From positions 124,001-188,000 of the forward strand of contig CALJOK010000013.1 of the NCBI GenBank assembly GCA_937981555.1: 64,000 nt of DNA. Reading direction: 5' to 3'. The DNA is from an uncultured Saprospiraceae bacterium. GTDB taxonomy: Bacteria; Bacteroidota; Bacteroidia; Chitinophagales; Saprospiraceae. Within the stretch, counting starts at the first letter, position 1; each line of letters begins with the position of its first letter. Shown piece by piece: positions 1 to 64,000 of this stretch. Position numbers and translations under genes: made by a program. Under the pieces are notes generated by a model, which was given only the letters and a program-made list of their open reading frames with translations, was not told the origin of the DNA and did no database searches.

Positions 1-666
1 ACAGGTGATTCTGTAACGGCTAATAACGAAGATGAATTAAATGACCTTCTATTACTTTGTGATGGTTTCGGAGGTGGTGGACCAGGTAATGGCGGCGGAG
101 GAATTTGCGATAGCACGAATATTAATTTCGGATTTATCGGTTGTTATGATTTAGTTTACCCTGTAAGTTTTACTCTTGAAGATGGAACTACTGCAACTGC
201 GAATTCAGTTGATGATTTACCAACAATTTTTACCAATAGTAATCCACCAGTAGATTTTGCTTATCCATTAAATTTAACAAATACTGATACTGGAGCTCCT
301 GCAACTGCTAATAGTGAAGCTGAATTAGGAGATCTATTATTGCTTTGTGATGATTTTGGTGGCGGCGGAAGCGGCGGTGGAAACTGGGGACAGAGTGTGG
401 TTTACCCAATGACAATAATTACAGCGATTCCAGATTCTACAGGTTTTCCAGGATGTTATGATTACCAATATCCAGTAAGTGTAGTTGATATTGATGGGAA
501 TGTTTTGACAGCAAGTGATGATGATTCAATGATGGGAATCGTATTTGGCGCTATTGAGATAGCGGATTTCGTCTACCCTGTTAATGTAACAGATACTAAC
601 ACAGGCCTAACTTTGACTGCGAATAATGAAGGAGATGTAGTAGCGTGGTTGGATGATTGCGATTAA
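1..666 (+). CDS. Repetitive secreted protein, C-terminal part (5' end outside window)
   Basis: The frame is open from base 1 to a TAA at 664-666, giving 221 residues of a longer protein. It is built from repeats at two scales. A unit of about 115 residues begins CYDxxYPVS and ends in a Gly-rich linker (GGGG, with GGGGPGNGGGG in one copy). Each unit holds two half-repeats sharing a YPV/YPL motif, then a short Asp/Thr-rich turn and a T-A-N or T-A-S signature. Paired Cys residues recur (LLLCD, GCYD). The last unit ends at WLDDCD with no T9SS sorting domain. The low Lys content, acidic character and Gly linkers suggest an extracellular repeat protein. I do not recognise the domain by name and propose no function. 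A strong terminator follows. Confidence 0.75.
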   Translation, partial: TGDSVTANNEDELNDLLLLCDGFGGGGPGNGGGGICDSTNINFGFIGCYDLVYPVSFTLEDGTTATANSVDDLPTIFTNSNPPVDFAYPLNLTNTDTGAPATANSEAELGDLLLLCDDFGGGGSGGGNWGQSVVYPMTIITAIPDSTGFPGCYDYQYPVSVVDIDGNVLTASDDDSMMGIVFGAIEIADFVYPVNVTDTNTGLTLTANNEGDVVAWLDDCD

Positions 667-712
667 AGATTTTTTAAGAAAGTTTAGGTAGATGAACGTT
701 TCATCTCAATTT

Positions 713-742
713 GCCGTCCGATTTTATCGGACGGCTTTTTTT
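713..742 (+). terminator. Rho-independent terminator
   Basis: A perfect 8-bp stem (GCCGTCCG / CGGACGGC) with a 7-base loop is followed by seven T. It sits 47 bases after the stop of the repeat protein and ends that transcript. Confidence 0.85.
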
Positions 743-796
743 ATTTTGAGGAGTTAGTTTTTAGGTTGGTCGAGAGTGCAGTGTACCTGACTCCTT

Positions 797-898
797 CTAT
801 CCAAAGGTGACATTTAAAACTAAAATAATTGCAAATGCCAAGACCGAAAGTATTCCCGTCATCGCTGTCCAACTTTTTAAAGTTTGTACCTTGGTCAT
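797..898 (-). CDS. Small single-span membrane peptide (33 aa) coupled to gluconokinase
   Basis: Reading leftward from the gluconokinase stop, ATG at 898-896 overlaps the kinase TGA (897-895) as ATGA, the usual arrangement for translational coupling. The frame encodes 33 residues ending in TAG at 799-797. The N-terminus is polar (MTKVQTLKSW), followed by one hydrophobic segment of about 18 residues (GILSVLAFAIILVLNVTF). This is the composition of a one-pass membrane peptide. It would be the last gene of the protease-Aba4-gluconokinase operon. I know no family for it. It could be a chance frame, but the exact 4-base overlap and the clean membrane segment argue for a real gene. Confidence 0.5.
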   Translation of the reverse strand: MTKVQTLKSWTAMTGILSVLAFAIILVLNVTFG

Positions 899-1431
899 GA
901 TCCATTTTTGTTGGTCGTTTTGATTTTTTCTAAAATTTGTAGATGTATTGTTTTTGGATCATCTTGAATATTGAAAATCCATGCGTCTTTAGGTTTCTCT
1001 AAAGTGTCCAATTGACTCTGTAAAAGATGGGCAGGCATGAAATGTCCAGCGCGTTGCTCCATTCTATTTTTGATTAATTCAAATGATCCTTCGAGGAAAA
1101 TAACTTGCAAAGGGTTGGAAATCAATGAATTAAGAGTGTGTCTGTATTTTTCTTTTAGCGCAGAACAAGCGAGAACGGCTCCGCTCTTTTCATTTTGAAA
1201 AAGTTCTTTTGCTAAATTTTGTAGCCACGGTTCCCGATCATTGTCATCAAGAGGTTGACCATTTTTCATTTTTAAAATATTGGCTTCAGGATGAAAATCA
1301 TCTGCCTCAATAAATGGAATTTTTAATGTTTCGCTGAGTACTTTTGCTACAGTACTTTTTCCACAACCAGAAACTCCCATGACTAAAAATAATGGTGAAT
1401 GGTGAGTGGAGGATGGTGAATTTTTAGACAT
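895..1431 (-). CDS. Gluconokinase, GntK/IdnK family
   Basis: ATP-dependent phosphorylation of D-gluconate to 6-phosphogluconate, feeding the pentose phosphate or Entner-Doudoroff route. The P-loop GVSGCGKS lies at residues 19-26, with family motifs EADDFHPEAN, GQPLDDNDREPWL, CSALKEKYR and the FLEGSFELI/RAGHFMP region. The length of 178 residues is normal. The first 13 residues (SKNSPSSTHHSP) are low complexity and come from a repetitive DNA tract, so the ancestral start may have been nearer the strand before the P-loop. It lies 13 bases after the Aba4-like gene and overlaps the small membrane peptide by 4 bases. No gluconate permease is visible nearby. Confidence 0.93.
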   Translation of the reverse strand: MSKNSPSSTHHSPLFLVMGVSGCGKSTVAKVLSETLKIPFIEADDFHPEANILKMKNGQPLDDNDREPWLQNLAKELFQNEKSGAVLACSALKEKYRHTLNSLISNPLQVIFLEGSFELIKNRMEQRAGHFMPAHLLQSQLDTLEKPKDAWIFNIQDDPKTIHLQILEKIKTTNKNGS

Positions 1432-1444
1432 GTGTGAGATACAA

Positions 1445-1858
1445 TTATTTATTTTTTGGATAAAAATATTTTAAAATAGTATAGAGCAAAAATCCAACTG
1501 GGCCAAGCATCAAAGTAAAAAATAAACAAGGAGCAACGAACCATTTTGAAATTCCATTTTTGACAGCATCCAAGGCAATCCAACGACCAGTCAATAAATC
1601 AAAAACTAAATAATGAACCCAGCCTGCGAGCACCGCTTTAGGGTTTTTAAATAAGATCATCACCTCTTCCAGACTTCCAAATCCACCTTCTTCCATTTGG
1701 AGAAATGTGGGAACCATACTCGCATAAACTAATGCTAAAATTATGGCAACTGCGGTGATTAATTTTTTTACCAATTTATGTTCAGGCGCAAAAATGAGTG
1801 CCAGCCAAAAAGGTAAAACTAAAGTATTGCAAATTTTGAAAAGTAAGTTAACGTCCAT
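1445..1858 (-). CDS. ABA4-like integral membrane protein (DUF4281)
   Basis: A 137-residue membrane protein with about four hydrophobic segments: near 5-22, 31-50, 75-95 and 108-132. The loop motif GWVHYLVFDLLTGRW is typical of the DUF4281/ABA4 family, named after the plant neoxanthin-synthesis factor ABA4. In bacteria the family has been linked to carotenoid metabolism in some lineages, but no carotenoid genes are present here, so the role is left open. It is the second gene of the minus-strand operon, 13 bases from each neighbour. Confidence 0.8.
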   Translation of the reverse strand: MDVNLLFKICNTLVLPFWLALIFAPEHKLVKKLITAVAIILALVYASMVPTFLQMEEGGFGSLEEVMILFKNPKAVLAGWVHYLVFDLLTGRWIALDAVKNGISKWFVAPCLFFTLMLGPVGFLLYTILKYFYPKNK

Positions 1859-1871
1859 TTTGTTTTGATTT

Positions 1872-3095
1872 TTAAATTAAATCTCGAAGTTTAAATCGTA
1901 AAATCATAATTTGATCACCTCGTTTAATTTTGACTTTAATTTTTTTACCGACTTTTTTAGTCAATTTTTTAGACACCCCTTTGAGATTTAAAAATCGAGT
2001 AGGTATTCCATTGACAGAGATAATTCTATCTCCCTTTTGAAAACCCGCATGATCAGCTGGGGAACTTTTGATCAAATTATAAACAGTAATAGTTTTTAAT
2101 TTTTTTCCAGATACAATTAATTCCAAGCCACTTCGATCATATTTGAATCCTTTATTGTATCGCCGATGAGGAAGTAGGTAAAGTTTTTCTTTTGGATAAT
2201 CGATGATAACATTAAATCGACTGATCAGCGCATGTCCTAAAATTCCATTTCTATTTGAAATAGATTCAATGCTGATCGCTTCTGAGACATCTTGATAATT
2301 TGTAATGATGTTGTTAAAAAATAATCCTCCAAATTCTAACCGATTGACTCTCCCTAAATATCCTTCTAATATTCCTCCTAACCCTCTCCCTACACTTCCT
2401 TGAATGATATTTTCTGGAAGTTGAATGTCTGTACTTGTATTCGTATGTAATAATAAGGATAGACTGGCACCAGTATCGATCAATAATTTAATCTTTGCTT
2501 TTCGATCTCCAAAAGTTGCTTGGGCTAAAATATACGGTTTGTTTTTATCAATAGAAACAGGAATCTCTTTCCATTTTCTTTTGGGAGTGCGAAAGGAGGA
2601 AGTACGTTGGATATAAATACTATTGCGTTTGTAATCAATTTTTAAAACTAAATTTCGAAATAAATCTGCTCCAATGATCCCATGAATTTCTAGACCTACA
2701 TATTCATCTAGTTTAAAATAATCATCAGATAAAATTAAAATATCCTGAGATGATGCAATGGCATCTCCCACTTTTATATGCACATTATTGGAAACATGTG
2801 CGATTAATTCTTGATTAAGATCTGCACCAATTAATCGAATGGGCCGATCATAAGTAAGTCCGAGAATACCAGCAAAAATATTTTTACTCAAAATAGTATG
2901 CTCTGCTCCAGTATCGAAAATAAACTTGAGTGGGAGAGAATTATTGATGACGACTTGAACCACCATAAAATTATTATGGATTTCAAATGGGATTTCAATA
3001 ATGTCTTTTTCATTTTCAATTTGAAAACCAAATGATTGTGCATTCGTATAAATGAATGAAACATTAAAAAAGATAAGTAAGATGATTCTTTTCAT
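1872..3095 (-). CDS. Two-lobed retropepsin-like aspartyl protease with C-terminal PDZ domain
   Basis: A signal peptide (residues 1-20, ending TNAQ) implies export. Two copies of the aspartic-protease active-site motif are present, DTGAEHT near residue 61 and DTGASLS near residue 207, each followed by a beta-rich lobe with a GIIGADLF or GILGHALI motif. A PDZ domain (about 320-400, with SSPADHAGFQKGDRIISVNG) closes the protein. Two DTG motifs in one chain suggest an intramolecular pepsin-like dimer rather than a retroviral-type homodimer. PDZ-bearing aspartyl proteases are widespread in Bacteroidota and their substrates are mostly unknown. First gene of the operon. Confidence 0.88.
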   Translation of the reverse strand: MKRIILLIFFNVSFIYTNAQSFGFQIENEKDIIEIPFEIHNNFMVVQVVINNSLPLKFIFDTGAEHTILSKNIFAGILGLTYDRPIRLIGADLNQELIAHVSNNVHIKVGDAIASSQDILILSDDYFKLDEYVGLEIHGIIGADLFRNLVLKIDYKRNSIYIQRTSSFRTPKRKWKEIPVSIDKNKPYILAQATFGDRKAKIKLLIDTGASLSLLLHTNTSTDIQLPENIIQGSVGRGLGGILEGYLGRVNRLEFGGLFFNNIITNYQDVSEAISIESISNRNGILGHALISRFNVIIDYPKEKLYLLPHRRYNKGFKYDRSGLELIVSGKKLKTITVYNLIKSSPADHAGFQKGDRIISVNGIPTRFLNLKGVSKKLTKKVGKKIKVKIKRGDQIMILRFKLRDLI

Positions 3096-3198
3096 AAATG
3101 GTTTTGAGTCAGAATTAGTAGTTCTTCTCTCAAAAGAATTTTTTTATAGCTTCTTCTTTTGGTGATGAAATTAGATTTTTTCTAAATCTGAAATTAGT

Positions 3199-3206
3199 TA
3201 ATTTTG
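3199..3206 (+). promoter_or_regulatory. Possible -7 element (TAATTTTG)
   Basis: Matches the Bacteroidota -7 consensus TAnnTTTG, 58 bases before the haloperoxidase start. No convincing -33 TTTG at the usual distance, so the call is weak. Confidence 0.35.
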
Positions 3207-3264
3207 CGCAATGTTTTTATTTCAATAAAAGAGAATTGATTTTTTTTTAATTAAAAAATAAATA

Positions 3265-4614
3265 ATGAGAGAAGTTTTAATTGCTGGGTTTGCCTTTTTG
3301 ATATTTTCTATGACGGGATGTCAACAATCTCATAACCCAAATTGGGAGCAAGACGCTGCCAAGGCCGATTATATTCATAGGAGTATGAAAAAATTGACCG
3401 ATGTCATTGTTCATGATATTATTTCACCTCCCGTGGCAGCGCGTGATTATGCTTATCCAAGTATTGCAGCATATGAAGCATTGCTTCCAGCTTTTGATTC
3501 ACATGTTTCCTACGCAGGACAATTGAATGGATTGACGGCAATTCCACCGCCTGATGCGAGTAAAAAATATTGTTTTCCATTGGCGAGTGTACATGCTTTT
3601 TTAAAAACGAGTGAGAGTTTTATTTTTGATGTGACTCAAATTGAGGACTTTCGAACAGAGTTATATTTGGAAATGGATTCTGTGATCAACATGCCTCTTG
3701 ATGTAAAAAAACGATCGATCGAATATGGTGAAATGGTCGCAGCACATATTTTGGATTGGTCGAAAACAGACAACTATGCGGAGTCCAGAACTTTCTCAAA
3801 ATATGAAGTTCCTTTTGATGATCCTTCTAAATGGAAACCAACTCCGCCAGATTTTATGGATGGAATCGAACCACATTGGCGAACGATCCGTTCTTTTGTT
3901 TTGAAAAAACCAGATCAATTTAAACCCAAAGCACCAACGGAATATAGTACAGAAAAAGGAAGTCAATTTTATAAAGAAACGATGGAGGTATATGAAATTG
4001 GGAAAAATAAAACACCTGAACAAGTCGAAATTGCAAAATTTTGGGATTGTAATCCTTTCGTATCTACTCACAAAGGACATATGATGTTTGCAACAAAAAA
4101 GATTTCTCCCGGAGGACATTGGATTGGAATTACACAGATTGCGGCAAAGAAGTCTAACTCGAATATGATGGAAACAATTGAAGCATATTCTTTGGTTTCG
4201 ATTTCATTGTTGGATGCATTTATTAGTTGTTGGGATGAAAAATATCGAAGCAATTTAGTCCGACCAGAAACGGTGATTAATACTTTTATTGATGAAAATT
4301 GGTTGCCACTTTTACAAACTCCTCCATTTCCAGAACATACAAGTGGGCATAGTGTGATCTCCTCTGCGTCAGCTTTGGCGTTGACAAAATTGTATGGTGA
4401 TAACTTTGCTTACACCGATGATGTGGAAGTAGAATATGGATTAAAAGCGAGATCCTTCACGTCATTTATTCAAGCATCTGAAGAGGCAGCGGTCAGTCGA
4501 TTGTATGGAGGAATTCACTATCGACCTGCGATTGATGATGGAGTAGCGCAAGGAAGAAATGTGGGGGAATATGTTTTGGAAAATGTAAATACTCGGAAAG
4601 CAACTGGTAAATAA
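3265..4614 (+). CDS. Vanadium-dependent haloperoxidase-related PAP2 phosphatase, lipoprotein
   Basis: An N-terminal hydrophobic segment ends in a lipobox with Cys19 (SMTGC), so the protein is probably anchored on the periplasmic or outer-membrane side. The C-terminal third carries the PAP2/vanadium-haloperoxidase active site: K326 and R333-P334 (LVRPETVI), PEHTSGHS at 356-363, and SRLYGGIHYRPAID at 411-424 with His418. These are the oxyanion-binding Arg/Lys, the acid-base His and the nucleophile or vanadate-ligand His. The length of 449 residues fits the secreted vanadium-haloperoxidase-related group. Haloperoxidase and acid-phosphatase activities cannot be told apart from sequence. Confidence 0.88.
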   Translation: MREVLIAGFAFLIFSMTGCQQSHNPNWEQDAAKADYIHRSMKKLTDVIVHDIISPPVAARDYAYPSIAAYEALLPAFDSHVSYAGQLNGLTAIPPPDASKKYCFPLASVHAFLKTSESFIFDVTQIEDFRTELYLEMDSVINMPLDVKKRSIEYGEMVAAHILDWSKTDNYAESRTFSKYEVPFDDPSKWKPTPPDFMDGIEPHWRTIRSFVLKKPDQFKPKAPTEYSTEKGSQFYKETMEVYEIGKNKTPEQVEIAKFWDCNPFVSTHKGHMMFATKKISPGGHWIGITQIAAKKSNSNMMETIEAYSLVSISLLDAFISCWDEKYRSNLVRPETVINTFIDENWLPLLQTPPFPEHTSGHSVISSASALALTKLYGDNFAYTDDVEVEYGLKARSFTSFIQASEEAAVSRLYGGIHYRPAIDDGVAQGRNVGEYVLENVNTRKATGK

Positions 4615-4643
4615 TTTTTACTAGAAAATAAAACGAAAGCGTC

Positions 4644-4682
4644 AACCCGTCCATTGTAAAATGGATGGGTTTCTTTTTTTTA
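4644..4682 (+). terminator. Rho-independent terminator
   Basis: A 12-base stem (AACCCGTCCATT / AATGGATGGGTT, one G-T pair) around GTAA is followed by TC and nine T. It ends the haloperoxidase transcript and rules out the longer reading of the next gene, whose upstream ATG (4661) lies inside the hairpin. Confidence 0.85.
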
Positions 4683-4741
4683 GCAACACTCATTTTTTTT
4701 TCTATTTTTACAATGAACAAAACGAAAAACATTTTACAAAA

Positions 4742-5488
4742 ATGAAAAATAAATTATACCTGCCTATCCTGTGTTTGGTCATCATACTATTTTATGGATG
4801 TGAAACTGCTCCTCAAAAAACACCTCCCAAGGAAAAAGAAACTTCTGCTACTACATCAGCAGAAAATAAATCAGCTGCACCTTTTGCTCGTTTCCAAAAT
4901 GAGATCGATAATTTTCTTGAACAAGACAAAGAGAATAATTTTCCAAAAAATGGAGTGATGATGACTGGAAGTTCTAGTATCAGATTTTGGAAAACAATGG
5001 ATAAAGATTTTCCAAAGTTCCCAGTTTTAAATCGAGGATTTGGAGGAGCGACGATTCCTGAAGTTTTGCATTTTGCAGGTAAGTATATTTTTCAGCATGA
5101 GCCACAGATTATTGTTTTTTACTGCGGAGAAAATGATATTTCAGAAGGCGCTACGCCTGAAACTGTTTTTGCTTCTTTTAAAACTTTTGTAAAAATTATC
5201 GAAAGGAGATTGCCTGAAACTAAGTTGGTTTATATTTCAATGAAGCCTTCGATAGCTCGTTGGAATCTATGGCCACAATATCAAGCGGGAGAAAAACTGA
5301 TCAAAAATTTTGTAGATGAAAATCCAAAAATAGAATACATGGATGCGAGTATTTCGATGTTGGAAAAAAATGGAGAAGTGAAAAAAGATATTTTTGTAGA
5401 AGACGGATTGCATATGAATGCGAAAGGTTACGAAGGATGGAGGGAACAATTGAATCCGATTTTGGAGAAAATTTACGAACCAAAATAA
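4742..5488 (+). CDS. SGNH/GDSL-family hydrolase, lipoprotein
   Basis: The start is placed at ATG 4742 because it begins a clean lipoprotein signal (KNKLYLP to FYGC, lipidated Cys at residue 20) and because the upstream ATG falls inside a terminator. The 248-residue product has the four SGNH blocks: GSSSIRFW (Ser nucleophile), NRGFGG, YCGENDI and DGLHMNAKGY (catalytic Asp/His). Such enzymes are esterases acting on acyl or acetyl groups of glycans and lipids. The substrate cannot be read here. The linker after the Cys is Thr/Ala/Glu-rich. Confidence 0.9.
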   Translation: MKNKLYLPILCLVIILFYGCETAPQKTPPKEKETSATTSAENKSAAPFARFQNEIDNFLEQDKENNFPKNGVMMTGSSSIRFWKTMDKDFPKFPVLNRGFGGATIPEVLHFAGKYIFQHEPQIIVFYCGENDISEGATPETVFASFKTFVKIIERRLPETKLVYISMKPSIARWNLWPQYQAGEKLIKNFVDENPKIEYMDASISMLEKNGEVKKDIFVEDGLHMNAKGYEGWREQLNPILEKIYEPK

Positions 5489-5523
5489 ATGATTATTTTT
5501 AATTGAAAAACTAAACGCAACGT

Positions 5524-6324
5524 ATGAGAATAATTTTTATAAGCCTGATTTTTTTAAATTTATTAAGTTCTTGTAACAATAATGATTTGAAAAAGCAAAA
5601 TGGAATTTCACTTGATCAAATTGAATCAGAAGAAAATGGGAATCTAACTCAAGCAAAAAAAGAATTGCGAACAAGGCCCAGTAATGTTTTACTAACAGGC
5701 AATACTGATCATAGATTGGTAACAGTTTATAAAATAAATTATAACACAAGAACGGAGGCGTATTATACAGGGACTAATAATTTTCTTCGGGACTATTCAT
5801 ATAGTTATGATGATGATGATGCTTATGATGGCTATGGCTCAAGTACCCGAGTGAAAAAGTATCAATTTTTTATGCCTGGGATTGAAGCGGTATCTGGATA
5901 TAATATGATGAATGTATCACATTATGATTTCAAAACAAAAGAGAAAAATAATCTTTTTGAAAAACCGGTTTTAGTCAACACGCTATATTATCCTTGTTTG
6001 AAACAAGATTCATTGAAAGGGCAACCGATCAATAGAGATTATTATATGGTTTCAGTTTTTGATGAAGATACAAATCAAGATAGTCTGATCAATAGAAATG
6101 ACTTAAGACGATTTTATCACTTTGATATGGATGGATTGAATAAGTCACCATTAGTTCCGTTGAATTATTCGGTGATGAGTTCTGAGTATGATGGAGAAAA
6201 TGATGTCATGTATGTATTTGCAAAACTAGATGAAAACATGAATGGGAAAAAAGAAGAGGAAGAACCGATTCATATATTTTGGCTAGATTTGAAATCTCCA
6301 AAAATGGGAGAAAGGCTTTATTAA
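5524..6324 (+). CDS. Unknown lipoprotein
   Basis: A 266-residue protein with a lipoprotein signal (FLNLLSSC, Cys at about 17). I do not recognise a family. Visible features are an Asp/Tyr-rich stretch (YSYDDDDAYDGYGSS) and a region reading DEDTNQDSLINRNDLRRFYHFDMDG, which has the spacing of a calcium-binding or EF-hand-like loop as in dockerin or thrombospondin repeats. A second similar stretch is KLDENMNGKKEEEEP. It is 35 bases after the SGNH hydrolase and 16 before the permease, so the three are probably co-transcribed. A Ca-dependent envelope lipoprotein is an inference only. Confidence 0.7.
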   Translation: MRIIFISLIFLNLLSSCNNNDLKKQNGISLDQIESEENGNLTQAKKELRTRPSNVLLTGNTDHRLVTVYKINYNTRTEAYYTGTNNFLRDYSYSYDDDDAYDGYGSSTRVKKYQFFMPGIEAVSGYNMMNVSHYDFKTKEKNNLFEKPVLVNTLYYPCLKQDSLKGQPINRDYYMVSVFDEDTNQDSLINRNDLRRFYHFDMDGLNKSPLVPLNYSVMSSEYDGENDVMYVFAKLDENMNGKKEEEEPIHIFWLDLKSPKMGERLY

Positions 6325-6340
6325 ATCTGATTTTAATTAA

Positions 6341-7672
6341 ATGAAACAAATGAGCAAACTAAAAAAAGAACTCAACCTCTACGGCTTAACAATGATCGTC
6401 ATTGGAGCAGTTATCGGAGCAGGAATTTTTAGAACACCATCTGAAATTGCAGGATACTTAGATAATCATTTATTGATTATTTTAGTTTGGGTACTTGGTG
6501 GAATCGTTGCATTGACGGGAGCGTTAACATTTTCTGAATTAGGAGGAATGTTTCCGAAAGCAGGAGGAGTTTATGTTTTTTTAAGGGAAGCTTACGGGCG
6601 ACTAGTAGGGTTCTTATATGGATGGGTTATTTTATTAGTGATTACTACAGGTGCATTAGCTGCATTAGCAACAGCATTTTCCAACTATATGGAAATCTTT
6701 TTTGAAATGTCAGATATGGAGCGAAGCATATTGTCCATTGTGGTTATAGTGGTGCTTACCTTAATCAATATTATCGGAGTCAACATCACTCAAATTTTTG
6801 CTAATGTATTTACAGGTCTGAAATTAATTGCAATTATAGCCATCATTGCAGTAGGGTTTTTATCTAGAGATCCTGAGATCACGTTAAATTTCACGATGGA
6901 AGGAGCACCTGATAATTTAGTCGCGATGATGTTTGCTGGCTTGACGGGAGTGTTTTTTGCAATAGGCGGTTGGCATCACGCCAGCTATTTGGCAAGTGAA
7001 ACGATAGATGCCAAACGAACTGTTCCGAGAGCAATGGTGATCGGAGTGACGGTTATTATTGCGATTTATGTAATGTTCAATTTTGCATTGATGTATCTCT
7101 TGCCATTAGAAGCAATAGAGGCTTCCAAAAAAGTAGCGAGTGATGCAATCGCTTCAGTTGATTCTATTTCGTTTGGAGGAGAAATGGTTGCAATCGCGAT
7201 AGCCATTTCGATTTTTGGAACGATTGGGATTTATACGATGACTGCACCTCGCATCTATTTTGCTATGGCAAAGGATGGAGTATTTTTTGAAAAACTAGCC
7301 TACATTCATCCCAAATATAAAACACCCATTTATGCAATGTTACTCCAAATGGTTTGGGCATGTGTCTTAATTTTACTTTGGGGAAGTTTTGGAAAATTAA
7401 TTAATTATGTGGTGTTTATGGATATTGCATTTATGATGTTGGCAGGGGTGAGTATTTTTATTTTTCGGAAAAATAGAAAAGATGCAGAACGACCTGTGAA
7501 GGCTTGGGGTTATCCAATTGTACCTTTAATATTTGTGTTGCTTTCTTTTTCGTTTGTTGTAAGTACATTGTTTGGAAAAGATACGATGGAGCAAGCATTG
7601 GCAGGACTAGTAGTACTATTGGTAGGAGTTGCGGTTTATTATTTATTAGGTTTTAATAAAAGTAAATCTTAA
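6341..7672 (+). CDS. APC-superfamily amino acid permease
   Basis: A 443-residue polytopic protein with about 12 hydrophobic helices, opening with VIGAVIGAGIFRTPSEIAGY (TM1, the substrate-binding GxGIF signature) and ALTFSELGGMFPKAGGVYVFLREAYG (TM2-3), both diagnostic of the APC family. A conserved FFAIGGWHHASYLASE segment (TM6) follows. Likely a proton-coupled or exchange amino acid transporter in the inner membrane. The substrate is not readable. A second ATG three codons in (6350) is an equally good start. Confidence 0.92.
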   Translation: MKQMSKLKKELNLYGLTMIVIGAVIGAGIFRTPSEIAGYLDNHLLIILVWVLGGIVALTGALTFSELGGMFPKAGGVYVFLREAYGRLVGFLYGWVILLVITTGALAALATAFSNYMEIFFEMSDMERSILSIVVIVVLTLINIIGVNITQIFANVFTGLKLIAIIAIIAVGFLSRDPEITLNFTMEGAPDNLVAMMFAGLTGVFFAIGGWHHASYLASETIDAKRTVPRAMVIGVTVIIAIYVMFNFALMYLLPLEAIEASKKVASDAIASVDSISFGGEMVAIAIAISIFGTIGIYTMTAPRIYFAMAKDGVFFEKLAYIHPKYKTPIYAMLLQMVWACVLILLWGSFGKLINYVVFMDIAFMMLAGVSIFIFRKNRKDAERPVKAWGYPIVPLIFVLLSFSFVVSTLFGKDTMEQALAGLVVLLVGVAVYYLLGFNKSKS

Positions 7673-7727
7673 GAATTCGCATTTGTTAGATTCAATTACT
7701 TAAGCCTTTTAGAAAATAACTAATCAT

Positions 7728-7769
7728 AAGTCCTTCCAGTTTTTTAGAAACTGGAAGGACTTATTTTTT
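7728..7769 (+). terminator. Rho-independent terminator
   Basis: A long stem (AAGTCCTTCCAGTTT / AAACTGGAAGGACTT) is followed by ATTTTTT. It terminates the APC permease transcript. Confidence 0.85.
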
Positions 7770-7770
7770 C

Positions 7771-7804
7771 AAAAAAAAAGAGCTGGAATCATTGATTCCA
7801 GCTC
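7771..7804 (-). terminator. Rho-independent terminator, minus strand
   Basis: An 11-bp perfect stem (GAGCTGGAATC / GATTCCAGCTC) with loop ATT is followed on the minus strand by nine T. It ends the OmpA-family gene. The two hairpins lie back to back, one for each strand. Confidence 0.85.
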
Positions 7805-7863
7805 TATGAATAAACCTCATGAAAATCAAGACGTTAAATAAACATCTTGAAAGACATCTTTTA

Positions 7864-9240
7864 TTACTTCGCTATTGTAATCTCTACTCTTCGATTTGCA
7901 GCATCAGCACCATTAGCAGTAGTTGGTGAAGTTGAACCATAACCTTTAGCTGAGATTCTACTTGCATTTACACCTTGAGCAACTAATTGAGCTTTTACAG
8001 CTTCTGCTCGAGCTTGAGAAAGTGCTAAGTTTTTATCAGCAGATCCAGAGCTATCTGTATGACCTCCAACTTCGATATTGATGTTAGAATAAGCATTCAA
8101 TACTTTTGCTAAATTATCTACTTCAGCCATATCCTTAATAGCAGCTGAACCACTTGCGAAAGTCAAATTGTTAAAACGGAAAGTACTTTCTCCACTTCTG
8201 TCACTTGCCAAGAAACTACTGAATTTCTCCCCAACAGAACCTGCAGCAAAAGTTACTCCTGCCAAAGCTTCTTTAGCTTTAGAAGCAATTGCACTAGCAG
8301 CATCACTTGCCATTTCTCCAGCAGCATTAGCAGCATCACCCACAGCACCGCCAACAGTTGAAGCAGCATCACCTACCGCACCACCAACAGTTGCAGCAGC
8401 ATCTCCTACTGTTTCTCCAGCAGCATTAGCAGCATCACCTACAGCATTTCCAACAGTTGCCGCAGCATCTCCTACTGTCGAAGCAGCATCTCCTACTGTT
8501 TCACCAACAGTTGCCGCAGCATCACCAACCATTTCCCCAGCTTTACTATTGGAGAACCAGTTCCATCCAAAGAATGCTAATCCAAGTAAAAGCAATAATG
8601 GAAGTACTCGCTTCAAAAGTCCACTACCTTCATTGGCAGTTTCTGTAACAGTTGTCCGAGCGTTATTAGCAGCAGTTTCTACTCTGTCTCCCATTCCTGA
8701 AGTATTAAAACCTAAAAGGCTGCCCATTCCAGCAGGAAGTGCACTAGCCACGTTTTTACTTTGAGAACCTAAAAACTTACTCAAGCCCATTGCATCGAGT
8801 GCTTTACTTTTGACATATTTTCCAACCATACCCATAACTAATGGTGCGGCCATACTCATGATGGAAGAAGAAGATCCTTTGTTAAGACCACTTACTGAAG
8901 AGATAATATCTACAACGGAACCAAGTTTGTTTCCCATCAAAGATTTAAGAATACCGCTTCCTGAATTTAAGAACCCACTAGTTGTATCACCACCTCCAAG
9001 TACACTTCCTAGATTATCGAAAACACTTCCATCGTGTCCTCCTTTGGTGATCATATCTATCAATCCTTTTGATCCTTGATTAGTAGATCCTGATGCGATC
9101 ATACTTCCAAGAATAGAAGGCAGGGCTGCGCCCATTGCAGATTTTACACCTGAATTATCAGCGCCTAAAAAACTTCCAGCTTGTGATAATACAGCATCAC
9201 CAATCTGGCCTTTTAGCATGTCTAATAAATTAATTGCCAT
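7864..9240 (-). CDS. DUF937 - transmembrane - 11-residue repeat - OmpA-domain protein
   Basis: Four parts are visible in 458 residues. Residues 1-160 are Gly/Ser/Met-rich with the DUF937 (YidB-like) pattern (LLDMLKGQIGDAV, ALPSILGSM, MAAPLVMGMVGK). Residues 212-230 form one transmembrane span (RVLPLLLLLGLAFFGWNWF). Residues 238-330 are tandem 11-residue Ala/Gly/Val repeats. Residues 350-458 are an OmpA-like peptidoglycan-binding domain with NINIEVGGHTDSSGS and LALSQARAEAVKAQL. The layout suggests an inner-membrane anchor reaching peptidoglycan through a flexible helical spacer, with DUF937 on the other side. There is no cleavable signal peptide. Monocistronic, with its own terminator. Confidence 0.88.
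   Translation of the reverse strand: MAINLLDMLKGQIGDAVLSQAGSFLGADNSGVKSAMGAALPSILGSMIASGSTNQGSKGLIDMITKGGHDGSVFDNLGSVLGGGDTTSGFLNSGSGILKSLMGNKLGSVVDIISSVSGLNKGSSSSIMSMAAPLVMGMVGKYVKSKALDAMGLSKFLGSQSKNVASALPAGMGSLLGFNTSGMGDRVETAANNARTTVTETANEGSGLLKRVLPLLLLLGLAFFGWNWFSNSKAGEMVGDAAATVGETVGDAASTVGDAAATVGNAVGDAANAAGETVGDAAATVGGAVGDAASTVGGAVGDAANAAGEMASDAASAIASKAKEALAGVTFAAGSVGEKFSSFLASDRSGESTFRFNNLTFASGSAAIKDMAEVDNLAKVLNAYSNINIEVGGHTDSSGSADKNLALSQARAEAVKAQLVAQGVNASRISAKGYGSTSPTTANGADAANRRVEITIAK
8251..8529 (-). repeat. In-frame 33-bp (11-residue) tandem repeats
   Basis: About eight copies of VGDAA(A/S)TVG(E/G/N)(T/A) occur in phase, one of them shortened to 7 residues. The period of 11 residues with Ala/Gly/Val and one Asp per unit resembles the 11-mer helices of LEA and apolipoprotein-like proteins rather than a heptad coiled coil. 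The DNA copies are similar enough to allow expansion or contraction. Confidence 0.8.
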
Positions 9241-9591
9241 TTTTATTAAGGTTTTGTTTGAGAAAATATCTATTTGATAATAATCTCATGAATTATAAAA
9301 TAAGTAATAATATTACAAGTTGAGAACTGTTCTTTGGGAAAGATAATTTGAGTAGAGAGGTCGAATGTAATGAATGTTTAATTGTTTTTTATGAAAACAA
9401 TTAACATTCGTAAGTTGATTTGTTGATTGAAATAGTAAATGATTTTGTTTTAATATGTTCCCTTATTTATACGTGATAAAAATGAGAAGTAACATTTTAT
9501 TTTTTTATGTTAATTTAGCCGCTAGATATTAGGCGGGTTTTTACTATGTAAAAAATCAAAATTGCCCATTCAAAAAAATCAATTATTCTCT
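9241..9591. other. AT-rich intergenic region, no gene seen
   Basis: Divergent upstream region of the OmpA-family gene (left) and the PhoD-like phosphatase (right). I see no coding frame, hairpin or exact TAnnTTTG element. Confidence 0.6.
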
Positions 9592-10644
9592 ATGAAAAAA
9601 ATATCCATCTTCTTTTTCGGGTTTTTATTTTTAATCACAGCATGTGCTCAAGATATAAAAGTAGATCCAAAATTTGCGAACACCGCACGAAAATTAGATA
9701 CTAAAAATACCCTTCAAACGATCGCTTTCGGCTCTTGCAATAACCAAAGTAAAAGTCAAGAAATGTGGAAAAATGTTGTGGTCAATAAACCTGATTTGTG
9801 GATTTGGCTAGGTGATATTATTTATGCCGACACAAAAAATATGCAAGTGATGGCTGATAAATATTCTGTTGTGAAAAACAATATTGATTATCGTCGATTG
9901 TTGGCATGTTCACCTGTGGTTGGAATTTGGGATGATCATGATTTTGGATGGAATGATGCAGGGAAAGAATATCCAATGAAAAGAGAAAGTAAGAGACTGA
10001 TGTTAGATTTTTTGGATGTGCCTAAAAATGCTTCGGTGCGAAATCGAGAAGGGATTTACCAATCTTACGTTTTTGGAGAAAGTGGAAAAAAAGTAAAAAT
10101 CATTTTGTTGGATACTCGGTTTTTTAGAGATCCTGTGGAACGAACGAGCGGTAGGAATAAAAAATATTTGCCGAATCATGATGGAGATGTTTTAGGTGAA
10201 GCACAATGGGCTTGGCTCGAAAAAGAATTGGAAAATAGTGATGCTCAAATTAATATCATTGCTAGCGGGTATCAAATTATCGCCAAAGAACACCGATTCG
10301 AAAAATGGGGTAATTTCCCAAAATCAAGAGCACGTCTATTTGAACTTTTACAAAAAGTAAAACCTGCAATGCCTATTTTAGTGAGTGGCGATCGACATAT
10401 GGCTGAACTTTCTAGAACGACATTGGTAGGTTTAGAAAATCCACTTTTTGAAATTACATCGAGTGGGTTGACTCATACTTGGAAAGAAAAAAGAAAAGAG
10501 GCGAATCAATATCGAGTAGGGGACTTAGTCATCGAAAAAAACTTTGGAGTGTTTAAAATTGATTGGTCAGGCAAGCAGCCAAAGGTGATGGTAGAAGTGA
10601 GGGGATTGAAGAATCGATTATTTTTGAGAGAAGAACTGTTTTGA
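9592..10644 (+). CDS. PhoD-like alkaline phosphatase / metallophosphoesterase, lipoprotein
   Basis: ATG 9592 is preferred over an in-frame TTG at 9562 because it starts a lipoprotein signal ending LITAC (Cys18). The 350-residue product carries PhoD-type metal and catalytic motifs: GSCNNQ, WLGDIIYAD, GIWDDHDFGWND, LLDTRFFRDP, SGDRHMAEL and SSGLTHTW. The family uses Fe(III)/Ca to hydrolyse phosphomono- and diesters outside the cytoplasm. Homologues of this short form are common in Bacteroidota. A bidirectional terminator follows. Confidence 0.92.
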   Translation: MKKISIFFFGFLFLITACAQDIKVDPKFANTARKLDTKNTLQTIAFGSCNNQSKSQEMWKNVVVNKPDLWIWLGDIIYADTKNMQVMADKYSVVKNNIDYRRLLACSPVVGIWDDHDFGWNDAGKEYPMKRESKRLMLDFLDVPKNASVRNREGIYQSYVFGESGKKVKIILLDTRFFRDPVERTSGRNKKYLPNHDGDVLGEAQWAWLEKELENSDAQINIIASGYQIIAKEHRFEKWGNFPKSRARLFELLQKVKPAMPILVSGDRHMAELSRTTLVGLENPLFEITSSGLTHTWKEKRKEANQYRVGDLVIEKNFGVFKIDWSGKQPKVMVEVRGLKNRLFLREELF

Positions 10645-10651
10645 TTTAAAG

Positions 10652-10687
10652 AAAAAACCTCGAAGTAATTTACTTCGAGGTTTTTTT
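10652..10687. terminator. Bidirectional terminator
   Basis: A near-palindrome with stem AACCTCGAAGTA / TACTTCGAGGTT, A-tract on the left and T-tract on the right. It serves the phosphatase (plus) and the converging SnoaL-like gene (minus). Confidence 0.85.
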
Positions 10688-10705
10688 AATTTTATAAGGT
10701 CTCAA

Positions 10706-11581
10706 TTAAAATTTTCCATTATTATTTTTCCATTCAGATTTAGGAGCAATGGTTTCAATAATATCCCAATGCTCAATAATTTTTCCATTTTCAATTCTAA
10801 ATAAATCATAGAACGAAGTTGGTTGTCCACCAAATTTTCCTTCAGAAACTGTGAGTACAAAATTCCCTTCACCAACTACTTTGTGAATTTTATGGTATTC
10901 CATTGTGATACCAGCTTTGCCCATTTCTTCCAATGCTTTTCCCAAACCAGAAAGGCCATCACCAATCGCAGAATTATGTTGAATGTAATTGTCGCCATCG
11001 AAGTAGTTTCCTAATTTATCAAATTCACCATTCTTTAAAACCGTTACGAGAAAATCTTTTACGAATGATTTATTTGTATCAGTTTTGTCTAAATCTTGAA
11101 GAGTAGTTGCGCCATCAACTTGAGTACGACCACTAGGGTTAGCTGGTGTAATTTCCCCTAAGTTATCCCAATGTTCCACAATTAATCCACCTTCAAATCG
11201 GAATAAATCGAATCCAATTTTTGGACCGAAGAAATCATAAATAGTGTGAGTAAAAACAAAATCACCATCTTCGAATGCTCGAACTACTTTTGCTTTGAAA
11301 CCACCTTCAGGGGCATGCTGTAAAACTGCACCAAACCCTGCCAATCCATCTCCAACTGCTAAATTATGTTGAATATATTTATTTGGGTTGATGTAACTGA
11401 TTGGAGTTTTATCTCCATTTTCAAGACTTTCTAAAACAGCGACTGCTTTTTGTTTGTTTGATAATTCTGTTGTTGAACTCATTTTTTTATCATTTTTTTG
11501 GTTAGAAATATTAGATTGATTATTTCCACAACTCATCATAAATAGGGTAGCTGTGGCAATGAATAAGATTAAACTTCTCAT
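10706..11581 (-). CDS. Tandem SnoaL/NTF2-like lipoprotein
   Basis: The start is placed at ATG 11581, where a lipoprotein signal begins (RSLILF to FMMSC, Cys at 19). An upstream in-frame start would add a non-signal extension. The 291 residues hold two homologous NTF2-like (SnoaL-like) domains. Each has a YIQHN(L/S)A(V/I)GDGL motif and ends DLFR(F/I)E.G.I(V/I)EHWD. NTF2-like folds bind small hydrophobic ligands or act as cyclases or isomerases, and catalytic activity here is unproven. Export as a lipoprotein is unusual for this mostly cytoplasmic fold. Confidence 0.82.
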   Translation of the reverse strand: MRSLILFIATATLFMMSCGNNQSNISNQKNDKKMSSTTELSNKQKAVAVLESLENGDKTPISYINPNKYIQHNLAVGDGLAGFGAVLQHAPEGGFKAKVVRAFEDGDFVFTHTIYDFFGPKIGFDLFRFEGGLIVEHWDNLGEITPANPSGRTQVDGATTLQDLDKTDTNKSFVKDFLVTVLKNGEFDKLGNYFDGDNYIQHNSAIGDGLSGLGKALEEMGKAGITMEYHKIHKVVGEGNFVLTVSEGKFGGQPTSFYDLFRIENGKIIEHWDIIETIAPKSEWKNNNGKF

Positions 11582-11687
11582 GTTTTGAAAATTTGTTTTG
11601 TTTGATAATTGATAATACAAAGGTGGGGTATCCTCGGTGGGGAGAATAGGTTAATCTTATTTTAAAAATGGTAAATGTCTAACCTTT

Positions 11688-12575
11688 TTACTTTTTGTAA
11701 AGTTTTTTGAATTGGGAAGGAGTCTGGTGAGTATGTCTTTTAAAAAATTTGATAAAGTTGGTGGGTTCATCAAACCCCATTTGAAAGGTTAATTCTTTTA
11801 TAGAAATATTCGAACTAGCCAAATGCCGTTTGGTTTCTAGAATTAAATATTTGTCAATAAATTCTTTAGCAGTTTGCCCTAAAACCGCTTTGCAAATATC
11901 ATTTAAATGCTTGTAAGAAATATTCATCATTTGAGCATAATCGCTAGCATTTCTAGTGCTTTGATAGTTTTTGATTAGTAAGTTTCTAAAAGTACTAAAT
12001 GGCTTAGCTAATTTTTTTTCTCTTTTTGAGTCTAAATCTTTTCTAAAGATTCGTTCCGCCTTAAGGAATAAGAAGTTCATTAAAGAGCTGATAATTTCTT
12101 CTTTTGCAAAAGTATCAGGATAGGAATATTCTGTATTAATTTCATCAATGATGGAAAAGAATCCGCTGTCAGGTATATCCTTTGGATTTAGTATAGGAGA
12201 TTTAGAATGATAATTATATAACATTGAATAGTTGAGCGACTTAGAAAAGTCAACCGTATTCCAGATGAAATTTTCTGTAAATAAAATAATAAAACCTTCG
12301 GTGTCTGATTTTAAATCAAAGGATTGAACTTGTTCTTTGGCGATAAAAATGATGCTTCCTTTTTGAAAAGAATATTTTTTAAAATCAATAAAATGATTCC
12401 CTTTTCCTTTGGTAATAAATATGATGAGCGAAAAATTTACGCGGTGAGGAAGAGAAATAGAATGATCTAGGAGACCTTGATCTCTTTGATGTAATTCTTG
12501 AAGTGGAAAGATTTCAAATTCTAATCCATCCGCTTCTTGCTTCTGAAAAGGAACTTGGGGAATTTCATTTTTCAT
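11688..12575 (-). CDS. AraC-family transcriptional regulator
   Basis: A 295-residue protein with an N-terminal cupin-like sensor region (about 25-130, including PHRVNFSLIIFITKGKGNHFIDF) and a C-terminal double helix-turn-helix (about 190-295: NASDYAQMMNISYKHLNDICKA, SIKELTFQMGFDEPTNFIKFFKRHTHQTPSQFKK). The second HTH matches the AraC/XylS signature well. The target is not evident. It lies upstream, in the same orientation, of the SnoaL-like lipoprotein (107 bases between them), which it may control. Confidence 0.9.
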   Translation of the reverse strand: MKNEIPQVPFQKQEADGLEFEIFPLQELHQRDQGLLDHSISLPHRVNFSLIIFITKGKGNHFIDFKKYSFQKGSIIFIAKEQVQSFDLKSDTEGFIILFTENFIWNTVDFSKSLNYSMLYNYHSKSPILNPKDIPDSGFFSIIDEINTEYSYPDTFAKEEIISSLMNFLFLKAERIFRKDLDSKREKKLAKPFSTFRNLLIKNYQSTRNASDYAQMMNISYKHLNDICKAVLGQTAKEFIDKYLILETKRHLASSNISIKELTFQMGFDEPTNFIKFFKRHTHQTPSQFKKLYKK

Positions 12576-12654
12576 CTTGTAATAAAATTAGCGTTTTAAT
12601 TCGAAGATCAAAAATGGGGATTTTATTTTTTAAATTATAGTTGTTACACAAAAC

Positions 12655-12691
12655 AAAAGCCTTCGAAGTAATAAACTTCGAAGGCTTTTTT
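12655..12691 (-). terminator. Terminator of the RND operon
   Basis: An 11-bp stem (GCCTTCGAAGT / ACTTCGAAGGC) with a 5-base loop is followed on the minus strand by TTTTG-TTTTG. It lies just downstream of the pump stop. The plus-side T-tract makes it look bidirectional. Confidence 0.75.
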
Positions 12692-12708
12692 ATTAAACTA
12701 ATTTTGTT

Positions 12709-15700
12709 CTATTTTCTATTAATCAACATCAATCCTCGATATGCTAACCAATACATTACTGGTACAACCACTAAAGTTAAAAACGTAGCGAACACCAATC
12801 CATAGATCACCGTCCATGCCATCGTTCCCCAAAATTGTGCATTGTCACCACCCACAAAATATTGTGGATCAAGATCAGAAATCAACGTAAAGAAATTAAT
12901 ATTCAAACCAATCGCCAATGGAATTAATCCTAAAACAGTTGTAATCGCAGTCAACAAAACTGGACGTAAACGACGACCACCACCTTCGATAATCGCAGCT
13001 TTGACTTGCTGTTTAGTCAGTTGACTCATTTTCTCAAAACCTAATTCCTCTCGTTTCCTTTTGATGACCAGATTAATATAATCGACGAGTACGATAGCAT
13101 TATTTACAACAATTCCTGCCAGCGAAATAATTCCAACACCAGTCATCACTACGACGATATCCATACCTGTAAATACATACCCTAAGAAAACTCCAATGGT
13201 ACTAAATACCACCGAAAGGATAATGATAAATGGCGAAACTATACTATTAAATTGCGCCACCAAAATTAAGAATATAGCAAATAAGGCAATTGAAAATGCA
13301 CCACTTAAAAACGCCATTTCTTTAGCCATCTCTTCTTGTTGTCCACCAAAGGCATATTGATAACCTACGGGCATTGGGTAATCTTCGAGTAAGTTTTTAA
13401 GGTCTTGAACAATTTCATCTCCATTGTATCCATCCAAAATATTTGATGTAATTCCAATGTTACGTTCTTGATCTTTTCGATTAATTAAATCATAACTCGA
13501 CGTAAATTTTATATCTGCAACTGTTGAAATTGGCACTTGTGCAATTTTTCCATTCGCAGGATTTCGGAAAGTAATTCTTTGATTTAAAATATCTTCTTTG
13601 TCATATCGATACTCTTCTGCCAATCTCAAATTAATTGGATATTCATCTTCTCCTACTTTGAAGGTGGAAACCTCTTTTCCAAAAACTGAAGTACGAATCG
13701 CATCAGCAATATTGAAAGTCGAAATCTGATAAGTTCGAGCAGCTTCTCGATCAATGGAAATTTCCATTTCTGGTTTTCCAATTTTGACACTTGCTTTTAA
13801 TTCTTCAATTCCAGAGATATTTTTACTTTTGATAAAGGCAATCAAGTCTTCTGAAAGTTGAGCTAAGGTATCTACATTTTCACCGGTCAGTTGAATGTCA
13901 ACTGGCTTCCCTTGTGGTGGGCCAGATTGTTCTCGGTCTACAACTATTTGAATACCCGGAACACCTTGAACAGCTTTCCGAATATCGCTCATTGCTTCTA
14001 CTGTTGACAACCCATTACGATCTTGAGAAGGAACAAATGAAACGGTAATTCTTGCTTTGTGCGGTGAAGTTCCGAAACTTGGACCAGCATTTGGATCACT
14101 AGTGTTTTCTCCAATTTGCAATAAACTCGCTTCAATAATCGGTTCGTATTTTTCCATCGCCACATTTACCTTTTCCTCTAATTCCGTTAAAACCTGATTG
14201 GTCACTTCAATATCTTTTCCCATTGGAAGTTCGATAAATGCATTGACGTACAATGGATCTGCTTCAGGGAAAGGAATCATTTTTGGCATATTGGCTCCTA
14301 ACAGAGAAATAGAAAAAATGAGTAAAGCAAAAGTACCAAGGAAGATGAAAATTGGAGCAAACTTATATAGCACTTTTCCAATAAACCAATTGTACCCATC
14401 TTCTAGTTTTGGTAAAACTGAATTTTGGAAAACAAATGACATCGGTCGTAGTGCAAAGAAATTAAGCAAGGTAATTCCAGCTGCCATCGTAAATAAATTT
14501 CTCACCCAAAAGGTTTCTGAGAAATGTCCCAGCACCGCAATTGCTAACATAATTAATGCACCAATTAATATATTCCTCACCTTTCTTGCTCGGACATTTG
14601 AGTCATCAGCTTTCTCATCCACTTTCATAAATACAGAAGTCAAAACTGGATTAATCACCAAGGCTACAAATAACGATGAAGACAAAACAATAATCAAAGT
14701 CTTCGGCAAGTAACCCATAAAACTTCCCATCAGTCCAGGCCAAAATGCTAAAGGAACAAAGGCTGCTAAAGTGGTCAATGTCGAAGCGATAATAGGCAAG
14801 GCAACTTCTCCTGTTCCATGCTTCGCAGCTTCGATACCTGAGTAACCTTCTTGCATATAGTTATAGATATTCTCCACCACTACAATCGCATTATCCACCA
14901 GCATTCCGAGGGCAAGTATGAGTGAGAAAAGTACAACCATGTTCATCGTGAAACCCATGATATTCATAATCATAATTCCCATCAACATCGACAATGGAAT
15001 CGCTAATCCAACAAACATCGCATTCCGTAATCCAAGGAAAAATAACAAAACCAAAACCACTAAAATGACTCCTGAGATAATACTGTTTTCCAAGTTGGAA
15101 ACCATGAGTCTAGTCTGTGTACTCATGTCATTAAAAATAGAAACGTTAATGTCTTTTGGAAAAATTTCTTTGATCGCTAAGTCAACTTCTTCTTTAATTT
15201 TATCAGATGCGACTAACAAATTTTCGCCACTTCGTTTGATGACATCTAGTGAAATAACTGGCAACTTATCAGAACGTGCGATACTTGTTTTTTCTTTATC
15301 GCCAAAAGAAACAGAGGCAATATCCCGAAGGAAAATTGGCGCATTGTTTTCATTTTTGACAATCATGTTTTCCAACTCCTTTGCATTTTTGAATTCTCCC
15401 AAAACCCGAATCGAACGTCGAAATCCATTGGTCAAAATTTCTCCTCCAGACATGTTCATATTTTCAGATTTTACGGCATTCTCGATGTCCATAAAACTTA
15501 CTTTCATGGATTCCATTCGAGGAAGATCAACTTCGATTTTCATTTCTCGATCAAGCGCACCTTTTAAGTTGACTGCTTGGATTTCAGAAATGTCTTCGAT
15601 TTTGTCTTGTAAATATTCTGCATAATTTCGAAGTTGTTCGTTCGGATAGCTTCCAGAAATATTCACCGACATCACGGGCATTTCTGAAAAATTGAAATCA

Positions 15701-16134
15701 GAAATATCTGGTTCAGAAGGTAAATCTTTTGGCAATTCTGCTTTAGCTTTATCGACTGCATCTTTTACTTTTTGCAACGCCTCTTCCACATCGACATCCA
15801 TTCCGAATTCCGCAATGATGATAGAAAAATCTTGTGCGGAAGAAGATGTCAATTCTTTGATTTCTGAGATACTTCCCAGCTCTTTTTCAATCGGTCGTGT
15901 CACTAAGTTTTCAATATCCTTCGCCGAGTTTCCAGGGTAAACGGTATTGATAAAAATGTTGGGCATAGAGATTTCAGGGTAGGCTTCCTTCGGCATACTG
16001 TTGTACATCGAAGCTCCAAAAATCATAATCATAAACGTGAGCACAAAGACACTCGTTCGATTATCGACTGCGAAAGTAGTCAACCCAAATTCCCGCAATC
16101 CTTGTTTTACTTTATCTATTGTTTTGTTGGACAT
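12709..16134 (-). CDS. RND-family efflux pump, inner-membrane subunit (AcrB/HAE-1 like)
   Basis: A 1141-residue proton-driven transporter with two homologous halves, each a large periplasmic loop plus six membrane helices. Visible family signatures include an N-terminal helix then PKEAYPEISMPNIFINTVYPG, the TM4 region MLVDNAIVVVENIYNYM with its conserved acidic residue, TTLAAFVPLAFWPGLMG, and the second-half equivalent GIVVNNAIVLVDYIN with GGGRRLRPVLLTAITTVLGL. It is slightly longer than typical AcrB, with an extra loop near 515-560. Last gene of the TetR-TolC-adaptor-pump operon. Substrate range is not deducible. Confidence 0.95.
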   Translation of the reverse strand: MSNKTIDKVKQGLREFGLTTFAVDNRTSVFVLTFMIMIFGASMYNSMPKEAYPEISMPNIFINTVYPGNSAKDIENLVTRPIEKELGSISEIKELTSSSAQDFSIIIAEFGMDVDVEEALQKVKDAVDKAKAELPKDLPSEPDISDFNFSEMPVMSVNISGSYPNEQLRNYAEYLQDKIEDISEIQAVNLKGALDREMKIEVDLPRMESMKVSFMDIENAVKSENMNMSGGEILTNGFRRSIRVLGEFKNAKELENMIVKNENNAPIFLRDIASVSFGDKEKTSIARSDKLPVISLDVIKRSGENLLVASDKIKEEVDLAIKEIFPKDINVSIFNDMSTQTRLMVSNLENSIISGVILVVLVLLFFLGLRNAMFVGLAIPLSMLMGIMIMNIMGFTMNMVVLFSLILALGMLVDNAIVVVENIYNYMQEGYSGIEAAKHGTGEVALPIIASTLTTLAAFVPLAFWPGLMGSFMGYLPKTLIIVLSSSLFVALVINPVLTSVFMKVDEKADDSNVRARKVRNILIGALIMLAIAVLGHFSETFWVRNLFTMAAGITLLNFFALRPMSFVFQNSVLPKLEDGYNWFIGKVLYKFAPIFIFLGTFALLIFSISLLGANMPKMIPFPEADPLYVNAFIELPMGKDIEVTNQVLTELEEKVNVAMEKYEPIIEASLLQIGENTSDPNAGPSFGTSPHKARITVSFVPSQDRNGLSTVEAMSDIRKAVQGVPGIQIVVDREQSGPPQGKPVDIQLTGENVDTLAQLSEDLIAFIKSKNISGIEELKASVKIGKPEMEISIDREAARTYQISTFNIADAIRTSVFGKEVSTFKVGEDEYPINLRLAEEYRYDKEDILNQRITFRNPANGKIAQVPISTVADIKFTSSYDLINRKDQERNIGITSNILDGYNGDEIVQDLKNLLEDYPMPVGYQYAFGGQQEEMAKEMAFLSGAFSIALFAIFLILVAQFNSIVSPFIIILSVVFSTIGVFLGYVFTGMDIVVVMTGVGIISLAGIVVNNAIVLVDYINLVIKRKREELGFEKMSQLTKQQVKAAIIEGGGRRLRPVLLTAITTVLGLIPLAIGLNINFFTLISDLDPQYFVGGDNAQFWGTMAWTVIYGLVFATFLTLVVVPVMYWLAYRGLMLINRK

Positions 16135-16159
16135 TTTCTTTTTTTTAATTCAAATTTAG

Positions 16160-16199
16160 CTAGGTATCGGATACCACCTTAAATGTACCCGATACCTAG
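16160..16199. repeat. Intra-operon inverted repeat
   Basis: Perfect 11-bp arms (CTAGGTATCGG / CCGATACCTAG) around an 18-base loop sit between the adaptor and pump genes. There is no T-tract, so it is more likely an RNA-stability or spacing element than a terminator. Confidence 0.6.
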
Positions 16200-16217
16200 G
16201 CGAAAAAGTGAAAATTA

Positions 16218-17369
16218 TTATTTTTGCACTTTGATCAAAGTATTATTTGCCATTCCTCTGGCACCCGTTACGATCAATTCTTCGCCTCCTTTCAAGCCTT
16301 CTTCAATGATGATGTTGCCATCATAACTTTCGCCTGTCGTGACATAAAACTTCTCAGCCATTGCTCCATCTGCTCCATCCTTTTTGACAAAAACATAATC
16401 CTTTCCACTCACTTCTTGCTGCACCAATTCCAAAGGAACAGTAATCACATCCTTTGCAGAAAAATCATTCAACAACATATTCGCAAGTAAGTTTGGTTTG
16501 AGTAAACCTTTTGGATTGGACAAGTTGACTTCCACTTTAAAAGTTCTGTTGGCTGGATTAATTGTTCGTCCAAGCATAGTTACTCTTCCCTGTGTTTTTA
16601 TATCCAAAGCAGGAATTTCGATAGACATCATTTCGCCTTGTTTGACATTTCTCAAAAACTTTTCAGGAACATTCGCCGCCACCTTTACTTTACTGGTATT
16701 TAAAATTTGAACGATAGGAGAACCAGGTCCAGCCATCTCGCCAGCTTTTGCAATGACCATTTCGATCACACCACTTTTAGGCGCGTAAACATTTCCTTTC
16801 GTCAATTGATATTGAACAGTTTCCAAACTTTTTTCCAAACGTTCTTTACTATTTTTCGCTTGCAAAAATTGAATTTCAGAACCAATGTTTTGATCCCACA
16901 ATCTTTTTTGTCGGTTAAAAACATCAACAGCTAATTCCAATGTTTTTTCAATTTCAGCAATAGATTTATTGACTTGTTCCAAATCCGTTGTAGCGATCAG
17001 TTGACCTCGTTTTACATATTGTCCTTCCTTCACTTTGAGGGAAGTAATTCGTCCGCCAGTTTCGCTACTAGCCGCCACCATATCTTCTGCTTCGATTGCC
17101 GCTTGCAATTCGATGAATCGATTAAAGTTAGTTCGTTCCACATTTTGAGTAGTTACTAGCGTTCGAGGTTTTTCTTTTTTAGCATCAGGATCGATTGCTT
17201 CAATTTCAGTTTCAAGTTTTGCAATTTCTTTTTGCAAATCTCTCAACTCAGTTTGCTTCGTTTTGAGATAAGTTTTTTTCCCTTTTAAGTCAGTTGGGAT
17301 TTCTTCAGCTTGTTGGCAAGATGCTAACAATAGACTTGCAAGGATGAGTATGTTTAGAATGTATTTCAT
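16218..17369 (-). CDS. RND periplasmic adaptor (membrane fusion protein), lipoprotein
   Basis: A lipoprotein signal (LASLLLASC, Cys18) precedes a coiled coil (about 30-60). A biotinyl-lipoyl half-motif follows (ITSLKVKEGQYVKRGQLIATTD), then an alpha-hairpin (about 130-190), the second lipoyl half (GVIEMVIAKAGEMAGPGSP), a beta-barrel (RVTMLGRTINPANRTFKVEV) and the membrane-proximal domain. 383 residues is normal. It links the pump to the TolC channel. It sits 83 bases before the pump and 178 bases after TolC, and the latter gap carries a facing pair of palindromic repeats. Confidence 0.93.
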   Translation of the reverse strand: MKYILNILILASLLLASCQQAEEIPTDLKGKKTYLKTKQTELRDLQKEIAKLETEIEAIDPDAKKEKPRTLVTTQNVERTNFNRFIELQAAIEAEDMVAASSETGGRITSLKVKEGQYVKRGQLIATTDLEQVNKSIAEIEKTLELAVDVFNRQKRLWDQNIGSEIQFLQAKNSKERLEKSLETVQYQLTKGNVYAPKSGVIEMVIAKAGEMAGPGSPIVQILNTSKVKVAANVPEKFLRNVKQGEMMSIEIPALDIKTQGRVTMLGRTINPANRTFKVEVNLSNPKGLLKPNLLANMLLNDFSAKDVITVPLELVQQEVSGKDYVFVKKDGADGAMAEKFYVTTGESYDGNIIIEEGLKGGEELIVTGARGMANNTLIKVQK

Positions 17370-17383
17370 TGTAAAAAAAGTTT

Positions 17384-17410
17384 AACCCCTTGGCCTCTAA
17401 AGGGGAGAAC
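17384..17410 (-). repeat. Palindromic repeat element, copy R1 (5' of adaptor gene)
   Basis: Plus-strand core CTCTAAAGGGGAG preceded by AACCCCT. In the transcript it reads CTCCCCTTTAGAGG..AGGGGTT, the reverse complement of copy R2, just before the adaptor start. With R2 it can form a long imperfect stem enclosing about 110 bases between two operon genes. Confidence 0.75.
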
Positions 17411-17523
17411 GAATAGTTGTATTTATCTACTTTCGTTTTCCCATTGAGGAAGGAGTATTGTTAGAATATTATTTTTATTTAAAAAGAAAACTTCTTTTAG
17501 TTTTCCCTAAAGTTTATTTTTTC

Positions 17524-17550
17524 GTTCCCCTTTAGGGGACAGGGGTTTTA
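17524..17550 (-). repeat. Palindromic repeat element, copy R2 (at tolC stop codon)
   Basis: In transcript sense it begins at the stop codon itself: TAAAACCCCTGTCCCC then TAAAGGGGAACG. The same sequence starts at the stop codons of rbfA and the FtsX-type permease, and a related form at recG and the second tolC. Confidence 0.8.
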
Positions 17551-18867
17551 CTTCCCTAGTGCTTTATCCAAATCCACTTTTGCTAACAAAAGTTCATATC
17601 TCGCTTGAATAACATTTTGTTGCGATTGGAAAAGTGCTTGCTCCGCTTGGGTGATTTCCAAACTTGAGCCGACGCCTTCCTTATATTTTATTTGTGTTGT
17701 ATCATAAATTCGTTGTGCTAAATCCAAGTTTTTTTGCTGATCAGCAACACGTTGAAGTGCATTGTTATAAGCAATTCTTGCATTACCTATTTCCATCCAA
17801 ATCACTCTTTCCAAAGACTTGATTTGATTATTTGCTTTTTCCAAATCTAGTTTTGCTCGATTCAATTTTGCTTTTTTTGCTCCACCGCTATAGATAGGCA
17901 CATTCAATTTTAAACCAACAATTCCAACATCTGACCAGTTAGGATTTTTAAATAAATTATCCCCTTGTCCTACTTGTTGATATTGAGCGAATCCCGCAAG
18001 ACTTGGATAGTAAGTAGATTTCATATAATCAACATTGAGTTCTTGCAATGTTTTACCTACTTGAGAAACACGATATTCTGGACGAGATGAATAATTAATC
18101 TCTCCTTCCAAATCAGCAGCTTCTGCATTGACTAGTAATCGATCAATATTATCTGAAATGGAAATAGCTTGATCCATCGGATAGTTCATCGTGAATTTTA
18201 AAACATTATAAGCCAACTCTTTTTGACGATCGAGATTATCAACTTCTGTTTGCAAATTAGCTAAAGACAATTCTAATCTGTCCACATCTAACTGTTCCAC
18301 AAATCCTGATTTATACATCTCTTTTGTTTCAAAAAATAGTCGTTCAATATTGGAAATGTTTTTCTGTAAAGTCTTTTTACTTTCTTCCAAAATCAAAGAA
18401 GGCAAGTAAGCTTGACGAACTTGATTTTTAACCATCATTTCTGTTCTATACCGATCTTCCAATGCATAATTTTTAGCAGCTCTGGCAGCTTTTAATGCGG
18501 TTAAATAACTATAATCGAAGATCAAAGATTGAGCAGAAATGTTAGCCGTCAAATTATTTTTAGTACCAAAGGCAACCTCTGCAAATTCTCCTGCCATACC
18601 ACCAAAAAATTCTGCTGGAACCAACGAGACAGGTATTTTAAAATAGTAGGAATAATCTAAACCTGCTGAAACAGTAGGTAAACCAAATGCTCTGTTTTCA
18701 TTAATCAATTGGTCTGCATCAGCAATTCCAATTTGAGCATTTTTGATGTCGAGGCTATTGCTAAGTGCATAAGTGATAGCTTCATCCAAAGAAAATGATT
18801 TGATGTTTTGAGCACTTGCAGAGATACTGAACAGCAAAAGCAAGAGCATCATAAAGTTGTTTCTCAT
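17548..18867 (-). CDS. TolC-family outer-membrane efflux protein
   Basis: A signal peptide (residues 1-19, ending SASAQ) is followed by two repeated helical-hairpin/strand units of the OEP family. Typical segments are SLDEAITYALSNSLDIKNAQ, LILEESKKTLQKNISNIERL, LKLNVPIYSGGAKKAKLNRAKLDLEKA and IKYKEGVGSSLEITQAEQAL. The trimer forms the outer-membrane duct of the RND system. 439 residues is a normal length. The ATG overlaps the TetR stop by 4 bases (ATGA), implying coupled translation. Confidence 0.94.
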   Translation of the reverse strand: MRNNFMMLLLLLFSISASAQNIKSFSLDEAITYALSNSLDIKNAQIGIADADQLINENRAFGLPTVSAGLDYSYYFKIPVSLVPAEFFGGMAGEFAEVAFGTKNNLTANISAQSLIFDYSYLTALKAARAAKNYALEDRYRTEMMVKNQVRQAYLPSLILEESKKTLQKNISNIERLFFETKEMYKSGFVEQLDVDRLELSLANLQTEVDNLDRQKELAYNVLKFTMNYPMDQAISISDNIDRLLVNAEAADLEGEINYSSRPEYRVSQVGKTLQELNVDYMKSTYYPSLAGFAQYQQVGQGDNLFKNPNWSDVGIVGLKLNVPIYSGGAKKAKLNRAKLDLEKANNQIKSLERVIWMEIGNARIAYNNALQRVADQQKNLDLAQRIYDTTQIKYKEGVGSSLEITQAEQALFQSQQNVIQARYELLLAKVDLDKALGK

Positions 18868-19472
18868 GATAATTTTTTAAAATGTTTTTCGAGTAATTTC
18901 AAACCTTTCGAGGTAGCAATTCCTCGAATATGATATTGAATATGTTCTTTAAATAAGTTTTCTTTGTTGTAATTTTTTAGTGGGAAAACATCTTCGTCAA
19001 TCACGACCATTGTTTTTCCAACATATAATTTTGCAATGATTTCAGGGTGGAATTCTTCTCGATAAATTCCTTCCTCGATGCCTCGTTCGATATTCTCTTT
19101 GATCACTTTGAAGATTTCTTGTTGATTAAAATCTTGCATGAGTTGCCAAACCTCTCGATAATACTTTTGCATATCAAAGAGAATCGTTGGCGTTATTTGT
19201 CGAAGCGTAGGAATGACATGTTTGGCCACTTCTATCATTTCGTCAATTGCATCCGCAGCTTCTTGTCGAATATGAATAATTGCTTCCACCTCTTTTTGTG
19301 CATGATTTTGAAAAACCTGCAAGACCAAATCTTTTTTATTATCCACAGATTGGTACAACGTCTTTTTGGAGATACCTAGTTCCCTAGATAGGTCATCCAT
19401 GCTGATGCTTTTGATTCCATATTTGAAAAAAAGACTTTCAGCTTTTGTGAGTATCCTATTGTCTAATTGCAT
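18864..19472 (-). CDS. TetR-family regulator of the RND operon
   Basis: A 202-residue protein with an N-terminal HTH (about 8-50: KAESLFFKYGIKSISMDDLSRELGISKKTLY) and a helical ligand-binding C-terminus. First gene of the efflux operon and translationally coupled to tolC. A palindrome with 10-bp arms overlaps the promoter just upstream (19529-19556), consistent with autorepression relieved by a pump substrate. Confidence 0.92.
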   Translation of the reverse strand: MQLDNRILTKAESLFFKYGIKSISMDDLSRELGISKKTLYQSVDNKKDLVLQVFQNHAQKEVEAIIHIRQEAADAIDEMIEVAKHVIPTLRQITPTILFDMQKYYREVWQLMQDFNQQEIFKVIKENIERGIEEGIYREEFHPEIIAKLYVGKTMVVIDEDVFPLKNYNKENLFKEHIQYHIRGIATSKGLKLLEKHFKKLS

Positions 19473-19503
19473 TAAATTTTATCTATTACTTTGTTTCGGA
19501 CTA

Positions 19504-19534
19504 CAAATATATTCCTTTTTTACCTAATGGAAAC
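19504..19534 (-). promoter_or_regulatory. Promoter of the TetR-RND operon
   Basis: On the minus strand a TATATTTG element (19511-19504) matches the -7 consensus TAnnTTTG, with GTTTCC (19534-19529) at the -33 position 17 bases upstream. It lies 31 bases before the TetR start. Confidence 0.6.
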
Positions 19535-19556
19535 TTTTTTTGGGTGAAAAGTTTCC
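19529..19556. promoter_or_regulatory. Candidate TetR operator
   Basis: A perfect inverted repeat GGAAACTTTT - 8 bases - AAAAGTTTCC overlaps the -33 region of the operon promoter. A third related half-site (GGTTTCC) follows at about 19570. The position and symmetry are those of an autoregulatory TetR site. Confidence 0.6.
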
Positions 19557-19655
19557 AGAGTTTTTAAGGTTTCCGATGAAGTAACAGAAAAGTGGGATGA
19601 AGGTTTAAAATGGAGAGATGAATTGTAGCAATAAAATATAGCAGACTGCTATATT

Positions 19656-20264
19656 TTAATCTTTAAGAGAGTTGTTTTTTATTTTTTTCCAATCCTCCTC
19701 TGTATCAATATCAATTTTTCCTTTTTCAAAAATAACCCGTTCTACTCTTTCTAAGTTATTTGTTATCAATGCTTTAGCTCCCTTTTGCCCTTCGAGTGTT
19801 TTTAATTTTTGGAAAAAAGAAACATCGAAGATCGCAGGAACTCCAACTTTACCTTCGTACTCGGAAGCAAGAATAGGTAATTCACTCTTTTCAAAAACTG
19901 AAATCATTTTTTTCAATAAAATAGCATCCACAAAAGGTTGATCACAGAGCATGATTAAAACAGCTTTATATTTTTCTTTTTCCAAACCAGACATTCCGAC
20001 TCGAATAGAGCTACTCATTCCCTCTGTAAAATTTTCATTTAAAAATATCTCGATTGGGAAATCTAAAATTGTTGAGCGAATCAATTTTTCATTGGCACCT
20101 AACACTACAATTACATTTTTTGAAATGTTCAATGCAGCATTAATAGAATTTTGTAACAATGTATTTCCATGGAGTTCTAAAAGCTGTTTTGGACGACCCA
20201 AACGGGAAGACGAACCAGCAGCAAGAATGATGATGGCAATATTATTACTTTTCTGATTCATCAA
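19656..20264 (-). CDS. Nucleotidyltransferase, MobA/MocA-like NTP-transferase family
   Basis: A 202-residue Rossmann-like transferase. The N-terminus IAIIILAAGSSSRLGRPKQLL is the nucleotide-binding signature (GxxxRxGxPK), and LIMLCDQPFVDA holds the metal-binding Asp. The family includes molybdenum-cofactor cytidylyl/guanylyltransferases and sugar nucleotidyltransferases. No Mo-cofactor gene is nearby, so the substrate is unassigned. It overlaps the end of the P1 peptidase gene by 20 bases, so the two are in one operon. Confidence 0.85.
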   Translation of the reverse strand: MMNQKSNNIAIIILAAGSSSRLGRPKQLLELHGNTLLQNSINAALNISKNVIVVLGANEKLIRSTILDFPIEIFLNENFTEGMSSSIRVGMSGLEKEKYKAVLIMLCDQPFVDAILLKKMISVFEKSELPILASEYEGKVGVPAIFDVSFFQKLKTLEGQKGAKALITNNLERVERVIFEKGKIDIDTEEDWKKIKNNSLKD

Positions 20265-21393
20265 TTCGATTATATTTTTTTAGAATTTCTAAAACCTTTT
20301 TGATTGGCAACGCTTCAATTATTTTTTCTTTTCCTTTCATTTTTGAAGTCATTGTTTCTGCTGCAAAAAGTGAATTTAGAATCGCTTCTTCTGTCGCTTC
20401 ATTCGCAGCCATAAATAGGGGAGACATTTCATCATTTCGCAAAACCTTTTGATTTTCAAATTTCGAATCACTTTGATATGCAACGCGTAAATCTTTTGCG
20501 GTAGAAAACGCAATCACATAATCGCCACTTCCATTGGAAGCAATGCCGCCCGTTTTTCCCAAACCTAAAAAAGCACGTTTCGCCAATCGTTTGAGATTAC
20601 GTGCATCGAGTGGCGCATCAGTTGCCACGACAATCATGCATGATCCATCAGGCGATTCATTTAGTTTATCTCTGAGGTAATATTTATTTAATTCTTTGCC
20701 GATGGGAACGCCATCAATTTGTAAGACACCACCAAAATTAGTTTGGACTAAAACCCCTACGGTGTAGCCGCCAAGATTTTTTGGAAGTTTTCGAGATGCA
20801 CTTCCAATGCCACCTTTGAAGCCAAAACAAACCGTTCCAGTTCCTGCGCCGACATTACCTTCTTTTACTTTTTCGGAACTCGCATTTTTGATAGCTTCCA
20901 AAATATGAGTTCGTTGCAAATGCCTTCCTTGAATATCATTAAGTCTCGCATCATTAGTTTCTCCAACTAATGGATTGACGGAACGGATGTTATTTCCTTG
21001 GATAAAAATAGTGTAATCAATCAACGCATCGGCAGCGGTTGGAACGCTCAAAGTATTGGTCAAAATAATAGGCGTTTCGATATTCCCCAATTCTTCCACT
21101 TGACTGATGCCCATCAATTTTCCAAAACCATTTCCAATGTAAATAGCAGCTGGAACCTTTTGTTGAAAGATGTCTTCATTGTGAGGCAAAATAGCAGTTG
21201 CTCCTGTTCGTATGCTATCTCCCTTGATGAGAGTAAAATGTCCAACTTGAACATTTTTGACATCTGTAATAGTATTGTTTTTTCCAGTAGATAAAACTCC
21301 GATTTCGATTCCAAAATCACGGAGTCGTTTTTTTTGAGCAGTCATTTGAAAGCAGATAAAAAGTGAAAAGAAAAGAAGGAAAGTTTTTCTCAT
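20245..21393 (-). CDS. P1-family (S58) aminopeptidase, DmpA/BapA-like, exported
   Basis: An N-terminal signal (LLFFSLFICFQMTAQ) implies periplasmic location. The 382 residues hold the family features: ITDVKNVQVGHFTLIKG, GNVGAGTGTVCFGFKGGIGSASR (self-cleavage/nucleophile Ser region), IVVATDAPLDARNLKRLAKRAFLGLGKTGG and NGSGDYVIAFST. These Ntn-like enzymes cleave N-terminal D- or beta-amino acids from peptides and process themselves into two chains before the nucleophile. Confidence 0.9.
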   Translation of the reverse strand: MRKTFLLFFSLFICFQMTAQKKRLRDFGIEIGVLSTGKNNTITDVKNVQVGHFTLIKGDSIRTGATAILPHNEDIFQQKVPAAIYIGNGFGKLMGISQVEELGNIETPIILTNTLSVPTAADALIDYTIFIQGNNIRSVNPLVGETNDARLNDIQGRHLQRTHILEAIKNASSEKVKEGNVGAGTGTVCFGFKGGIGSASRKLPKNLGGYTVGVLVQTNFGGVLQIDGVPIGKELNKYYLRDKLNESPDGSCMIVVATDAPLDARNLKRLAKRAFLGLGKTGGIASNGSGDYVIAFSTAKDLRVAYQSDSKFENQKVLRNDEMSPLFMAANEATEEAILNSLFAAETMTSKMKGKEKIIEALPIKKVLEILKKYNRIDESEK

Positions 21394-21523
21394 GATATTT
21401 TTTTGAAATCTTTTTTTTGAAATCTAAAGTTAGAAAGAAAACTTTAAACTGCATGAACTCTAAATTTCAACATTTATCGTACTTTCGCTTTTATATTTTT
21501 ATAAAAAATTAAAAGACTTCAAA

Positions 21524-21892
21524 ATGAGAATCTCAATTGTTTTTGCATTTATAATAGCTGTGGTATTTTTTGCTTGCGGAGGTGGACAATCTGCTGACGG
21601 AACTAAAAATGCAAGTGTAAAAAATGGCGCAGATCAAAATCAAGTGGATCAATTAAAAATTGGAAGAAAAGCATTCAAACGATTTTGTGTGGCCTGTCAT
21701 GGTGCAGATGGAAAATTAGGAATTAATGGCGCAAAAGATTTCGCGCAATCGGATTTGAATCTAGAAGAACGAATTGAAGTGATTACTAATGGTCGAGGAA
21801 TGATGACTCCTTTTAAAGGAATTTTAAAACCTGAACAAATCAAAGCGGCAGCAGAATACACAATTCATTTGGGCAAGCAAACGGAAGAATAA
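21524..21892 (+). CDS. Small mono-haem cytochrome c, lipoprotein
   Basis: A lipoprotein signal (VVFFAC, Cys18) precedes a class I cytochrome c fold with haem site FCVACHGADG and a distal Met region (NGRGMMTPFKGILKPEQI). 122 residues. Likely a membrane-tethered periplasmic electron carrier. Its TAA overlaps the ATG of anmK (TAATG), so the genes are translationally coupled although functionally unrelated. Confidence 0.9.
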   Translation: MRISIVFAFIIAVVFFACGGGQSADGTKNASVKNGADQNQVDQLKIGRKAFKRFCVACHGADGKLGINGAKDFAQSDLNLEERIEVITNGRGMMTPFKGILKPEQIKAAAEYTIHLGKQTEE

Positions 21893-23013
21893 TGATTACT
21901 AAAACTTACCATGCAATCGGTTTGATGTCGGGTAGTTCGCTTGATGGATTGGATATTGCTTTCTGTAAATTTGAAGTGGAAAATGAAAATATTTCAGCTT
22001 GGGAATTATTGAAAGCGGAGACGGTTCCTTTTTCTGAAATGTGGCAGAGTCGCTTAGCTCACCTGCCTACTCAGAGTGCGTTGGTTTATGCTAAAACGCA
22101 TGCTTATTTTGGACATTATATGGGCGAGTTAGTGATCGATTTTATGAGTCGTAACAGTATACTTCCGAATTTAATAGCTTCGCATGGTCACACTATTTTT
22201 CACCATCCTGATAAGCGAATGACAGCCCAAATTGGAGATGGTGGAGCATTGGCAGCGACGACTGGTTTGATGGTGATTTCAGATTTTAGAACACAAGATA
22301 TTGCAATAGGTGGGGAAGGAACTCCTTTGGCGCCTGCTGCTGATAAATACCTTTTTGATGGGTATGATTTTTATCTAAATATTGGAGGTATTGCTAATGT
22401 TAGTTGCAATGTCAATGGAAAAATGATTGCATTTGATATTGGTGGAGCGAACCAAGTTTTGAATGGTTTGGCTAATTTGGCGGATCAAGATTATGATGAT
22501 GGCGGAAAAATAGCGGCAAGTGGAGAAATTGTAGATGTATTGTTACAAGAAGTGAATTCAATAGATTATTTTTCTAAGAAATATCCCAAGTCATTGGACA
22601 ATCAATGGGTGGTTCAAAACCTTTTGAAGAAGTATCGGGAGTTTCCTGAATCTGTTGAAAATCGGATGCGAACAGCAGTTGAACAATTGGCGGAGCAAAC
22701 TGTTTTGTCAGTACTTCAAGTTATTGAAAATGAAGGACTTACGGGTGGAAAATATCGAATGCTTGCAACAGGTGGCGGTGTTTTTAATTCATTTTTGATG
22801 CAACGAATGCAAGAACTCTTTAAGGAAAAAATTGATCTTGAAATTGTAATTCCAAAGCAGGAAACGATTGAATTTAAGGAAGCAATATTGATGGCACTTT
22901 TGGGTGTGTTGAGATTGGAAAATATTCCAAATTGTTTGGCGAGTGTGACAGGAGCGAGAAGGGATACTGTTGGGGGAGCGATTTACCAAGGAAAAAATAA
23001 AAAGAGAAAATGA
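21892..23013 (+). CDS. anmK: Anhydro-N-acetylmuramic acid kinase
   Basis: Converts 1,6-anhydro-MurNAc plus ATP to MurNAc-6-phosphate in cell-wall recycling. Diagnostic segments are the N-terminal GLMSGSSLDGLDIA, IASHGHTIFHHP, GEGTPLAPAADKYLF, LNIGGIANVSCNV, AFDIGGANQVLNGLA and the C-terminal ATGGGVFNSFLM, all of the ASKHA-fold AnmK family. 373 residues is normal. No murQ homologue is in the window. The stop codon lies in one arm of a long hairpin. Confidence 0.95.
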   Translation: MITKTYHAIGLMSGSSLDGLDIAFCKFEVENENISAWELLKAETVPFSEMWQSRLAHLPTQSALVYAKTHAYFGHYMGELVIDFMSRNSILPNLIASHGHTIFHHPDKRMTAQIGDGGALAATTGLMVISDFRTQDIAIGGEGTPLAPAADKYLFDGYDFYLNIGGIANVSCNVNGKMIAFDIGGANQVLNGLANLADQDYDDGGKIAASGEIVDVLLQEVNSIDYFSKKYPKSLDNQWVVQNLLKKYREFPESVENRMRTAVEQLAEQTVLSVLQVIENEGLTGGKYRMLATGGGVFNSFLMQRMQELFKEKIDLEIVIPKQETIEFKEAILMALLGVLRLENIPNCLASVTGARRDTVGGAIYQGKNKKRK

Positions 23014-23068
23014 ATATGGAACACTCAATAAGGAAATTGATTATTCTTTGTTGAGTATTTCATATTCA
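23011..23068 (+). repeat. Long hairpin starting at the anmK stop codon
   Basis: Arms TGAATATGGAACACTCAA and TTGAGTATTTCATATTCA pair over 18 bases, the two differences being G-U compatible in RNA, with a 22-base loop. The first three bases are the anmK stop. No T-tract follows. It lies within a probable operon, so it may be a REP-like spacer. Confidence 0.65.
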
Positions 23069-23077
23069 TAAATATAT

Positions 23078-24121
23078 ATGGACGTCAACAAAAAAATATT
23101 AGTCACCGGAGGAACTGGATTTTTGGGTTCTTATCTTTTGCGTTACTTGGTGCAAAAAGGTTATAACAATATATTTGCAATTCGAAGAGCGACTAGCAAA
23201 ATGGACTTGGTGAAACCGATTGAAGATAAAATTCAATGGGTGGAATGTGATATTTTAGATGTGAAGGGTTTGGAAAAAGCGATGGAAGGGGCGGGACAAA
23301 TCTATCATTCAGCAGCAATGGTTTCTTTTGAAGCCAAGCATCGAAAAAGAATGCATCAGGTTAATATTCAAGGCACCGCAAATGTGGTGAATTTGGCATT
23401 GGAAAATAATATCGAAAAGTTGGTTCATGTCAGTTCGATTGCGGCACTTGGTCGACGAAAAAGATTGAAAGTAATTACTGAAAAAACGAAGTGGGAGAAA
23501 AGTAATTATAATTCAGAATATGCAATTTCGAAATATTTGTCAGAGCAAGAAGTTTGGCGAGGAATGGCAGAAGGGTTGCGAGCTTGCATTGTTAATCCTG
23601 CGATTATTTTAGGAGCAGGATTTTGGGAGGAAGGTTCGGCTAGTTTTTTTTCCAAAATAAATGAAGGCAATAAATTTTATGGTGTTGGTGGAACTGGCTT
23701 TGTTGATGTTCGAGATGTAAGTCGCCTGATGATTGAAATAATGGAAAGTGAGATGATTGGCGAAAAAGTGATTGCCAACGGAGAGAATGTGAGTTATCGA
23801 AAAGTATTCGAAATGATTGCTGATTCGATTAATAAAAAACGTCCAAGTATAGCATTGAATCCGCTGTTGGGAGCATTGGCTTGGAGAGCGGAATGGCTTC
23901 GTTCTAAAATCACAGGTTCCTCAGCTATAGTGACCAAAGAAACGGTAGAAAATTCGTTTCGAACTTGGGTTTACGAAAACCAAAAGTCAATTGGCACATT
24001 TAATTTTAAATATACCCCCATCGAACAAACGATAAAGGAAACGGGTGAATTATTTTTGGAAACACTCCAGAAAAATAAAAAATCAACTTACTTACCTGTA
24101 AATCAATTAGTTACGAATTAA
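23078..24121 (+). CDS. NAD(P)-dependent epimerase/dehydratase, extended SDR family
   Basis: A 347-residue extended SDR: Rossmann motif GGTGFLGSYLL (residues 11-21), SSIAALG, and the catalytic YAISK (Tyr/Lys), followed by VNPAIILGAG. The overall pattern resembles dihydroflavonol-4-reductase or 3-beta-HSD-like enzymes, which act on sugars, sterols or flavonoid-type carbonyls. The substrate is unknown. It follows anmK after a 64-base spacer with a hairpin. Confidence 0.88.
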   Translation: MDVNKKILVTGGTGFLGSYLLRYLVQKGYNNIFAIRRATSKMDLVKPIEDKIQWVECDILDVKGLEKAMEGAGQIYHSAAMVSFEAKHRKRMHQVNIQGTANVVNLALENNIEKLVHVSSIAALGRRKRLKVITEKTKWEKSNYNSEYAISKYLSEQEVWRGMAEGLRACIVNPAIILGAGFWEEGSASFFSKINEGNKFYGVGGTGFVDVRDVSRLMIEIMESEMIGEKVIANGENVSYRKVFEMIADSINKKRPSIALNPLLGALAWRAEWLRSKITGSSAIVTKETVENSFRTWVYENQKSIGTFNFKYTPIEQTIKETGELFLETLQKNKKSTYLPVNQLVTN

Positions 24122-24330
24122 TATTAATTCATGTTTGATAACTACCTTTAATTTGGTATTTTTTAAAATAACCTCTTTAAAACCCCTGTTTGGCTAATTA
24201 TTTGTATTGTCACAGTTGATTATTATCTCTCCAATTACTAATTTACATTCCTCCCTTTTAAGATTAATTTTAAACGTGACAGCCTAAATTCCCTCTACCG
24301 ATTGTCAAGAAACTTTCTAACAATATATCC

Positions 24331-25761
24331 ATGGGAACCAAAAATTACATTTTTTTAACTGTTGTATTTACTTTTGTTTTTCTTTCTTCCTGCAAAAAAG
24401 ACTCACCGATTTCTTCTGGGCCTATTGACGACCCAATAGTTGAAGAACCCGTCGAAAAATTTAAATATATTCCACCTTCTAGTCAGAGAAATGGCGATGC
24501 AGCTGCGGGGTATCAATATTTAGTTTACGGAGATTATATTGATAGCGGAGTACCGGTAGATTTATATTTGGGATTTACTGGGCAAGGTTCAAATCGACTA
24601 AATCGAGAAGGAGATAATGCCAATATCCGATATTCTGAAACAGCGGTAAATGCTCCAAATGGACAACGCGTAGTTACTTCAAATTGTCTTACCTGTCATG
24701 CTCAAACTTTGAATGGGCAATTAGTTATGGGATTAGGAAATACCATTTCAGATTATACTGTTGATCAAGCTACGAATGTTAATTTGGTTGATCAGACGAT
24801 GAGACTTTTATATGGAGAGACTTCTGCTGAATGGGAAGCATATGAAACATATAGTCGAGGAATTCATGCAATTGCTGATGATGTAATAACGGAAGTACGT
24901 GGAGTCAATTCTGCTGATAAATTAGCGGTTGCACTTGCTTCTCATATTAATAAGCATGACTTAACTTGGTTAGATGAACCACAACTTCCAGTTGCCGATG
25001 AGGTGATTCCTACGGATGTACCAGCTTGGTGGTTATTAAAAAAGAAAAACACCATGTTTTATAGTGGATTAGGACGTGGCGATTTTGCTAGAATTATGAT
25101 TGCTTCCAATGGATTGGCAACTACGGATTCTACGAAGGCAAGAGAAATTGATAATAATTTTGATGATGTGTTGGCTTATATTTTTTCATTAGAAGCACCT
25201 GAATATCCAGAAGTGATTGATGCAACAAGAGTATTGGCAGGTGAAAATTTATTTAATGAAAAATGTGCGACGTGCCATGGTTCTTATGGCGATAATGAAA
25301 CATATCCTAATTTATTGGTTTCGGTTGATGAAGTGGGGACTGACCCACATTTGGTGAGTAGCAATTTTGCTTATTCCTATTTTGTGGATTGGTATAATAC
25401 GAGTTGGTTTAGCAAAGGCGAAAATAGAGCTTATTTGAAAGCAGAAAATGGATACATGGCTCCACCACTAGATGGAATTTGGGCGACTGCTCCATATTTA
25501 CACAATGGCTCTATTCCAACTTTGGAAGACTTGTTGAATAGTTCGCAGCGTCCCGAAAAATGGAAAAGGTCTTTTGGGACATCAGCTTCGGAATATGATA
25601 ATGAAAAGGTAGGTTGGAAATATACAGTTGAGTCTATTAGTGGAAGTTCGTTGATTTATGATACGACCTTGAAAGGTTATGGAAATGAGGGGCATACTTA
25701 TGCCGATGATTTGACGGAGGAAGACCGGAAAGATTTGATTGAGTATCTAAAGACGCTTTAA
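24331..25761 (+). CDS. Di-haem cytochrome c lipoprotein
   Basis: A lipoprotein signal (FLSSC) precedes 476 residues with two haem sites, CLTCHAQ (about 119) and CATCHGS (about 315). The motif APPLDGIWATAPYLHNGSIPTLEDLL is typical of the di-haem cytochrome group that includes RoxA-like and cytochrome-c-peroxidase-like proteins. The first haem is in a long N-terminal domain unlike short c-type domains. Oxidase, peroxidase and electron-transfer roles cannot be separated by reading. It is probably monocistronic, with its own terminator. Confidence 0.85.
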   Translation: MGTKNYIFLTVVFTFVFLSSCKKDSPISSGPIDDPIVEEPVEKFKYIPPSSQRNGDAAAGYQYLVYGDYIDSGVPVDLYLGFTGQGSNRLNREGDNANIRYSETAVNAPNGQRVVTSNCLTCHAQTLNGQLVMGLGNTISDYTVDQATNVNLVDQTMRLLYGETSAEWEAYETYSRGIHAIADDVITEVRGVNSADKLAVALASHINKHDLTWLDEPQLPVADEVIPTDVPAWWLLKKKNTMFYSGLGRGDFARIMIASNGLATTDSTKAREIDNNFDDVLAYIFSLEAPEYPEVIDATRVLAGENLFNEKCATCHGSYGDNETYPNLLVSVDEVGTDPHLVSSNFAYSYFVDWYNTSWFSKGENRAYLKAENGYMAPPLDGIWATAPYLHNGSIPTLEDLLNSSQRPEKWKRSFGTSASEYDNEKVGWKYTVESISGSSLIYDTTLKGYGNEGHTYADDLTEEDRKDLIEYLKTL

Positions 25762-25774
25762 GTTTTTTAAAGTG

Positions 25775-25821
25775 AAGAAGGGCTGTTAGGGTTTTAAGCG
25801 TTAACAGCCCTTCTTAGTTTT
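25775..25821. terminator. Terminator between converging genes
   Basis: A 14-bp stem (AAGAAGGGCTGTTA / TAACAGCCCTTCTT) with a 13-base loop is followed by AGTTTTAG. It ends the cytochrome gene and lies just before the dinB-like stop on the other strand. Confidence 0.7.
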
Positions 25822-25825
25822 AGAA

Positions 25826-26302
25826 TTAATTTTTTAATATTTTTTTCAACAAAACAATCTGGCCTGAGTGATAAATATCATGTTGAATCACGCCATGGAG
25901 TAAAGTGTAAAAAGTAAATTTACGCTCGGGAACAATCTCTTCTAATTTTGAATCATCAATAGTTTTAACCGCCTCTGAAAATTCATCCGTACTTTTTTTA
26001 TACAATTCCAAAGCAGCTTCCCAAGCTTCTTGTGAAAAATCTGTGATCGTAGTCCAATCCTTTTCTGTATTCAAATCAATGATATAAGGCTCATCATCTA
26101 ACAAGGTTCGAACAGCATATTCTCGCCAATTAATAATATGTAAAAGATAATCCCAAATGGAGTGACTCTCAGGAATTGGATGTGCCGCAGCTTCTTCAGC
26201 AGAGATCTTTTCTAAAATTTCCCAAACAGATTTTCCATGCCATGTCTTTCCATGAGCAGCTGCACGAAACATTTCAACAAGTCTGTTTATTTCTTTTTTC
26301 AC
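25826..26302 (-). CDS. DinB-family (YfiT-like) putative metal-dependent enzyme
   Basis: A 158-residue four-helix-bundle protein of the DinB/YfiT superfamily. The metal-binding His triad is suggested by IWDYLLHIINW and HGVIQHDIYHSGQIVLLKK (HxxxHxxQ pattern). Related proteins are thiol S-transferases (bacillithiol or mycothiol type) or of unknown role. It lies upstream of and unrelated to the rbfA gene. Confidence 0.85.
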   Translation of the reverse strand: MKKEINRLVEMFRAAAHGKTWHGKSVWEILEKISAEEAAAHPIPESHSIWDYLLHIINWREYAVRTLLDDEPYIIDLNTEKDWTTITDFSQEAWEAALELYKKSTDEFSEAVKTIDDSKLEEIVPERKFTFYTLLHGVIQHDIYHSGQIVLLKKILKN

Positions 26303-26362
26303 AAGTATTATTTAGCGATCAACTATGACTGAGAATTAAAAACTGAATCAAACTAAATCATT

Positions 26363-26386
26363 CCCCCTTTAGGGGACAGGCTTTTA
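26363..26386 (-). repeat. Palindromic repeat element, copy R3 (at rbfA stop codon)
   Basis: In transcript sense it starts at the rbfA stop: TAAAAGCCTGTCCCC then TAAAGGGGGAA. Nearly identical to R2 and R5. No facing partner was seen before the next gene. Confidence 0.75.
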
Positions 26387-26767
26387 CTCCTCTTCACTTC
26401 CCAACTGATTATCCTTCTCCAATCGCTCAAACAAATCAGAAACTCGATACATTTCATCTAAGGTTTCATCAATGTAAAAAGCAACATGTGGCATTCGCCG
26501 AACTTTTTTTCGAATCCGAGCAGCTAACCCAGCTTTTAGTCGACTAGTTTCTCTTTCCATCAGCAAAAGAACCGCTTGTTTGTTTTCAGTATTAAAAATG
26601 CTGAGGTAAATTTTTGCTAAACCAAAATCGGCAGTTACTTTCACTTGAGTTACCGTAACCATGATTTCATGTCCATAAATATAACCACCCAACTCTCGCA
26701 GCACCACGCTAAATTCTCGTCGAACCAATTCGCCCATTTGTTGCTGCCTTTTATTTTCTTTTTTCAT
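26384..26767 (-). CDS. rbfA: Ribosome-binding factor A
   Basis: A 127-residue KH-like protein needed for 16S rRNA 5'-end maturation. Family features are the start ENKRQQQMGELVRREFSVVL, VTVTQVKVTADFGLAKIYLSIF and the C-terminal IRKKVRRMPHVAFYIDETLDEMYRVSDLFE. The length is normal. The stop codon is the first base triplet of a palindromic repeat. Confidence 0.95.
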   Translation of the reverse strand: MKKENKRQQQMGELVRREFSVVLRELGGYIYGHEIMVTVTQVKVTADFGLAKIYLSIFNTENKQAVLLLMERETSRLKAGLAARIRKKVRRMPHVAFYIDETLDEMYRVSDLFERLEKDNQLGSEEE

Positions 26768-27122
26768 TATTTATCATATTTGAGTTTTATAACGAATTTT
26801 GTGTTTTAAGTCAGAGAAAAATAGAATTCAATATTTCCTTCGGTCATTTTTGAATTCGATTTTTCTCTGACCACAAAATTTGAGATAAAACATAAGTTTC
26901 TTTTTCAATAAAAAAACCTGCAATCGTGCAAGTTGTTTAGGTGAAAAAATTAATTTCCGCAAAGATATTGATAACCTAACAGGAAACCAATTTTGAAAGT
27001 TCGATAAACCTCTTTTTATTTGCAGACGTAAATCGGTTTTCCAAAACCAATTTGCAAGCAAAAGTGTTAGATTTTCCATAATAAATTAAAAATAGGCGAT
27101 TTTTGAAAAACGCCTTACCAGT
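26768..27122. other. Intergenic region between rbfA and recG, no convincing gene
   Basis: Divergent upstream region. An 83-codon minus-strand frame (26828-27079) exists but has the Leu/Phe/Lys-rich composition expected of AT-rich noise. No terminator or strong promoter element was seen. Confidence 0.5.
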
Positions 27123-29240
27123 ATGAGCAATCTTCGCAACACATTAGATAGTCCAATCGAATACCTCAAAGGGGTAGGTCCGGTGAAGGGTGATATGCTC
27201 AAAAAAGAATTGGGTATTCATACTTTTGGTGATTTGTTGCGACACTTTCCTTTTCGTTATGTGGACAAAACTAAGTTTCACAAGATCCGAGACATCAATA
27301 ATGAAAGCAATGCAGTGCAACTCAAAGGTGTCCTTCGACGCTTGGAAACGAAAGGTGATGGTCGAGCAAAAAGATTGGTCGGACGATTTCGAGATGATAC
27401 TGGAGTGATCGAATTGGTTTGGTTTAAGGGAGTTTATTTTTTGGAAAAAAACTTAGTGATAGGGAAGGAGTATGTTGTTTATGGAAAAGTAAATTCTTTT
27501 CGAGGACAGGTGAATATTCCGCATCCTGAGATTGAAGAGTTGAATGTAGAAACTGCTGACAAAGCCAGTTCCTTTGCACCCGTTTATCCAAGTACAGATA
27601 AATTAAATGCCAAAGGTCTGGATGCCAAAGGTCGTCGAAAATTGATGATGACTTTGATGGAAAAGATTGCTCCGGCAGATTTACCTGAAAATTTACCCGA
27701 CTATATTTTAGCGAAATTTAAATTCCCTCCACACTTCAAAGCGCTAGCCGATATTCATTTTCCAAAAAATCAAAGAGACCTTGATCGAGCAATAAGTCGA
27801 TTGAAATTTGAGGAGTTGTTTTTTTTACAATTAAGATTGTTGCAAATTCGGAGAAGACGAAAAGATGCCGTGCGTGGTCATGTCTTTGCAATAATTGGAG
27901 AATGCTTCAATCGGTTTTTTAATGAGAAACTTCCCTTTGAATTGACAGGGGCGCAAAAACGAGTCTTAAAAGAAATCAGAAAAGATTTAGGAGCTGGAGT
28001 ACAGATGAATCGCTTGTTGCAAGGTGATGTGGGAAGTGGGAAAACGATGGTTGGGTTGATGTCAATGTTGATGGCGATAGACAATGGATTCCAAGCTTGC
28101 CTGATGGCGCCAACTGAAATATTAGCTCGCCAACATGAAATTGGAATTACCGAATATGTCGAAGGTTTGGATATCAAAGTTGGTTTTCTTTCTGGAACGG
28201 TCAAAGGAAAAAAACGAGTAAAACTCCTTGAAGAGTTAGCGGCTGGTGAAATTGATATCTTGCTTGGAACACATGCACTTATTGAAGACCCTGTTGTTTT
28301 TAAAAATCTAGGTTTAGCCATTACAGATGAGCAACATCGATTTGGAGTAAAGCAACGAGCGAAGCTTTGGGCGAAAAGCCAACCTTGTCCACCGCATATT
28401 TTGGTGATGACGGCGACGCCAATTCCGAGGACTTTGGCGATGACTTTATATGGTGACTTGGATGTGTCGGTGATTGATGAATTGCCGCCAGGAAGGAAGT
28501 TAGTGACAACTGTTCATCGAACAGAAAATCATCGGATGCGAGTTTTTGGTTTTATGCGAGAGCAGATTCATTTGGGACGACAAGTGTATATGGTTTTTCC
28601 TTTAATTCAAGAATCGGAGAAGTTGGATTTAAAAAATTTGGAGGAAGGTTACGAAGTAGTTTCGAGAGAATTTCCCATTCCTAAATATCAAATCAGTATC
28701 GTTCATGGAAAAATGAAAGCGAAGGATAAGCAATTTGAAATGGAACGATTCGTCAAAGGGGAAACACAAATTATGATTGCCACCACGGTGATCGAGGTAG
28801 GTGTAAATGTACCGAATGCTACGGTGATGGTGATTGAAAATACGGAACGATTTGGATTGTCGCAATTGCATCAGTTGCGTGGTCGAGTCGGTCGAGGGGC
28901 GGATAAAAGTTATTGTATTTTGATGTCGAGTTTTAAGTTGACGACGGAAGGTCGCGAGCGAATTCAAACGATGGTGAATACGTCTAATGGTTTTGAAATA
29001 GCAGAGGCAGATTTGAGATTGCGTGGTCCTGGAAATATTGAAGGGACGCAGCAAAGTGGGATTTTAAATTTTAGAATTGCGGACTTGGCTAGAGATGGTC
29101 GTATATTGCAAACGGCGAGGGAAATTGCTGCTAGGATTTTGGATGATGATCCGCAATTTGAGCGACCGGAACATGCAAGGTTGAGATTGTTTTATGATCA
29201 GAATGCGAAGCAGTTTAGGGTGTGGAGTAGGATAAGTTAA
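27123..29240 (+). CDS. recG: ATP-dependent DNA helicase RecG
   Basis: A 705-residue SF2 helicase that remodels stalled forks and Holliday junctions. The N-terminal wedge/OB domain (about 1-200, beginning PIEYLKGVGPVKGDMLKKEL) is followed by Walker A LLQGDVGSGKTMV, motif II DEQHRFG, motif III TATPIPRTLAMT, motif V ATTVIEVGVNVPNA and motif VI QLRGRVGRG, plus the C-terminal TRG region. Full length and intact. A palindromic repeat begins at its stop codon. Confidence 0.97.
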   Translation: MSNLRNTLDSPIEYLKGVGPVKGDMLKKELGIHTFGDLLRHFPFRYVDKTKFHKIRDINNESNAVQLKGVLRRLETKGDGRAKRLVGRFRDDTGVIELVWFKGVYFLEKNLVIGKEYVVYGKVNSFRGQVNIPHPEIEELNVETADKASSFAPVYPSTDKLNAKGLDAKGRRKLMMTLMEKIAPADLPENLPDYILAKFKFPPHFKALADIHFPKNQRDLDRAISRLKFEELFFLQLRLLQIRRRRKDAVRGHVFAIIGECFNRFFNEKLPFELTGAQKRVLKEIRKDLGAGVQMNRLLQGDVGSGKTMVGLMSMLMAIDNGFQACLMAPTEILARQHEIGITEYVEGLDIKVGFLSGTVKGKKRVKLLEELAAGEIDILLGTHALIEDPVVFKNLGLAITDEQHRFGVKQRAKLWAKSQPCPPHILVMTATPIPRTLAMTLYGDLDVSVIDELPPGRKLVTTVHRTENHRMRVFGFMREQIHLGRQVYMVFPLIQESEKLDLKNLEEGYEVVSREFPIPKYQISIVHGKMKAKDKQFEMERFVKGETQIMIATTVIEVGVNVPNATVMVIENTERFGLSQLHQLRGRVGRGADKSYCILMSSFKLTTEGRERIQTMVNTSNGFEIAEADLRLRGPGNIEGTQQSGILNFRIADLARDGRILQTAREIAARILDDDPQFERPEHARLRLFYDQNAKQFRVWSRIS

Positions 29241-29262
29241 ACCCCCGCCCCCTAAAGGGGAG
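29238..29262 (+). repeat. Palindromic repeat element, copy R4 (at recG stop codon)
   Basis: Reads TAAACCCCCGCCCCC then TAAAGGGGAG beginning with the recG stop codon. It faces copy R7 at the end of the converging tolC gene, making an inverted pair around the terminator and the tetranucleotide repeat. Confidence 0.75.
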
Positions 29263-29329
29263 TTTTGGGTTTCCCTTCAAAAATATATTTTCTTTAATTG
29301 ATCTGACATTCTTCTTTTGAAGAAGATTG

Positions 29330-29365
29330 GGGAACTATTTTTTACAAATAGTTCCCTTGTTTTTA
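29330..29365 (+). terminator. recG terminator
   Basis: An 11-bp stem (GGGAACTATTT / AAATAGTTCCC) is followed by TTGTTTTTA. Confidence 0.75.
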
Positions 29366-29378
29366 TAAAGGCATTTCC

Positions 29379-29404
29379 ATAAATAAATAAATAAATAAAT
29401 AAAT
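29379..29404. repeat. Tetranucleotide microsatellite (ATAA)n, about 6.5 copies
   Basis: 26 bases of uninterrupted ATAA repeats lie between the converging ends of recG and the second tolC. Not in a coding frame or promoter, so no phase-variation role is apparent. Confidence 0.85.
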
Positions 29405-29442
29405 GAAAGAAAGTCGTTTCCCAATTGAAAGGAAAGTCAAAA

Positions 29443-29467
29443 TTCTCCTTTAGGGGTTGGGGATTTA
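29443..29467 (-). repeat. Palindromic repeat element, copy R7 (at second tolC stop codon)
   Basis: In transcript sense TAAATCCCCAACCCC then TAAAGGAGAA, beginning with the tolC stop codon. Confidence 0.7.
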
Positions 29468-31009
29468 AAATTGTGGTTGTTTCACCAACGTTTTCCCATT
29501 CTCAAAATCATACAGCGTCAAACTCCTCAACTGATAATACGAAGTCCAATAAGCCCTCAATGATCTCATATACGCAGCCAACGCTTCATTCTTTTCTCGG
29601 ATCGCAAGATTTAAATCAATCACTTCAATTTTTCCAATCAAATATCTTTTACGGGTGATGTCTTCTCTTTTTTCTGAAATTTCAAAAGCACGGAAAGCAA
29701 GGTTTACTTGATTTTTTATCATATCAAATTGTTGCACATTCAGTAAAACTTCTCTTTCAAAATTGATGCGCTCTTGTTCTACATCCATTGTGATAAATTC
29801 TCGATTTGCTTTCTCAATTTCTTGCCTAGCTTTCGCTTTTCCCCAATCCGCAATTGGAATATTTAACCTTATTGCAACTTCCTCTCGATCTAAAGGATTT
29901 TTATAAACTTCACTAAAAGAGGTACCCGTTTGCGAAAGTCCAATCAATCCAGTTACGCTTGCATTAATTCCAGCTTCACTTTTTGCTTGTGCCAAACGCA
30001 TTTCTGCTTCCATTAATCGACGAGTCAGTTCGACAGATTTACTTCGGTTTTTCTTAGCTTCTGCTAGCGCTTTAGTTGCGTCAACGGTAAAGTCAGGAAG
30101 ATCGTCAGGCGGTGATAATTTGAATTCTACTGCTTCTCGAATACCTAAATAATTTCGTAGTTGTTCTGTACTAGTTTGGTTTTGTAACAATGCATTTGCA
30201 AGTGCTGCTTCGGCATTTCGTACACTCAATTCTATTTGCAATAAATCCGTTTCTGCGATTCTACCTACGCTGTATCGACCTTGCGCCACACTATATAAAG
30301 TGTCTGCATTGGTTTTATCTAACTGACTACTTTCCAAATTAATTTGTGCAATGTAAACATCAAAAAATAATTCAGTAGTCACTCTCGCTATCGTTTCGGT
30401 TTCTTCTGCAAATCTTTTAGTTGCTTCATTGTAAATTAATGGTTGGATTTTTTTATTCCATTTCATATCATTAAATCCAAATAATGGTTGACTAAAACCA
30501 ACGAAAATTGGAGTCGCAAAATAATTGGAAGAACTAGGTAAATTATCAGATTTGAAATTGTATAAATAATCTAATCCTGTTCCCGCAAAAACTTGTCCTC
30601 CTGTTCTAGCGATAGTTTGACTCGCTCTAATATTGACAGAAGAATTTAAGTTAGTCGTTCTCAAAAATGTTCTGGTTCCATCAGGATTTAGAAATGCAAC
30701 AGGTGATCTTGATAAATCAGCAACAGTCGCATTCAAATCAATCTGAGGTTTGAAGTCCGCCAAAAAAGATTGGTAACTCCAATAGTCTGTAGCTAATCGA
30801 GTTTTCGCTAGCAATACATTTGGTGCATCACTTTGTGCCAAAACGATCACATCAGAAAGACTCAATTCTAGTTTCTTCGCTTGAGAGAAAACAATACAAT
30901 TACAAAAAAGGAGAAAACTAAAAACAATAAACCCTCTGGTCCCTAAAGGGGAGTTAGATTGTGGCGAATTTTTAGATTTTCGATTCAAATCAACATTTAT
31001 TTTATTCAT
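29465..31009 (-). CDS. TolC-family outer-membrane protein of the HlyD/FtsX-type export operon
   Basis: The start is set at ATG 31009; the longer frame begins only with TTG at 31030. The signal peptide has an unusually long polar N-region followed by GFIVFSFLLFCNCIVFSQA. Part of that region (NSPLGTRGF) is encoded by a palindromic repeat (copy R6). The mature part has two OEP repeats (ELSLSDVIVLAQSDAPNVLLAKTRL, RLNIPIADWGKAKARQEIEKANREF, KRYLIGKIEVIDLNLAIREKNEA). 514 residues, longer than the RND-operon TolC. Last gene of the three-gene operon. Confidence 0.92.
   Translation of the reverse strand: MNKINVDLNRKSKNSPQSNSPLGTRGFIVFSFLLFCNCIVFSQAKKLELSLSDVIVLAQSDAPNVLLAKTRLATDYWSYQSFLADFKPQIDLNATVADLSRSPVAFLNPDGTRTFLRTTNLNSSVNIRASQTIARTGGQVFAGTGLDYLYNFKSDNLPSSSNYFATPIFVGFSQPLFGFNDMKWNKKIQPLIYNEATKRFAEETETIARVTTELFFDVYIAQINLESSQLDKTNADTLYSVAQGRYSVGRIAETDLLQIELSVRNAEAALANALLQNQTSTEQLRNYLGIREAVEFKLSPPDDLPDFTVDATKALAEAKKNRSKSVELTRRLMEAEMRLAQAKSEAGINASVTGLIGLSQTGTSFSEVYKNPLDREEVAIRLNIPIADWGKAKARQEIEKANREFITMDVEQERINFEREVLLNVQQFDMIKNQVNLAFRAFEISEKREDITRKRYLIGKIEVIDLNLAIREKNEALAAYMRSLRAYWTSYYQLRSLTLYDFENGKTLVKQPQF
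30929..30955 (-). repeat. Palindromic repeat element, copy R6, inside tolC coding sequence
   Basis: In transcript sense AACTCCCCTTTAGGG..AGAGGGTTT, the reverse orientation of copy R5, translated as NSPLGTRGF within the signal peptide's N-region. It pairs with R5, which begins at the stop of the preceding permease gene. Confidence 0.75.
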
Positions 31010-31074
31010 AACAATAATAAATTCAATCAATTAAATGAGCTAGCTCAATCAGTTTAAAACAATGATAAATATTT

Positions 31075-31104
31075 CGTTCCCCTTCAGGGGACAGGGGCGT
31101 ACTA
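31075..31104 (-). repeat. Palindromic repeat element, copy R5 (at permease stop codon)
   Basis: In transcript sense TAGTACGCCCCTGTCCCC then TGAAGGGGAACGAA, starting with the TAG of the FtsX-type permease. It is the facing partner of R6 about 120 bases downstream. Confidence 0.75.
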
Positions 31105-32412
31105 ATCTGTTCGTAACGCCTTAATCGGATCTTGTCTCGCTGCTTTCTGTGCTGGAAAAATTCCGAAAATAATCCCCACAGAAACCGCCACTACAAAGGA
31201 CAACATCACCGCCCATAAAGGAATAATCGTCGGGATTCCATAATTCGCATCAATAAACCAAGCAGCACTCACACCTAAAATGACTCCAATTATTCCACCA
31301 ATCAAACTGATGAAAATCGCTTCAAATAAAAACTGATAAACGATATCATTTTGCTTTGCACCAAGCGAACGCCGCACACCAATTTCTTTAATTCGTTCCA
31401 TCACCGTCGCCAACATAATATTCATAATTCCAATTCCACCGACCAACAATGAGATGCCCGCAATAAATGCCAAGACATTATTCCAAGTATCTTGACTGTC
31501 TTGTTGCGCCTCTAATTCTTTTTCAGGAACTCGAATTTCGTAGTCGACAATCTTATGTCTTCGCTTTAAAATTTTCCCAACTAAATCTCGTGTTGCTAAA
31601 ATTTTATCAGAATCAGTTACTCTCAAAGTCACCTTGTCGAGTTGGTGGTAATTTTCATCTTTGTTGTCGCCGTCATCCCAATCGCCTCGTTTGATATCGC
31701 TTCGAGTGACGAGTGCTCTATTTTTAAATCGCAACAAAGCAGTCGAAATTGGAATGTATACATCTGAATTATAATCTCGAATTCCTAAACTTTCCAAGTT
31801 CTCTTTCGAGGCATTTCGACGTTCCAAAACTCCGATAATTTTTAACCAAGTGTTTCCACATTTGATTTTTTGACCAATTGGATTTTCATCACTAAAGAAT
31901 TTTTTCTGAATACTTTTTCCAATAATGCAAACCGGTTTCCCTTGTTCGATATGTTGCTCATGAAAGAAAAGCCCTGCGGATAAACTTAAATTATTGAGTT
32001 CGAAAAATGCATTGGTTACTCCAATCGCTTTGGCTTTTTCTAATTTAGCAGATTGAATGATGGTCGTTTTTATTTCCATTTCAGGACTAACTTTATCGAC
32101 CGTCGGTAAGATTTTCAGCATAGCTTTTAAGTCCTCCATTGTCAATCCTGGAGACCATGGAACTTTTTCTTCTTGGTTGCCAGCTTGAGCATTTTCTTCG
32201 GGTGAAGGAATGATGGAAGTCACTACAATATTATTAGTACCAATCAATTTCATTTGTTCCAAAATGGATTGCTTGGCACCTGTTCCAATCGCCAACATGG
32301 TAATCACGGCAGCTACTCCAAAGATGATTCCGAGGGCGGTCAAAAAAGCACGAAGTTGATTGGAAAAAACGCCTTCCAAGGCGAGGTAAAAATTAAATAG
32401 AATTCGTTGCAC
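31102..32412 (-). CDS. MacB/FtsX-type ABC transporter permease (no ATPase domain)
   Basis: A 436-residue permease with the MacB core: an N-terminal helix (ALGIIFGVAAVITMLAIGTGAKQSI), a periplasmic MacB_PCD domain (about 50-290), and three C-terminal helices with GGIGIMNIMLATVMERIKEIGVRRSLGAKQNDI and IFGIFPAQKAARQDPIKALRTD. Full-length MacB has an N-terminal ATPase, which is absent here. It should pair with a separate LolD-like ATPase, but none is encoded in this operon. These machines move periplasmic substrates through TolC by mechanotransmission. Confidence 0.93.
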   Translation of the reverse strand: MQRILFNFYLALEGVFSNQLRAFLTALGIIFGVAAVITMLAIGTGAKQSILEQMKLIGTNNIVVTSIIPSPEENAQAGNQEEKVPWSPGLTMEDLKAMLKILPTVDKVSPEMEIKTTIIQSAKLEKAKAIGVTNAFFELNNLSLSAGLFFHEQHIEQGKPVCIIGKSIQKKFFSDENPIGQKIKCGNTWLKIIGVLERRNASKENLESLGIRDYNSDVYIPISTALLRFKNRALVTRSDIKRGDWDDGDNKDENYHQLDKVTLRVTDSDKILATRDLVGKILKRRHKIVDYEIRVPEKELEAQQDSQDTWNNVLAFIAGISLLVGGIGIMNIMLATVMERIKEIGVRRSLGAKQNDIVYQFLFEAIFISLIGGIIGVILGVSAAWFIDANYGIPTIIPLWAVMLSFVVAVSVGIIFGIFPAQKAARQDPIKALRTD

Positions 32413-32450
32413 GATGATAGATTTAGAGGATTGAAAAATGAGGATTCATG

Positions 32451-32493
32451 ATTATGGATTTCGATGACCGTGGGTAAATCCTGAATCCATAAT
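32451..32493. repeat. Intra-operon inverted repeat
   Basis: ATTATGGATT / AATCCATAAT arms with a 23-base loop lie between the HlyD-like and permease genes. Overlapping GGATTC-type direct repeats are present. Resembles the other palindromic spacers of this window. Confidence 0.55.
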
Positions 32494-32509
32494 ACTACAT
32501 CACCATCAT

Positions 32510-33901
32510 TTAATTAATGATAATCATTCCACCGCCACCACCGCCTGAATCGCTCGAAATATTTTCATCCTTCATGTTTTTTAATTTCTCTTGCATCGCA
32601 GCTTTTCGTTTTTCACGTTCTGCAATTTGTTTTTGCTTGATCTTCTTTTTTATACCTTCATCAACAGGGTAAAATTTTAAATCTTGCGCATTGTCAGGAA
32701 TCGACAACCAATAAGTATCGCCTTCGGTCAAACCATGATCGATCACAATTTCATCGTTATTTGAAACTCCAGTAATCACTTCTTGCTTATACACTCTTCC
32801 ATCTTTTTCCAGATAAACAAAAGACAAACTGTCGCTGTGTAACGCCTCCAAAGGAATGGAAAGTACATTGTTATAAATGTCAGTTACGATTTCATTGGAA
32901 GTCGTCATGGCAGGTCGAAGGATAGAATCCATCTCATTTACTTGCACCGTCACCTCAAAAACTTTAGCATCATAATTCCGCAATTGCTCACCTATATTTG
33001 CTACTTCAAGAACTGAACCGGTGTACTCGTTATCCGGAAATGCATCCACTTTCAATTTTACTTCTTGTCCTTTTTTAACTCGACTAATATCTACCTCATT
33101 GACAAAAGTCTTAGAAACCATATCAGTCAAATCAGGTAATTCTGCCACAATCGGATTCCATACACTCACCTGCGAACCAGTAGCCACTTTTCCATTCCAA
33201 CTTCGATGATAAATGACCATTCCATTTTTAGGAGCTTTGATGGTTAGTTCGTCACCGAGTTTTGCGTAACGATCTCTTTTGGAATTATTTTGTTTGAGGG
33301 AAGCATTGATTTCAGAAATTTGGGCTTCTGATTTTTCTTTAGTCAATTCATATTTACTCAATAATTGATTGTAATCTCTAGCAGTCCTTTCCAAATCGAT
33401 TTGTACTTTTTGGATGACCATCGGAGCTTCATATTTACTTTGCTCGACTTCGAGTTCTTTTTCTTTTTTGGAAAAATTAAGATTGATGAGTTGATCTCGA
33501 ATACCTCTTAATTCTATGGCTGTATCAATTTCAGTTTGAGCGAGTTGCGTTTCGATTTTCTCAATTTCAGTTTGGATATCTTTTAGTTTAGTATCCAATT
33601 CTGACCGATCGAGTTTGGCTACATAATCACCTTCTTTGACAATCGTCCCTTCGGCTACCATGTCAGAAATAGTTAATTGGTAAATATTCGCTTGACGTAA
33701 ACCTTGAGGGCCACGAATTTTTTCGGAACGCTTGGCTTTTAATTCACCGGTTGCAGTTGCTTTAACGGTGAAGTCAGCTAACTCTAAGGTTTTTTTGATT
33801 ACATTAGATTGCTCGGCTGTTGCATCTTTTTTAGTAAAAAAATAAGCACCTGCAAGTAGTGCAATAATGGCAATGGGAATAAGGATTTTAGGGGAAGACA
33901 T
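32510..33901 (-). CDS. HlyD/MacA-type periplasmic adaptor
   Basis: Begins with an uncleaved-looking membrane anchor (PIAIIALLAGAYFF) and has the adaptor order: lipoyl half (MVAEGTIVKEGDYVAKLD), a long coiled-coil hairpin (about 100-215), second lipoyl half (LTIKAPKNGMVIYHRSWNGKVATGS), and a beta-barrel with a membrane-proximal domain. 463 residues. The tail is odd: a Lys/Glu-rich helix (about 415-445) followed by SSDSGGGGGGMIIIN. First gene of the HlyD-permease-TolC operon. Three phased 11-bp repeats lie about 100 bases upstream. Confidence 0.9.
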   Translation of the reverse strand: MSSPKILIPIAIIALLAGAYFFTKKDATAEQSNVIKKTLELADFTVKATATGELKAKRSEKIRGPQGLRQANIYQLTISDMVAEGTIVKEGDYVAKLDRSELDTKLKDIQTEIEKIETQLAQTEIDTAIELRGIRDQLINLNFSKKEKELEVEQSKYEAPMVIQKVQIDLERTARDYNQLLSKYELTKEKSEAQISEINASLKQNNSKRDRYAKLGDELTIKAPKNGMVIYHRSWNGKVATGSQVSVWNPIVAELPDLTDMVSKTFVNEVDISRVKKGQEVKLKVDAFPDNEYTGSVLEVANIGEQLRNYDAKVFEVTVQVNEMDSILRPAMTTSNEIVTDIYNNVLSIPLEALHSDSLSFVYLEKDGRVYKQEVITGVSNNDEIVIDHGLTEGDTYWLSIPDNAQDLKFYPVDEGIKKKIKQKQIAEREKRKAAMQEKLKNMKDENISSDSGGGGGGMIIIN

Positions 33902-34003
33902 ATTTAGATTGTTTTAGTCTGTATATTTCGTTTTTAAAAAATAGTTACACATCAATTCGATGGTAAAATAGAAAAAGTATAGTTAGCTTTTTAATTTTAA
34001 CTG

Positions 34004-34036
34004 TGTTTAACACTCGGTTAACACCTGTTTAACAAG
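34004..34036. repeat. Three 11-bp direct repeats (TTAACA core)
   Basis: TGTTTAACACT, CGGTTAACACC and TGTTTAACAAG follow each other without gaps, one helical turn apart. They lie 103-135 bases upstream of the HlyD-like start. The layout suggests cooperative binding of a regulator. The rest of 33902-34137 shows no gene. Confidence 0.55.
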
Positions 34037-34137
34037 TATGATAACGATGAATCTCTAATTGGTAACATCTCCAATATTTTCTTTAACTGAAAATGGAAAA
34101 GAATGGCATTAGATGTACTTTTATATAGACATCTTTT

Positions 34138-34258
34138 GTTACTATTCAGCATGGATATAGTACAGGCGAATTCATTCGCCCATCACTATTAGTTTAAGCT
34201 ATAGGATTCATTAGGCGAATAAATTCGCCCGTACTTTTCTCTCATGCTGAATAGTTAC
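34138..34258. repeat. 121-bp nested inverted-repeat element
   Basis: Outer arms GTTACTATTCAGCATG / CATGCTGAATAGTTAC (one mismatch) enclose inner arms GTACAGGCGAATTCATTCGCC and GGCGAATAAATTCGCCCGTAC, each itself nearly palindromic (GGCGAATnnATTCGCC), with a 32-base centre. No coding capacity. It looks like a complete REP/BIME-like or miniature mobile unit. Confidence 0.7.
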
Positions 34259-34306
34259 CATCCTTTTTTTGAAGAAACTGCTTTCTATGTTATAAAACAA
34301 ATAACC

Positions 34307-34996
34307 ATGATTTCACCAAAAGAATATTTACAAAAAGTAATTGCATTCTTCCAAGAAAATGGTAATCCTGAGATTGCAGAAGGACAAATGAATTACATGC
34401 GAAATAAGTTTGAATTTTATGGAGTGAAAGCTCCAGGTTGGGTAAAGTTCTCGAAGGAGATCATGAAGTCAGAAGGTGTTTTTCAAAATAAAAAATTAAA
34501 AAAATTTGTTCGTTTATGCCTGAATGAGGAACATCGCGAGATTCATTATTTTGGAATTCAGATGGTTGAAAAAGCAACTAAAAAAGAAGCGGAAGATTTT
34601 ATCGAATTTTTAGAAGAACTAATTTTGACACATAGTTGGTGGGATTCGGTGGATTGGATTTCGAAAATGGTGGGTTGGCATTTTATGCGATTTCCACATC
34701 AAATTTCTGCTGTTACAGAACGATGGATTTCAGCTGATAATATTTGGTTGCAACGCATGGCGATCATTTTTCAACGATATAAAAATTATCCAACGGATGA
34801 AAAAATGTTATTCGACTATATTTTAAGAGCGAAAAATTCGGATGAGTTCTTTATTCAAAAAGGGATAGGTTGGGCTTTGCGTGACTACTCGAAAGAAAAC
34901 CCAGAAGCGGTAATTGATTTTATAAAAAATAATGAATTGAAGCCGTTGTCGAAACGGGAAGGGTTGAAGTGGTTGAAGAAAAATGGGGTTTTGTAA
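34307..34996 (+). CDS. DNA alkylation repair enzyme, AlkD-like HEAT-repeat glycosylase
   Basis: ATG 34307 is chosen because the alternative start (34244) lies inside the palindromic element. The 229-residue protein has the AlkD pattern: FYGVKAPGW near the N-terminus, LTHSWWDSVDWISKMVG with the catalytic Trp/Asp residues, MAIIFQRYK and FIQKGIGWALRDYSKENP with a DNA-contacting Arg. It excises N3- and N7-alkylated purines. Monocistronic, ended by a bidirectional terminator. Confidence 0.92.
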   Translation: MISPKEYLQKVIAFFQENGNPEIAEGQMNYMRNKFEFYGVKAPGWVKFSKEIMKSEGVFQNKKLKKFVRLCLNEEHREIHYFGIQMVEKATKKEAEDFIEFLEELILTHSWWDSVDWISKMVGWHFMRFPHQISAVTERWISADNIWLQRMAIIFQRYKNYPTDEKMLFDYILRAKNSDEFFIQKGIGWALRDYSKENPEAVIDFIKNNELKPLSKREGLKWLKKNGVL

Positions 34997-35001
34997 ATTA
35001 G

Positions 35002-35039
35002 AAAAAGCTCATTCGGAATTAATCGAATGAGCTTTTTTT
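35002..35039. terminator. Bidirectional terminator
   Basis: Stem GCTCATTCG / CGAATGAGC (8-base loop) flanked by A5 and T7 serves the alkD-like gene and the converging permease-repressor gene, whose stop overlaps the T-tract. Confidence 0.85.
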
Positions 35040-36567
35040 ATGATAAAACATTTACTTGTTTCGCAAGATATTTTGGCACTCGAATTATTTTTCCATTCAT
35101 CTCTACTTCCACCGATTTTTCTTCTATTTTTTTAATTGTAAATGTAGTGTTAGGTAACAAACCTAATTTCCAAAGTTGTGCAGTAATATGTTCGTTGACT
35201 TGTTGTTGCGCTATTTTTGCATTTTGTAAAATGGGTAAATTGATCAATGGGAAATCAGGAATTCCTAATTTCTTTGGAATCGGAGAACCGTGTGGATCAG
35301 TCGTTGGAAAACCTAATTTCAAATCTACTTCATCCAATAATTCTTCCGTCAAAAGGTGTTCAAGTTTTTCTGCATCTTCATGAATTTGTTCTTCCGTCAA
35401 ACCAATTTCTTGAACCAAATAAGTTTCCCAAAGTCGATGTGCTCTAACCATTTTCGTCGCTTCTTTTTGACCAGAAGAAGTAAGTATGACTTGGTTGTTT
35501 TCCATTTTTACAAAACCATTTCTTTGCAAAGTTTTTAGACGAGTTCGAAGAGCAGATTTATTGAAATCTAATTTGTCCAAAAGAGTAGGGAAGGAGAGTT
35601 CTTCTTTGCTATGGAGTTTTAATGCTTGCTTTAAAGTATCTTCTAATTGAATTTTTTGTTGCAATTTTCTTTTTCTGAAAGTTCGGAAAACCAAACCTTT
35701 TTTAGGAGCAAAAAGTGCTGCGATTAAATAGAACAATGTAGCAACCACAGTCATGGCAGGTCCAGGAGTTGTATCTAAGAGTACCGCTAAAATAAATCCG
35801 ACTACTGTGGAAAGTACACCCACAATTCCAGAAATAGCTACAGCCCAATGTAATCGATCTGTCAATAATAAAGCGGTCGCTGCAGGGGTAATCAACATGG
35901 CTACCACCAAAATAACGCCTACCGTAGTCAACGATGCGACCACCGCTACGGACAATAAAAGCATCAAATAATAGTGAATAACTTTAGTAGAAATACCCAT
36001 CGTCTCAGCGATGACAGGTTGGAAAGTTGTCGCAAAAAGGTAGCGATAAAAAATGACGATACTCAACACGACATAGATCATAATTCCAATCGTCAAATTC
36101 ACATCTTGTGTCGAAACACTCAACACATTTCCAAATAAAAAATCAGTCAAATCGGGAACATGAACACCACTTTCTTGCTTGCTGATTCTCGAAATTCCCA
36201 TGACTCCCATCGCGAACATAGCGGTAAAAACAATTCCTATCGCCGCATCATTTTTAGTGTTGATATTATGTTGTAGCCAAGTAATTCCGACGGCTGCGAC
36301 TAGCCCTGCGATAACTGCTCCGGTGAAAATTCCTAAAGCGGTATTTCCAAAAATTACAAAAGCTACGACTACTCCTGGCAAAACCGCATGCGACAAAGCA
36401 TCTCCAATTAATGCCATATTTCGAAGAACAATAAAACAACCTAACATTCCGCACATCAATCCAACCATCGCAGATGCTGCTAATGCTCGAAACCCAATGT
36501 CCATTCTGAAAAAATCACTTAGGACATTGAAGATGTCTTCTTGAAAAAAAACGTATACTTGCTCCAT
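35038..36567 (-). CDS. Manganese/iron/zinc ABC permease fused to DtxR/MntR-type repressor
   Basis: ATG 36567 is preferred to a longer frame from 36600, which would run into the -7 promoter region. Residues 1-288 are a polytopic MntB/ZnuB-type permease (ASAMVGLMCGMLGCFIVLRNMALIGDALSHAVLPGV; LTTVGVILVVAMLITPAATA). A very basic linker (289-303) leads to a winged HTH (about 313-365), then a DtxR metal-sensing/dimer domain (366-435) with H377, E381, H396, E400, E403 and H404, ending DPHGSPIP. An SH3/FeoA-like tail follows (about 462-509). Glu400 stands where DtxR has Cys102, as in Mn-sensing MntR. The partner ATPase and binding protein are not in the window. The same architecture is known in chlamydial YtgCR. 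Confidence 0.93.
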   Translation of the reverse strand: MEQVYVFFQEDIFNVLSDFFRMDIGFRALAASAMVGLMCGMLGCFIVLRNMALIGDALSHAVLPGVVVAFVIFGNTALGIFTGAVIAGLVAAVGITWLQHNINTKNDAAIGIVFTAMFAMGVMGISRISKQESGVHVPDLTDFLFGNVLSVSTQDVNLTIGIMIYVVLSIVIFYRYLFATTFQPVIAETMGISTKVIHYYLMLLLSVAVVASLTTVGVILVVAMLITPAATALLLTDRLHWAVAISGIVGVLSTVVGFILAVLLDTTPGPAMTVVATLFYLIAALFAPKKGLVFRTFRKRKLQQKIQLEDTLKQALKLHSKEELSFPTLLDKLDFNKSALRTRLKTLQRNGFVKMENNQVILTSSGQKEATKMVRAHRLWETYLVQEIGLTEEQIHEDAEKLEHLLTEELLDEVDLKLGFPTTDPHGSPIPKKLGIPDFPLINLPILQNAKIAQQQVNEHITAQLWKLGLLPNTTFTIKKIEEKSVEVEMNGKIIRVPKYLAKQVNVLS

Positions 36568-36587
36568 TATTTTTAAAATGATTTTGA

Positions 36588-36615
36588 CAAAGATAAACAT
36601 TTTTTACTAACCAAA
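36588..36615 (-). promoter_or_regulatory. Promoter of the permease-repressor fusion gene
   Basis: On the minus strand TATCTTTG (36595-36588) is an exact TAnnTTTG -7 element. TTTG (36615-36612) lies 16 bases upstream as the -33. The start codon follows 20 bases after the -7 element. Confidence 0.7.
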
Positions 36616-36620
36616 AATAT

Positions 36621-36642
36621 ATTTTTAGATTAGTCTAAAAAT
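36621..36642. promoter_or_regulatory. Candidate MntR/DtxR operator
   Basis: A perfect palindrome with 9-base arms, ATTTTTAGA - TTAG - TCTAAAAAT, resembles DtxR/MntR boxes (TTAG..CTAA type). It lies five bases upstream of the -33 element of the fusion gene and 10 bases before the start of the divergent nucleotidase gene, so it could control both. Confidence 0.65.
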
Positions 36643-36652
36643 AACATGATTT

Positions 36653-37336
36653 ATGAAATACGATTGGCTACTTTTTGATTTGGATAATACGATTTTGGAT
36701 TTTGATCAGGCGATGGTTTTTGCTTTTAAAAAAACGATTGTAGATTTTAAAATTCCTGAAAAGGAGGAACATTTTTTTATATATGATACGATCAATAAAA
36801 GGTGTTGGGAAGATTTAGAAAAAGGAAAAATTACTCAAAACCAATTGCGGACGCTTCGCATGGAGCGATTTTTAAGACATATTGGTTCAACTGAAAGTCC
36901 ACTTCATTTCTCTGAAAGATATCATGAAAATTTGTCTGCAAAGATTTTTTGGATGGAAGATGCGAAACCTTTAATTGAAGATTGGAGTGAGCAATTTAAA
37001 ATGACTTTGGTGACAAATGGCTTGAAAGAAATTCAGCGAGCACGATTGGCGAAAACTGATTTGGAAAAACATTTTCAACATATTGTGATCTCTGACGAAA
37101 TTGGGGTGGCGAAACCTCATCGTGGTTTTTTTGATTATGTTTTTGAGAAAATTGATTTTCCTAAAAAAGAAAAGGTATTAATTATTGGGGATAGTTTGAG
37201 TTCAGATATTCGAGGTGGGAATAATTATGGAATTGATACTTGTTGGATAAATTTGAAAGGGAAAGTGGCGCACGAACATAATACACCTACTTTTACGATT
37301 GAGAAATTGGAAGAGTTGAAGGGGATTATTTTGTAG
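36653..37336 (+). CDS. YjjG-family noncanonical pyrimidine nucleotidase (HAD)
   Basis: A 227-residue HAD phosphatase: motif I DLDNTILDF, motif II LVTNGLKEIQRARL, motif III KPHRGFFDYVF, motif IV IIGDSLSSDIRGG. The VTNG and GDSLSSD variants and the helical cap match YjjG/YfnB enzymes, which dephosphorylate (mis-incorporable) pyrimidine nucleotides. Divergent from the permease-repressor gene, with the candidate Mn operator 10 bases before the start. Manganese-linked control would be new for this family if true. Confidence 0.9.
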   Translation: MKYDWLLFDLDNTILDFDQAMVFAFKKTIVDFKIPEKEEHFFIYDTINKRCWEDLEKGKITQNQLRTLRMERFLRHIGSTESPLHFSERYHENLSAKIFWMEDAKPLIEDWSEQFKMTLVTNGLKEIQRARLAKTDLEKHFQHIVISDEIGVAKPHRGFFDYVFEKIDFPKKEKVLIIGDSLSSDIRGGNNYGIDTCWINLKGKVAHEHNTPTFTIEKLEELKGIIL

Positions 37337-37364
37337 GAACAAATTGCACGTGGCGGTCTGCTTC

Positions 37365-37486
37365 AGCTGACCTAAAAAAGAGCGAAGCGATTTTCACGAA
37401 AGAATACATTACACTATCGACTTTAAATAGAAGAGCTGTTACCGCTCGAAGCGGTAACAGCTCTATTGAAACAAAATAGGTCAGCT
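37365..37486. repeat. Nested inverted repeats between nucleotidase and rhodanese genes
   Basis: Inner hairpin 37432-37464 has a perfect 15-bp stem (AGAGCTGTTACCGCT / AGCGGTAACAGCTCT) with loop CGA. Outer arms AGCTGACCTA (37365) and TAGGTCAGCT (37477) enclose it. The inner hairpin lacks a long T-tract but may still terminate one or both converging genes. Confidence 0.6.
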
Positions 37487-37493
37487 AAATCAA

Positions 37494-37787
37494 TTACATA
37501 TCTTGCCAAGCAAGAACACCTCCGAGTACATTCCGTACATTCTTATATCCCTTCGCTTGAAATAATTGTTGTGCCATTCCACTTCGAGCACCTGATCGAC
37601 AATGGATGATAATTTCATCATTTTCATGTCCTTCATAATCATCGATTGAATTCATTACATTTCCCACAGGAATCAATTTTGCTCCTAAGTTAAATGCTTC
37701 ATATTCATGTGGCTCTCTGACATCGATAAAAATAAAATCATCTTTTCGATCTAATTTTTCTTTTAATTCTTGAACTGTAATATCCAT
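37494..37787 (-). CDS. Single-domain rhodanese-like protein
   Basis: A 97-residue rhodanese with persulfide-site Cys in IIHCRSGARSGMAQQL and the leading FIFIDVREPHEYE (Cdc25/rhodanese Asp-Arg) motif. The CRSGAR loop is typical of sulfurtransferases of the GlpE/PspE size. Cytoplasmic, monocistronic. Confidence 0.92.
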   Translation of the reverse strand: MDITVQELKEKLDRKDDFIFIDVREPHEYEAFNLGAKLIPVGNVMNSIDDYEGHENDEIIIHCRSGARSGMAQQLFQAKGYKNVRNVLGGVLAWQDM

Positions 37788-37857
37788 TTCTAGTGCGTTT
37801 AATTATTTATGTTGAAATATTTTTTATAATCAAATCGGAAACGTCAAACGATTAATC

Positions 37858-40377
37858 CTATTTTACTAAAATAATTTTCCGATTAATTACTTCATTTGTT
37901 TTATCATTTTTTATTTTGATAAAATAAATTCCGTTTTGCAAGTGACTGATATCCAATTGGTTCGTTAACCGATTTTCGCCAAGCATTTTTCCAACTGTAT
38001 CAAAGAAGATGTAGGAGAATTGGTCAAGATTTCCTCCTTCGATTTCAATATTTAAGAAACCAGTTGTTGGATTTGGAAAAATACTTAACTGTGTATTTTG
38101 AGTTATTTTATCCGTTTTAGAACTTTGCATTGGTGTTCCTTCGCCGACCATTGGACGAATCATCAAGGTTCCTTCGAGTGTCGGATCAGCTGTTCCAACA
38201 TTTTCCCAATCTACTCCAAAACCAAATCCATCAAAGAAAAGATTTTGCATTCCATCTATTTTACTTTTGTCTATTCCGACTGCGATACATTCATTCAAGG
38301 AGCAATTAGAAACTTGTTGCCAGCCTACATAAAAATCTCCAGCAGGAATGGCCAAAGGAGTCAGTTCACCTGTATTGGCATCTTTTAATACATAAGTTGT
38401 AAACCCATTTAAGGAATCTAAATAACTGTCAATGTAAAGTGGTTTTTGCAAAAATCCTTCATACTCAGGTGTATTGTCTAACTCACCAATCCAAACTTTT
38501 AAAGTGAAATTTTGAGTAGAAGTATTGGCAAAAATATGTGGGAAATTAATCTGAACAGCCTTCAAAGAGTCTGCAACATTCGCATGAAATTTAAGCGCAA
38601 GTTGGACATCCTTCTTAGTGGCTTCGATTCCACTTTCCGCAGTACCATCATCGTAAGCAAAGTAATTATCAAAGATGGTGGTGTGCGTGACGATGTTGTT
38701 ATCTTCAACGGTAGGATTAAAATTTGGATTCTCTTCTGGGACTTCAAAGGAGTAGGTTTTTTGAAATTCCAAATATTTTAAATCATCATCAAAATCACTA
38801 TTCAAAGACGCAGTAAAGGCTGGATAAGTAGCAGCAATTGGAACTGGAAAATCAAACAATGCAGGCCCAGGAGGAATATTTCCATCTAAACCATCCAATA
38901 ATCCCAAGTCATAAACCTGAGTTCCTGTTTGTAATTCTGTTAAATTATTATTAGTATTTTCTGTTAAATTTGTTATGTCTTCATGATTGTATAAACCTGC
39001 TTCGATAAACATATCTTCCGTCGGAATTTCACCATCAATGTCTTCGATAAAGTGCCACCAAGGCATGCTTGTATATTCTTCTAAGATTGGATTAGGAACT
39101 TTGGTAAAAGCAATATCTTTCAAAAATGGATCACCATCACCAATAACCAATCGTACATAATCCAAATGCCAATGATCTAAATTTCCACTTCGTAAAGTGT
39201 AATTGGTAAACCTAAATTGGAAACCATCAAATAAATATTGATTCTGATTTACAGGATAAGAATGGAAAGTAAAAGCATCAGTAGTCAGAGTATTTAAAGT
39301 TGTAAATGTATCGATCGTATTCCAATCTCCTGCTGAGTTTTTAAATTCTAAAACCAAAGAATCTCTCGCACCTGGTGCATCAGCAAGCCCTTGAGGTTCT
39401 ATATAAAAACTTAACCATAAATTACTATTTACATTATAAGGAGCCATTTCTAGATATGCTGAAGTAAGATAATCAGCAGGGCCATAACCTCCGCCATAAG
39501 CCCTACCCATTCTATCTAATCCATCAAATGTAGCTACTCCAACAGATACGGGATCAATTGACATTGTGTTATTCACAAACACATTTCTATCCACCCATTT
39601 TTCATTTGGATAAGGTCCCGAATAGGAAAAGTCATCCATGAATGGGAGATCAATGGTATCTTGAAGAATTAGAAAAGGAATCTCATAAGTATCACAAACA
39701 CAGAAAGCATCACATATTTCAAAAGTGACAACATCATTTCCTGAAAAACGATTGGCTTCATAAAATATACAACTTCCAAATGAATACACATCTCCAAATA
39801 TTGGATTATTTCCGAATAAAGTTGCGCTAGAATAAGGACTAGGAAGTACATCCGTATCTACACAAATTGTGATCGTATCTTCTGCATTTAAAATGGTAGT
39901 AGGAAGAGTAATGGTATTTTCAGGACGATGAACATAAATTGGATAAATCGTTGTATCGCAAGCACCACTATTAGTATTACATACTTTCATCGAAATGCTA
40001 TCAATGCCAAAATCAACTCCTGCATCTGCCACATAAATTATACAAGTCGAATCTAAACTAGCTGTTCCAAAAGCTAAATCTCCAAGATCAATTAATTCGA
40101 AACTGGTAGAATCTCCAATATTGGTCGTATCAATACAAGTGATAAAAGTATCTTGAGATTGTAGACAAATCCAATTTTTGATAATCACATCTCGATTCTG
40201 CACATTGGTCGGAAACAATTCCGCTTTTCGCTGAGTCAACATTGATTGTATTTGCTGTTCTTTGACCGCATGTTGTTTTTCGAGAATCGGATTAGTGGCG
40301 AGTGGAACTTCGTTGATTTGGGCTTGTGCAATGGTTGTTGTAATTATAAAAATTACGATAGCGTAAATTCTTTGCAT
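37858..40377 (-). CDS. Secreted multidomain protein with T9SS type A sorting domain
   Basis: The signal peptide (ending IAQAQ) and the C-terminal sorting domain (about 763-839: LSIFPNPTTGFLNIEI, KMLGENRLTNQLDISHLQNGIYFIKI, NRKIILVK) mark a type IX secretion cargo to be attached to or released from the cell surface. The N-terminal 230 residues have Cys-rich Ig/cadherin-like repeats (CIDTTNIGDS, CVDTDVLPSP). The middle (250-420) resembles a jelly-roll lectin-like domain. I see no enzymatic motif. Expressed alone, between the rhodanese and PASTA genes. Confidence 0.88.
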   Translation of the reverse strand: MQRIYAIVIFIITTTIAQAQINEVPLATNPILEKQHAVKEQQIQSMLTQRKAELFPTNVQNRDVIIKNWICLQSQDTFITCIDTTNIGDSTSFELIDLGDLAFGTASLDSTCIIYVADAGVDFGIDSISMKVCNTNSGACDTTIYPIYVHRPENTITLPTTILNAEDTITICVDTDVLPSPYSSATLFGNNPIFGDVYSFGSCIFYEANRFSGNDVVTFEICDAFCVCDTYEIPFLILQDTIDLPFMDDFSYSGPYPNEKWVDRNVFVNNTMSIDPVSVGVATFDGLDRMGRAYGGGYGPADYLTSAYLEMAPYNVNSNLWLSFYIEPQGLADAPGARDSLVLEFKNSAGDWNTIDTFTTLNTLTTDAFTFHSYPVNQNQYLFDGFQFRFTNYTLRSGNLDHWHLDYVRLVIGDGDPFLKDIAFTKVPNPILEEYTSMPWWHFIEDIDGEIPTEDMFIEAGLYNHEDITNLTENTNNNLTELQTGTQVYDLGLLDGLDGNIPPGPALFDFPVPIAATYPAFTASLNSDFDDDLKYLEFQKTYSFEVPEENPNFNPTVEDNNIVTHTTIFDNYFAYDDGTAESGIEATKKDVQLALKFHANVADSLKAVQINFPHIFANTSTQNFTLKVWIGELDNTPEYEGFLQKPLYIDSYLDSLNGFTTYVLKDANTGELTPLAIPAGDFYVGWQQVSNCSLNECIAVGIDKSKIDGMQNLFFDGFGFGVDWENVGTADPTLEGTLMIRPMVGEGTPMQSSKTDKITQNTQLSIFPNPTTGFLNIEIEGGNLDQFSYIFFDTVGKMLGENRLTNQLDISHLQNGIYFIKIKNDKTNEVINRKIILVK

Positions 40378-40603
40378 AGTTGAATAAGGTTTATGGTATT
40401 TTCTTAAGTCCAGTTTTTTTAAAACAATCTGAACATAAACTTATCTTGGGAAAAACGCATAATTGAAATCTTTGTTGTCGATTTAGAAGTGGAATCTTGA
40501 AAAAAGATGCGTTTTGGAAGAATCTATCTATTGGTTGATCAGTTAATTAGGAAATCAGATTTATCAGGTAATTAGGAATCTCAAATATCAAAGTCCTAAT
40601 TAC

Positions 40604-41521
40604 CTACTCGCCAGAATCGTCGTCCTCATCGTTATCTCTCGGTGCTTCCAATTCATTAATTGCATCATCACAATCATCTGGAAGATTTTGAGTCAAACGT
40701 AATCTTACTTGCTCACCAAATCGAATAGACGAACCTTCTGCAGGATTTTGCAACCAAACATAGGCATTGTCTTTATCAACCACCGTTTGATCTGCTTCAA
40801 AATTAATGGTTAGGTTACTATTTTCTAAAATCAATTTTGCTTCACTCAATGTTTTACAAACAACATTAGGAACATTGGTATTGCCATATCCTTTTTTGGA
40901 AATGACGATTGTTAATGGTGTTTGAGAGTATTTTGGAAGTTTATCATATTTTCCATCTCGAACTTGATCGGTAATTTTTTGACCTTTAAATTCGATATCT
41001 AAAATAGTGTTTTTTGCTACTCGACTATCCACTCTGTAAAGGCTTGTATAATTAATACCTTTTAGCATCAGTTGTTTTTTATAAACATCAAAACTTTCAT
41101 TACTTCCATCCAACTGAGGAAGTTCAGCATATTCAAAACCTGCTTTTTTTACGGCCAAATAAACCGTTCGTTTTTCTTTTACCAAAGCATCAGGCTTTGG
41201 ATCTTGATCGAGCACGGTCAGAGCAGGTAAGTTTTTATTTCCTTCAGTATTTCCAACTGAATCCACTACGATTTGAAAACCTTTTTTCTTCGCTTCATTT
41301 TTTACATCCAATAAGTTTTTTCCAACATAGTTAGTCATGTGAATTGCTTCGCCATGATTCGTATAACATTTCAACCAAGTCGTGGTAAAAAAGAAAAGCA
41401 CGATCAGCATACCAATTACTCCAGCAAAGTTTTTGATAAAGACTTTACTGGTGATAAAGGCAAACACTTCCAAACTGAAGTGTTTAATCTTTTCCCATAT
41501 TTTGCTTAGGTTCTCTTTCAT
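40604..41521 (-). CDS. Membrane-anchored triple PASTA-domain protein
   Basis: A short cytoplasmic N-terminus is followed by one transmembrane helix (about 33-50) and three PASTA-like domains (about 58-127, 132-211, 214-278: YVGKNLLDVKNEAKKKGF, NVPNVVCKTLSEAKLILENSN) with an acidic tail (DDCDD to DDDSGE). No kinase or transpeptidase domain is attached, so it is a stand-alone PASTA protein. Such domains bind peptidoglycan fragments or beta-lactam-like ligands in Gram-positives. Their role in Bacteroidota is not established. Confidence 0.9.
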   Translation of the reverse strand: MKENLSKIWEKIKHFSLEVFAFITSKVFIKNFAGVIGMLIVLFFFTTTWLKCYTNHGEAIHMTNYVGKNLLDVKNEAKKKGFQIVVDSVGNTEGNKNLPALTVLDQDPKPDALVKEKRTVYLAVKKAGFEYAELPQLDGSNESFDVYKKQLMLKGINYTSLYRVDSRVAKNTILDIEFKGQKITDQVRDGKYDKLPKYSQTPLTIVISKKGYGNTNVPNVVCKTLSEAKLILENSNLTINFEADQTVVDKDNAYVWLQNPAEGSSIRFGEQVRLRLTQNLPDDCDDAINELEAPRDNDEDDDSGE

Positions 41522-41594
41522 AGATACTGAGTTCGTTAATTTGCCGCAAATTTAACTAAATTATCTTTAATCTTGAGGCATATAATATAATGTG

Positions 41595-41649
41595 ATTTCA
41601 CCATAGATTTTTTTTGGAAAAAAATAATCTGAGTTAATCTGCGGTGAAT
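41595..41649. repeat. Imperfect inverted repeat upstream of MATE gene
   Basis: Arms ATTTCACCATAGATT and AATCTGCGGTGAAT with AATCTGAGTTAATCTG direct-repeat character. One more member of the palindromic spacers of the window. Confidence 0.45.
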
Positions 41650-41683
41650 TTTCGGATATAAATTAAAATTAGAAAATACCGCT

Positions 41684-41691
41684 TAATTTTG
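41684..41691 (+). promoter_or_regulatory. Possible -7 element for the MATE gene
   Basis: TAATTTTG fits TAnnTTTG, 75 bases before the GTG start. No good -33 TTTG. Confidence 0.35.
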
Positions 41692-41766
41692 CACCTGACT
41701 TTGAGTATCTGCAATAGCTCAAATATTATTCGTTAAGTTTTCATTTAACCTTTATCATTAAAAAAA

Positions 41767-43056
41767 GTGAACAAAGAAATCCTCCGCCTCGCCATTCCAA
41801 ATATCATCAGTAATATTTCCATTCCATTGCTGAGTACCGTTGATACGATGCTGATGGGGCGATTGTCAGAATTGCATCTTGGAGCAGTTGGTATTGGTGC
41901 GATGATCTTTAATTTTATTTATTGGAATTTTGGATTTCTACGGATGGGAACAACTGGGATTACCGCTCAAGCATTTGGGAAAAAAGATGATTCCGAAATT
42001 ATGCAGACTTTAAGTCGAGCACTTTTGGTTGCATTAATTTTAGCGGTGATGATTTTCTCCTTGCAAATTCCTTTTGGAAAAATGAGTTTCTATTTGATGA
42101 ATATTTCTTCGGAACAATATCCTTTGGTGGAAGAATATTTCTATATCCGAATTTGGGCGGCTCCTGCCACACTTGGATTGTTTGCGATGATGGGGTGGTT
42201 TTTTGGAATGCAAAATGCCATCTTTCCACTCATCATTACCATTTTTGTCAATCTTGTAAATATATTGTTAAGTTACTTTTTTGTCAAAATATTAAACTGG
42301 GATGTCGCAGGTGTGGCATGGGGAACGGTCATTGCTCAGTACGCTGGAATCGTATTGTCGTTTTTTCTTTTTTATGGAAAATACAAAACTCACCTTGCTC
42401 AATTTAGTCAAAAAGCGATGCTACAAATTGATGCTTTAAAACAATATTTAACCATTAATAGAGATATTTTTATTCGTACATTTTGTCTCACTTTTGCTTT
42501 TGGTTTTTTCTATAGTCAATCTTCTGTGGCAGGAGAAACCGTTTTAGCAGCCAACGTAATTTTGTTACAATTCTTAAATTGGATGTCCTATGGCGTTGAT
42601 GGATTTGCTTTTGCGAGCGAAAGTTTGGTGGGGAAATATGCAGGTGCGAAAGATCAGACTAACCTCAAAAAAGCGATTCGTTTATCTTTCGTTTGGGGGA
42701 TGATTTTGGCGGTTGGATTTAGTTTGACCTATTGGATTTTTGGAAATGAATTATTGTACATATTTACTGACAAAGAAAATGTGATCGAAGCAAGTTTGCC
42801 CTTTTTATTTTGGATGATTGTGTTTCCTGTGATCAGTACGCCGTGTTATATTTGGGATGGAGTGTACATTGGATTGACCGCTTCGAAGGCGATGCGAGAT
42901 ACGATGTTGGTGGCTTTGATGATCTATATTTTGTTTTATTTCTTATTGAAAAATGGATATGGAAATCATGGATTGTGGGCGGCATTGTTGATTTTTATGG
43001 GAGCGAGAGGTTTGATACAATGGATTTATTATGCACGGAAATTGAGGGTGAGATAG
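41767..43056 (+). CDS. MATE-family multidrug/toxin efflux transporter
   Basis: A 429-residue, 12-helix cation-coupled exporter. The start is GTG (41767). The N-terminus NKEILRLAIPNIISNISIPLLSTVDTMLMGRLSELHLGAVGIG is the classic MATE TM1 region; a related block recurs in the second half (AANVILLQFLNWMSYGVDGFAFASESLVGKYAGA). Substrate not readable, although DinF-like and NorM-like members both resemble it. A long hairpin starts at its stop. Confidence 0.94.
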   Translation: MNKEILRLAIPNIISNISIPLLSTVDTMLMGRLSELHLGAVGIGAMIFNFIYWNFGFLRMGTTGITAQAFGKKDDSEIMQTLSRALLVALILAVMIFSLQIPFGKMSFYLMNISSEQYPLVEEYFYIRIWAAPATLGLFAMMGWFFGMQNAIFPLIITIFVNLVNILLSYFFVKILNWDVAGVAWGTVIAQYAGIVLSFFLFYGKYKTHLAQFSQKAMLQIDALKQYLTINRDIFIRTFCLTFAFGFFYSQSSVAGETVLAANVILLQFLNWMSYGVDGFAFASESLVGKYAGAKDQTNLKKAIRLSFVWGMILAVGFSLTYWIFGNELLYIFTDKENVIEASLPFLFWMIVFPVISTPCYIWDGVYIGLTASKAMRDTMLVALMIYILFYFLLKNGYGNHGLWAALLIFMGARGLIQWIYYARKLRVR

Positions 43057-43111
43057 AACGCGAATGATGCGGATCGAGCTAATATCAGCTCGATCCGCAT
43101 CATCCGCGTTC
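43056..43111. repeat. 25-bp near-perfect hairpin after the MATE gene
   Basis: Arms starting GAACGCGAATGATGCGG and ending CCGCATCATCCGCGTTC pair over 25 bases with one mismatch and a 6-base loop (AATATC). GC-rich (about 58 percent) against an AT-rich background. No T-tract. The hairpin begins on the last base of the stop codon. Typical of REP-like elements rather than a terminator. Confidence 0.7.
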
Positions 43112-43198
43112 CATCAAAAAAAAGAAACAGGTCATTCTCAAAAAAGAAAATGCCTGCTTTCCAAATACATTGTTAGTGATAATCTTTGGTTGTTTTAT

Positions 43199-43699
43199 TT
43201 ACATCGCAACCTTATGTTTTAATAGACTCAAAAATGGAACTGGAGCTTTATATCCTTTGATAGAACCTAGACTGTTTAAATTTTCATCCAACAAAACGAA
43301 AGAAGGATAGCTGGCAGATTTTTCCATTAACTCAAAAGCGAGTCCATGAATTCCTCTTCTTCCAGTTGGAATAAATTCATATCTTTTTCCTTTAAAGTTG
43401 ATCGCTTCTTTTTGTTCTGCATTGAATTTTACGGCATAGAAGTTTTCATTCATATATTGAATAACTTCTTTGTCTGTGAAAGTTTTTTGATCCATTACTT
43501 TACACCACTTACACCAATCGGTATACATATCAATAAAGATCTTTTTATCATTTTTAGCTTGAGCTGCGAGAGCTTCTTCGAGGGTATACCATTTGATTTC
43601 TGAAGAACTAATTTCTGTTGTTGGACTAGCTTTGAATCCTAAGAATGTGATACTTAAAAGAACCATTCCAATGGTGGAGAAGAGTAGTAGATTTTTCAT
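43199..43699 (-). CDS. Exported thioredoxin-fold protein (DUF255-like)
   Basis: A signal or anchor helix (LLLFSTIGMVLLSITFLG) precedes a thioredoxin fold with the redox pair C63xxC66 in DMYTDWCKWCKVMDQ, followed by YMNENFYAVKFNAE. 166 residues. The two Trp and KVMD context are those of periplasmic DUF255/thioredoxin_7 proteins that reduce or shuffle disulfides outside the cytoplasm. Possibly the stress-related partner of the adjacent LuxR sensor, but no shared operon is evident. Confidence 0.88.
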   Translation of the reverse strand: MKNLLLFSTIGMVLLSITFLGFKASPTTEISSSEIKWYTLEEALAAQAKNDKKIFIDMYTDWCKWCKVMDQKTFTDKEVIQYMNENFYAVKFNAEQKEAINFKGKRYEFIPTGRRGIHGLAFELMEKSASYPSFVLLDENLNSLGSIKGYKAPVPFLSLLKHKVAM

Positions 43700-43840
43700 G
43701 TTTAAAATTTTTCTGATTAAAAAAATTAACTGTCGGTGAATACCAGCAGCTATTTGACAAGTACAAATGTACCAGCAGAATGATCTAAAAAAAAGAAAAC
43801 ATGGATGGATAAAAGGGCTAGTTTAAGGTGGAAAAAAGGA

Positions 43841-44923
43841 CTAGACCCTAGGCTGAAATGCCCGTTTTGCAAGGGTTTGTGCTTCTTTTCGATTTGAGGC
43901 ACCAATTTTTGAATATATTTTATTGATGTGAGTTTTGATGGTACTCAATTCAACAAAGAGAGCACTAGCAATCTCTTTGTTTGATTTTCCTTGGCTGATA
44001 AGTTGGAGAATCTCTTTTTCTTTTTGAGTTAAAAGTTCATCTATAGAAGGCTTTGGAGTATCGATTTTAACAGGGGCAATCTTTTGATTTTCAAGAGTTT
44101 GAATTCGATTTTTGTACTGGTTTAATTTGGCGAAAAGACCAATTAAACTTAGTGAAAGAAAAGCTAAAAGGAACTTGGCCCAATCTGGTAAAAGGGTCTC
44201 CTCATTCGCATAATATTTCACTTTTAAATCATAATTTTTAGTATAAATCGACTTAGGTAAATCTGTTTTTAAACGAGTTTTAAAGTCTTGATAAAAGGCT
44301 GGATTTTGATCATAATACTCGTCGAAATCAGTATTGTTAATAGCAGCCAAAGCGACCAATGTACTACTACAAGTATCTGCAAATTTTTTCAGATCAGTAT
44401 GTAACTTATCTTCTGAAAATTTAAGTTCCGTAGGGAATTCTATACGGTGAAAATAAAAACGAGGATAAACGATATTCGACAAAGTTCGCATCAAGTGATT
44501 CTCTTTTTGTCCTACGATTTGATATTTCTCGAAGGGAGCATTTTCATTTGGGTCGGCATTAATTTCTACCTCTTCTCCATTTCCTAACAAGATGTGCACG
44601 AAATTATGATCGTCCCCTCCGACGTACAAACAAGCATCATAATCTGAGTTTTGTTTTTTCATCAAATACAATCGATAAAATCTTTTTTCATTCGGCAAGT
44701 TATCTCCTTTCAAAATGAACTTTCCATTCGCATCAATTTCTGCTGATTTGATAATCATGTCAGGACTCGTTCGATAGTAGTCGCTTAATTTATTGACCGC
44801 AGCCATGTAAATTTTAGGTTGCCAATTTTCATTAATATTGACTTGCCCCTTGACTGTGTATTGAGCAAACGATACATTTGCAAAAAATAGAAAACTGAAA
44901 AAAAGGATTATTCGAAGTAGCAT
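43841..44923 (-). CDS. Membrane-bound LuxR-type regulator with periplasmic domain
   Basis: A signal peptide (to FANVSFAQ), a periplasmic region of about 220 residues with a beta-rich DUF4369-like start (YTVKGQVNINENWQPKIYM), one transmembrane helix (about 242-262), and a C-terminal LuxR HTH (about 295-360: LTQKEKEILQLISQGKSNKEIASALFVELSTIKTHINKIYSKI). A one-component sensor with a periplasmic input and a cytoplasmic DNA-binding output. Target unknown. Confidence 0.85.
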   Translation of the reverse strand: MLLRIILFFSFLFFANVSFAQYTVKGQVNINENWQPKIYMAAVNKLSDYYRTSPDMIIKSAEIDANGKFILKGDNLPNEKRFYRLYLMKKQNSDYDACLYVGGDDHNFVHILLGNGEEVEINADPNENAPFEKYQIVGQKENHLMRTLSNIVYPRFYFHRIEFPTELKFSEDKLHTDLKKFADTCSSTLVALAAINNTDFDEYYDQNPAFYQDFKTRLKTDLPKSIYTKNYDLKVKYYANEETLLPDWAKFLLAFLSLSLIGLFAKLNQYKNRIQTLENQKIAPVKIDTPKPSIDELLTQKEKEILQLISQGKSNKEIASALFVELSTIKTHINKIYSKIGASNRKEAQTLAKRAFQPRV

Positions 44924-45127
44924 TTTCTTTTAAGTTATATTTTTTATTATTACTTACGTTCTGATATTTCAAAAGTCGGTATTTTTTTGGAAAAAATTAA
45001 CAGATTCCAATTTGATTTTCGGAAGGGAATATTTATCTTTAAAAATTACTAGAAAATGATAGTGTGATATAAATATTATATATATCCATTTGATAACCAA
45101 TAAATTAGACAACGTACTTTTCAACAT

Positions 45128-46138
45128 ATGCTTACCTCAAGTTCAAAATTCAAACATTGGCGCTTTATCGTTGCCAGCAACAAACGATCATTTACTGATC
45201 CAATTAGTTGGATGCTATTTTATTTCTTGACAATTGGATTTTGTACACTTCACTTTTTGAACATGTATTATCTGATGGAGAATCCAGAATGTGGATTTCT
45301 AGAGTTTGTTACTAATTTGGAGTGTGGCGAAGGTGTGACAAAAGCGACACCACTTAATGCGTTTTTAGTCATCTTGAAAAATAGTTTGGTGTACACTTTA
45401 TTTATGATGGTGCCGATTTATTTTAATTTGTTTGTTCTCAAAAGGTATATTATTGATCCGAGCGGTGGAACACTTATATCCTATGTTCCTTATCTTTTTG
45501 CAGTTTTGGTCAATGCTTTGATTTTTGCATTGTTGATGAATATCATCTACAATAATTTTCCCGGTTTTATGAAAGTAAAATTTCGATACTTGGTAAATGT
45601 GTTGACGATTTTTGGAACTCAATTGGTGGCGACCGGTTTGCTATTTCGAAGAGAGACTTTGGAGTATATTCGAGAATTGGAAAAAATCAAAAGACGAGAG
45701 CAAAGATTCAAAGAAGAGAATGTTCAACTCAAAGAAAAATTGCAAGACATCGAAATTAGTGGGGATAATAATTTGCTAAAAGTTGGGACAAAAAAATCTT
45801 ATAAAATTATTCAACTCAAAAATATTCTTTATCTCCAAGGAGATGGAAATGAGCCTTTAATTTTTACGAATGACGAAGTTCGAAAATATCGTGGCTCCAA
45901 AAGTATGAGCGATTACAAAGAGCATTTGCCTGGCGATCAATTCATCCAAGTCCACCGAAGTTACATCGTTGCAAAAGATAAAGTGATCGGTCGAAAAGGA
46001 AGTGTTTTGATCTTAAAAGGTACTTCAGAAGAAATTCCGATCAGTAAATCCTACGAAGAAATGGTTGATCGTGATGAATATTTAGGCTTTCAACCTGACA
46101 TTGATAAAGTGATTTCTGCGTTGAAAAATGGTGAGTAA
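45128..46138 (+). CDS. LytTR-domain regulator with N-terminal membrane domain
   Basis: The N-terminal half has about four transmembrane segments (residues 35-170). A basic coiled coil (YIRELEKIKRREQRFKEENVQLKEKLQ) leads to a LytTR DNA-binding domain (about 215-310: KIIQLKNILYLQGDGNEP, EHLPGDQFIQVHRSYIVAKDKVI). This is a membrane-bound one-component regulator, common in Bacteroidota. No partner kinase nearby. Confidence 0.88.
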   Translation: MLTSSSKFKHWRFIVASNKRSFTDPISWMLFYFLTIGFCTLHFLNMYYLMENPECGFLEFVTNLECGEGVTKATPLNAFLVILKNSLVYTLFMMVPIYFNLFVLKRYIIDPSGGTLISYVPYLFAVLVNALIFALLMNIIYNNFPGFMKVKFRYLVNVLTIFGTQLVATGLLFRRETLEYIRELEKIKRREQRFKEENVQLKEKLQDIEISGDNNLLKVGTKKSYKIIQLKNILYLQGDGNEPLIFTNDEVRKYRGSKSMSDYKEHLPGDQFIQVHRSYIVAKDKVIGRKGSVLILKGTSEEIPISKSYEEMVDRDEYLGFQPDIDKVISALKNGE

Positions 46139-46516
46139 TCTTTTATTAGCTCATATATATATTATTTTGTAAGTTGCTGATAGTTAGATGTTTACCGTAA
46201 TTCTTATCAGGCCACATTAATAAAAGCATACTTTTTCAACAATTTTAAAAATACAACCAACGTTTTATTCGCCTCGAAACGTTTTTATAAAAAACATGCT
46301 TCACGAAGGAATCTAATCATTAAAAATTTTCAAACGAGATTCCATTTTCCATACACATTTATTTATCGCAAACTTTTTGAAAAAACCTTAGCTCACAATA
46401 TGTAAATGTATTGTTAGATAATATTGTTTTTTTGAAAAAAAATTAAAAATCATTTTTTAACTCGGGCAGTCTGTGTCAAAAACAGGCTTAGGCTGTTTAT
46501 TTTTTTAACAAAAAAT
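46139..46516. other. AT-rich intergenic region, no gene seen
   Basis: Between the LytTR gene and the palindromic element. It contains a 25-base segment at 46401-46425 (TGTAAATGTATTGTTAGATA..) nearly repeated at 58274. No coding frame. Confidence 0.5.
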
Positions 46517-46591
46517 AGTGATAAGCTATGAGTGATAAACGATGAGTTCTGCTCGTCAAAATTCATCACTCATCACTTCTAACTCATCACT
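46517..46591. repeat. Imperfect inverted-repeat element
   Basis: Arms of AGTGATRAGYTAnnAGTGATRA type (46517-46546 and 46564-46591), with internal direct repeats, end 16 bases before the desaturase start. Reading through it would give a spurious N-terminal extension (SSARQNSSLITSNSS). Confidence 0.6.
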
Positions 46592-46607
46592 AAAAAAAAG
46601 ACTAGCT

Positions 46608-47171
46608 ATGATTTATTTAATGTTTGCGATCAAATTATTTTTATTGATTCTCTTGACCGATTTTGTAACTGGGTTTGTCCATTTTTGGATCGATCAATAT
46701 GGACGAGAGGAGATGCCAATTGTTGGCAAAAGTGTCATTCACCTAAACATCAATCATCACAAAAATCCGATGGATATGACCAATCGGAGTTATCTACAAT
46801 TGACTTGGAGTTCGTGGGTTTTAGGATTTGTAATTCTATTGTTATGGTTTTTGAGTTTTGGAAAATTAGATTGGGAAATTGTTTTTTTAGTGGTGTATGG
46901 TTCGCAAGGAAATATTATTCACAAGTGGGCACATCAAACTAAATCTCAAAATGGTTCCGTAATTACATTGTTACAAAAATGGAAAATCATTCCAAATAAG
47001 CACCAACATCGTCATCATCACAATGCACCTTTTGATACTTTTTTTTGTGTGCAGACGATTTTTTTAAATCCTGTTTTGGAAAAAATAAGATTTTGGGATG
47101 GGTTGATTTGGGTGTTGACAAAAGTTGGGTTTCCGCCTGCGACGGTGGGAGAGGAGCGAGGTGGATTTTAA
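46608..47171 (+). CDS. CarF/TMEM189 (Kua)-family desaturase
   Basis: ATG 46608 is chosen because the upstream part is repeat-derived. The 187-residue membrane protein has about four helices and a di-iron-type histidine set: H25, H45, H50-H51, H105, H109, H132, H134, H136-H138 (VHFW, HLNINHHKNP, IIHKWAHQ, NKHQHRHHH), as in CarF and human TMEM189/PEDS1, the plasmanylethanolamine desaturase that makes the plasmalogen vinyl-ether bond. Whether this organism makes ether lipids is not shown here. No partner lipid gene is adjacent. Confidence 0.85.
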   Translation: MIYLMFAIKLFLLILLTDFVTGFVHFWIDQYGREEMPIVGKSVIHLNINHHKNPMDMTNRSYLQLTWSSWVLGFVILLLWFLSFGKLDWEIVFLVVYGSQGNIIHKWAHQTKSQNGSVITLLQKWKIIPNKHQHRHHHNAPFDTFFCVQTIFLNPVLEKIRFWDGLIWVLTKVGFPPATVGEERGGF

Positions 47172-47931
47172 AAAAAGGTATTTAGTTTTTAACCAATAAA
47201 TAATTTTAGATGAAAAATTCAAAAAATGAAAGAGTGCTGACGTCAAAGCAGTTTTTTAAAAAGATCAGAATCGTAATGAATCTTCAAGTGAGAAATCCAC
47301 AAGCCAGATTTGGTTTACCAATTTTCAACTCGATTTAATTTTTTTGAAAAAAAAAACAAAAGTAAAAATGCAGGAACGCCTAGGAAATACCACCAGTTAT
47401 TTTTTTGTGGAGCATATTTAAAAGTAATTGGGCCGGTATTTCCGATGGCTAAAAATGATCTAATTTCACTCGAACTCCAAAGAGCTAACCGACTCTAAGT
47501 TTTTTTTTTTCTGTAAATCCTTCAACCCTTTAACTTGTTCCTTTAATATTATGACTTCTTCTTTCAGTCTAAACACCAAAGTATTATTAGAAAACACTTT
47601 ACTGATGAGTACATCCTTACTTTTGAGATTGTAGTAAAATTTTCGTTATTTAGTGATAATAGAAAAAGAAATTCCAAATTAACTATACTCAAAAAAAAGC
47701 CAAAATATGAAAACCATTTAGCCTTTACCGAGAAAACGATGCTTGATCTACAATAACTGAATGCGCTCTAAAGCCTTCCTTAGTTCATATTTTATTTTTA
47801 TCGATATTTATTTTATGTAAAGGAGTAAGCCTTTAGTCCCGTTTTCTGTATGCCTTAGGTCGTTTAAACCTATTATGTATATGGCAGTAGGATTTATATT
47901 TCCCTTGAATCTCTCTAAGTAAAAATGGAAA
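47172..47931. other. 760-base region with coding-like remnants
   Basis: No intact gene with a start codon. The minus strand holds two adjoining coding-like segments (described separately). The right part, 47650-47931, is AT-rich with no feature recognised. Upstream region of the 7TM-DISM gene. Confidence 0.5.
47315..47645 (-). pseudogene. Possible degraded gene, two protein-like segments
   Basis: On the minus strand 47645-47466 reads a coiled-coil-like peptide (FRLKEEVIILKEQVKGLKDL, then LQKKKNLESV) with no ATG. 47494-47315, in another frame, reads a peptide ending in a hydrophobic segment (NNWWYFLGVPAFLLLFFFSK). The join lies near an 11-T run at 47500-47510. Neither has a start. This could be the decayed 3' end of a membrane or coiled-coil protein, or chance. 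Confidence 0.25.
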
Positions 47932-49446
47932 ATGATGAAAACCCACAACCAGAGCAAACACGATTATTTCTTACTGAAGAGAAAACAATTTTTCCATGGT
48001 ATCAATTCTAAATTAATTTTCCTCCTTCCTTTTTTTTATGTTTTTAGCTTTAATATTTTAGCACAAAATGTTAGTCATCAAGCAACTGCTGATACCCTTA
48101 CTTTTAGTGGAAGAATAGCTCAAAATTGCGCTGAAGGAATTTCAATATTTAAAGATACAAATGCGCTAAATATTGAACAGATAGGTTTACCATCTTTCCA
48201 ATCTAATTTTAAAAAATATACTGACGATGAATATTTAGAAAAAGGAGGAGATTATTGGATGAGAATTACTTTTAAAAATGAGTATAATCCATATGAAGTT
48301 CAAGATCGTTTTTACTTTTCATTTTTGAGACTAAGTGATACCATCGAGGTTTTTATTCGGGATATAAAAAAGGAAAAATACATAATGAGACAGGGAGCTT
48401 TGCGTGGGATTTCAGAGGACATAAAAAGAAATGGATTATATTTTTTACTCAGAAACTATTCGTTGGTAGAGATGCCAATTCTTGAATCTGAATATTTGAC
48501 CTATTTTATAAAAATAGAAAGTAAGAATAAGATTAAAATTGGTAGATTAAAAAAAAGGATTAATGCTACAAATTTGGAACAACTTCAAAAAGGATTTAAA
48601 AACACATTTGTTCAAGAATTAATTTATGTAGGATTTTTACTCATGATCTTTATCTATAGCATTGGATTATTCAGTTTTATGAGGGAATCTGCCTTTTTCT
48701 ATTATTCATTATTTTGCTTGAGTATGTTAGTATATACTTCTCATTCATTTGATGTAGTGGATTTTGTTTTATCATATTTTCCTTCCATACCAATTTATCA
48801 TTATGATTTAGCTTTTCTTTCTATTTACATCGTACTATTTAGTTTTCTTTTTTTTGTGTTGAGTTATTTAGAATTATATAAACATTATTCTACATGGAAT
48901 AAAATATTTAAGAGTCTTGGTTATTTAAGTTTAGCCTTGATGATTTTAGAAATCTATTATCATTATTTTGATGGAGTATTTTTAGGAAATTGGTTGGAAG
49001 ATTATTTTAGAAATTTAATTTATCTATTAATCATTAATGTCATAGCTATTTTAATTTTTATGGTTCCATTATGGAAAATGAAAACTAAGAAAAAGTATTT
49101 TTTGTTTTTTGGTATTGTTAGTTTACTTATAGGTGTCATCTTTTTAATTTTTAAATATTTTACGACTGGAACCATTTTGCAATCGGACTATCTTATATAT
49201 GTATATTTTTCAGGGGGTGAAATTATATTATTTGGACTTGGACTTGCCTATCGAATTAAGGAAAATGAAATAGATAAACAACAAGCCATGCTCCAACTTC
49301 AAAAGGTTGAAAATGAAAAACGTATCAATGAATTGGAAAAGAAAAATCTTCTGGAAATCAATTTGCAAGACCTGCCCAAAGGATTTTATGTTTTAAAAAT
49401 AGAAGGCAAGGATAAAATTATTTCTAAAAAAATAATCAAAGAATAA
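47932..49446 (+). CDS. 7TM-DISM sensor with T9SS-like C-terminal tail
   Basis: Signal sequence (FFYVFSFNILAQN), then a 7TMR-DISMED2-type beta domain (about 60-200: WMRITFKNEYNPYEV), seven hydrophobic helices (about 215-420) and a coiled coil (about 425-475). The usual output domain (LuxR, LytTR or kinase) is missing. Instead the last 29 residues, INLQDLPKGFYVLKIEGKD..ISKKIIKE, look like the final strands of a T9SS sorting domain. ATG 47932 is followed by another ATG. No co-operonic output gene is seen; a terminator follows. Confidence 0.85.
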   Translation: MMKTHNQSKHDYFLLKRKQFFHGINSKLIFLLPFFYVFSFNILAQNVSHQATADTLTFSGRIAQNCAEGISIFKDTNALNIEQIGLPSFQSNFKKYTDDEYLEKGGDYWMRITFKNEYNPYEVQDRFYFSFLRLSDTIEVFIRDIKKEKYIMRQGALRGISEDIKRNGLYFLLRNYSLVEMPILESEYLTYFIKIESKNKIKIGRLKKRINATNLEQLQKGFKNTFVQELIYVGFLLMIFIYSIGLFSFMRESAFFYYSLFCLSMLVYTSHSFDVVDFVLSYFPSIPIYHYDLAFLSIYIVLFSFLFFVLSYLELYKHYSTWNKIFKSLGYLSLALMILEIYYHYFDGVFLGNWLEDYFRNLIYLLIINVIAILIFMVPLWKMKTKKKYFLFFGIVSLLIGVIFLIFKYFTTGTILQSDYLIYVYFSGGEIILFGLGLAYRIKENEIDKQQAMLQLQKVENEKRINELEKKNLLEINLQDLPKGFYVLKIEGKDKIISKKIIKE

Positions 49447-49500
49447 TTTTAAGATTCTTTGATGAGATATTAATGTTTTTGATAATCTACATTTAAGTGA

Positions 49501-49531
49501 GCCACTTCCGAAATTTCGGAAGTGGCTTTTT
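49501..49531 (+). terminator. Terminator of the 7TM-DISM gene
   Basis: A perfect 26-base palindrome GCCACTTCCGAAA/TTTCGGAAGTGGC is followed by TTTT. The converging gene's stop lies at its right edge. Confidence 0.8.
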
Positions 49532-50063
49532 ATTCTCCAAATTCTGGCGCAACATCCGATAGCATATAGAAGAAACCAACGGATGCTAAAAACAAAATCA
49601 GTTCTAATAAAAATAACGGAGTAAGCCAAAGTTGGTCAAATGGATTTTCGCGTTTCTGATTTTTAAAATGTGTAGGAATCAAAAGTATCCCCTTACAGAT
49701 AAAAATTACAGATGAATATAAAATGTTCGTTTGTGTAATTTTATCTGGGATAAATTGCCATAAACTAAGTTCAATTAAACTGATAAATAGCAATAACCAA
49801 ATAGATAAATAAATATGCCACGGCCAATTAATAAGGGTTTTAGTATTTGAAATTTCTTCCTCTTGTTTTTTATAAGGTTCTAAAATGAAAAACCCAAATG
49901 CGACGAAAGAAATAATAAAATAAAAACCTGTCGTGAATACACTTTTGAAAAAATATCTTTTGAAGAAAATTGGGTTGCTATAAAAATCACATGAAATCAA
50001 AAAATGGATTCCAAAACTTAAAAGAAGTGCAAAAGCAACTGAAGCAAACTTGGTAGTTTTCAT
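49530..50063 (-). CDS. Polytopic membrane protein of unknown family
   Basis: A 177-residue protein with about five hydrophobic helices (near 8-25, 40-62, 82-103, 117-130, 150-170) and no catalytic motif. Its start is 3 bases after the stop of the DUF4173 gene, so the two are co-transcribed and may form a membrane complex. No recognisable family; function unknown. Confidence 0.75.
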   Translation of the reverse strand: MKTTKFASVAFALLLSFGIHFLISCDFYSNPIFFKRYFFKSVFTTGFYFIISFVAFGFFILEPYKKQEEEISNTKTLINWPWHIYLSIWLLLFISLIELSLWQFIPDKITQTNILYSSVIFICKGILLIPTHFKNQKRENPFDQLWLTPLFLLELILFLASVGFFYMLSDVAPEFGE

Positions 50064-50066
50064 ATT

Positions 50067-51554
50067 CTAATATCTTTCCAACATTTGTTCATTTCTAAAA
50101 TCTGCATAATTCCAGGATAGCCAAGTGTACTTATCTTTTTTCTCTTCAATCCTTTTCCTCTTTTTATTATAAAACTTATTTAAAGTAGTTTGCGTGTAGC
50201 CAGGCGGCAATTTTTTAACAATTTCATCATTATATTTTTTGAGTAAAAAAAGATTTTTGTCCGAGACACCTTGAGTTAAAAATTCAATATCAAGTGGTCT
50301 TTTTGTTTCGGCTAAAATATTATAACGAGTAATTGCTACATCCCAATTTACCAAACTTGCCAAGCATAACAAGATGTACACAGCCCAAGCATTTCGATTA
50401 ACGAGGTAGTAAAGACTTCGTTGCTCTTGCACTTTTTTAAACATAGTAATCAATCCAAAAATAACTGCGATCAAAAAAATAACGACACCAATTCTTTTGT
50501 ACGCCAAACCATGATATTCGATATATCGAAAATTTCGCATGCCCACCGAGTAGGCTAAAATGGCATTTTGAAAAATCCAAGCGTAAGTAAAATATTGCAG
50601 CGTTTTATTTTTGGAATAAAAATTTAAGTTGCCACGAAAGTAATAAATGATAATACTCATCGCCAACATAATACTAGCGATCAAAAGGTAGGTGCCTTCA
50701 TGAACATAATTTTTCAAACTGTAAGCTGGCTGCTCTTCAAAGTCAAACCACACAAATCGTACATCAATCACATTGACCAAAAGCAACAAAATATTTAACA
50801 TGCCCATCATCAGCACCGCTGTTTGAAATTCCTTTTTTAGCAAAAGCATTTTTGGATTTAGATTAGGGGTTTCTCTTTTTCTTCTTTTTCGAAAAAGCGT
50901 TTCGGAGTGCGAATTATTTAATCGAGTCAGATGTGGAATAACTGTTTTCCAAATCGCAGCTCCAACGATAAATAATCCAAAAAGGAAAAATAAAATACGC
51001 TCAAAAGAAATATTCCAATGAAAATATTTGAAAAATAAATCCCAAGTTTGATCTGAAAGGTTAGCAAATTTTGGATTGGCGGAATAATATAAAGTGTAAA
51101 AAACGCCCAAGACGATCAAAGGTAAAATGGTGATTCGAGCATAGACTAATCCACGTTTCCAATTACCCATCGTTTGTTCGAGTTCATCTTTTTTCCCAAA
51201 CAAACTTCTAGGAATAGTTTCAAGGTGGAGTAAACTTTGGAATGGTCCGTAAAAAAAGAATTTCAATTCTTTTTGATGGACAAATCCAACCATCGACATA
51301 AATGATATAGCAAACATCACCATACTCAAAATCGAATTATTGATGAGCACCATGGTTGCCATGAGCAATGTAATAATGGATGTCAAAACGGCTTCTTTCG
51401 ACAACTCCTTTTTATTGAAAATAAAAAAGTAAGTGCCTAAAATGTAAGTGGTAAATATTAAAACATTTACACCCATTTTTTCTTTCCAAAAAAAAGTATG
51501 AAAAAGGATCGCACCGATCAAAACAAAGCCTGTTGTTATTTTTTGCTGATTCAT
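50067..51554 (-). CDS. DUF4173-family polytopic membrane protein
   Basis: A 495-residue protein with about 12 hydrophobic segments. The C-terminal motif EYHGLAYKRIGVVIFLIAVIFGLITMFKKV and the following NAWAVYILLCLASLVNWDVAITRYN match DUF4173/DUF4153 proteins. No activity is known to me for the family. First gene of a two-gene operon with the 177-residue membrane protein. Confidence 0.82.
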   Translation of the reverse strand: MNQQKITTGFVLIGAILFHTFFWKEKMGVNVLIFTTYILGTYFFIFNKKELSKEAVLTSIITLLMATMVLINNSILSMVMFAISFMSMVGFVHQKELKFFFYGPFQSLLHLETIPRSLFGKKDELEQTMGNWKRGLVYARITILPLIVLGVFYTLYYSANPKFANLSDQTWDLFFKYFHWNISFERILFFLFGLFIVGAAIWKTVIPHLTRLNNSHSETLFRKRRKRETPNLNPKMLLLKKEFQTAVLMMGMLNILLLLVNVIDVRFVWFDFEEQPAYSLKNYVHEGTYLLIASIMLAMSIIIYYFRGNLNFYSKNKTLQYFTYAWIFQNAILAYSVGMRNFRYIEYHGLAYKRIGVVIFLIAVIFGLITMFKKVQEQRSLYYLVNRNAWAVYILLCLASLVNWDVAITRYNILAETKRPLDIEFLTQGVSDKNLFLLKKYNDEIVKKLPPGYTQTTLNKFYNKKRKRIEEKKDKYTWLSWNYADFRNEQMLERY

Positions 51555-51730
51555 TTTTGATATATTTAAAAGTACTTTGAATTACAAAGTAAAATTAATT
51601 AAAACTGTTTTGCAAGTATTTTTTGAAATAAAAAAAATGGGGAACAGGAAGTGATATCGTAAGGTGTTGATTTACAGAGGTTTAAGTGTGTAATATTTTT
51701 TCGTAAATATTTAAATAAATTTTGATTTGC

Positions 51731-51759
51731 TTTGGACTATTTTTCTTTTTGTATTTTTC
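51731..51759 (+). promoter_or_regulatory. Candidate promoter of the M20 peptidase gene
   Basis: TTTG (51731-51734), 17-base spacer, TATTTTTC (51752-51759), one base from TAnnTTTG. The start codon is 50 bases downstream. Confidence 0.4.
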
Positions 51760-51809
51760 GTCTTGAAGAATACGTTCAGTTTTAAATGATTTAACAAAAC
51801 CAATTCAAA

Positions 51810-53330
51810 ATGAAATTTTATTTTTTACTTCTCAGTTTTTGTTTTCTACTCTTCACAACAACTCTTTTTTCTCAACTTCCGAGTGATGGTGTTTTCGAAA
51901 AATATGCGAAAGAATCCTTTCCACAACTCAAGGAATTACTCGCCATGCCTAGCGATGCGAATTTCCCTGAAGACCTAGAAGTCAATATAAAATGGAGTGA
52001 GAAACATTTTGCAAAAAGAGGATTTACCACCACTCGATTGGAAACAGAAACAGTTCCTATTTTGTTAGCAGAAAAAAAATGTAAGAATAAAAATGCAAAA
52101 ACGGTTTTGATTTATTTGCAAGTCGATGGACAGCCAGTTGATCCAAGTCATTGGTTTCAAAAAGATCCTTACGAAGCCACGTTAAAAGAAATAGATCCTG
52201 AAGGTGGTTGGAAAACGATTGCTTGGAGTTCACTTTTTGGAAAAAAAATAAATCCCGATTGGCGGATTTTTGCTCGTGCTGCATCTGATGCGAAGGGACC
52301 AGTAAATATGTTTTTGACCGCTATCGATATGATGATAGACAAAAAGGAATCACCTAATTTTCATATGAAAGTGATTATTGATTTTGAAGAAGAACTAGGT
52401 TCTCCTCAGTTGCCCAAGGCGGTGACTAAATATAAAAAGCAGTTGGATTCAGATATGTTTATCATTTTCGATTTGCCGATGCATGCTTCGAATGAACCTA
52501 CCTTGACTTTTGGTGCAAGAGGGATTTCTACGATTACCTTAAAAGTTTTTGGACCAGTATTTCCGCAGCATAGTGGGCACTACGGAAATTGGGTGCCGAA
52601 CCCTGCCGTGCGATTATCGCAACTCATTGCAAGTATGAAAGATGTGGATGGTCGAGTGACGATTCCTGGATATTATGATGGAATTGAAATTAGCGATGAG
52701 GTAAAGAAAATCTTAAAATCTATTCCTGATGATGAAGCTTACCTCAATGCAAAAATAGGAATTGCTTCAGGCGATAAAGTAGCACCAACTTACCAAGAGT
52801 CTTTGCAATACCCTTCCTTAAATGTGCGAGGCATGTTGTCTGGTTGGGTAGGTTCCGAAAAAAGAACAATTATTCCTTCTTCAGCTGTAGCAGAAATTGA
52901 TGTGCGATTAGTACTCGAGAGTGATCCTGATCGATTGATTAATTTGATCCGTGAACACATTGTTAAGGAAGGCTATCTCGTGCTTGATCGAAAACCTACA
53001 TCGCAAGAGCGAGCGAAGCATCCTCGTATTTGTCAATTTACATATAAAAATGCCTACTTGGCTTTTCGAACTGATTTTGATTCAGAGGTAGGATTATGGT
53101 TGAACAAAGCAATGATTAAAGCTTTTGGAAAATCACCGATTCGAGTTAGAACGGCAGGAGGGAGTATTCCAATTTCTCCATTTGTCAATCAGTTAGGTAT
53201 TCCTGCGGTTGCTGTTCCGACGGTAAATCGAGACAATAATCAACACAGCCCAAATGAAAATATTCGAGTAGGAAATTATATAGATGGAATCAAAACGATG
53301 TATTCGATTTTGACGGAACGGTTGGAGTGA
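51810..53330 (+). CDS. M20-family metallopeptidase, exported; first metal His replaced
   Basis: A signal peptide (to TTTLFSQ) precedes an M20 peptidase of 506 residues. Metal and catalytic positions: D160 in ARAASDAKG, E193-E194 in DFEEELGSP, D221 in FDLPMH, H479 in NNQHSPNE. The first zinc ligand, normally His in GHxD, is Gln104 in IYLQVDGQPVDPSHW, where the rest of the motif (D106) is kept. The lid/dimer domain is present. Probably a dipeptidase or aminoacylase relative, possibly with one altered metal site. Confidence 0.88.
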   Translation: MKFYFLLLSFCFLLFTTTLFSQLPSDGVFEKYAKESFPQLKELLAMPSDANFPEDLEVNIKWSEKHFAKRGFTTTRLETETVPILLAEKKCKNKNAKTVLIYLQVDGQPVDPSHWFQKDPYEATLKEIDPEGGWKTIAWSSLFGKKINPDWRIFARAASDAKGPVNMFLTAIDMMIDKKESPNFHMKVIIDFEEELGSPQLPKAVTKYKKQLDSDMFIIFDLPMHASNEPTLTFGARGISTITLKVFGPVFPQHSGHYGNWVPNPAVRLSQLIASMKDVDGRVTIPGYYDGIEISDEVKKILKSIPDDEAYLNAKIGIASGDKVAPTYQESLQYPSLNVRGMLSGWVGSEKRTIIPSSAVAEIDVRLVLESDPDRLINLIREHIVKEGYLVLDRKPTSQERAKHPRICQFTYKNAYLAFRTDFDSEVGLWLNKAMIKAFGKSPIRVRTAGGSIPISPFVNQLGIPAVAVPTVNRDNNQHSPNENIRVGNYIDGIKTMYSILTERLE

Positions 53331-53412
53331 TCTTTATTACATTTTTTTATAAAAATAATCAATGAAAAATTAGGGAGACATTGTAACAATATAATTGCAT
53401 TTTTAATTTTTT

Positions 53413-53452
53413 AAAAAAGGTTAATTGTCGAAGGATGATTAACCTTTTTTTT
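53413..53452 (+). terminator. Terminator of the M20 gene
   Basis: AAAAAAGGTTAAT, 12-base loop, ATTAACC then eight T. Confidence 0.75.
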
Positions 53453-53522
53453 ATTTGAAAATAAATAATACTTATGTGATTGATATTACATAAGTTTATT
53501 TTGAATCTCTTATTTTTGCAAA

Positions 53523-55259
53523 ATGAATTTAAAGTCATTTTTTCCAATTTTAGAAAATTTTTCAACTCATTCTTCTCAAGATTGGAGAAAAGATATTATT
53601 GCTGGAATTACCGTAGCAGTAATGCTAGTCCCTCAAGGAATGGCGTATGCAATGCTCGCAGGAATGCCTCCAATTTATGGATTGTACGGTGGATTGATTC
53701 CACTTTTTTTATACGCTATTTTAGGAACCTCTCGTCAAATCTCGATTGGACCGGTGGCTATCTCAGCGCTTTTAGTTTTGGCAGGAGTCAGCCAAATCGC
53801 TGAACCAATGACGTCTGAATATATTTCATTAGTGATTTTGACTGGACTACTGGTAGGGATTGCTCAAATGTTATTAGGAGTATTTCGATTAGGATTTTTG
53901 GTTAATTTTATTTCACATCCTGTGATCGTTGGATTTACTTCTGCGGCAGCGATTATCATTGCAGTTAGTCAGTTAAAAGATTTGTTAGGGATTTATATTC
54001 CAAGATTTCCACATGCTTATGAGACGGTCGAATATGCAATGAACCATTTTTCTGAGATTAATTGGTTGACGGTAATCTTATGTTTTGGAAGTATCATTAC
54101 CATGTTAATTTTAAAAAAAATCAATAAAGCCATTCCTGGGGCATTGTTAGTTGTGATTGTCGGAACCTTATTAGTTTATTTTTTAGGAGAAGAAAAAATG
54201 GGTGTAGCAATAGTAAATGAAGTGCCTCAAGGATTACCTGTTTTTCAAATGCCAGAGATGACTTGGGAGAAAATACAAATATTGGCTCCTACCATTTTTA
54301 CGGTAACCATTATCTGCATTGTCGAAAGTATTGCGATTGCAAAAGTACTTCAATCTAAACACGGGAATTACCAAATCCGAGCAAATCAAGAATTAATAGC
54401 ACTCGGTATTTCAAAAATCGGCGGTGCATTTTTTCAATCAATTCCGACTTCAGGAAGTTTTACTCGTTCGGCAGTTAATAATGAAGCAGGAGCACAATCT
54501 GGTTTTGCATCTATTTTTACAGCCATCCTAATTGGGATGACTTTGGTTTTTTTGACTCCTCTTTTTTACTATTTGCCGAAGGCGATCTTAGCCGCAATTA
54601 TATTGTTATCAGTCAAAAGTTTATTTGATTGGAAAGAGGCAAAACATCTTTGGCAGACGCATCGCTCGGATTTTTATATGATGTTGACGACATTTATAGC
54701 GACGTTGACTTTTGGAATAGAGGAAGGTGTTTTGGCAGGAGTAGTGTTATCGATTTGTATGGTTTTATTTCGAAGCTCCAAACCGCATATTGCTATTTTG
54801 GGGAAATTACCGGGGTCGATTAATTATCGAAATATTGATCGTTTTGAATCAGCAAAAGAACCTGAGGATATTTTGGTGATTAGATTTGATGATCAACTTT
54901 ATTTTGGCAATGCTGCTTATTTTCAAGAAACGATTCAAGAAATAGTCAATGAAAGGGAAATGAAACTCAAAATGGTTTTACTCGATGCGAGTAGTATGCA
55001 TGATATGGATAGTACTGGATTTCATACTTTGGAAGAGATGCAAAAATATTTAAATAATAAAAACATCACTTTTTATATTTCAGGAATGATTGGGCCGGTG
55101 AGAGATTTTGCGACTAAATGTGGAATCATCGAGAAAATGGGAGAGCAAAAATATTTTTTAAATATTCATCAAGGCGTAACTCATTTTAAAAATATGCAGG
55201 AAGGTTTGGAAAAAACTTGGACGCCGAATGCGTTGCAATCGAATATAGATGATGATTAA
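53523..55259 (+). CDS. SulP-family anion transporter with STAS domain
   Basis: A 578-residue inner-membrane transporter. The transport domain has the SulP signature (AGITVAVMLVPQGMAYAMLAGMPPIYGLYGGLIPLFLYAILGTSRQISIGPVA) and the IANKEL-like region (SKHGNYQIRANQELIALGISKIGGAFFQSIPTSGSFTRSAVN). A C-terminal STAS domain follows (about 440-560: VLLDASSMHDMDSTGFHTLEEM). Substrate may be sulfate, bicarbonate or another anion. Confidence 0.94.
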   Translation: MNLKSFFPILENFSTHSSQDWRKDIIAGITVAVMLVPQGMAYAMLAGMPPIYGLYGGLIPLFLYAILGTSRQISIGPVAISALLVLAGVSQIAEPMTSEYISLVILTGLLVGIAQMLLGVFRLGFLVNFISHPVIVGFTSAAAIIIAVSQLKDLLGIYIPRFPHAYETVEYAMNHFSEINWLTVILCFGSIITMLILKKINKAIPGALLVVIVGTLLVYFLGEEKMGVAIVNEVPQGLPVFQMPEMTWEKIQILAPTIFTVTIICIVESIAIAKVLQSKHGNYQIRANQELIALGISKIGGAFFQSIPTSGSFTRSAVNNEAGAQSGFASIFTAILIGMTLVFLTPLFYYLPKAILAAIILLSVKSLFDWKEAKHLWQTHRSDFYMMLTTFIATLTFGIEEGVLAGVVLSICMVLFRSSKPHIAILGKLPGSINYRNIDRFESAKEPEDILVIRFDDQLYFGNAAYFQETIQEIVNEREMKLKMVLLDASSMHDMDSTGFHTLEEMQKYLNNKNITFYISGMIGPVRDFATKCGIIEKMGEQKYFLNIHQGVTHFKNMQEGLEKTWTPNALQSNIDDD

Positions 55260-55384
55260 TTTTATGGGGTATTTGACGTGAAGTTATCCTTTGAAAAAAT
55301 TAAAAGGACTCTGAAATTATGATGTTTTTTTCTTTTGACAAATACTAGCATAAATTTAATTGGCTTGCATCTTTCCGTTTTTTA

Positions 55385-55412
55385 AAATTGTCTTTAGACC
55401 TAAAGACAATTT
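55385..55412. repeat. Perfect 13-bp inverted repeat
   Basis: AAATTGTCTTTAG - AC - CTAAAGACAATTT lies between the SulP and DUF5916 genes. It lacks a T-tract downstream but could be a weak terminator of SulP or an operator for the next gene. Confidence 0.5.
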
Positions 55413-55537
55413 AAGTTTACCCCCAGATTCATTTTAAGAAAAAAATTGCACTTCTATTTTGCGTGCAAAAAATCGAACTATTCAGTCTATTTATTAGAAC
55501 CAGATAAAATCCTATTTTTCACGAAAAACTATCAAAA

Positions 55538-58189
55538 TTGAAAAAGCTAATTGTTACATTCTGCATATTAATTATTTGTTTTACTTCTCTATTGAGTCAA
55601 GATTTTAAAAGAAAATCATATACAACAAATCGAGTTCAGTCAGAAGCTCCAGTTATCGATGGAGTGGTAAATGATGACGAATGGGCTGATGTAGAATGGG
55701 GAGAAGACTTTACGGTTCTTGAACCAAATAATGGAGATAAGCCAAAACAGCAAACGAAGTTTAAGATAAAATACGACAATGATAATTTGTATGTAGCTTA
55801 TTATGCTTACCATGATGATCCATCAAAAATAGAAAGTAGATTAAGTCGAAGAGATAATTTTCCAGGTGATTGGGTGGAGATAAATATCGATAGTTACTTC
55901 GATAAAAATACGGCTTTCTCATTTACACTTTCTGCTTCGGGAGTAAAGGGAGATGAGTTTATTTCTGGAAATGGAGATAATTGGGATACCAATTGGAACC
56001 CAATCTGGTATGGAGCAACTAAGATAGTTGCTGATGGTTGGACGGCTGAAGTAAAAATTCCATGGAGCCAACTTCGTTTTGCGGATAAGGCCGTACATAC
56101 TTGGGGTTTCAGTATTATGCGTCGAGATTTTGGAGCAGATGAAAGGAGTACTTTTCAATTTGTTCCTCGAAATGTGTCTGGTTGGGTCAGTAATTTTGCA
56201 GAACTTCAAGGCATCAAAGATATCAAACCCAAGCGCCAAATTGAATTGCAACCTTATGCCGTGAGTAGTTTTAATTTTGCAGAAAAAGAAGAAGGTAACC
56301 CTTTTGCAAAAGGAACCCAAATAGATGTGAATGTAGGATTGGATGGAAAAATAGGAGTGACGAATGACTTGACTTTAGACTTTACGATCAATCCAGATTT
56401 TGGACAAGTAGAGGCAGATCCTTCGGCATTGGCATTGGATGGTTTTCAAATTTTCTTTAATGAACAACGGCCTTTCTTTATTGAGAATGCTAATATTTTT
56501 AGTTTTGATGTTGCTAATTTAGATGCAGGTGGTCCTTTTGGAAATGATAATCTTTTTTATTCAAGAAGAATTGGTTCATCGCCATCGGGGAGTGTTTCGA
56601 TTGCAGATGGAGCTTATTCTCAGCGACCTCGGTTTACTAATATTTTGGGTGCAGCAAAGTTGAGTGGGAAAACCAAAGATGGATGGTCTATCGGTTTATT
56701 GGAAAGTGTTACTTCAAAAGAGCATGTAAAAATTTCATTAGATGGAGAGGAGACACAAGAGTTAGTTGAGCCACTTTCCAATTATTTTGTTGGGCGTGTT
56801 TCCAAAGATTTTAAAGAGGGTGCTTCGCAAATAGGAATTTCATTGACACATGTCAATCGGTTCATTGACGATACTAATTTGATTGATCAATTTCATGATC
56901 AAGCTTATTCGGGAGGAATTAATTTAATACATACTTGGAAAGAAAGAGAATGGCGAATCAATGCGAATTTTATTTTTAGTCATGTGACAGGAACTGCGCT
57001 CAAAATAAAAGAAACGCAAGAATCCTTTGGTCATTATTTTCAGCGACCAGATGCGACGCACCTTTCGGTTGATGATACTAAAACGAGTTTGACTGGACAA
57101 GGAGGAACACTTTCAATTGGTAATTATGGAGGGAAAGATAATTTGAGTTTTCAGTCGGGGGTGACTTGGCGTTCTCCCGAATTGGAATTAAATGACATTG
57201 GATTTTTAAATACCGCGGATCAAATTGATTTTGTGAATTGGGTAGGTTATCGTTGGCCAAAACCATTTTCGATTTTTAGACAATTAGGCGTAAATCTTAA
57301 TACTTTTTCTCGTTGGAATTTTGATGGAGAAAATATTTATCAAGGAATCAATGCTAACTTTAATTCTTCCTTAAAAAACTATTGGAGCATTGGAGCTGGA
57401 GGAGTTTATGAATTTAAAGACATTAGTACAAAAGCGCTTTTTGGTGGGCCAAAGCTTCGACAGTCAAGTGGGATTTATAATTTTGTTAATATTGGATCAG
57501 ATTCTAGAAAGAAAGCTCAACTGTTTTTGAATGCCGGAATGTTCAATGGAATTGGTCAAGACAAAGGTTCAGTTACGGTTAGGAGTTTGAGTGGAAATGT
57601 GAGTTATCAACCTATCAATGCACTTCGACTATCGCTCAACGTTTCTTACTTTCAGCAAAATCGAGTGATTCAAAATGTAAGTTATGATGTTTTTGAAAAT
57701 GAAGATCGTTATATCACCGGGACCATTTTTCAAAAAACATTTTCTACCTCCCTTCGAGTAAATTATAGTTTGACACCAAATTTATCATTGCAATATTGGG
57801 GACAACCTTTTATTTCAAAAGGAAATTATTCGGATTTTAAATATATTACAGATCCTACTAATCGAAATTTTGAGGAACGGTATAATTTATATGATAACGA
57901 TCAAATTACTTATTCAGATGTGGATGAGCAATTTATCATTGATGAAAATAAGAATGGAATAGAAGATTATAGATTTGGACAACCAGATTTTAATTTTATG
58001 GAATTTAGATCAAATATGGTTATTCGATGGGAGTACAAGCCTGGGTCTGAATTCTTTTTGGTTTGGACACAATCGACAACTAGTTTTGGTGATCCACAGA
58101 ATGATTTATTTCCATCTTTAAGAGATGATTTATTTGAAAATCGAGCGGACAATATTTTTCTAGCGAAATTGACTTATCGGTTTTATTGA
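55538..58189 (+). CDS. DUF5916 outer-membrane barrel protein with CBM9-like domain
   Basis: The start is TTG (55538); it begins the signal peptide KKLIVTFCILIICFTSLLSQ, and no ATG is suitable. Residues about 30-220 form a CBM9-like beta-sandwich (VIDGVVNDDEWADVEWGEDF, IKYDNDNLYVAYYAYHDDP). The remainder is a large beta-rich DUF5916 region (TLDFTINPDFGQVEADPSALALDGFQIFFNEQRPFFIENANIF) ending in an aromatic barrel-like C-terminus (LAKLTYRFY). 883 residues. Probably an outer-membrane channel or ligand binder of unknown substrate. Confidence 0.9.
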   Translation: MKKLIVTFCILIICFTSLLSQDFKRKSYTTNRVQSEAPVIDGVVNDDEWADVEWGEDFTVLEPNNGDKPKQQTKFKIKYDNDNLYVAYYAYHDDPSKIESRLSRRDNFPGDWVEINIDSYFDKNTAFSFTLSASGVKGDEFISGNGDNWDTNWNPIWYGATKIVADGWTAEVKIPWSQLRFADKAVHTWGFSIMRRDFGADERSTFQFVPRNVSGWVSNFAELQGIKDIKPKRQIELQPYAVSSFNFAEKEEGNPFAKGTQIDVNVGLDGKIGVTNDLTLDFTINPDFGQVEADPSALALDGFQIFFNEQRPFFIENANIFSFDVANLDAGGPFGNDNLFYSRRIGSSPSGSVSIADGAYSQRPRFTNILGAAKLSGKTKDGWSIGLLESVTSKEHVKISLDGEETQELVEPLSNYFVGRVSKDFKEGASQIGISLTHVNRFIDDTNLIDQFHDQAYSGGINLIHTWKEREWRINANFIFSHVTGTALKIKETQESFGHYFQRPDATHLSVDDTKTSLTGQGGTLSIGNYGGKDNLSFQSGVTWRSPELELNDIGFLNTADQIDFVNWVGYRWPKPFSIFRQLGVNLNTFSRWNFDGENIYQGINANFNSSLKNYWSIGAGGVYEFKDISTKALFGGPKLRQSSGIYNFVNIGSDSRKKAQLFLNAGMFNGIGQDKGSVTVRSLSGNVSYQPINALRLSLNVSYFQQNRVIQNVSYDVFENEDRYITGTIFQKTFSTSLRVNYSLTPNLSLQYWGQPFISKGNYSDFKYITDPTNRNFEERYNLYDNDQITYSDVDEQFIIDENKNGIEDYRFGQPDFNFMEFRSNMVIRWEYKPGSEFFLVWTQSTTSFGDPQNDLFPSLRDDLFENRADNIFLAKLTYRFY

Positions 58190-58296
58190 TTTACGACTAA
58201 TGTTAGGTGCGAAATGTAAAAAAAATCAATTTTTTCAGCATTAAAAAATTCGGGATAACTCATGTGTACATTTTGTGAATGTATTGTTGAGAAATA

Positions 58297-59553
58297 TTAA
58301 AAAGTATATTTCAACATCAAAAAAGCAGTATGTGTATTTGAACCTAACCCTAATTCTTTAGAAATTCCATTTCCTATTTCATATTTTAAATCAATGGTGA
58401 AATTATTAAAGAGGTAGCCCAAACCAGTAATAAATCCTATTTCATATTTTCGATAAAAAAGAATAGAAGGAACATCACGAGTGGTAACTTGACTAAAGAA
58501 TTTGTCAATTGAATTAGTATTGTTTTTATTTTTGAGAGCGTAACTGTTAGAAAAGCCTGCAAGAATAAATAATGATTTCTTTTTTGCTTTAAGTTTCCAT
58601 TCACCAATATTGTAAAATCTAAGATAAGCAAGATCGAATTCTGCGGTTAAAATGGAGTTTTGATCCTCGTCAATAACGAGCGTAGTTTCATCAGATTGCT
58701 TATAAGGTTTGAATAATAATTCATTTCGCAGGGTGAACCTTTGATCAAACCTTGGAAATACAATATCGACGGTTCCTCCCACAGCATAATTAACAGAAGG
58801 CGCTAAATTGATGAATTGAGATCTAGCAGGATTACTACCTCTAAAATTTAATTTAGTCAAAGTGACTCCAGCTAAAACTCCGAATTGAAATTTTACTTTC
58901 TCTTTTTTTTGTTTGAATGTAACTTTTTTTGGACCGAAGCAATTATTATAAGTAGTGAAAATTTTTGTTAAAGATTGTTGTTTATACTTAGCTTTAGCAA
59001 TTAACGGGCGAACATCAGGACAATCGTTTAGATATAAATTGAGTTGTCCGATATAGATTCTCTTTTCTCGGATTACATTGTGTCTCTCAAAATGTCGAAT
59101 GAATAGTAATTCATTTATCTCACCATCCTTCTCAATGAAAAAGTGTTTTTTACCATTTTTATCCCAAAGTAAATAGAGTGGAACGTTACCTCCTACAATT
59201 AATTTTAGAAATATATGTTGGGTAATAAATTGAGGTTTTTCTTCCCAACTAACAGTTTGGTCTTTTATAGGAAGTTGGTCTGCTTCTACTTTTTTGCTTA
59301 TGTAAATCGATTCGTTATTGATTTGAAATGAGTGGATGTCGGCAAATGTATATTCTTTTACTTCAGTAGAAGTATTCGTTTTAAATTCAATCTTTTCAGG
59401 GGTGATTTCCCATTCTTTATTTTTAATTAAACCTCTAAGTGTATCGAGGTTATTGGTCACGATGAATCCTTGTTCGAATTTGTTTTGAGCAAATGTAGAG
59501 TTGATGAAAAATAGAAATAAAATAAAGGAGAAAAAGAGCGTTTTGTTTTTCAT
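58297..59553 (-). CDS. PorT-like outer-membrane beta-barrel protein, paralogue A
   Basis: A signal peptide (to FINSTFAQ) precedes an N-terminal beta domain (about 28-150: GFIVTNNLDTLRGLIKN, EYTFADIHSFQI) and a C-terminal barrel (about 225-418: FGVLAGVTLTKLNFRG, FITGLGYLFNNFTIDLKYEIG) ending in Phe. Related in plan to the gene at 60919. The N-terminal domain is common in Bacteroidota proteins that I know only as hypothetical. Confidence 0.8.
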   Translation of the reverse strand: MKNKTLFFSFILFLFFINSTFAQNKFEQGFIVTNNLDTLRGLIKNKEWEITPEKIEFKTNTSTEVKEYTFADIHSFQINNESIYISKKVEADQLPIKDQTVSWEEKPQFITQHIFLKLIVGGNVPLYLLWDKNGKKHFFIEKDGEINELLFIRHFERHNVIREKRIYIGQLNLYLNDCPDVRPLIAKAKYKQQSLTKIFTTYNNCFGPKKVTFKQKKEKVKFQFGVLAGVTLTKLNFRGSNPARSQFINLAPSVNYAVGGTVDIVFPRFDQRFTLRNELLFKPYKQSDETTLVIDEDQNSILTAEFDLAYLRFYNIGEWKLKAKKKSLFILAGFSNSYALKNKNNTNSIDKFFSQVTTRDVPSILFYRKYEIGFITGLGYLFNNFTIDLKYEIGNGISKELGLGSNTHTAFLMLKYTF

Positions 59554-59583
59554 GTTTTTTATTATTTTGTAATAATAAATTAT

Positions 59584-60849
59584 TTACAATTTGGAACCTT
59601 CAATTAACCAAATTGCAGTTTTTAATTCTAAACTGTCTGTGTAAGTTAAATCTACCCCAAAAAAACCTTGAGAAGAAGATTTTCCATTTTTTATTTTCAA
59701 ATCTTCATTTATAGTTAAAGGGAATGGTGCAATTTGTTTCCATGAATTTGTTTCCATGTCAAAGCACCACCACTCTTGTGCATTTGAATTAGATGAAAAT
59801 GAAGGACCTAAGATTATTTTATTATTGAAATTAAAATTTACTATTGTCGAGCCAATAGAGAATGGAAGTGTAGAAACTTCCTCCCATGAACCTTCTTGCA
59901 TCAAATCATATTTCCATAAAATATTATCTTCGGTTACAGCAATAACTGAAGAGATTGATTCGATAGGGTTAAGCGATATAATTGTAGGCGAAGAAGGAAT
60001 AGGATTAAGTTCTTCCCAAGAATCAAAAGGGCTAGATACAATTGTTGTACTTGATTTAAGAAAAGTATTTTTATCCATAACGTACATTCGGTCATTAAAT
60101 GAAAACCCTTGAGATATATAATCTAATGTGCCAGTTGGAAGCGTACCTGTTGAGACGGAATCCCAAGTATCATCACTTTTTTTATAAAAATAAAATTTAG
60201 TTTTTTGAGTGTTCCAAAAGTAATTTCTATCACCTAATGAAAAATTAACTACTTTATTACTAGATAATGGAGATAATGAAACGTAAGGATAATCTTCTTT
60301 TTGCTCGAAACTATCTCCATTTAATTTAAAAAAGCCACTATTGTAGAATAGAGCATAAACATCATCTTGAAAAGAATGTAATCTGAAAGATACCTCAGAT
60401 GGATCAACTGCGGAGATAGATGTTTGGTAAGTATTTAACTTCCAAGGATTTTTCTGTGTTCCTTTTGACGTAAAGATATAGGGACTCCCCAAAACAATAT
60501 TATTTCTAGTTTTTGCAAATACATTTATTTGATAGCGAAAATCTGTTGCAAAATGAGAGTCAGTTTTAAAACTAAATTCATTTAAAGAAGGAGATTCTTG
60601 TACAAAAAATGTGTCGATAAATATTTTGTCAAATCGATCATCTATTACTTTCCAAATAAATCCATGACTTAATATTTCTTCTTCTCCTAAGGACAAAAAA
60701 TTTCCTGAAAATTCTATAGTTGATCCATCATTAGTAATCAATTTTACAGGAGAAGTAAATGGATAAAAACGGTCAGTTGGTAATAACTCTTTTTCACAAC
60801 TAGAAGCAATGAATAAAAATATTAATAAGAGTAAATAATTTAATTTCAT
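59584..60849 (-). CDS. Lipoprotein with kelch-like beta-propeller
   Basis: Lipoprotein signal (LFIASSC, Cys18). Residues about 30-130 resemble an Ig-like/IPT module; 130-421 contain kelch-like blades (FKLNGDSFEQKEDYPYVSLSPLSSN, FSFNDRMYVMDKN, WWCFDMETNSWKQIAPFP). Extracellular or surface location inferred. Flanked by the two related outer-membrane barrel genes at 30- and 69-base spacing, suggesting one operon and a surface complex. Confidence 0.8.
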   Translation of the reverse strand: MKLNYLLLLIFLFIASSCEKELLPTDRFYPFTSPVKLITNDGSTIEFSGNFLSLGEEEILSHGFIWKVIDDRFDKIFIDTFFVQESPSLNEFSFKTDSHFATDFRYQINVFAKTRNNIVLGSPYIFTSKGTQKNPWKLNTYQTSISAVDPSEVSFRLHSFQDDVYALFYNSGFFKLNGDSFEQKEDYPYVSLSPLSSNKVVNFSLGDRNYFWNTQKTKFYFYKKSDDTWDSVSTGTLPTGTLDYISQGFSFNDRMYVMDKNTFLKSSTTIVSSPFDSWEELNPIPSSPTIISLNPIESISSVIAVTEDNILWKYDLMQEGSWEEVSTLPFSIGSTIVNFNFNNKIILGPSFSSNSNAQEWWCFDMETNSWKQIAPFPLTINEDLKIKNGKSSSQGFFGVDLTYTDSLELKTAIWLIEGSKL

Positions 60850-60918
60850 TTCTTTTTTCTTTTAAAATTATTTGTTGTTAGCGTATGTTTAAAATCATCA
60901 AGAAGAATATTCTAAAAA

Positions 60919-62046
60919 CTAAAAACTAAAACCTAAAAGGAATTCAAATTCTCTTTTTCTAATTTCGTATTTAGTTGCATTTATTCCTGTCGATCTAACA
61001 TACCTCATTTCGGCATAAATTGCAGATCGGTAATTAATGAAATATCTAGCCCCAACTCCTAATAAAATAGAAAGGTCAGAGGTGTTGGTTAAATTTTCGT
61101 CTGGAATAAATTCAGAAATTAAAATAGTTCCAGGAGTCTCAAAATTTGAATTGTAAAATTTATTTTTTACATCAAAACCATGATAATAATTGAAACCTGT
61201 ATTGAGGTAAGGAGAGAAATCTTTATTAAAAATATAATAACGTAAAATCAAAGGAACTTCTATTTGTTGGTAGGATACAAGGAAATCTAATTTTTCTTTA
61301 GTTCCATCTGTGAAATTAGAATATTTAAAATAACTCCATTTAGCTTCTAAAAGGAGACTAATTTTTCCCGAAGTATTGAGCGGTAATTCTGCAAAGCCTC
61401 CTAGTACAAATCTATTATGAATTTTTTTATTTTTAGTATATAAAATTCTCAAAAAGTTATCAGAATAGGATCCAAAACTTATCCCGCTTAGCAATCCTGC
61501 TTTAAAAAAACCAATTCGATTTTTCCGAAGTATTCCAGTCTTTGGAAGTATCTTTTTCAATTTTTTGATTTTGCCTTTAGCTAATAGAAAAGGATAATCG
61601 TCTTTGTCATAATATTTTAGAAGAAAAATTTCTAATTCTTTTTCATCTACTTCATCTTGAAGTACTCCTTTTTTATTGAGCTTATAAGCAACAGAATCAC
61701 CTATATTAATATATTCTGTAACTTTATCTTTTTCGTATAACAATAACCAATTCGGATCTTTTTGAAGGGCGAAAAACAATTTCCTTCCATCAGTAGTATT
61801 TTTGTTTACAAATTTTTTCCCAAGCGGTTGTATGTAAAATTCAGAGATTTCTTCAATGCTATATTCTACCAAAATGTTTTGGCCATCTTTTTTAAAAAAA
61901 ACGACTTCAGGGTTAAAGTTGCTTCCATCGTATTGGATGAAGCCATAAATGGTTTCATCATTAATTTTAATCCAGTCTTGTTTTTTGTCTTGAGCAAAAA
62001 TAGAAATAGGGAAAAGTAATAGAATTAAGAGAGAATATGCGTTCAT
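60919..62046 (-). CDS. PorT-like outer-membrane beta-barrel protein, paralogue B
   Basis: A signal peptide (to LFPISIFAQ) is followed by the same N-terminal module as paralogue A (IKINDETIYGFIQYDGSNFNP, EYSIEEISEFYI) and a C-terminal barrel (about 190-375: FKAGLLSGISFGSYSDNFL, LRYYIFNKDFSPYLNTGFN, FEFLLGFSF) ending in Phe. First gene of the three-gene cluster. Confidence 0.8.
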   Translation of the reverse strand: MNAYSLLILLLFPISIFAQDKKQDWIKINDETIYGFIQYDGSNFNPEVVFFKKDGQNILVEYSIEEISEFYIQPLGKKFVNKNTTDGRKLFFALQKDPNWLLLYEKDKVTEYINIGDSVAYKLNKKGVLQDEVDEKELEIFLLKYYDKDDYPFLLAKGKIKKLKKILPKTGILRKNRIGFFKAGLLSGISFGSYSDNFLRILYTKNKKIHNRFVLGGFAELPLNTSGKISLLLEAKWSYFKYSNFTDGTKEKLDFLVSYQQIEVPLILRYYIFNKDFSPYLNTGFNYYHGFDVKNKFYNSNFETPGTILISEFIPDENLTNTSDLSILLGVGARYFINYRSAIYAEMRYVRSTGINATKYEIRKREFEFLLGFSF

Positions 62047-62415
62047 TCTGATTTAGTTTATATAGCCGAAAATAGCAATTAATATATTTTTATTAAAAGT
62101 AATAATTAATCTAGAATTAACAAAAGCAACGGTATAAACTTTATTTTCGTACTGGCTGAAATGATAAAATTCATTTATTAAAATCATAATCTAAGTACCG
62201 ATTCACAAATATCTATAAGAAATTTTAGTTTGTTTTTTCCTCTGATTTCGTTAAAAATACTCATCTTAACTCAGACTATGATTGCGTTTTTTGTCTCATC
62301 GGAGAAAAAAATAATTCTAAAATTTTAATAATACATATTTATGATTCGGCATTTAGATGGAAAATTTATAAAACTTAAACTATTTTTATCCTCACATTCA
62401 CATAAAACTGACAAG
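62047..62415. other. Intergenic region with imperfect inverted repeat
   Basis: No gene. Holds an imperfect inverted repeat, 62220-62326: AAATTTTAG..TTTTTTCCTCTGAT against ATCGGAGAAAAAA..CTAAAATTTT with about 50 bases between. Divergent upstream region of paralogue B and the CotH-kinase gene. Confidence 0.55.
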
Positions 62416-64000
62416 ATGAAATTGAAAATTCAATTAATCCTTATCGGATTAATTTCTTTTATTCTTTTTTCAAAAGATACTCAAGCACAAATCATTATCA
62501 ATGAATTAATGGCTTCTAATTCGAGCGTTATTTCTGATCCAGATTTTGATGATACAGGAGACTGGATTGAATTGTATAACAATACAAATTCTGCGATTGA
62601 TTTGTCGGATTATTCCTTGACCGATAATTTGGGAGAGGCTGATAAATGGAAATTTCCAAGCGGAACTCAGATTGGAGCAAACGAACATTTACTGATTTGG
62701 GCTGACGGAAATGATGTTGGACTGCATACTAATTTTAAATTATCAGGGACAGGTGAGGAAGTTGGATTGTACGACGAACAAGGAGTTTTATTAGATTCAA
62801 TAATTTATAACAATATATTGACGGATATTTCTTTTGGCCGAAAAACAGATGCAAACATCTCGTGGGGTTTTTTTCAAACACCAACGCCAGGGACTTCTAA
62901 CAATACATTCCCAAGTGACGGAATCGTCTTTTACCGACCAAGGTTTTCTGTACGAGGTGGTTTTTATGACAATGGTTTCGAAGTGGAATTAAGTGCGATT
63001 GATGGACAGATTCGATATACGGTTGATGGTTCTTTTCCTTCATTAGCGTCTCCGATTTATACATCCCCGATTTCGATAAATAACACCACAATTTTGCGAG
63101 CGGCTGTTTTTTTGCCAAATTATATTCAAGGGAAAACCACTACTCAAAGTTACTTCGTCAATGAAGATTTAGAAGTTCGAAAATTACCAATCGTTTCTAT
63201 CGCTACTAATCCTGAATATTTTTGGGATGCGGATATTGGTTTGTATGTGCAAGATTTTAAACCGGAATGGAAATACCCAATCAATATTGAATTATTTGAA
63301 AATGACGGCAGCGATCGAGCAGCATTTAATGAATTAGCAGGTGTGAAAGTGAATGGATTGAACTCTTGGGTTTTGCCTCAGAAGATGTTAGGAATTTATT
63401 TTGATAATGAGTACGACCAAAATAATTTGGAGTATCCATTATTTTTTGACCGCAAGCGAAATCGGTTTGATAATTTCACCTTGCGTGCTTCTGGAAGTGA
63501 TTGGAGTCAGACGATGATGCGAGATGGATTGTCGCAAAGTTTGACGATTGGAATTTCCGATTTAGGGCAAACTGGTTTTCGTGCTTCCATCGTTTTTGTG
63601 AATGGGGAATATTTGGGTATTCATAATATTCGTTCGCGAGTAGATGAAAGTTTTATCGAAGACAATTATAATTTGACGGGAAGTGAATATGATTTGATTG
63701 AAAATAATGGAGTGGTCGAGCAAGGTGATGATGTTGCTTTTATGGAATTAATGGATTTATTGAATCAAGATTTGACGGTGCAAAGTAATTACGATGCCGT
63801 TGCTGCGATCATGGATATTGATAACTGTATTGATTTTTATGTAACGGAAATGTGGACGGGTAATAGTAGTTTTGGACATAATGTTCAATTTTGGAAACCC
63901 CGAAATAATACCTCAAAATGGAAATGGATTGCTCAAGATTTTGATCGAGGCTTCGTTGGTGCGGATAGTGATTTGTTTGATTATTTTACCAATACAGATA
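62416..64000 (+). CDS. CotH-kinase family protein with lamin-tail domain (3' end outside window)
   Basis: Open from ATG 62416 to the window end (528 codons). The signal peptide ends at SKDTQA. Residues about 26-165 are a lamin-tail domain (IIINELMASNSS, DTGDWIELYNNTNSAIDLSDYSLTDN). About 175-245 match a chitobiase/FN3-like C-terminal module (IRYTVDGSFPSLASPIYTSP). From 260 a CotH-kinase domain follows (NGEYLGIHNIRSRVDESFIE, WKWIAQDFDRGF). This combination is typical of secreted Bacteroidota proteins, often T9SS cargo; the C-terminus is not visible. Confidence 0.9.
   Translation, partial: MKLKIQLILIGLISFILFSKDTQAQIIINELMASNSSVISDPDFDDTGDWIELYNNTNSAIDLSDYSLTDNLGEADKWKFPSGTQIGANEHLLIWADGNDVGLHTNFKLSGTGEEVGLYDEQGVLLDSIIYNNILTDISFGRKTDANISWGFFQTPTPGTSNNTFPSDGIVFYRPRFSVRGGFYDNGFEVELSAIDGQIRYTVDGSFPSLASPIYTSPISINNTTILRAAVFLPNYIQGKTTTQSYFVNEDLEVRKLPIVSIATNPEYFWDADIGLYVQDFKPEWKYPINIELFENDGSDRAAFNELAGVKVNGLNSWVLPQKMLGIYFDNEYDQNNLEYPLFFDRKRNRFDNFTLRASGSDWSQTMMRDGLSQSLTIGISDLGQTGFRASIVFVNGEYLGIHNIRSRVDESFIEDNYNLTGSEYDLIENNGVVEQGDDVAFMELMDLLNQDLTVQSNYDAVAAIMDIDNCIDFYVTEMWTGNSSFGHNVQFWKPRNNTSKWKWIAQDFDRGFVGADSDLFDYFTNTD

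Follow-up and report, generated by a model that had tools for sequence, protein, structure and literature searches.

A DtxR-like domain fused to an ABC-3 permease is probably the metal gauge of a predicted manganese importer

The closest described system is chlamydial YtgC-R. Its C-terminal part, YtgR, is reported as cleaved and DNA-binding in the accessible portions of three papers (PMC5599777, PMC7755916, PMC6504234). YtgC-R is paired with a second permease, YtgD (PMC7755916, available text). Such fusions occur in 11 phyla according to Thompson et al. 2012, as related in the accessible part of a review (PMC5599777), and in that part the same transcriptional mechanism is considered possible throughout the fusion-bearing phyla. 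Stand-alone MntR binds Mn2+ through Asp8 and Glu11 of helix 1 and His77, Glu99, Glu102 and His103 of the dimer domain (PMC6860424, sections available). Mn2+ is called a "glue" between its HTH and dimer domains, restricting the HTH domains (PMC9861239, open portion). In the importers MetNI and ModABC, trans-inhibition proceeds via dimeric cytosolic domains that bind substrate (PMC10710835, accessible sections). PgMntR of Porphyromonas gingivalis, a DtxR module with twin FeoA, was purified as a soluble, DNA-binding protein (PMC4805248, in the text available).

The window is a stretch of 64,000 nucleotides from an uncultured member of the Saprospiraceae. The fusion gene (35038..36567, minus strand, as are its parts) is a single open frame of 509 aa, with an in-frame upstream ATG at 36600 that gives 520 aa. 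It encodes an ABC-3 metal permease, a linker, a wHTH, an MntR-type sensor/dimerisation domain and an SH3/FeoA-like tail. Permease: residues 1–288 (35704..36567), PF00950 matched at residues 37–297 of the 520-aa numbering (E 5.6e-69, 233 bits against a cut-off of 20.1, profile positions 6–257 of 258); the nearest solved structure is 7kyp, the permease of a Mn ABC transporter (1.4e-48). Coupling linker: residues 289–308 (35644..35703), with the basic motif RTFRKRK at 295–301 and G291 18 residues before E309. wHTH: residues 309–374 (35446..35643), E309 and D310 conserved, recognition helix 336–350 and wing 354–361 not conserved. Metal-sensing/dimerisation domain: residues 375–431 (35275..35445), carrying H377, E381, H396, E400, E403 and H404, with PF02742 (Fe_dep_repr_C) matched at 374–443 of the 520-aa numbering (E 3.9e-27, 94.5 bits against 27, profile 1–70 of 70). 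SH3/FeoA-like tail: residues 432–509 (35041..35274), aligned to 6o5c and NF047407 as far as residue 518 of 520. A protein neighbouring the fusion in the window carries a T9SS sorting domain, a feature associated with Bacteroidota.

The initial annotation had described this chain as a permease joined to a full DtxR/MntR-family repressor with an SH3-like tail. The joining of permease and metal module is borne out by the two Pfam matches in one frame, and the linker motif and the six metal ligands had been placed correctly in the 509-aa numbering. The "full" repressor stands for the sensor domain and falls short for the wHTH: PF01325, the DtxR DNA-binding model, is absent from the Pfam families listed at E<=1 for the window fusion, and the best HTH model, HTH_20 (E 0.0026), lies under its own cut-off. 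Among the matches listed, PF01325 reaches 24.9 and 21.9 bits on two fused orthologues (G095, G014), under the 26-bit cut-off; in the PF01325 genome scan a second match of the window genome was counted at E<=0.01, outside the matches listed. The tail is upheld by the two alignments and not by PF04023, which is absent from the Pfam listing.

The proposed likeness to chlamydial YtgC-R is supported. Both are an ABC-3 permease and a DtxR module in one chain with the same junction, the 18-residue spacing is found in 59 of 59 filtered Chlamydiota fusions, and the sensor ligands are the same except at position 310, which is Asn or His in Chlamydiota and Asp in the window fusion. The differences are four more. 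YtgC-R has YtgD as second permease, whereas the window genome has a single one, for which a homodimer is expected. The window fusion lies outside a ytgABCD-type operon, with no SBP or ATPase gene adjacent. It is not the only DtxR-type regulator of its genome, a stand-alone MntR being encoded on another contig (C31), and its recognition helix is unconserved in its family. With the repressors MntR, TroR and DtxR the window protein shares the sensor/dimerisation domain and residues at the MntR ligand positions; unlike them it is permease-fused, its helix and wing are unconserved and PF01325 is not listed. PgMntR has the same combination of DtxR module and FeoA tail in the text available, but is soluble and without a permease. 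Porphyromonas gingivalis belongs to the same phylum as the window genome.

The fusion is the only ABC-3 permease in the window genome (7.25 Mb, 117 contigs); a second one was considered and dropped, none being found besides the fusion in the profile search. The genome encodes one ZnuA-type binding protein. PF02742 is matched by two of its proteins, one being the fusion and the other a stand-alone MntR of 219 aa, on which PF01325 is matched at E 9.2e-13 (48.6 bits against the cut-off of 26). Contig C31 carries the row MntR (219 aa), SBP (344 aa) and ATPase (247 aa), without a permease. The partners had been said not to be adjacent, and this is so: neither an ATPase nor an SBP gene lies beside the fusion, and both are on C31. 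The predicted MntR operator TTTTAGATTAGTCTAAAA, a palindrome, lies at 36623..36640, 22 bp ahead of the fusion's upstream ATG, and an exact copy stands before the MntR-SBP-ATPase operon at C31:7709-7726. The 18-bp palindrome TTTTAGACTAATCTAAAA is present exactly at these two sites only in the 7.25 Mb genome. Three bp downstream of the operator, at 36612..36619 on the minus strand, is TATTTTTG, a match to TAnnTTTG, which is taken here to be the Bacteroidota -7 box consensus. Since the partner operon is on C31 and the same palindrome precedes both units, the predicted Mn2+ importer is split over two loci under one predicted operator. The order MntR, SBP, ATPase, permease::DtxR also exists in relatives (L105, L106, L050), and the fusion adjoins the ATPase in 6 of 67 orthologues.

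Only exact palindrome matches carry weight, because searches with mismatches give no or little excess over controls: with up to 2 mismatches genome-wide there is no excess over the reversed control (47 vs 44), and with up to 3 mismatches the window has 7 sites vs 3.07 expected, a number reached by 5 of 100 shuffles. The single site with 1 mismatch (on C77), which falls within a long frame resembling a sensor kinase, was set aside. Across relatives, 60 fusion genes do not stand last in an SBP-ATPase operon, and 49 of them are preceded by an operator scoring at least 13/16 (the other 11 are without a good operator). Of the 6 fusion genes that do stand last in such an operon, 0 have one; of 51 MntR-SBP operons, 49 have one. 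Among control regions, 44 of 534 upstream regions reach this score unmasked, and 10 of 457 once the sequence preceding any fusion, MntR or SBP gene is masked. TAnnTTTG lies no more than 40 bp downstream of the operator at 35 of 49 fusion genes and 32 of 49 MntR-SBP operons, and is found in 5% of shuffled fusion-promoter tails.

A search for the fusion across Bacteroidota and for its partners had been suggested initially. In the family of the window genome the fusion occurs in 67 of 100 genomes (own included; 99 genera), counting fusions whose permease is >45% identical to that of the window. An origin of the fusion by frame shift or assembly artefact was dropped, since the same fusion is held by so many genomes. 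Two loci are left out of the 67: one cut by a contig end (G034) and one orthologue, G033, with a permease lacking the DtxR part, where the MntR-SBP-ATPase operon and its operator are retained. In 67/67 genomes no strong ABC-3 match occurs besides the fusion; three of them have a second match of 22–32 bits (cut-off 20.1). An SBP is present in 64 of the 67, and a PF01325 protein over the cut-off in 63. The four genomes without the latter (G079, G036, G054, G009) are drafts, 72–94% complete; G079 and G054 keep the operator at the fusion gene, with scores of 15 and 13. In six more genomes of the family a second permease comes after a YtgC-like fusion. Sampling 392 genomes across the phylum yielded 4 additional close fusions from outside this family and, among 30 loci listed, at least 21 new YtgC-like fusions. 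Within the linker stretch a start codon ATG is found in 9 of 67 genes. When GTG and TTG are counted too, 48 of 67 genes have a start codon there, among them the window gene with a TTG; an internal translation start might thus give a free regulator.

The metal site is kept. Fusion residues align with the MntR ligand positions 8, 77, 99, 102 and 103, which supports the manganese-type ligand set proposed at first and adds a candidate ligand, D310, at the position of MntR Asp8. D310, H377, E381, H396, E403 and H404 are kept in 72/72 close fused proteins; position 400 is Glu in 62 and Asp in 10. Position 310, D in all 72 fused proteins, is N in 46 and D in 7 of 53 stand-alone MntRs. The fusions differ from MntR at the position of ligand Glu11, which is Lys in 59 and Arg in 8 of 67; the family's stand-alone MntRs likewise all have Lys there (53 of 53). 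The tail is less constant: an SH3-like part is absent (<40 residues after H404) in 12 of 67 orthologues.

The linker is of fixed length. From a Gly after the last membrane helix to the Glu309 position the distance is exactly 18 residues in 72/72 close fusions, in 26/27 YtgC-like Bacteroidota fusions, in 8/9 TM-anchored DtxR-FeoA proteins and in 39/39 plus 20/20 Chlamydiota fusions passing the filter. The distance E309–H377 varies from 64 to 76 in close fusions and from 46 to 74 in 21 Chlamydiota fusions. With a spacer so fixed beside a length-variable wHTH, the membrane part seems to be rigidly coupled to the D310-bearing helix.

The recognition helix was compared between fused domain and stand-alone MntR as mean pairwise identity over the 1225 pairs of 50 matched genomes, each with both the fusion and an MntR beside an SBP. 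The other 17 of the 67 fusion genomes had no MntR-SBP neighbours passing the filter, among them G062 and G019, where the genes are present and overlap by more than the filter allows. Helix 336–350: fused 0.224 vs MntR 0.742, MntR higher in 1225/1225 pairs, difference 0.487–0.546 by bootstrap over genomes. Wing: 0.121 vs 0.603, MntR higher in 1211/1225. Remaining wHTH: 0.372 vs 0.549, MntR higher in 1149/1225. Sensor: 0.667 vs 0.740, MntR higher in 982/1225, so that the two sensors are conserved to almost the same degree. The unmatched comparison (67 fused, 53 stand-alone) gives the same picture for the helix, 0.219 vs 0.585. The MntR helix reads S-A-A-S-V-T-D-M, with positions 338, 339, 340, 343 and 347 identical in 50/50; fused helices keep mainly hydrophobic core positions (340, 344, 347). 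Fused helices are 0.222 identical to the MntR consensus helix, the maximum of 200 consensus shuffles being 0.184, a likeness that common descent would give.

Between the window genome and a congener (G078) dN/dS of the fusion is 0.01 for the sensor, 0.03 for the permease, 0.25 for linker plus wHTH and 0.38 for helix plus wing, all estimated from few changes by a rough method. In MntR of the same pair, helix plus wing has 1 non-synonymous change in 67 sites and the whole wHTH 9 in 164, the synonymous sites being saturated. Some purifying selection thus still acts on the fused wHTH. Its recognition helix is basic, with a mean net charge of +3.4 vs +2.0 in MntR; constraint together with basic charge makes unspecific DNA binding possible.

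A conserved operator and a conserved MntR helix, beside an unconserved fused helix, point to MntR and not the fused domain as the reader of the operator. The initial annotation had taken the fused half for the transporter's own repressor, a view left unsupported by the separate MntR, the shared predicted operator and the unconserved fused helix. It had also named loss of DNA contacts as evidence against itself; such a loss is nearly reached here through helix conservation over 50 genomes, a route other than binding.

The fused DtxR-like domain is therefore best explained as a former DNA-binding repressor that now probably serves as metal gauge of a Mn2+ ABC importer, the genes being controlled by MntR. 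A single permease gene makes a homodimer expected, so two DtxR modules would be brought together; they would lie side by side under the membrane, paired via their dimerisation domains. High cytosolic Mn2+ would clamp helix 1 (D310) to the sensor (E400, E403, H404), as in MntR. Through the fixed linker this clamp would hold permease and ATPase in the resting state, by an inferred trans-inhibition. Stand-alone MntR would act as slow control: loaded with Mn2+, it would bind the palindrome before both units and stop transcription. YtgC-like systems have one fused and one plain permease, and since only one subunit of such two-permease types bears the domain, the paired picture is not directly transferable to them. 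AlphaFold2 models made without an alignment had a mean pLDDT of 45.3 for the fusion and 43.9 for its C-terminal part and were not used as evidence.

The proposed logic is that of MetNI and ModABC as far as the accessible text describes them: cytosolic substrate on a dimeric cytosolic domain stops transport. The regulatory domain differs. It is of another fold and sits on the ATPase in these systems (the C2 domain of MetN; ModC), whereas in the window it is DtxR-like and sits on the permease. The ATPase on C31 has just 247 aa.

The foremost alternative, itself unlikely, is release as in YtgR: a protease-cut C-terminal half, its helix differing by species, would repress either lineage-specific targets or the genes of the transporter. 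The architecture is that of YtgC-R, whose C-terminal part is reported, in the text available, as cleaved and DNA-binding, and the fusion gene does carry a predicted operator. In the window family, however, the conserved operator goes with the conserved MntR helix, while the fused helix stands at 0.22; PF01325 is missing from the families listed for the window fusion; and the linker length is invariant in 72/72, which fits a flexible protease-cut linker less well, cleavage being compatible with it all the same.

The fusion occurs in 21 of 26 Chlamydiota genomes chosen via a 16S pattern, with a recognition helix identity of 0.240 and a sensor identity of 0.664 among the 21; the HTH is partly missing in L311, L313, L315, L320 and L321. 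In these 26 genomes, searched with the fusion, one weak stand-alone DtxR-like match only was obtained (G510, 158 aa). From 46 loci (L301–L321, L368–L392), 7 of which failed the anchor filter, 39 Chlamydiota fusions give 0.255 for the helix and 0.689 for the sensor. Twenty Chlamydiota genomes of 1.0–1.3 Mb give a fused helix of 0.444 at a sensor of 0.679, as would be expected where DNA reading was kept, in a group that is a closer sample, being one family, and carries an insertion in the helix region. These are 20 of the 23 genomes G513–G535, without G534, G535 and G528 (no fusion-like match), drawn from part of the matches in 140 genomes searched. Most are presumed to be Chlamydiaceae because of their size and of a WWW motif, which has been described for YtgC (PMC7755916, available text) and is found in 13/20 of them and in 0/39 other Chlamydiota. 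The helix is better conserved where DNA binding is reported, so the conservation measure behaves as expected.

Slightly less probable is a relic, or a docking or stability domain: the tail would only hold the ATPase or stabilise the permease, and the metal would be a structural cofactor. Related tandem permeases do bear a wHTH-like tail without a metal sensor, one orthologue (G033) has lost the domain, and the SH3-like tail is missing in part of the orthologues. A relic is hardly compatible with metal ligands kept in 72/72 and a sensor dN/dS of 0.01.

About as improbable is a membrane trap, in which the fused domain would pair with stand-alone MntR via the dimerisation domain and keep it membrane-bound, MntR being tuned in this way by the amount or activity of the transporter: the sensor/dimer domains of both proteins are strongly conserved and a PF01325 protein exceeds the cut-off in 63/67 fusion genomes, but position 310 differs between fused and stand-alone forms, which suggests separate tuning and is still compatible with pairing.

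Beyond this locus, the metal-gauge reading is extended only tentatively. Many permease-fused DtxR domains could be metal-gated trans-inhibition domains and not repressors; the Chlamydiaceae would then be a branch in which DNA reading was retained or won back. This covers the sampled Bacteroidota (72 close and 27 YtgC-like fusions) and the 39 Chlamydiota proteins outside the 1.0–1.3 Mb group. The fusion architecture itself is already known from YtgC-R. As far as the literature was searched, three elements are new: a system divided between two loci, with a separate MntR and one predicted operator in common; a fused helix eroded relative to MntR of the same genome; and a linker of invariant length. 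That search, mostly without subscription papers, met no proposal of trans-inhibition by a fused DtxR domain and none of lost DNA reading in such a domain. A list of four papers likewise showed no protein-level shut-off mechanism for ABC-3 type importers, nor did the accessible part of a review on transporter switching (PMC10710835).

The earlier review considers the transcriptional mechanism possible throughout the 11 phyla; the present comparison predicts that the "repressor" half reads no DNA in a large share of these fusions. Protein-level shut-off of ABC-3 type Mn/Zn/Fe importers thereby becomes a testable question. If true, the fusion would show cleanly how a domain of a transcription factor can become the regulatory domain of a membrane transporter.

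The gene divergent from the fusion gene occupies window positions 36653-37336, starts 12 bp from the predicted operator (an 18-bp palindrome), and encodes a product resembling a HAD-type hydrolase. The operator might control both genes. A -7-like box, matching TAnnTTTG, lies 2-10 bp downstream of the operator in 14 fusion genes and 17-29 bp downstream in 21. At promoters of MntR, the separate stand-alone repressor, the spacing is 1-9 bp in 30 of 32.

Other arrangements of the importer genes occur in related genomes. The fusion orthologue of genome G033 (L084, 2989-3969) stops directly past the linker, leaving a permease without the DtxR part; this genome carries MntR, the substrate-binding protein (SBP) and the ATPase at a separate locus, L130, with the predicted operator. 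In G036, a single 530-aa frame (L065, 1329-2921) matches both SBP and ATPase, possibly another fusion within the same importer system. At loci L176-L194 (for example, L176, 2965-5239), ABC-3 permeases come in pairs, and both members have a C-terminal wHTH-like tail that lacks a metal sensor. Gene order is SBP-ATPase-PermA-PermB, with MntR close by in some. No Pfam family was listed for the tail in the two L176 proteins tested.

A single membrane helix, a DtxR module and FeoA tails are combined on one protein at L092 (4589-7904), and similarly at L091, L093 and L141-L146. The recognition helix of the DtxR module is unconserved in these proteins (n=9), and the 18-residue linker, the fixed Gly-to-Glu309 spacing, is present in eight of the nine. 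At L092 the two following genes encode FeoB in two pieces, a GTPase part and a membrane part; at the other loci the DtxR-FeoA gene is followed by genes of similar sizes to these. The membrane-anchored protein looks like the same gauge module as in the fusion, the proposed metal sensor of its transporter, placed on a different metal importer.
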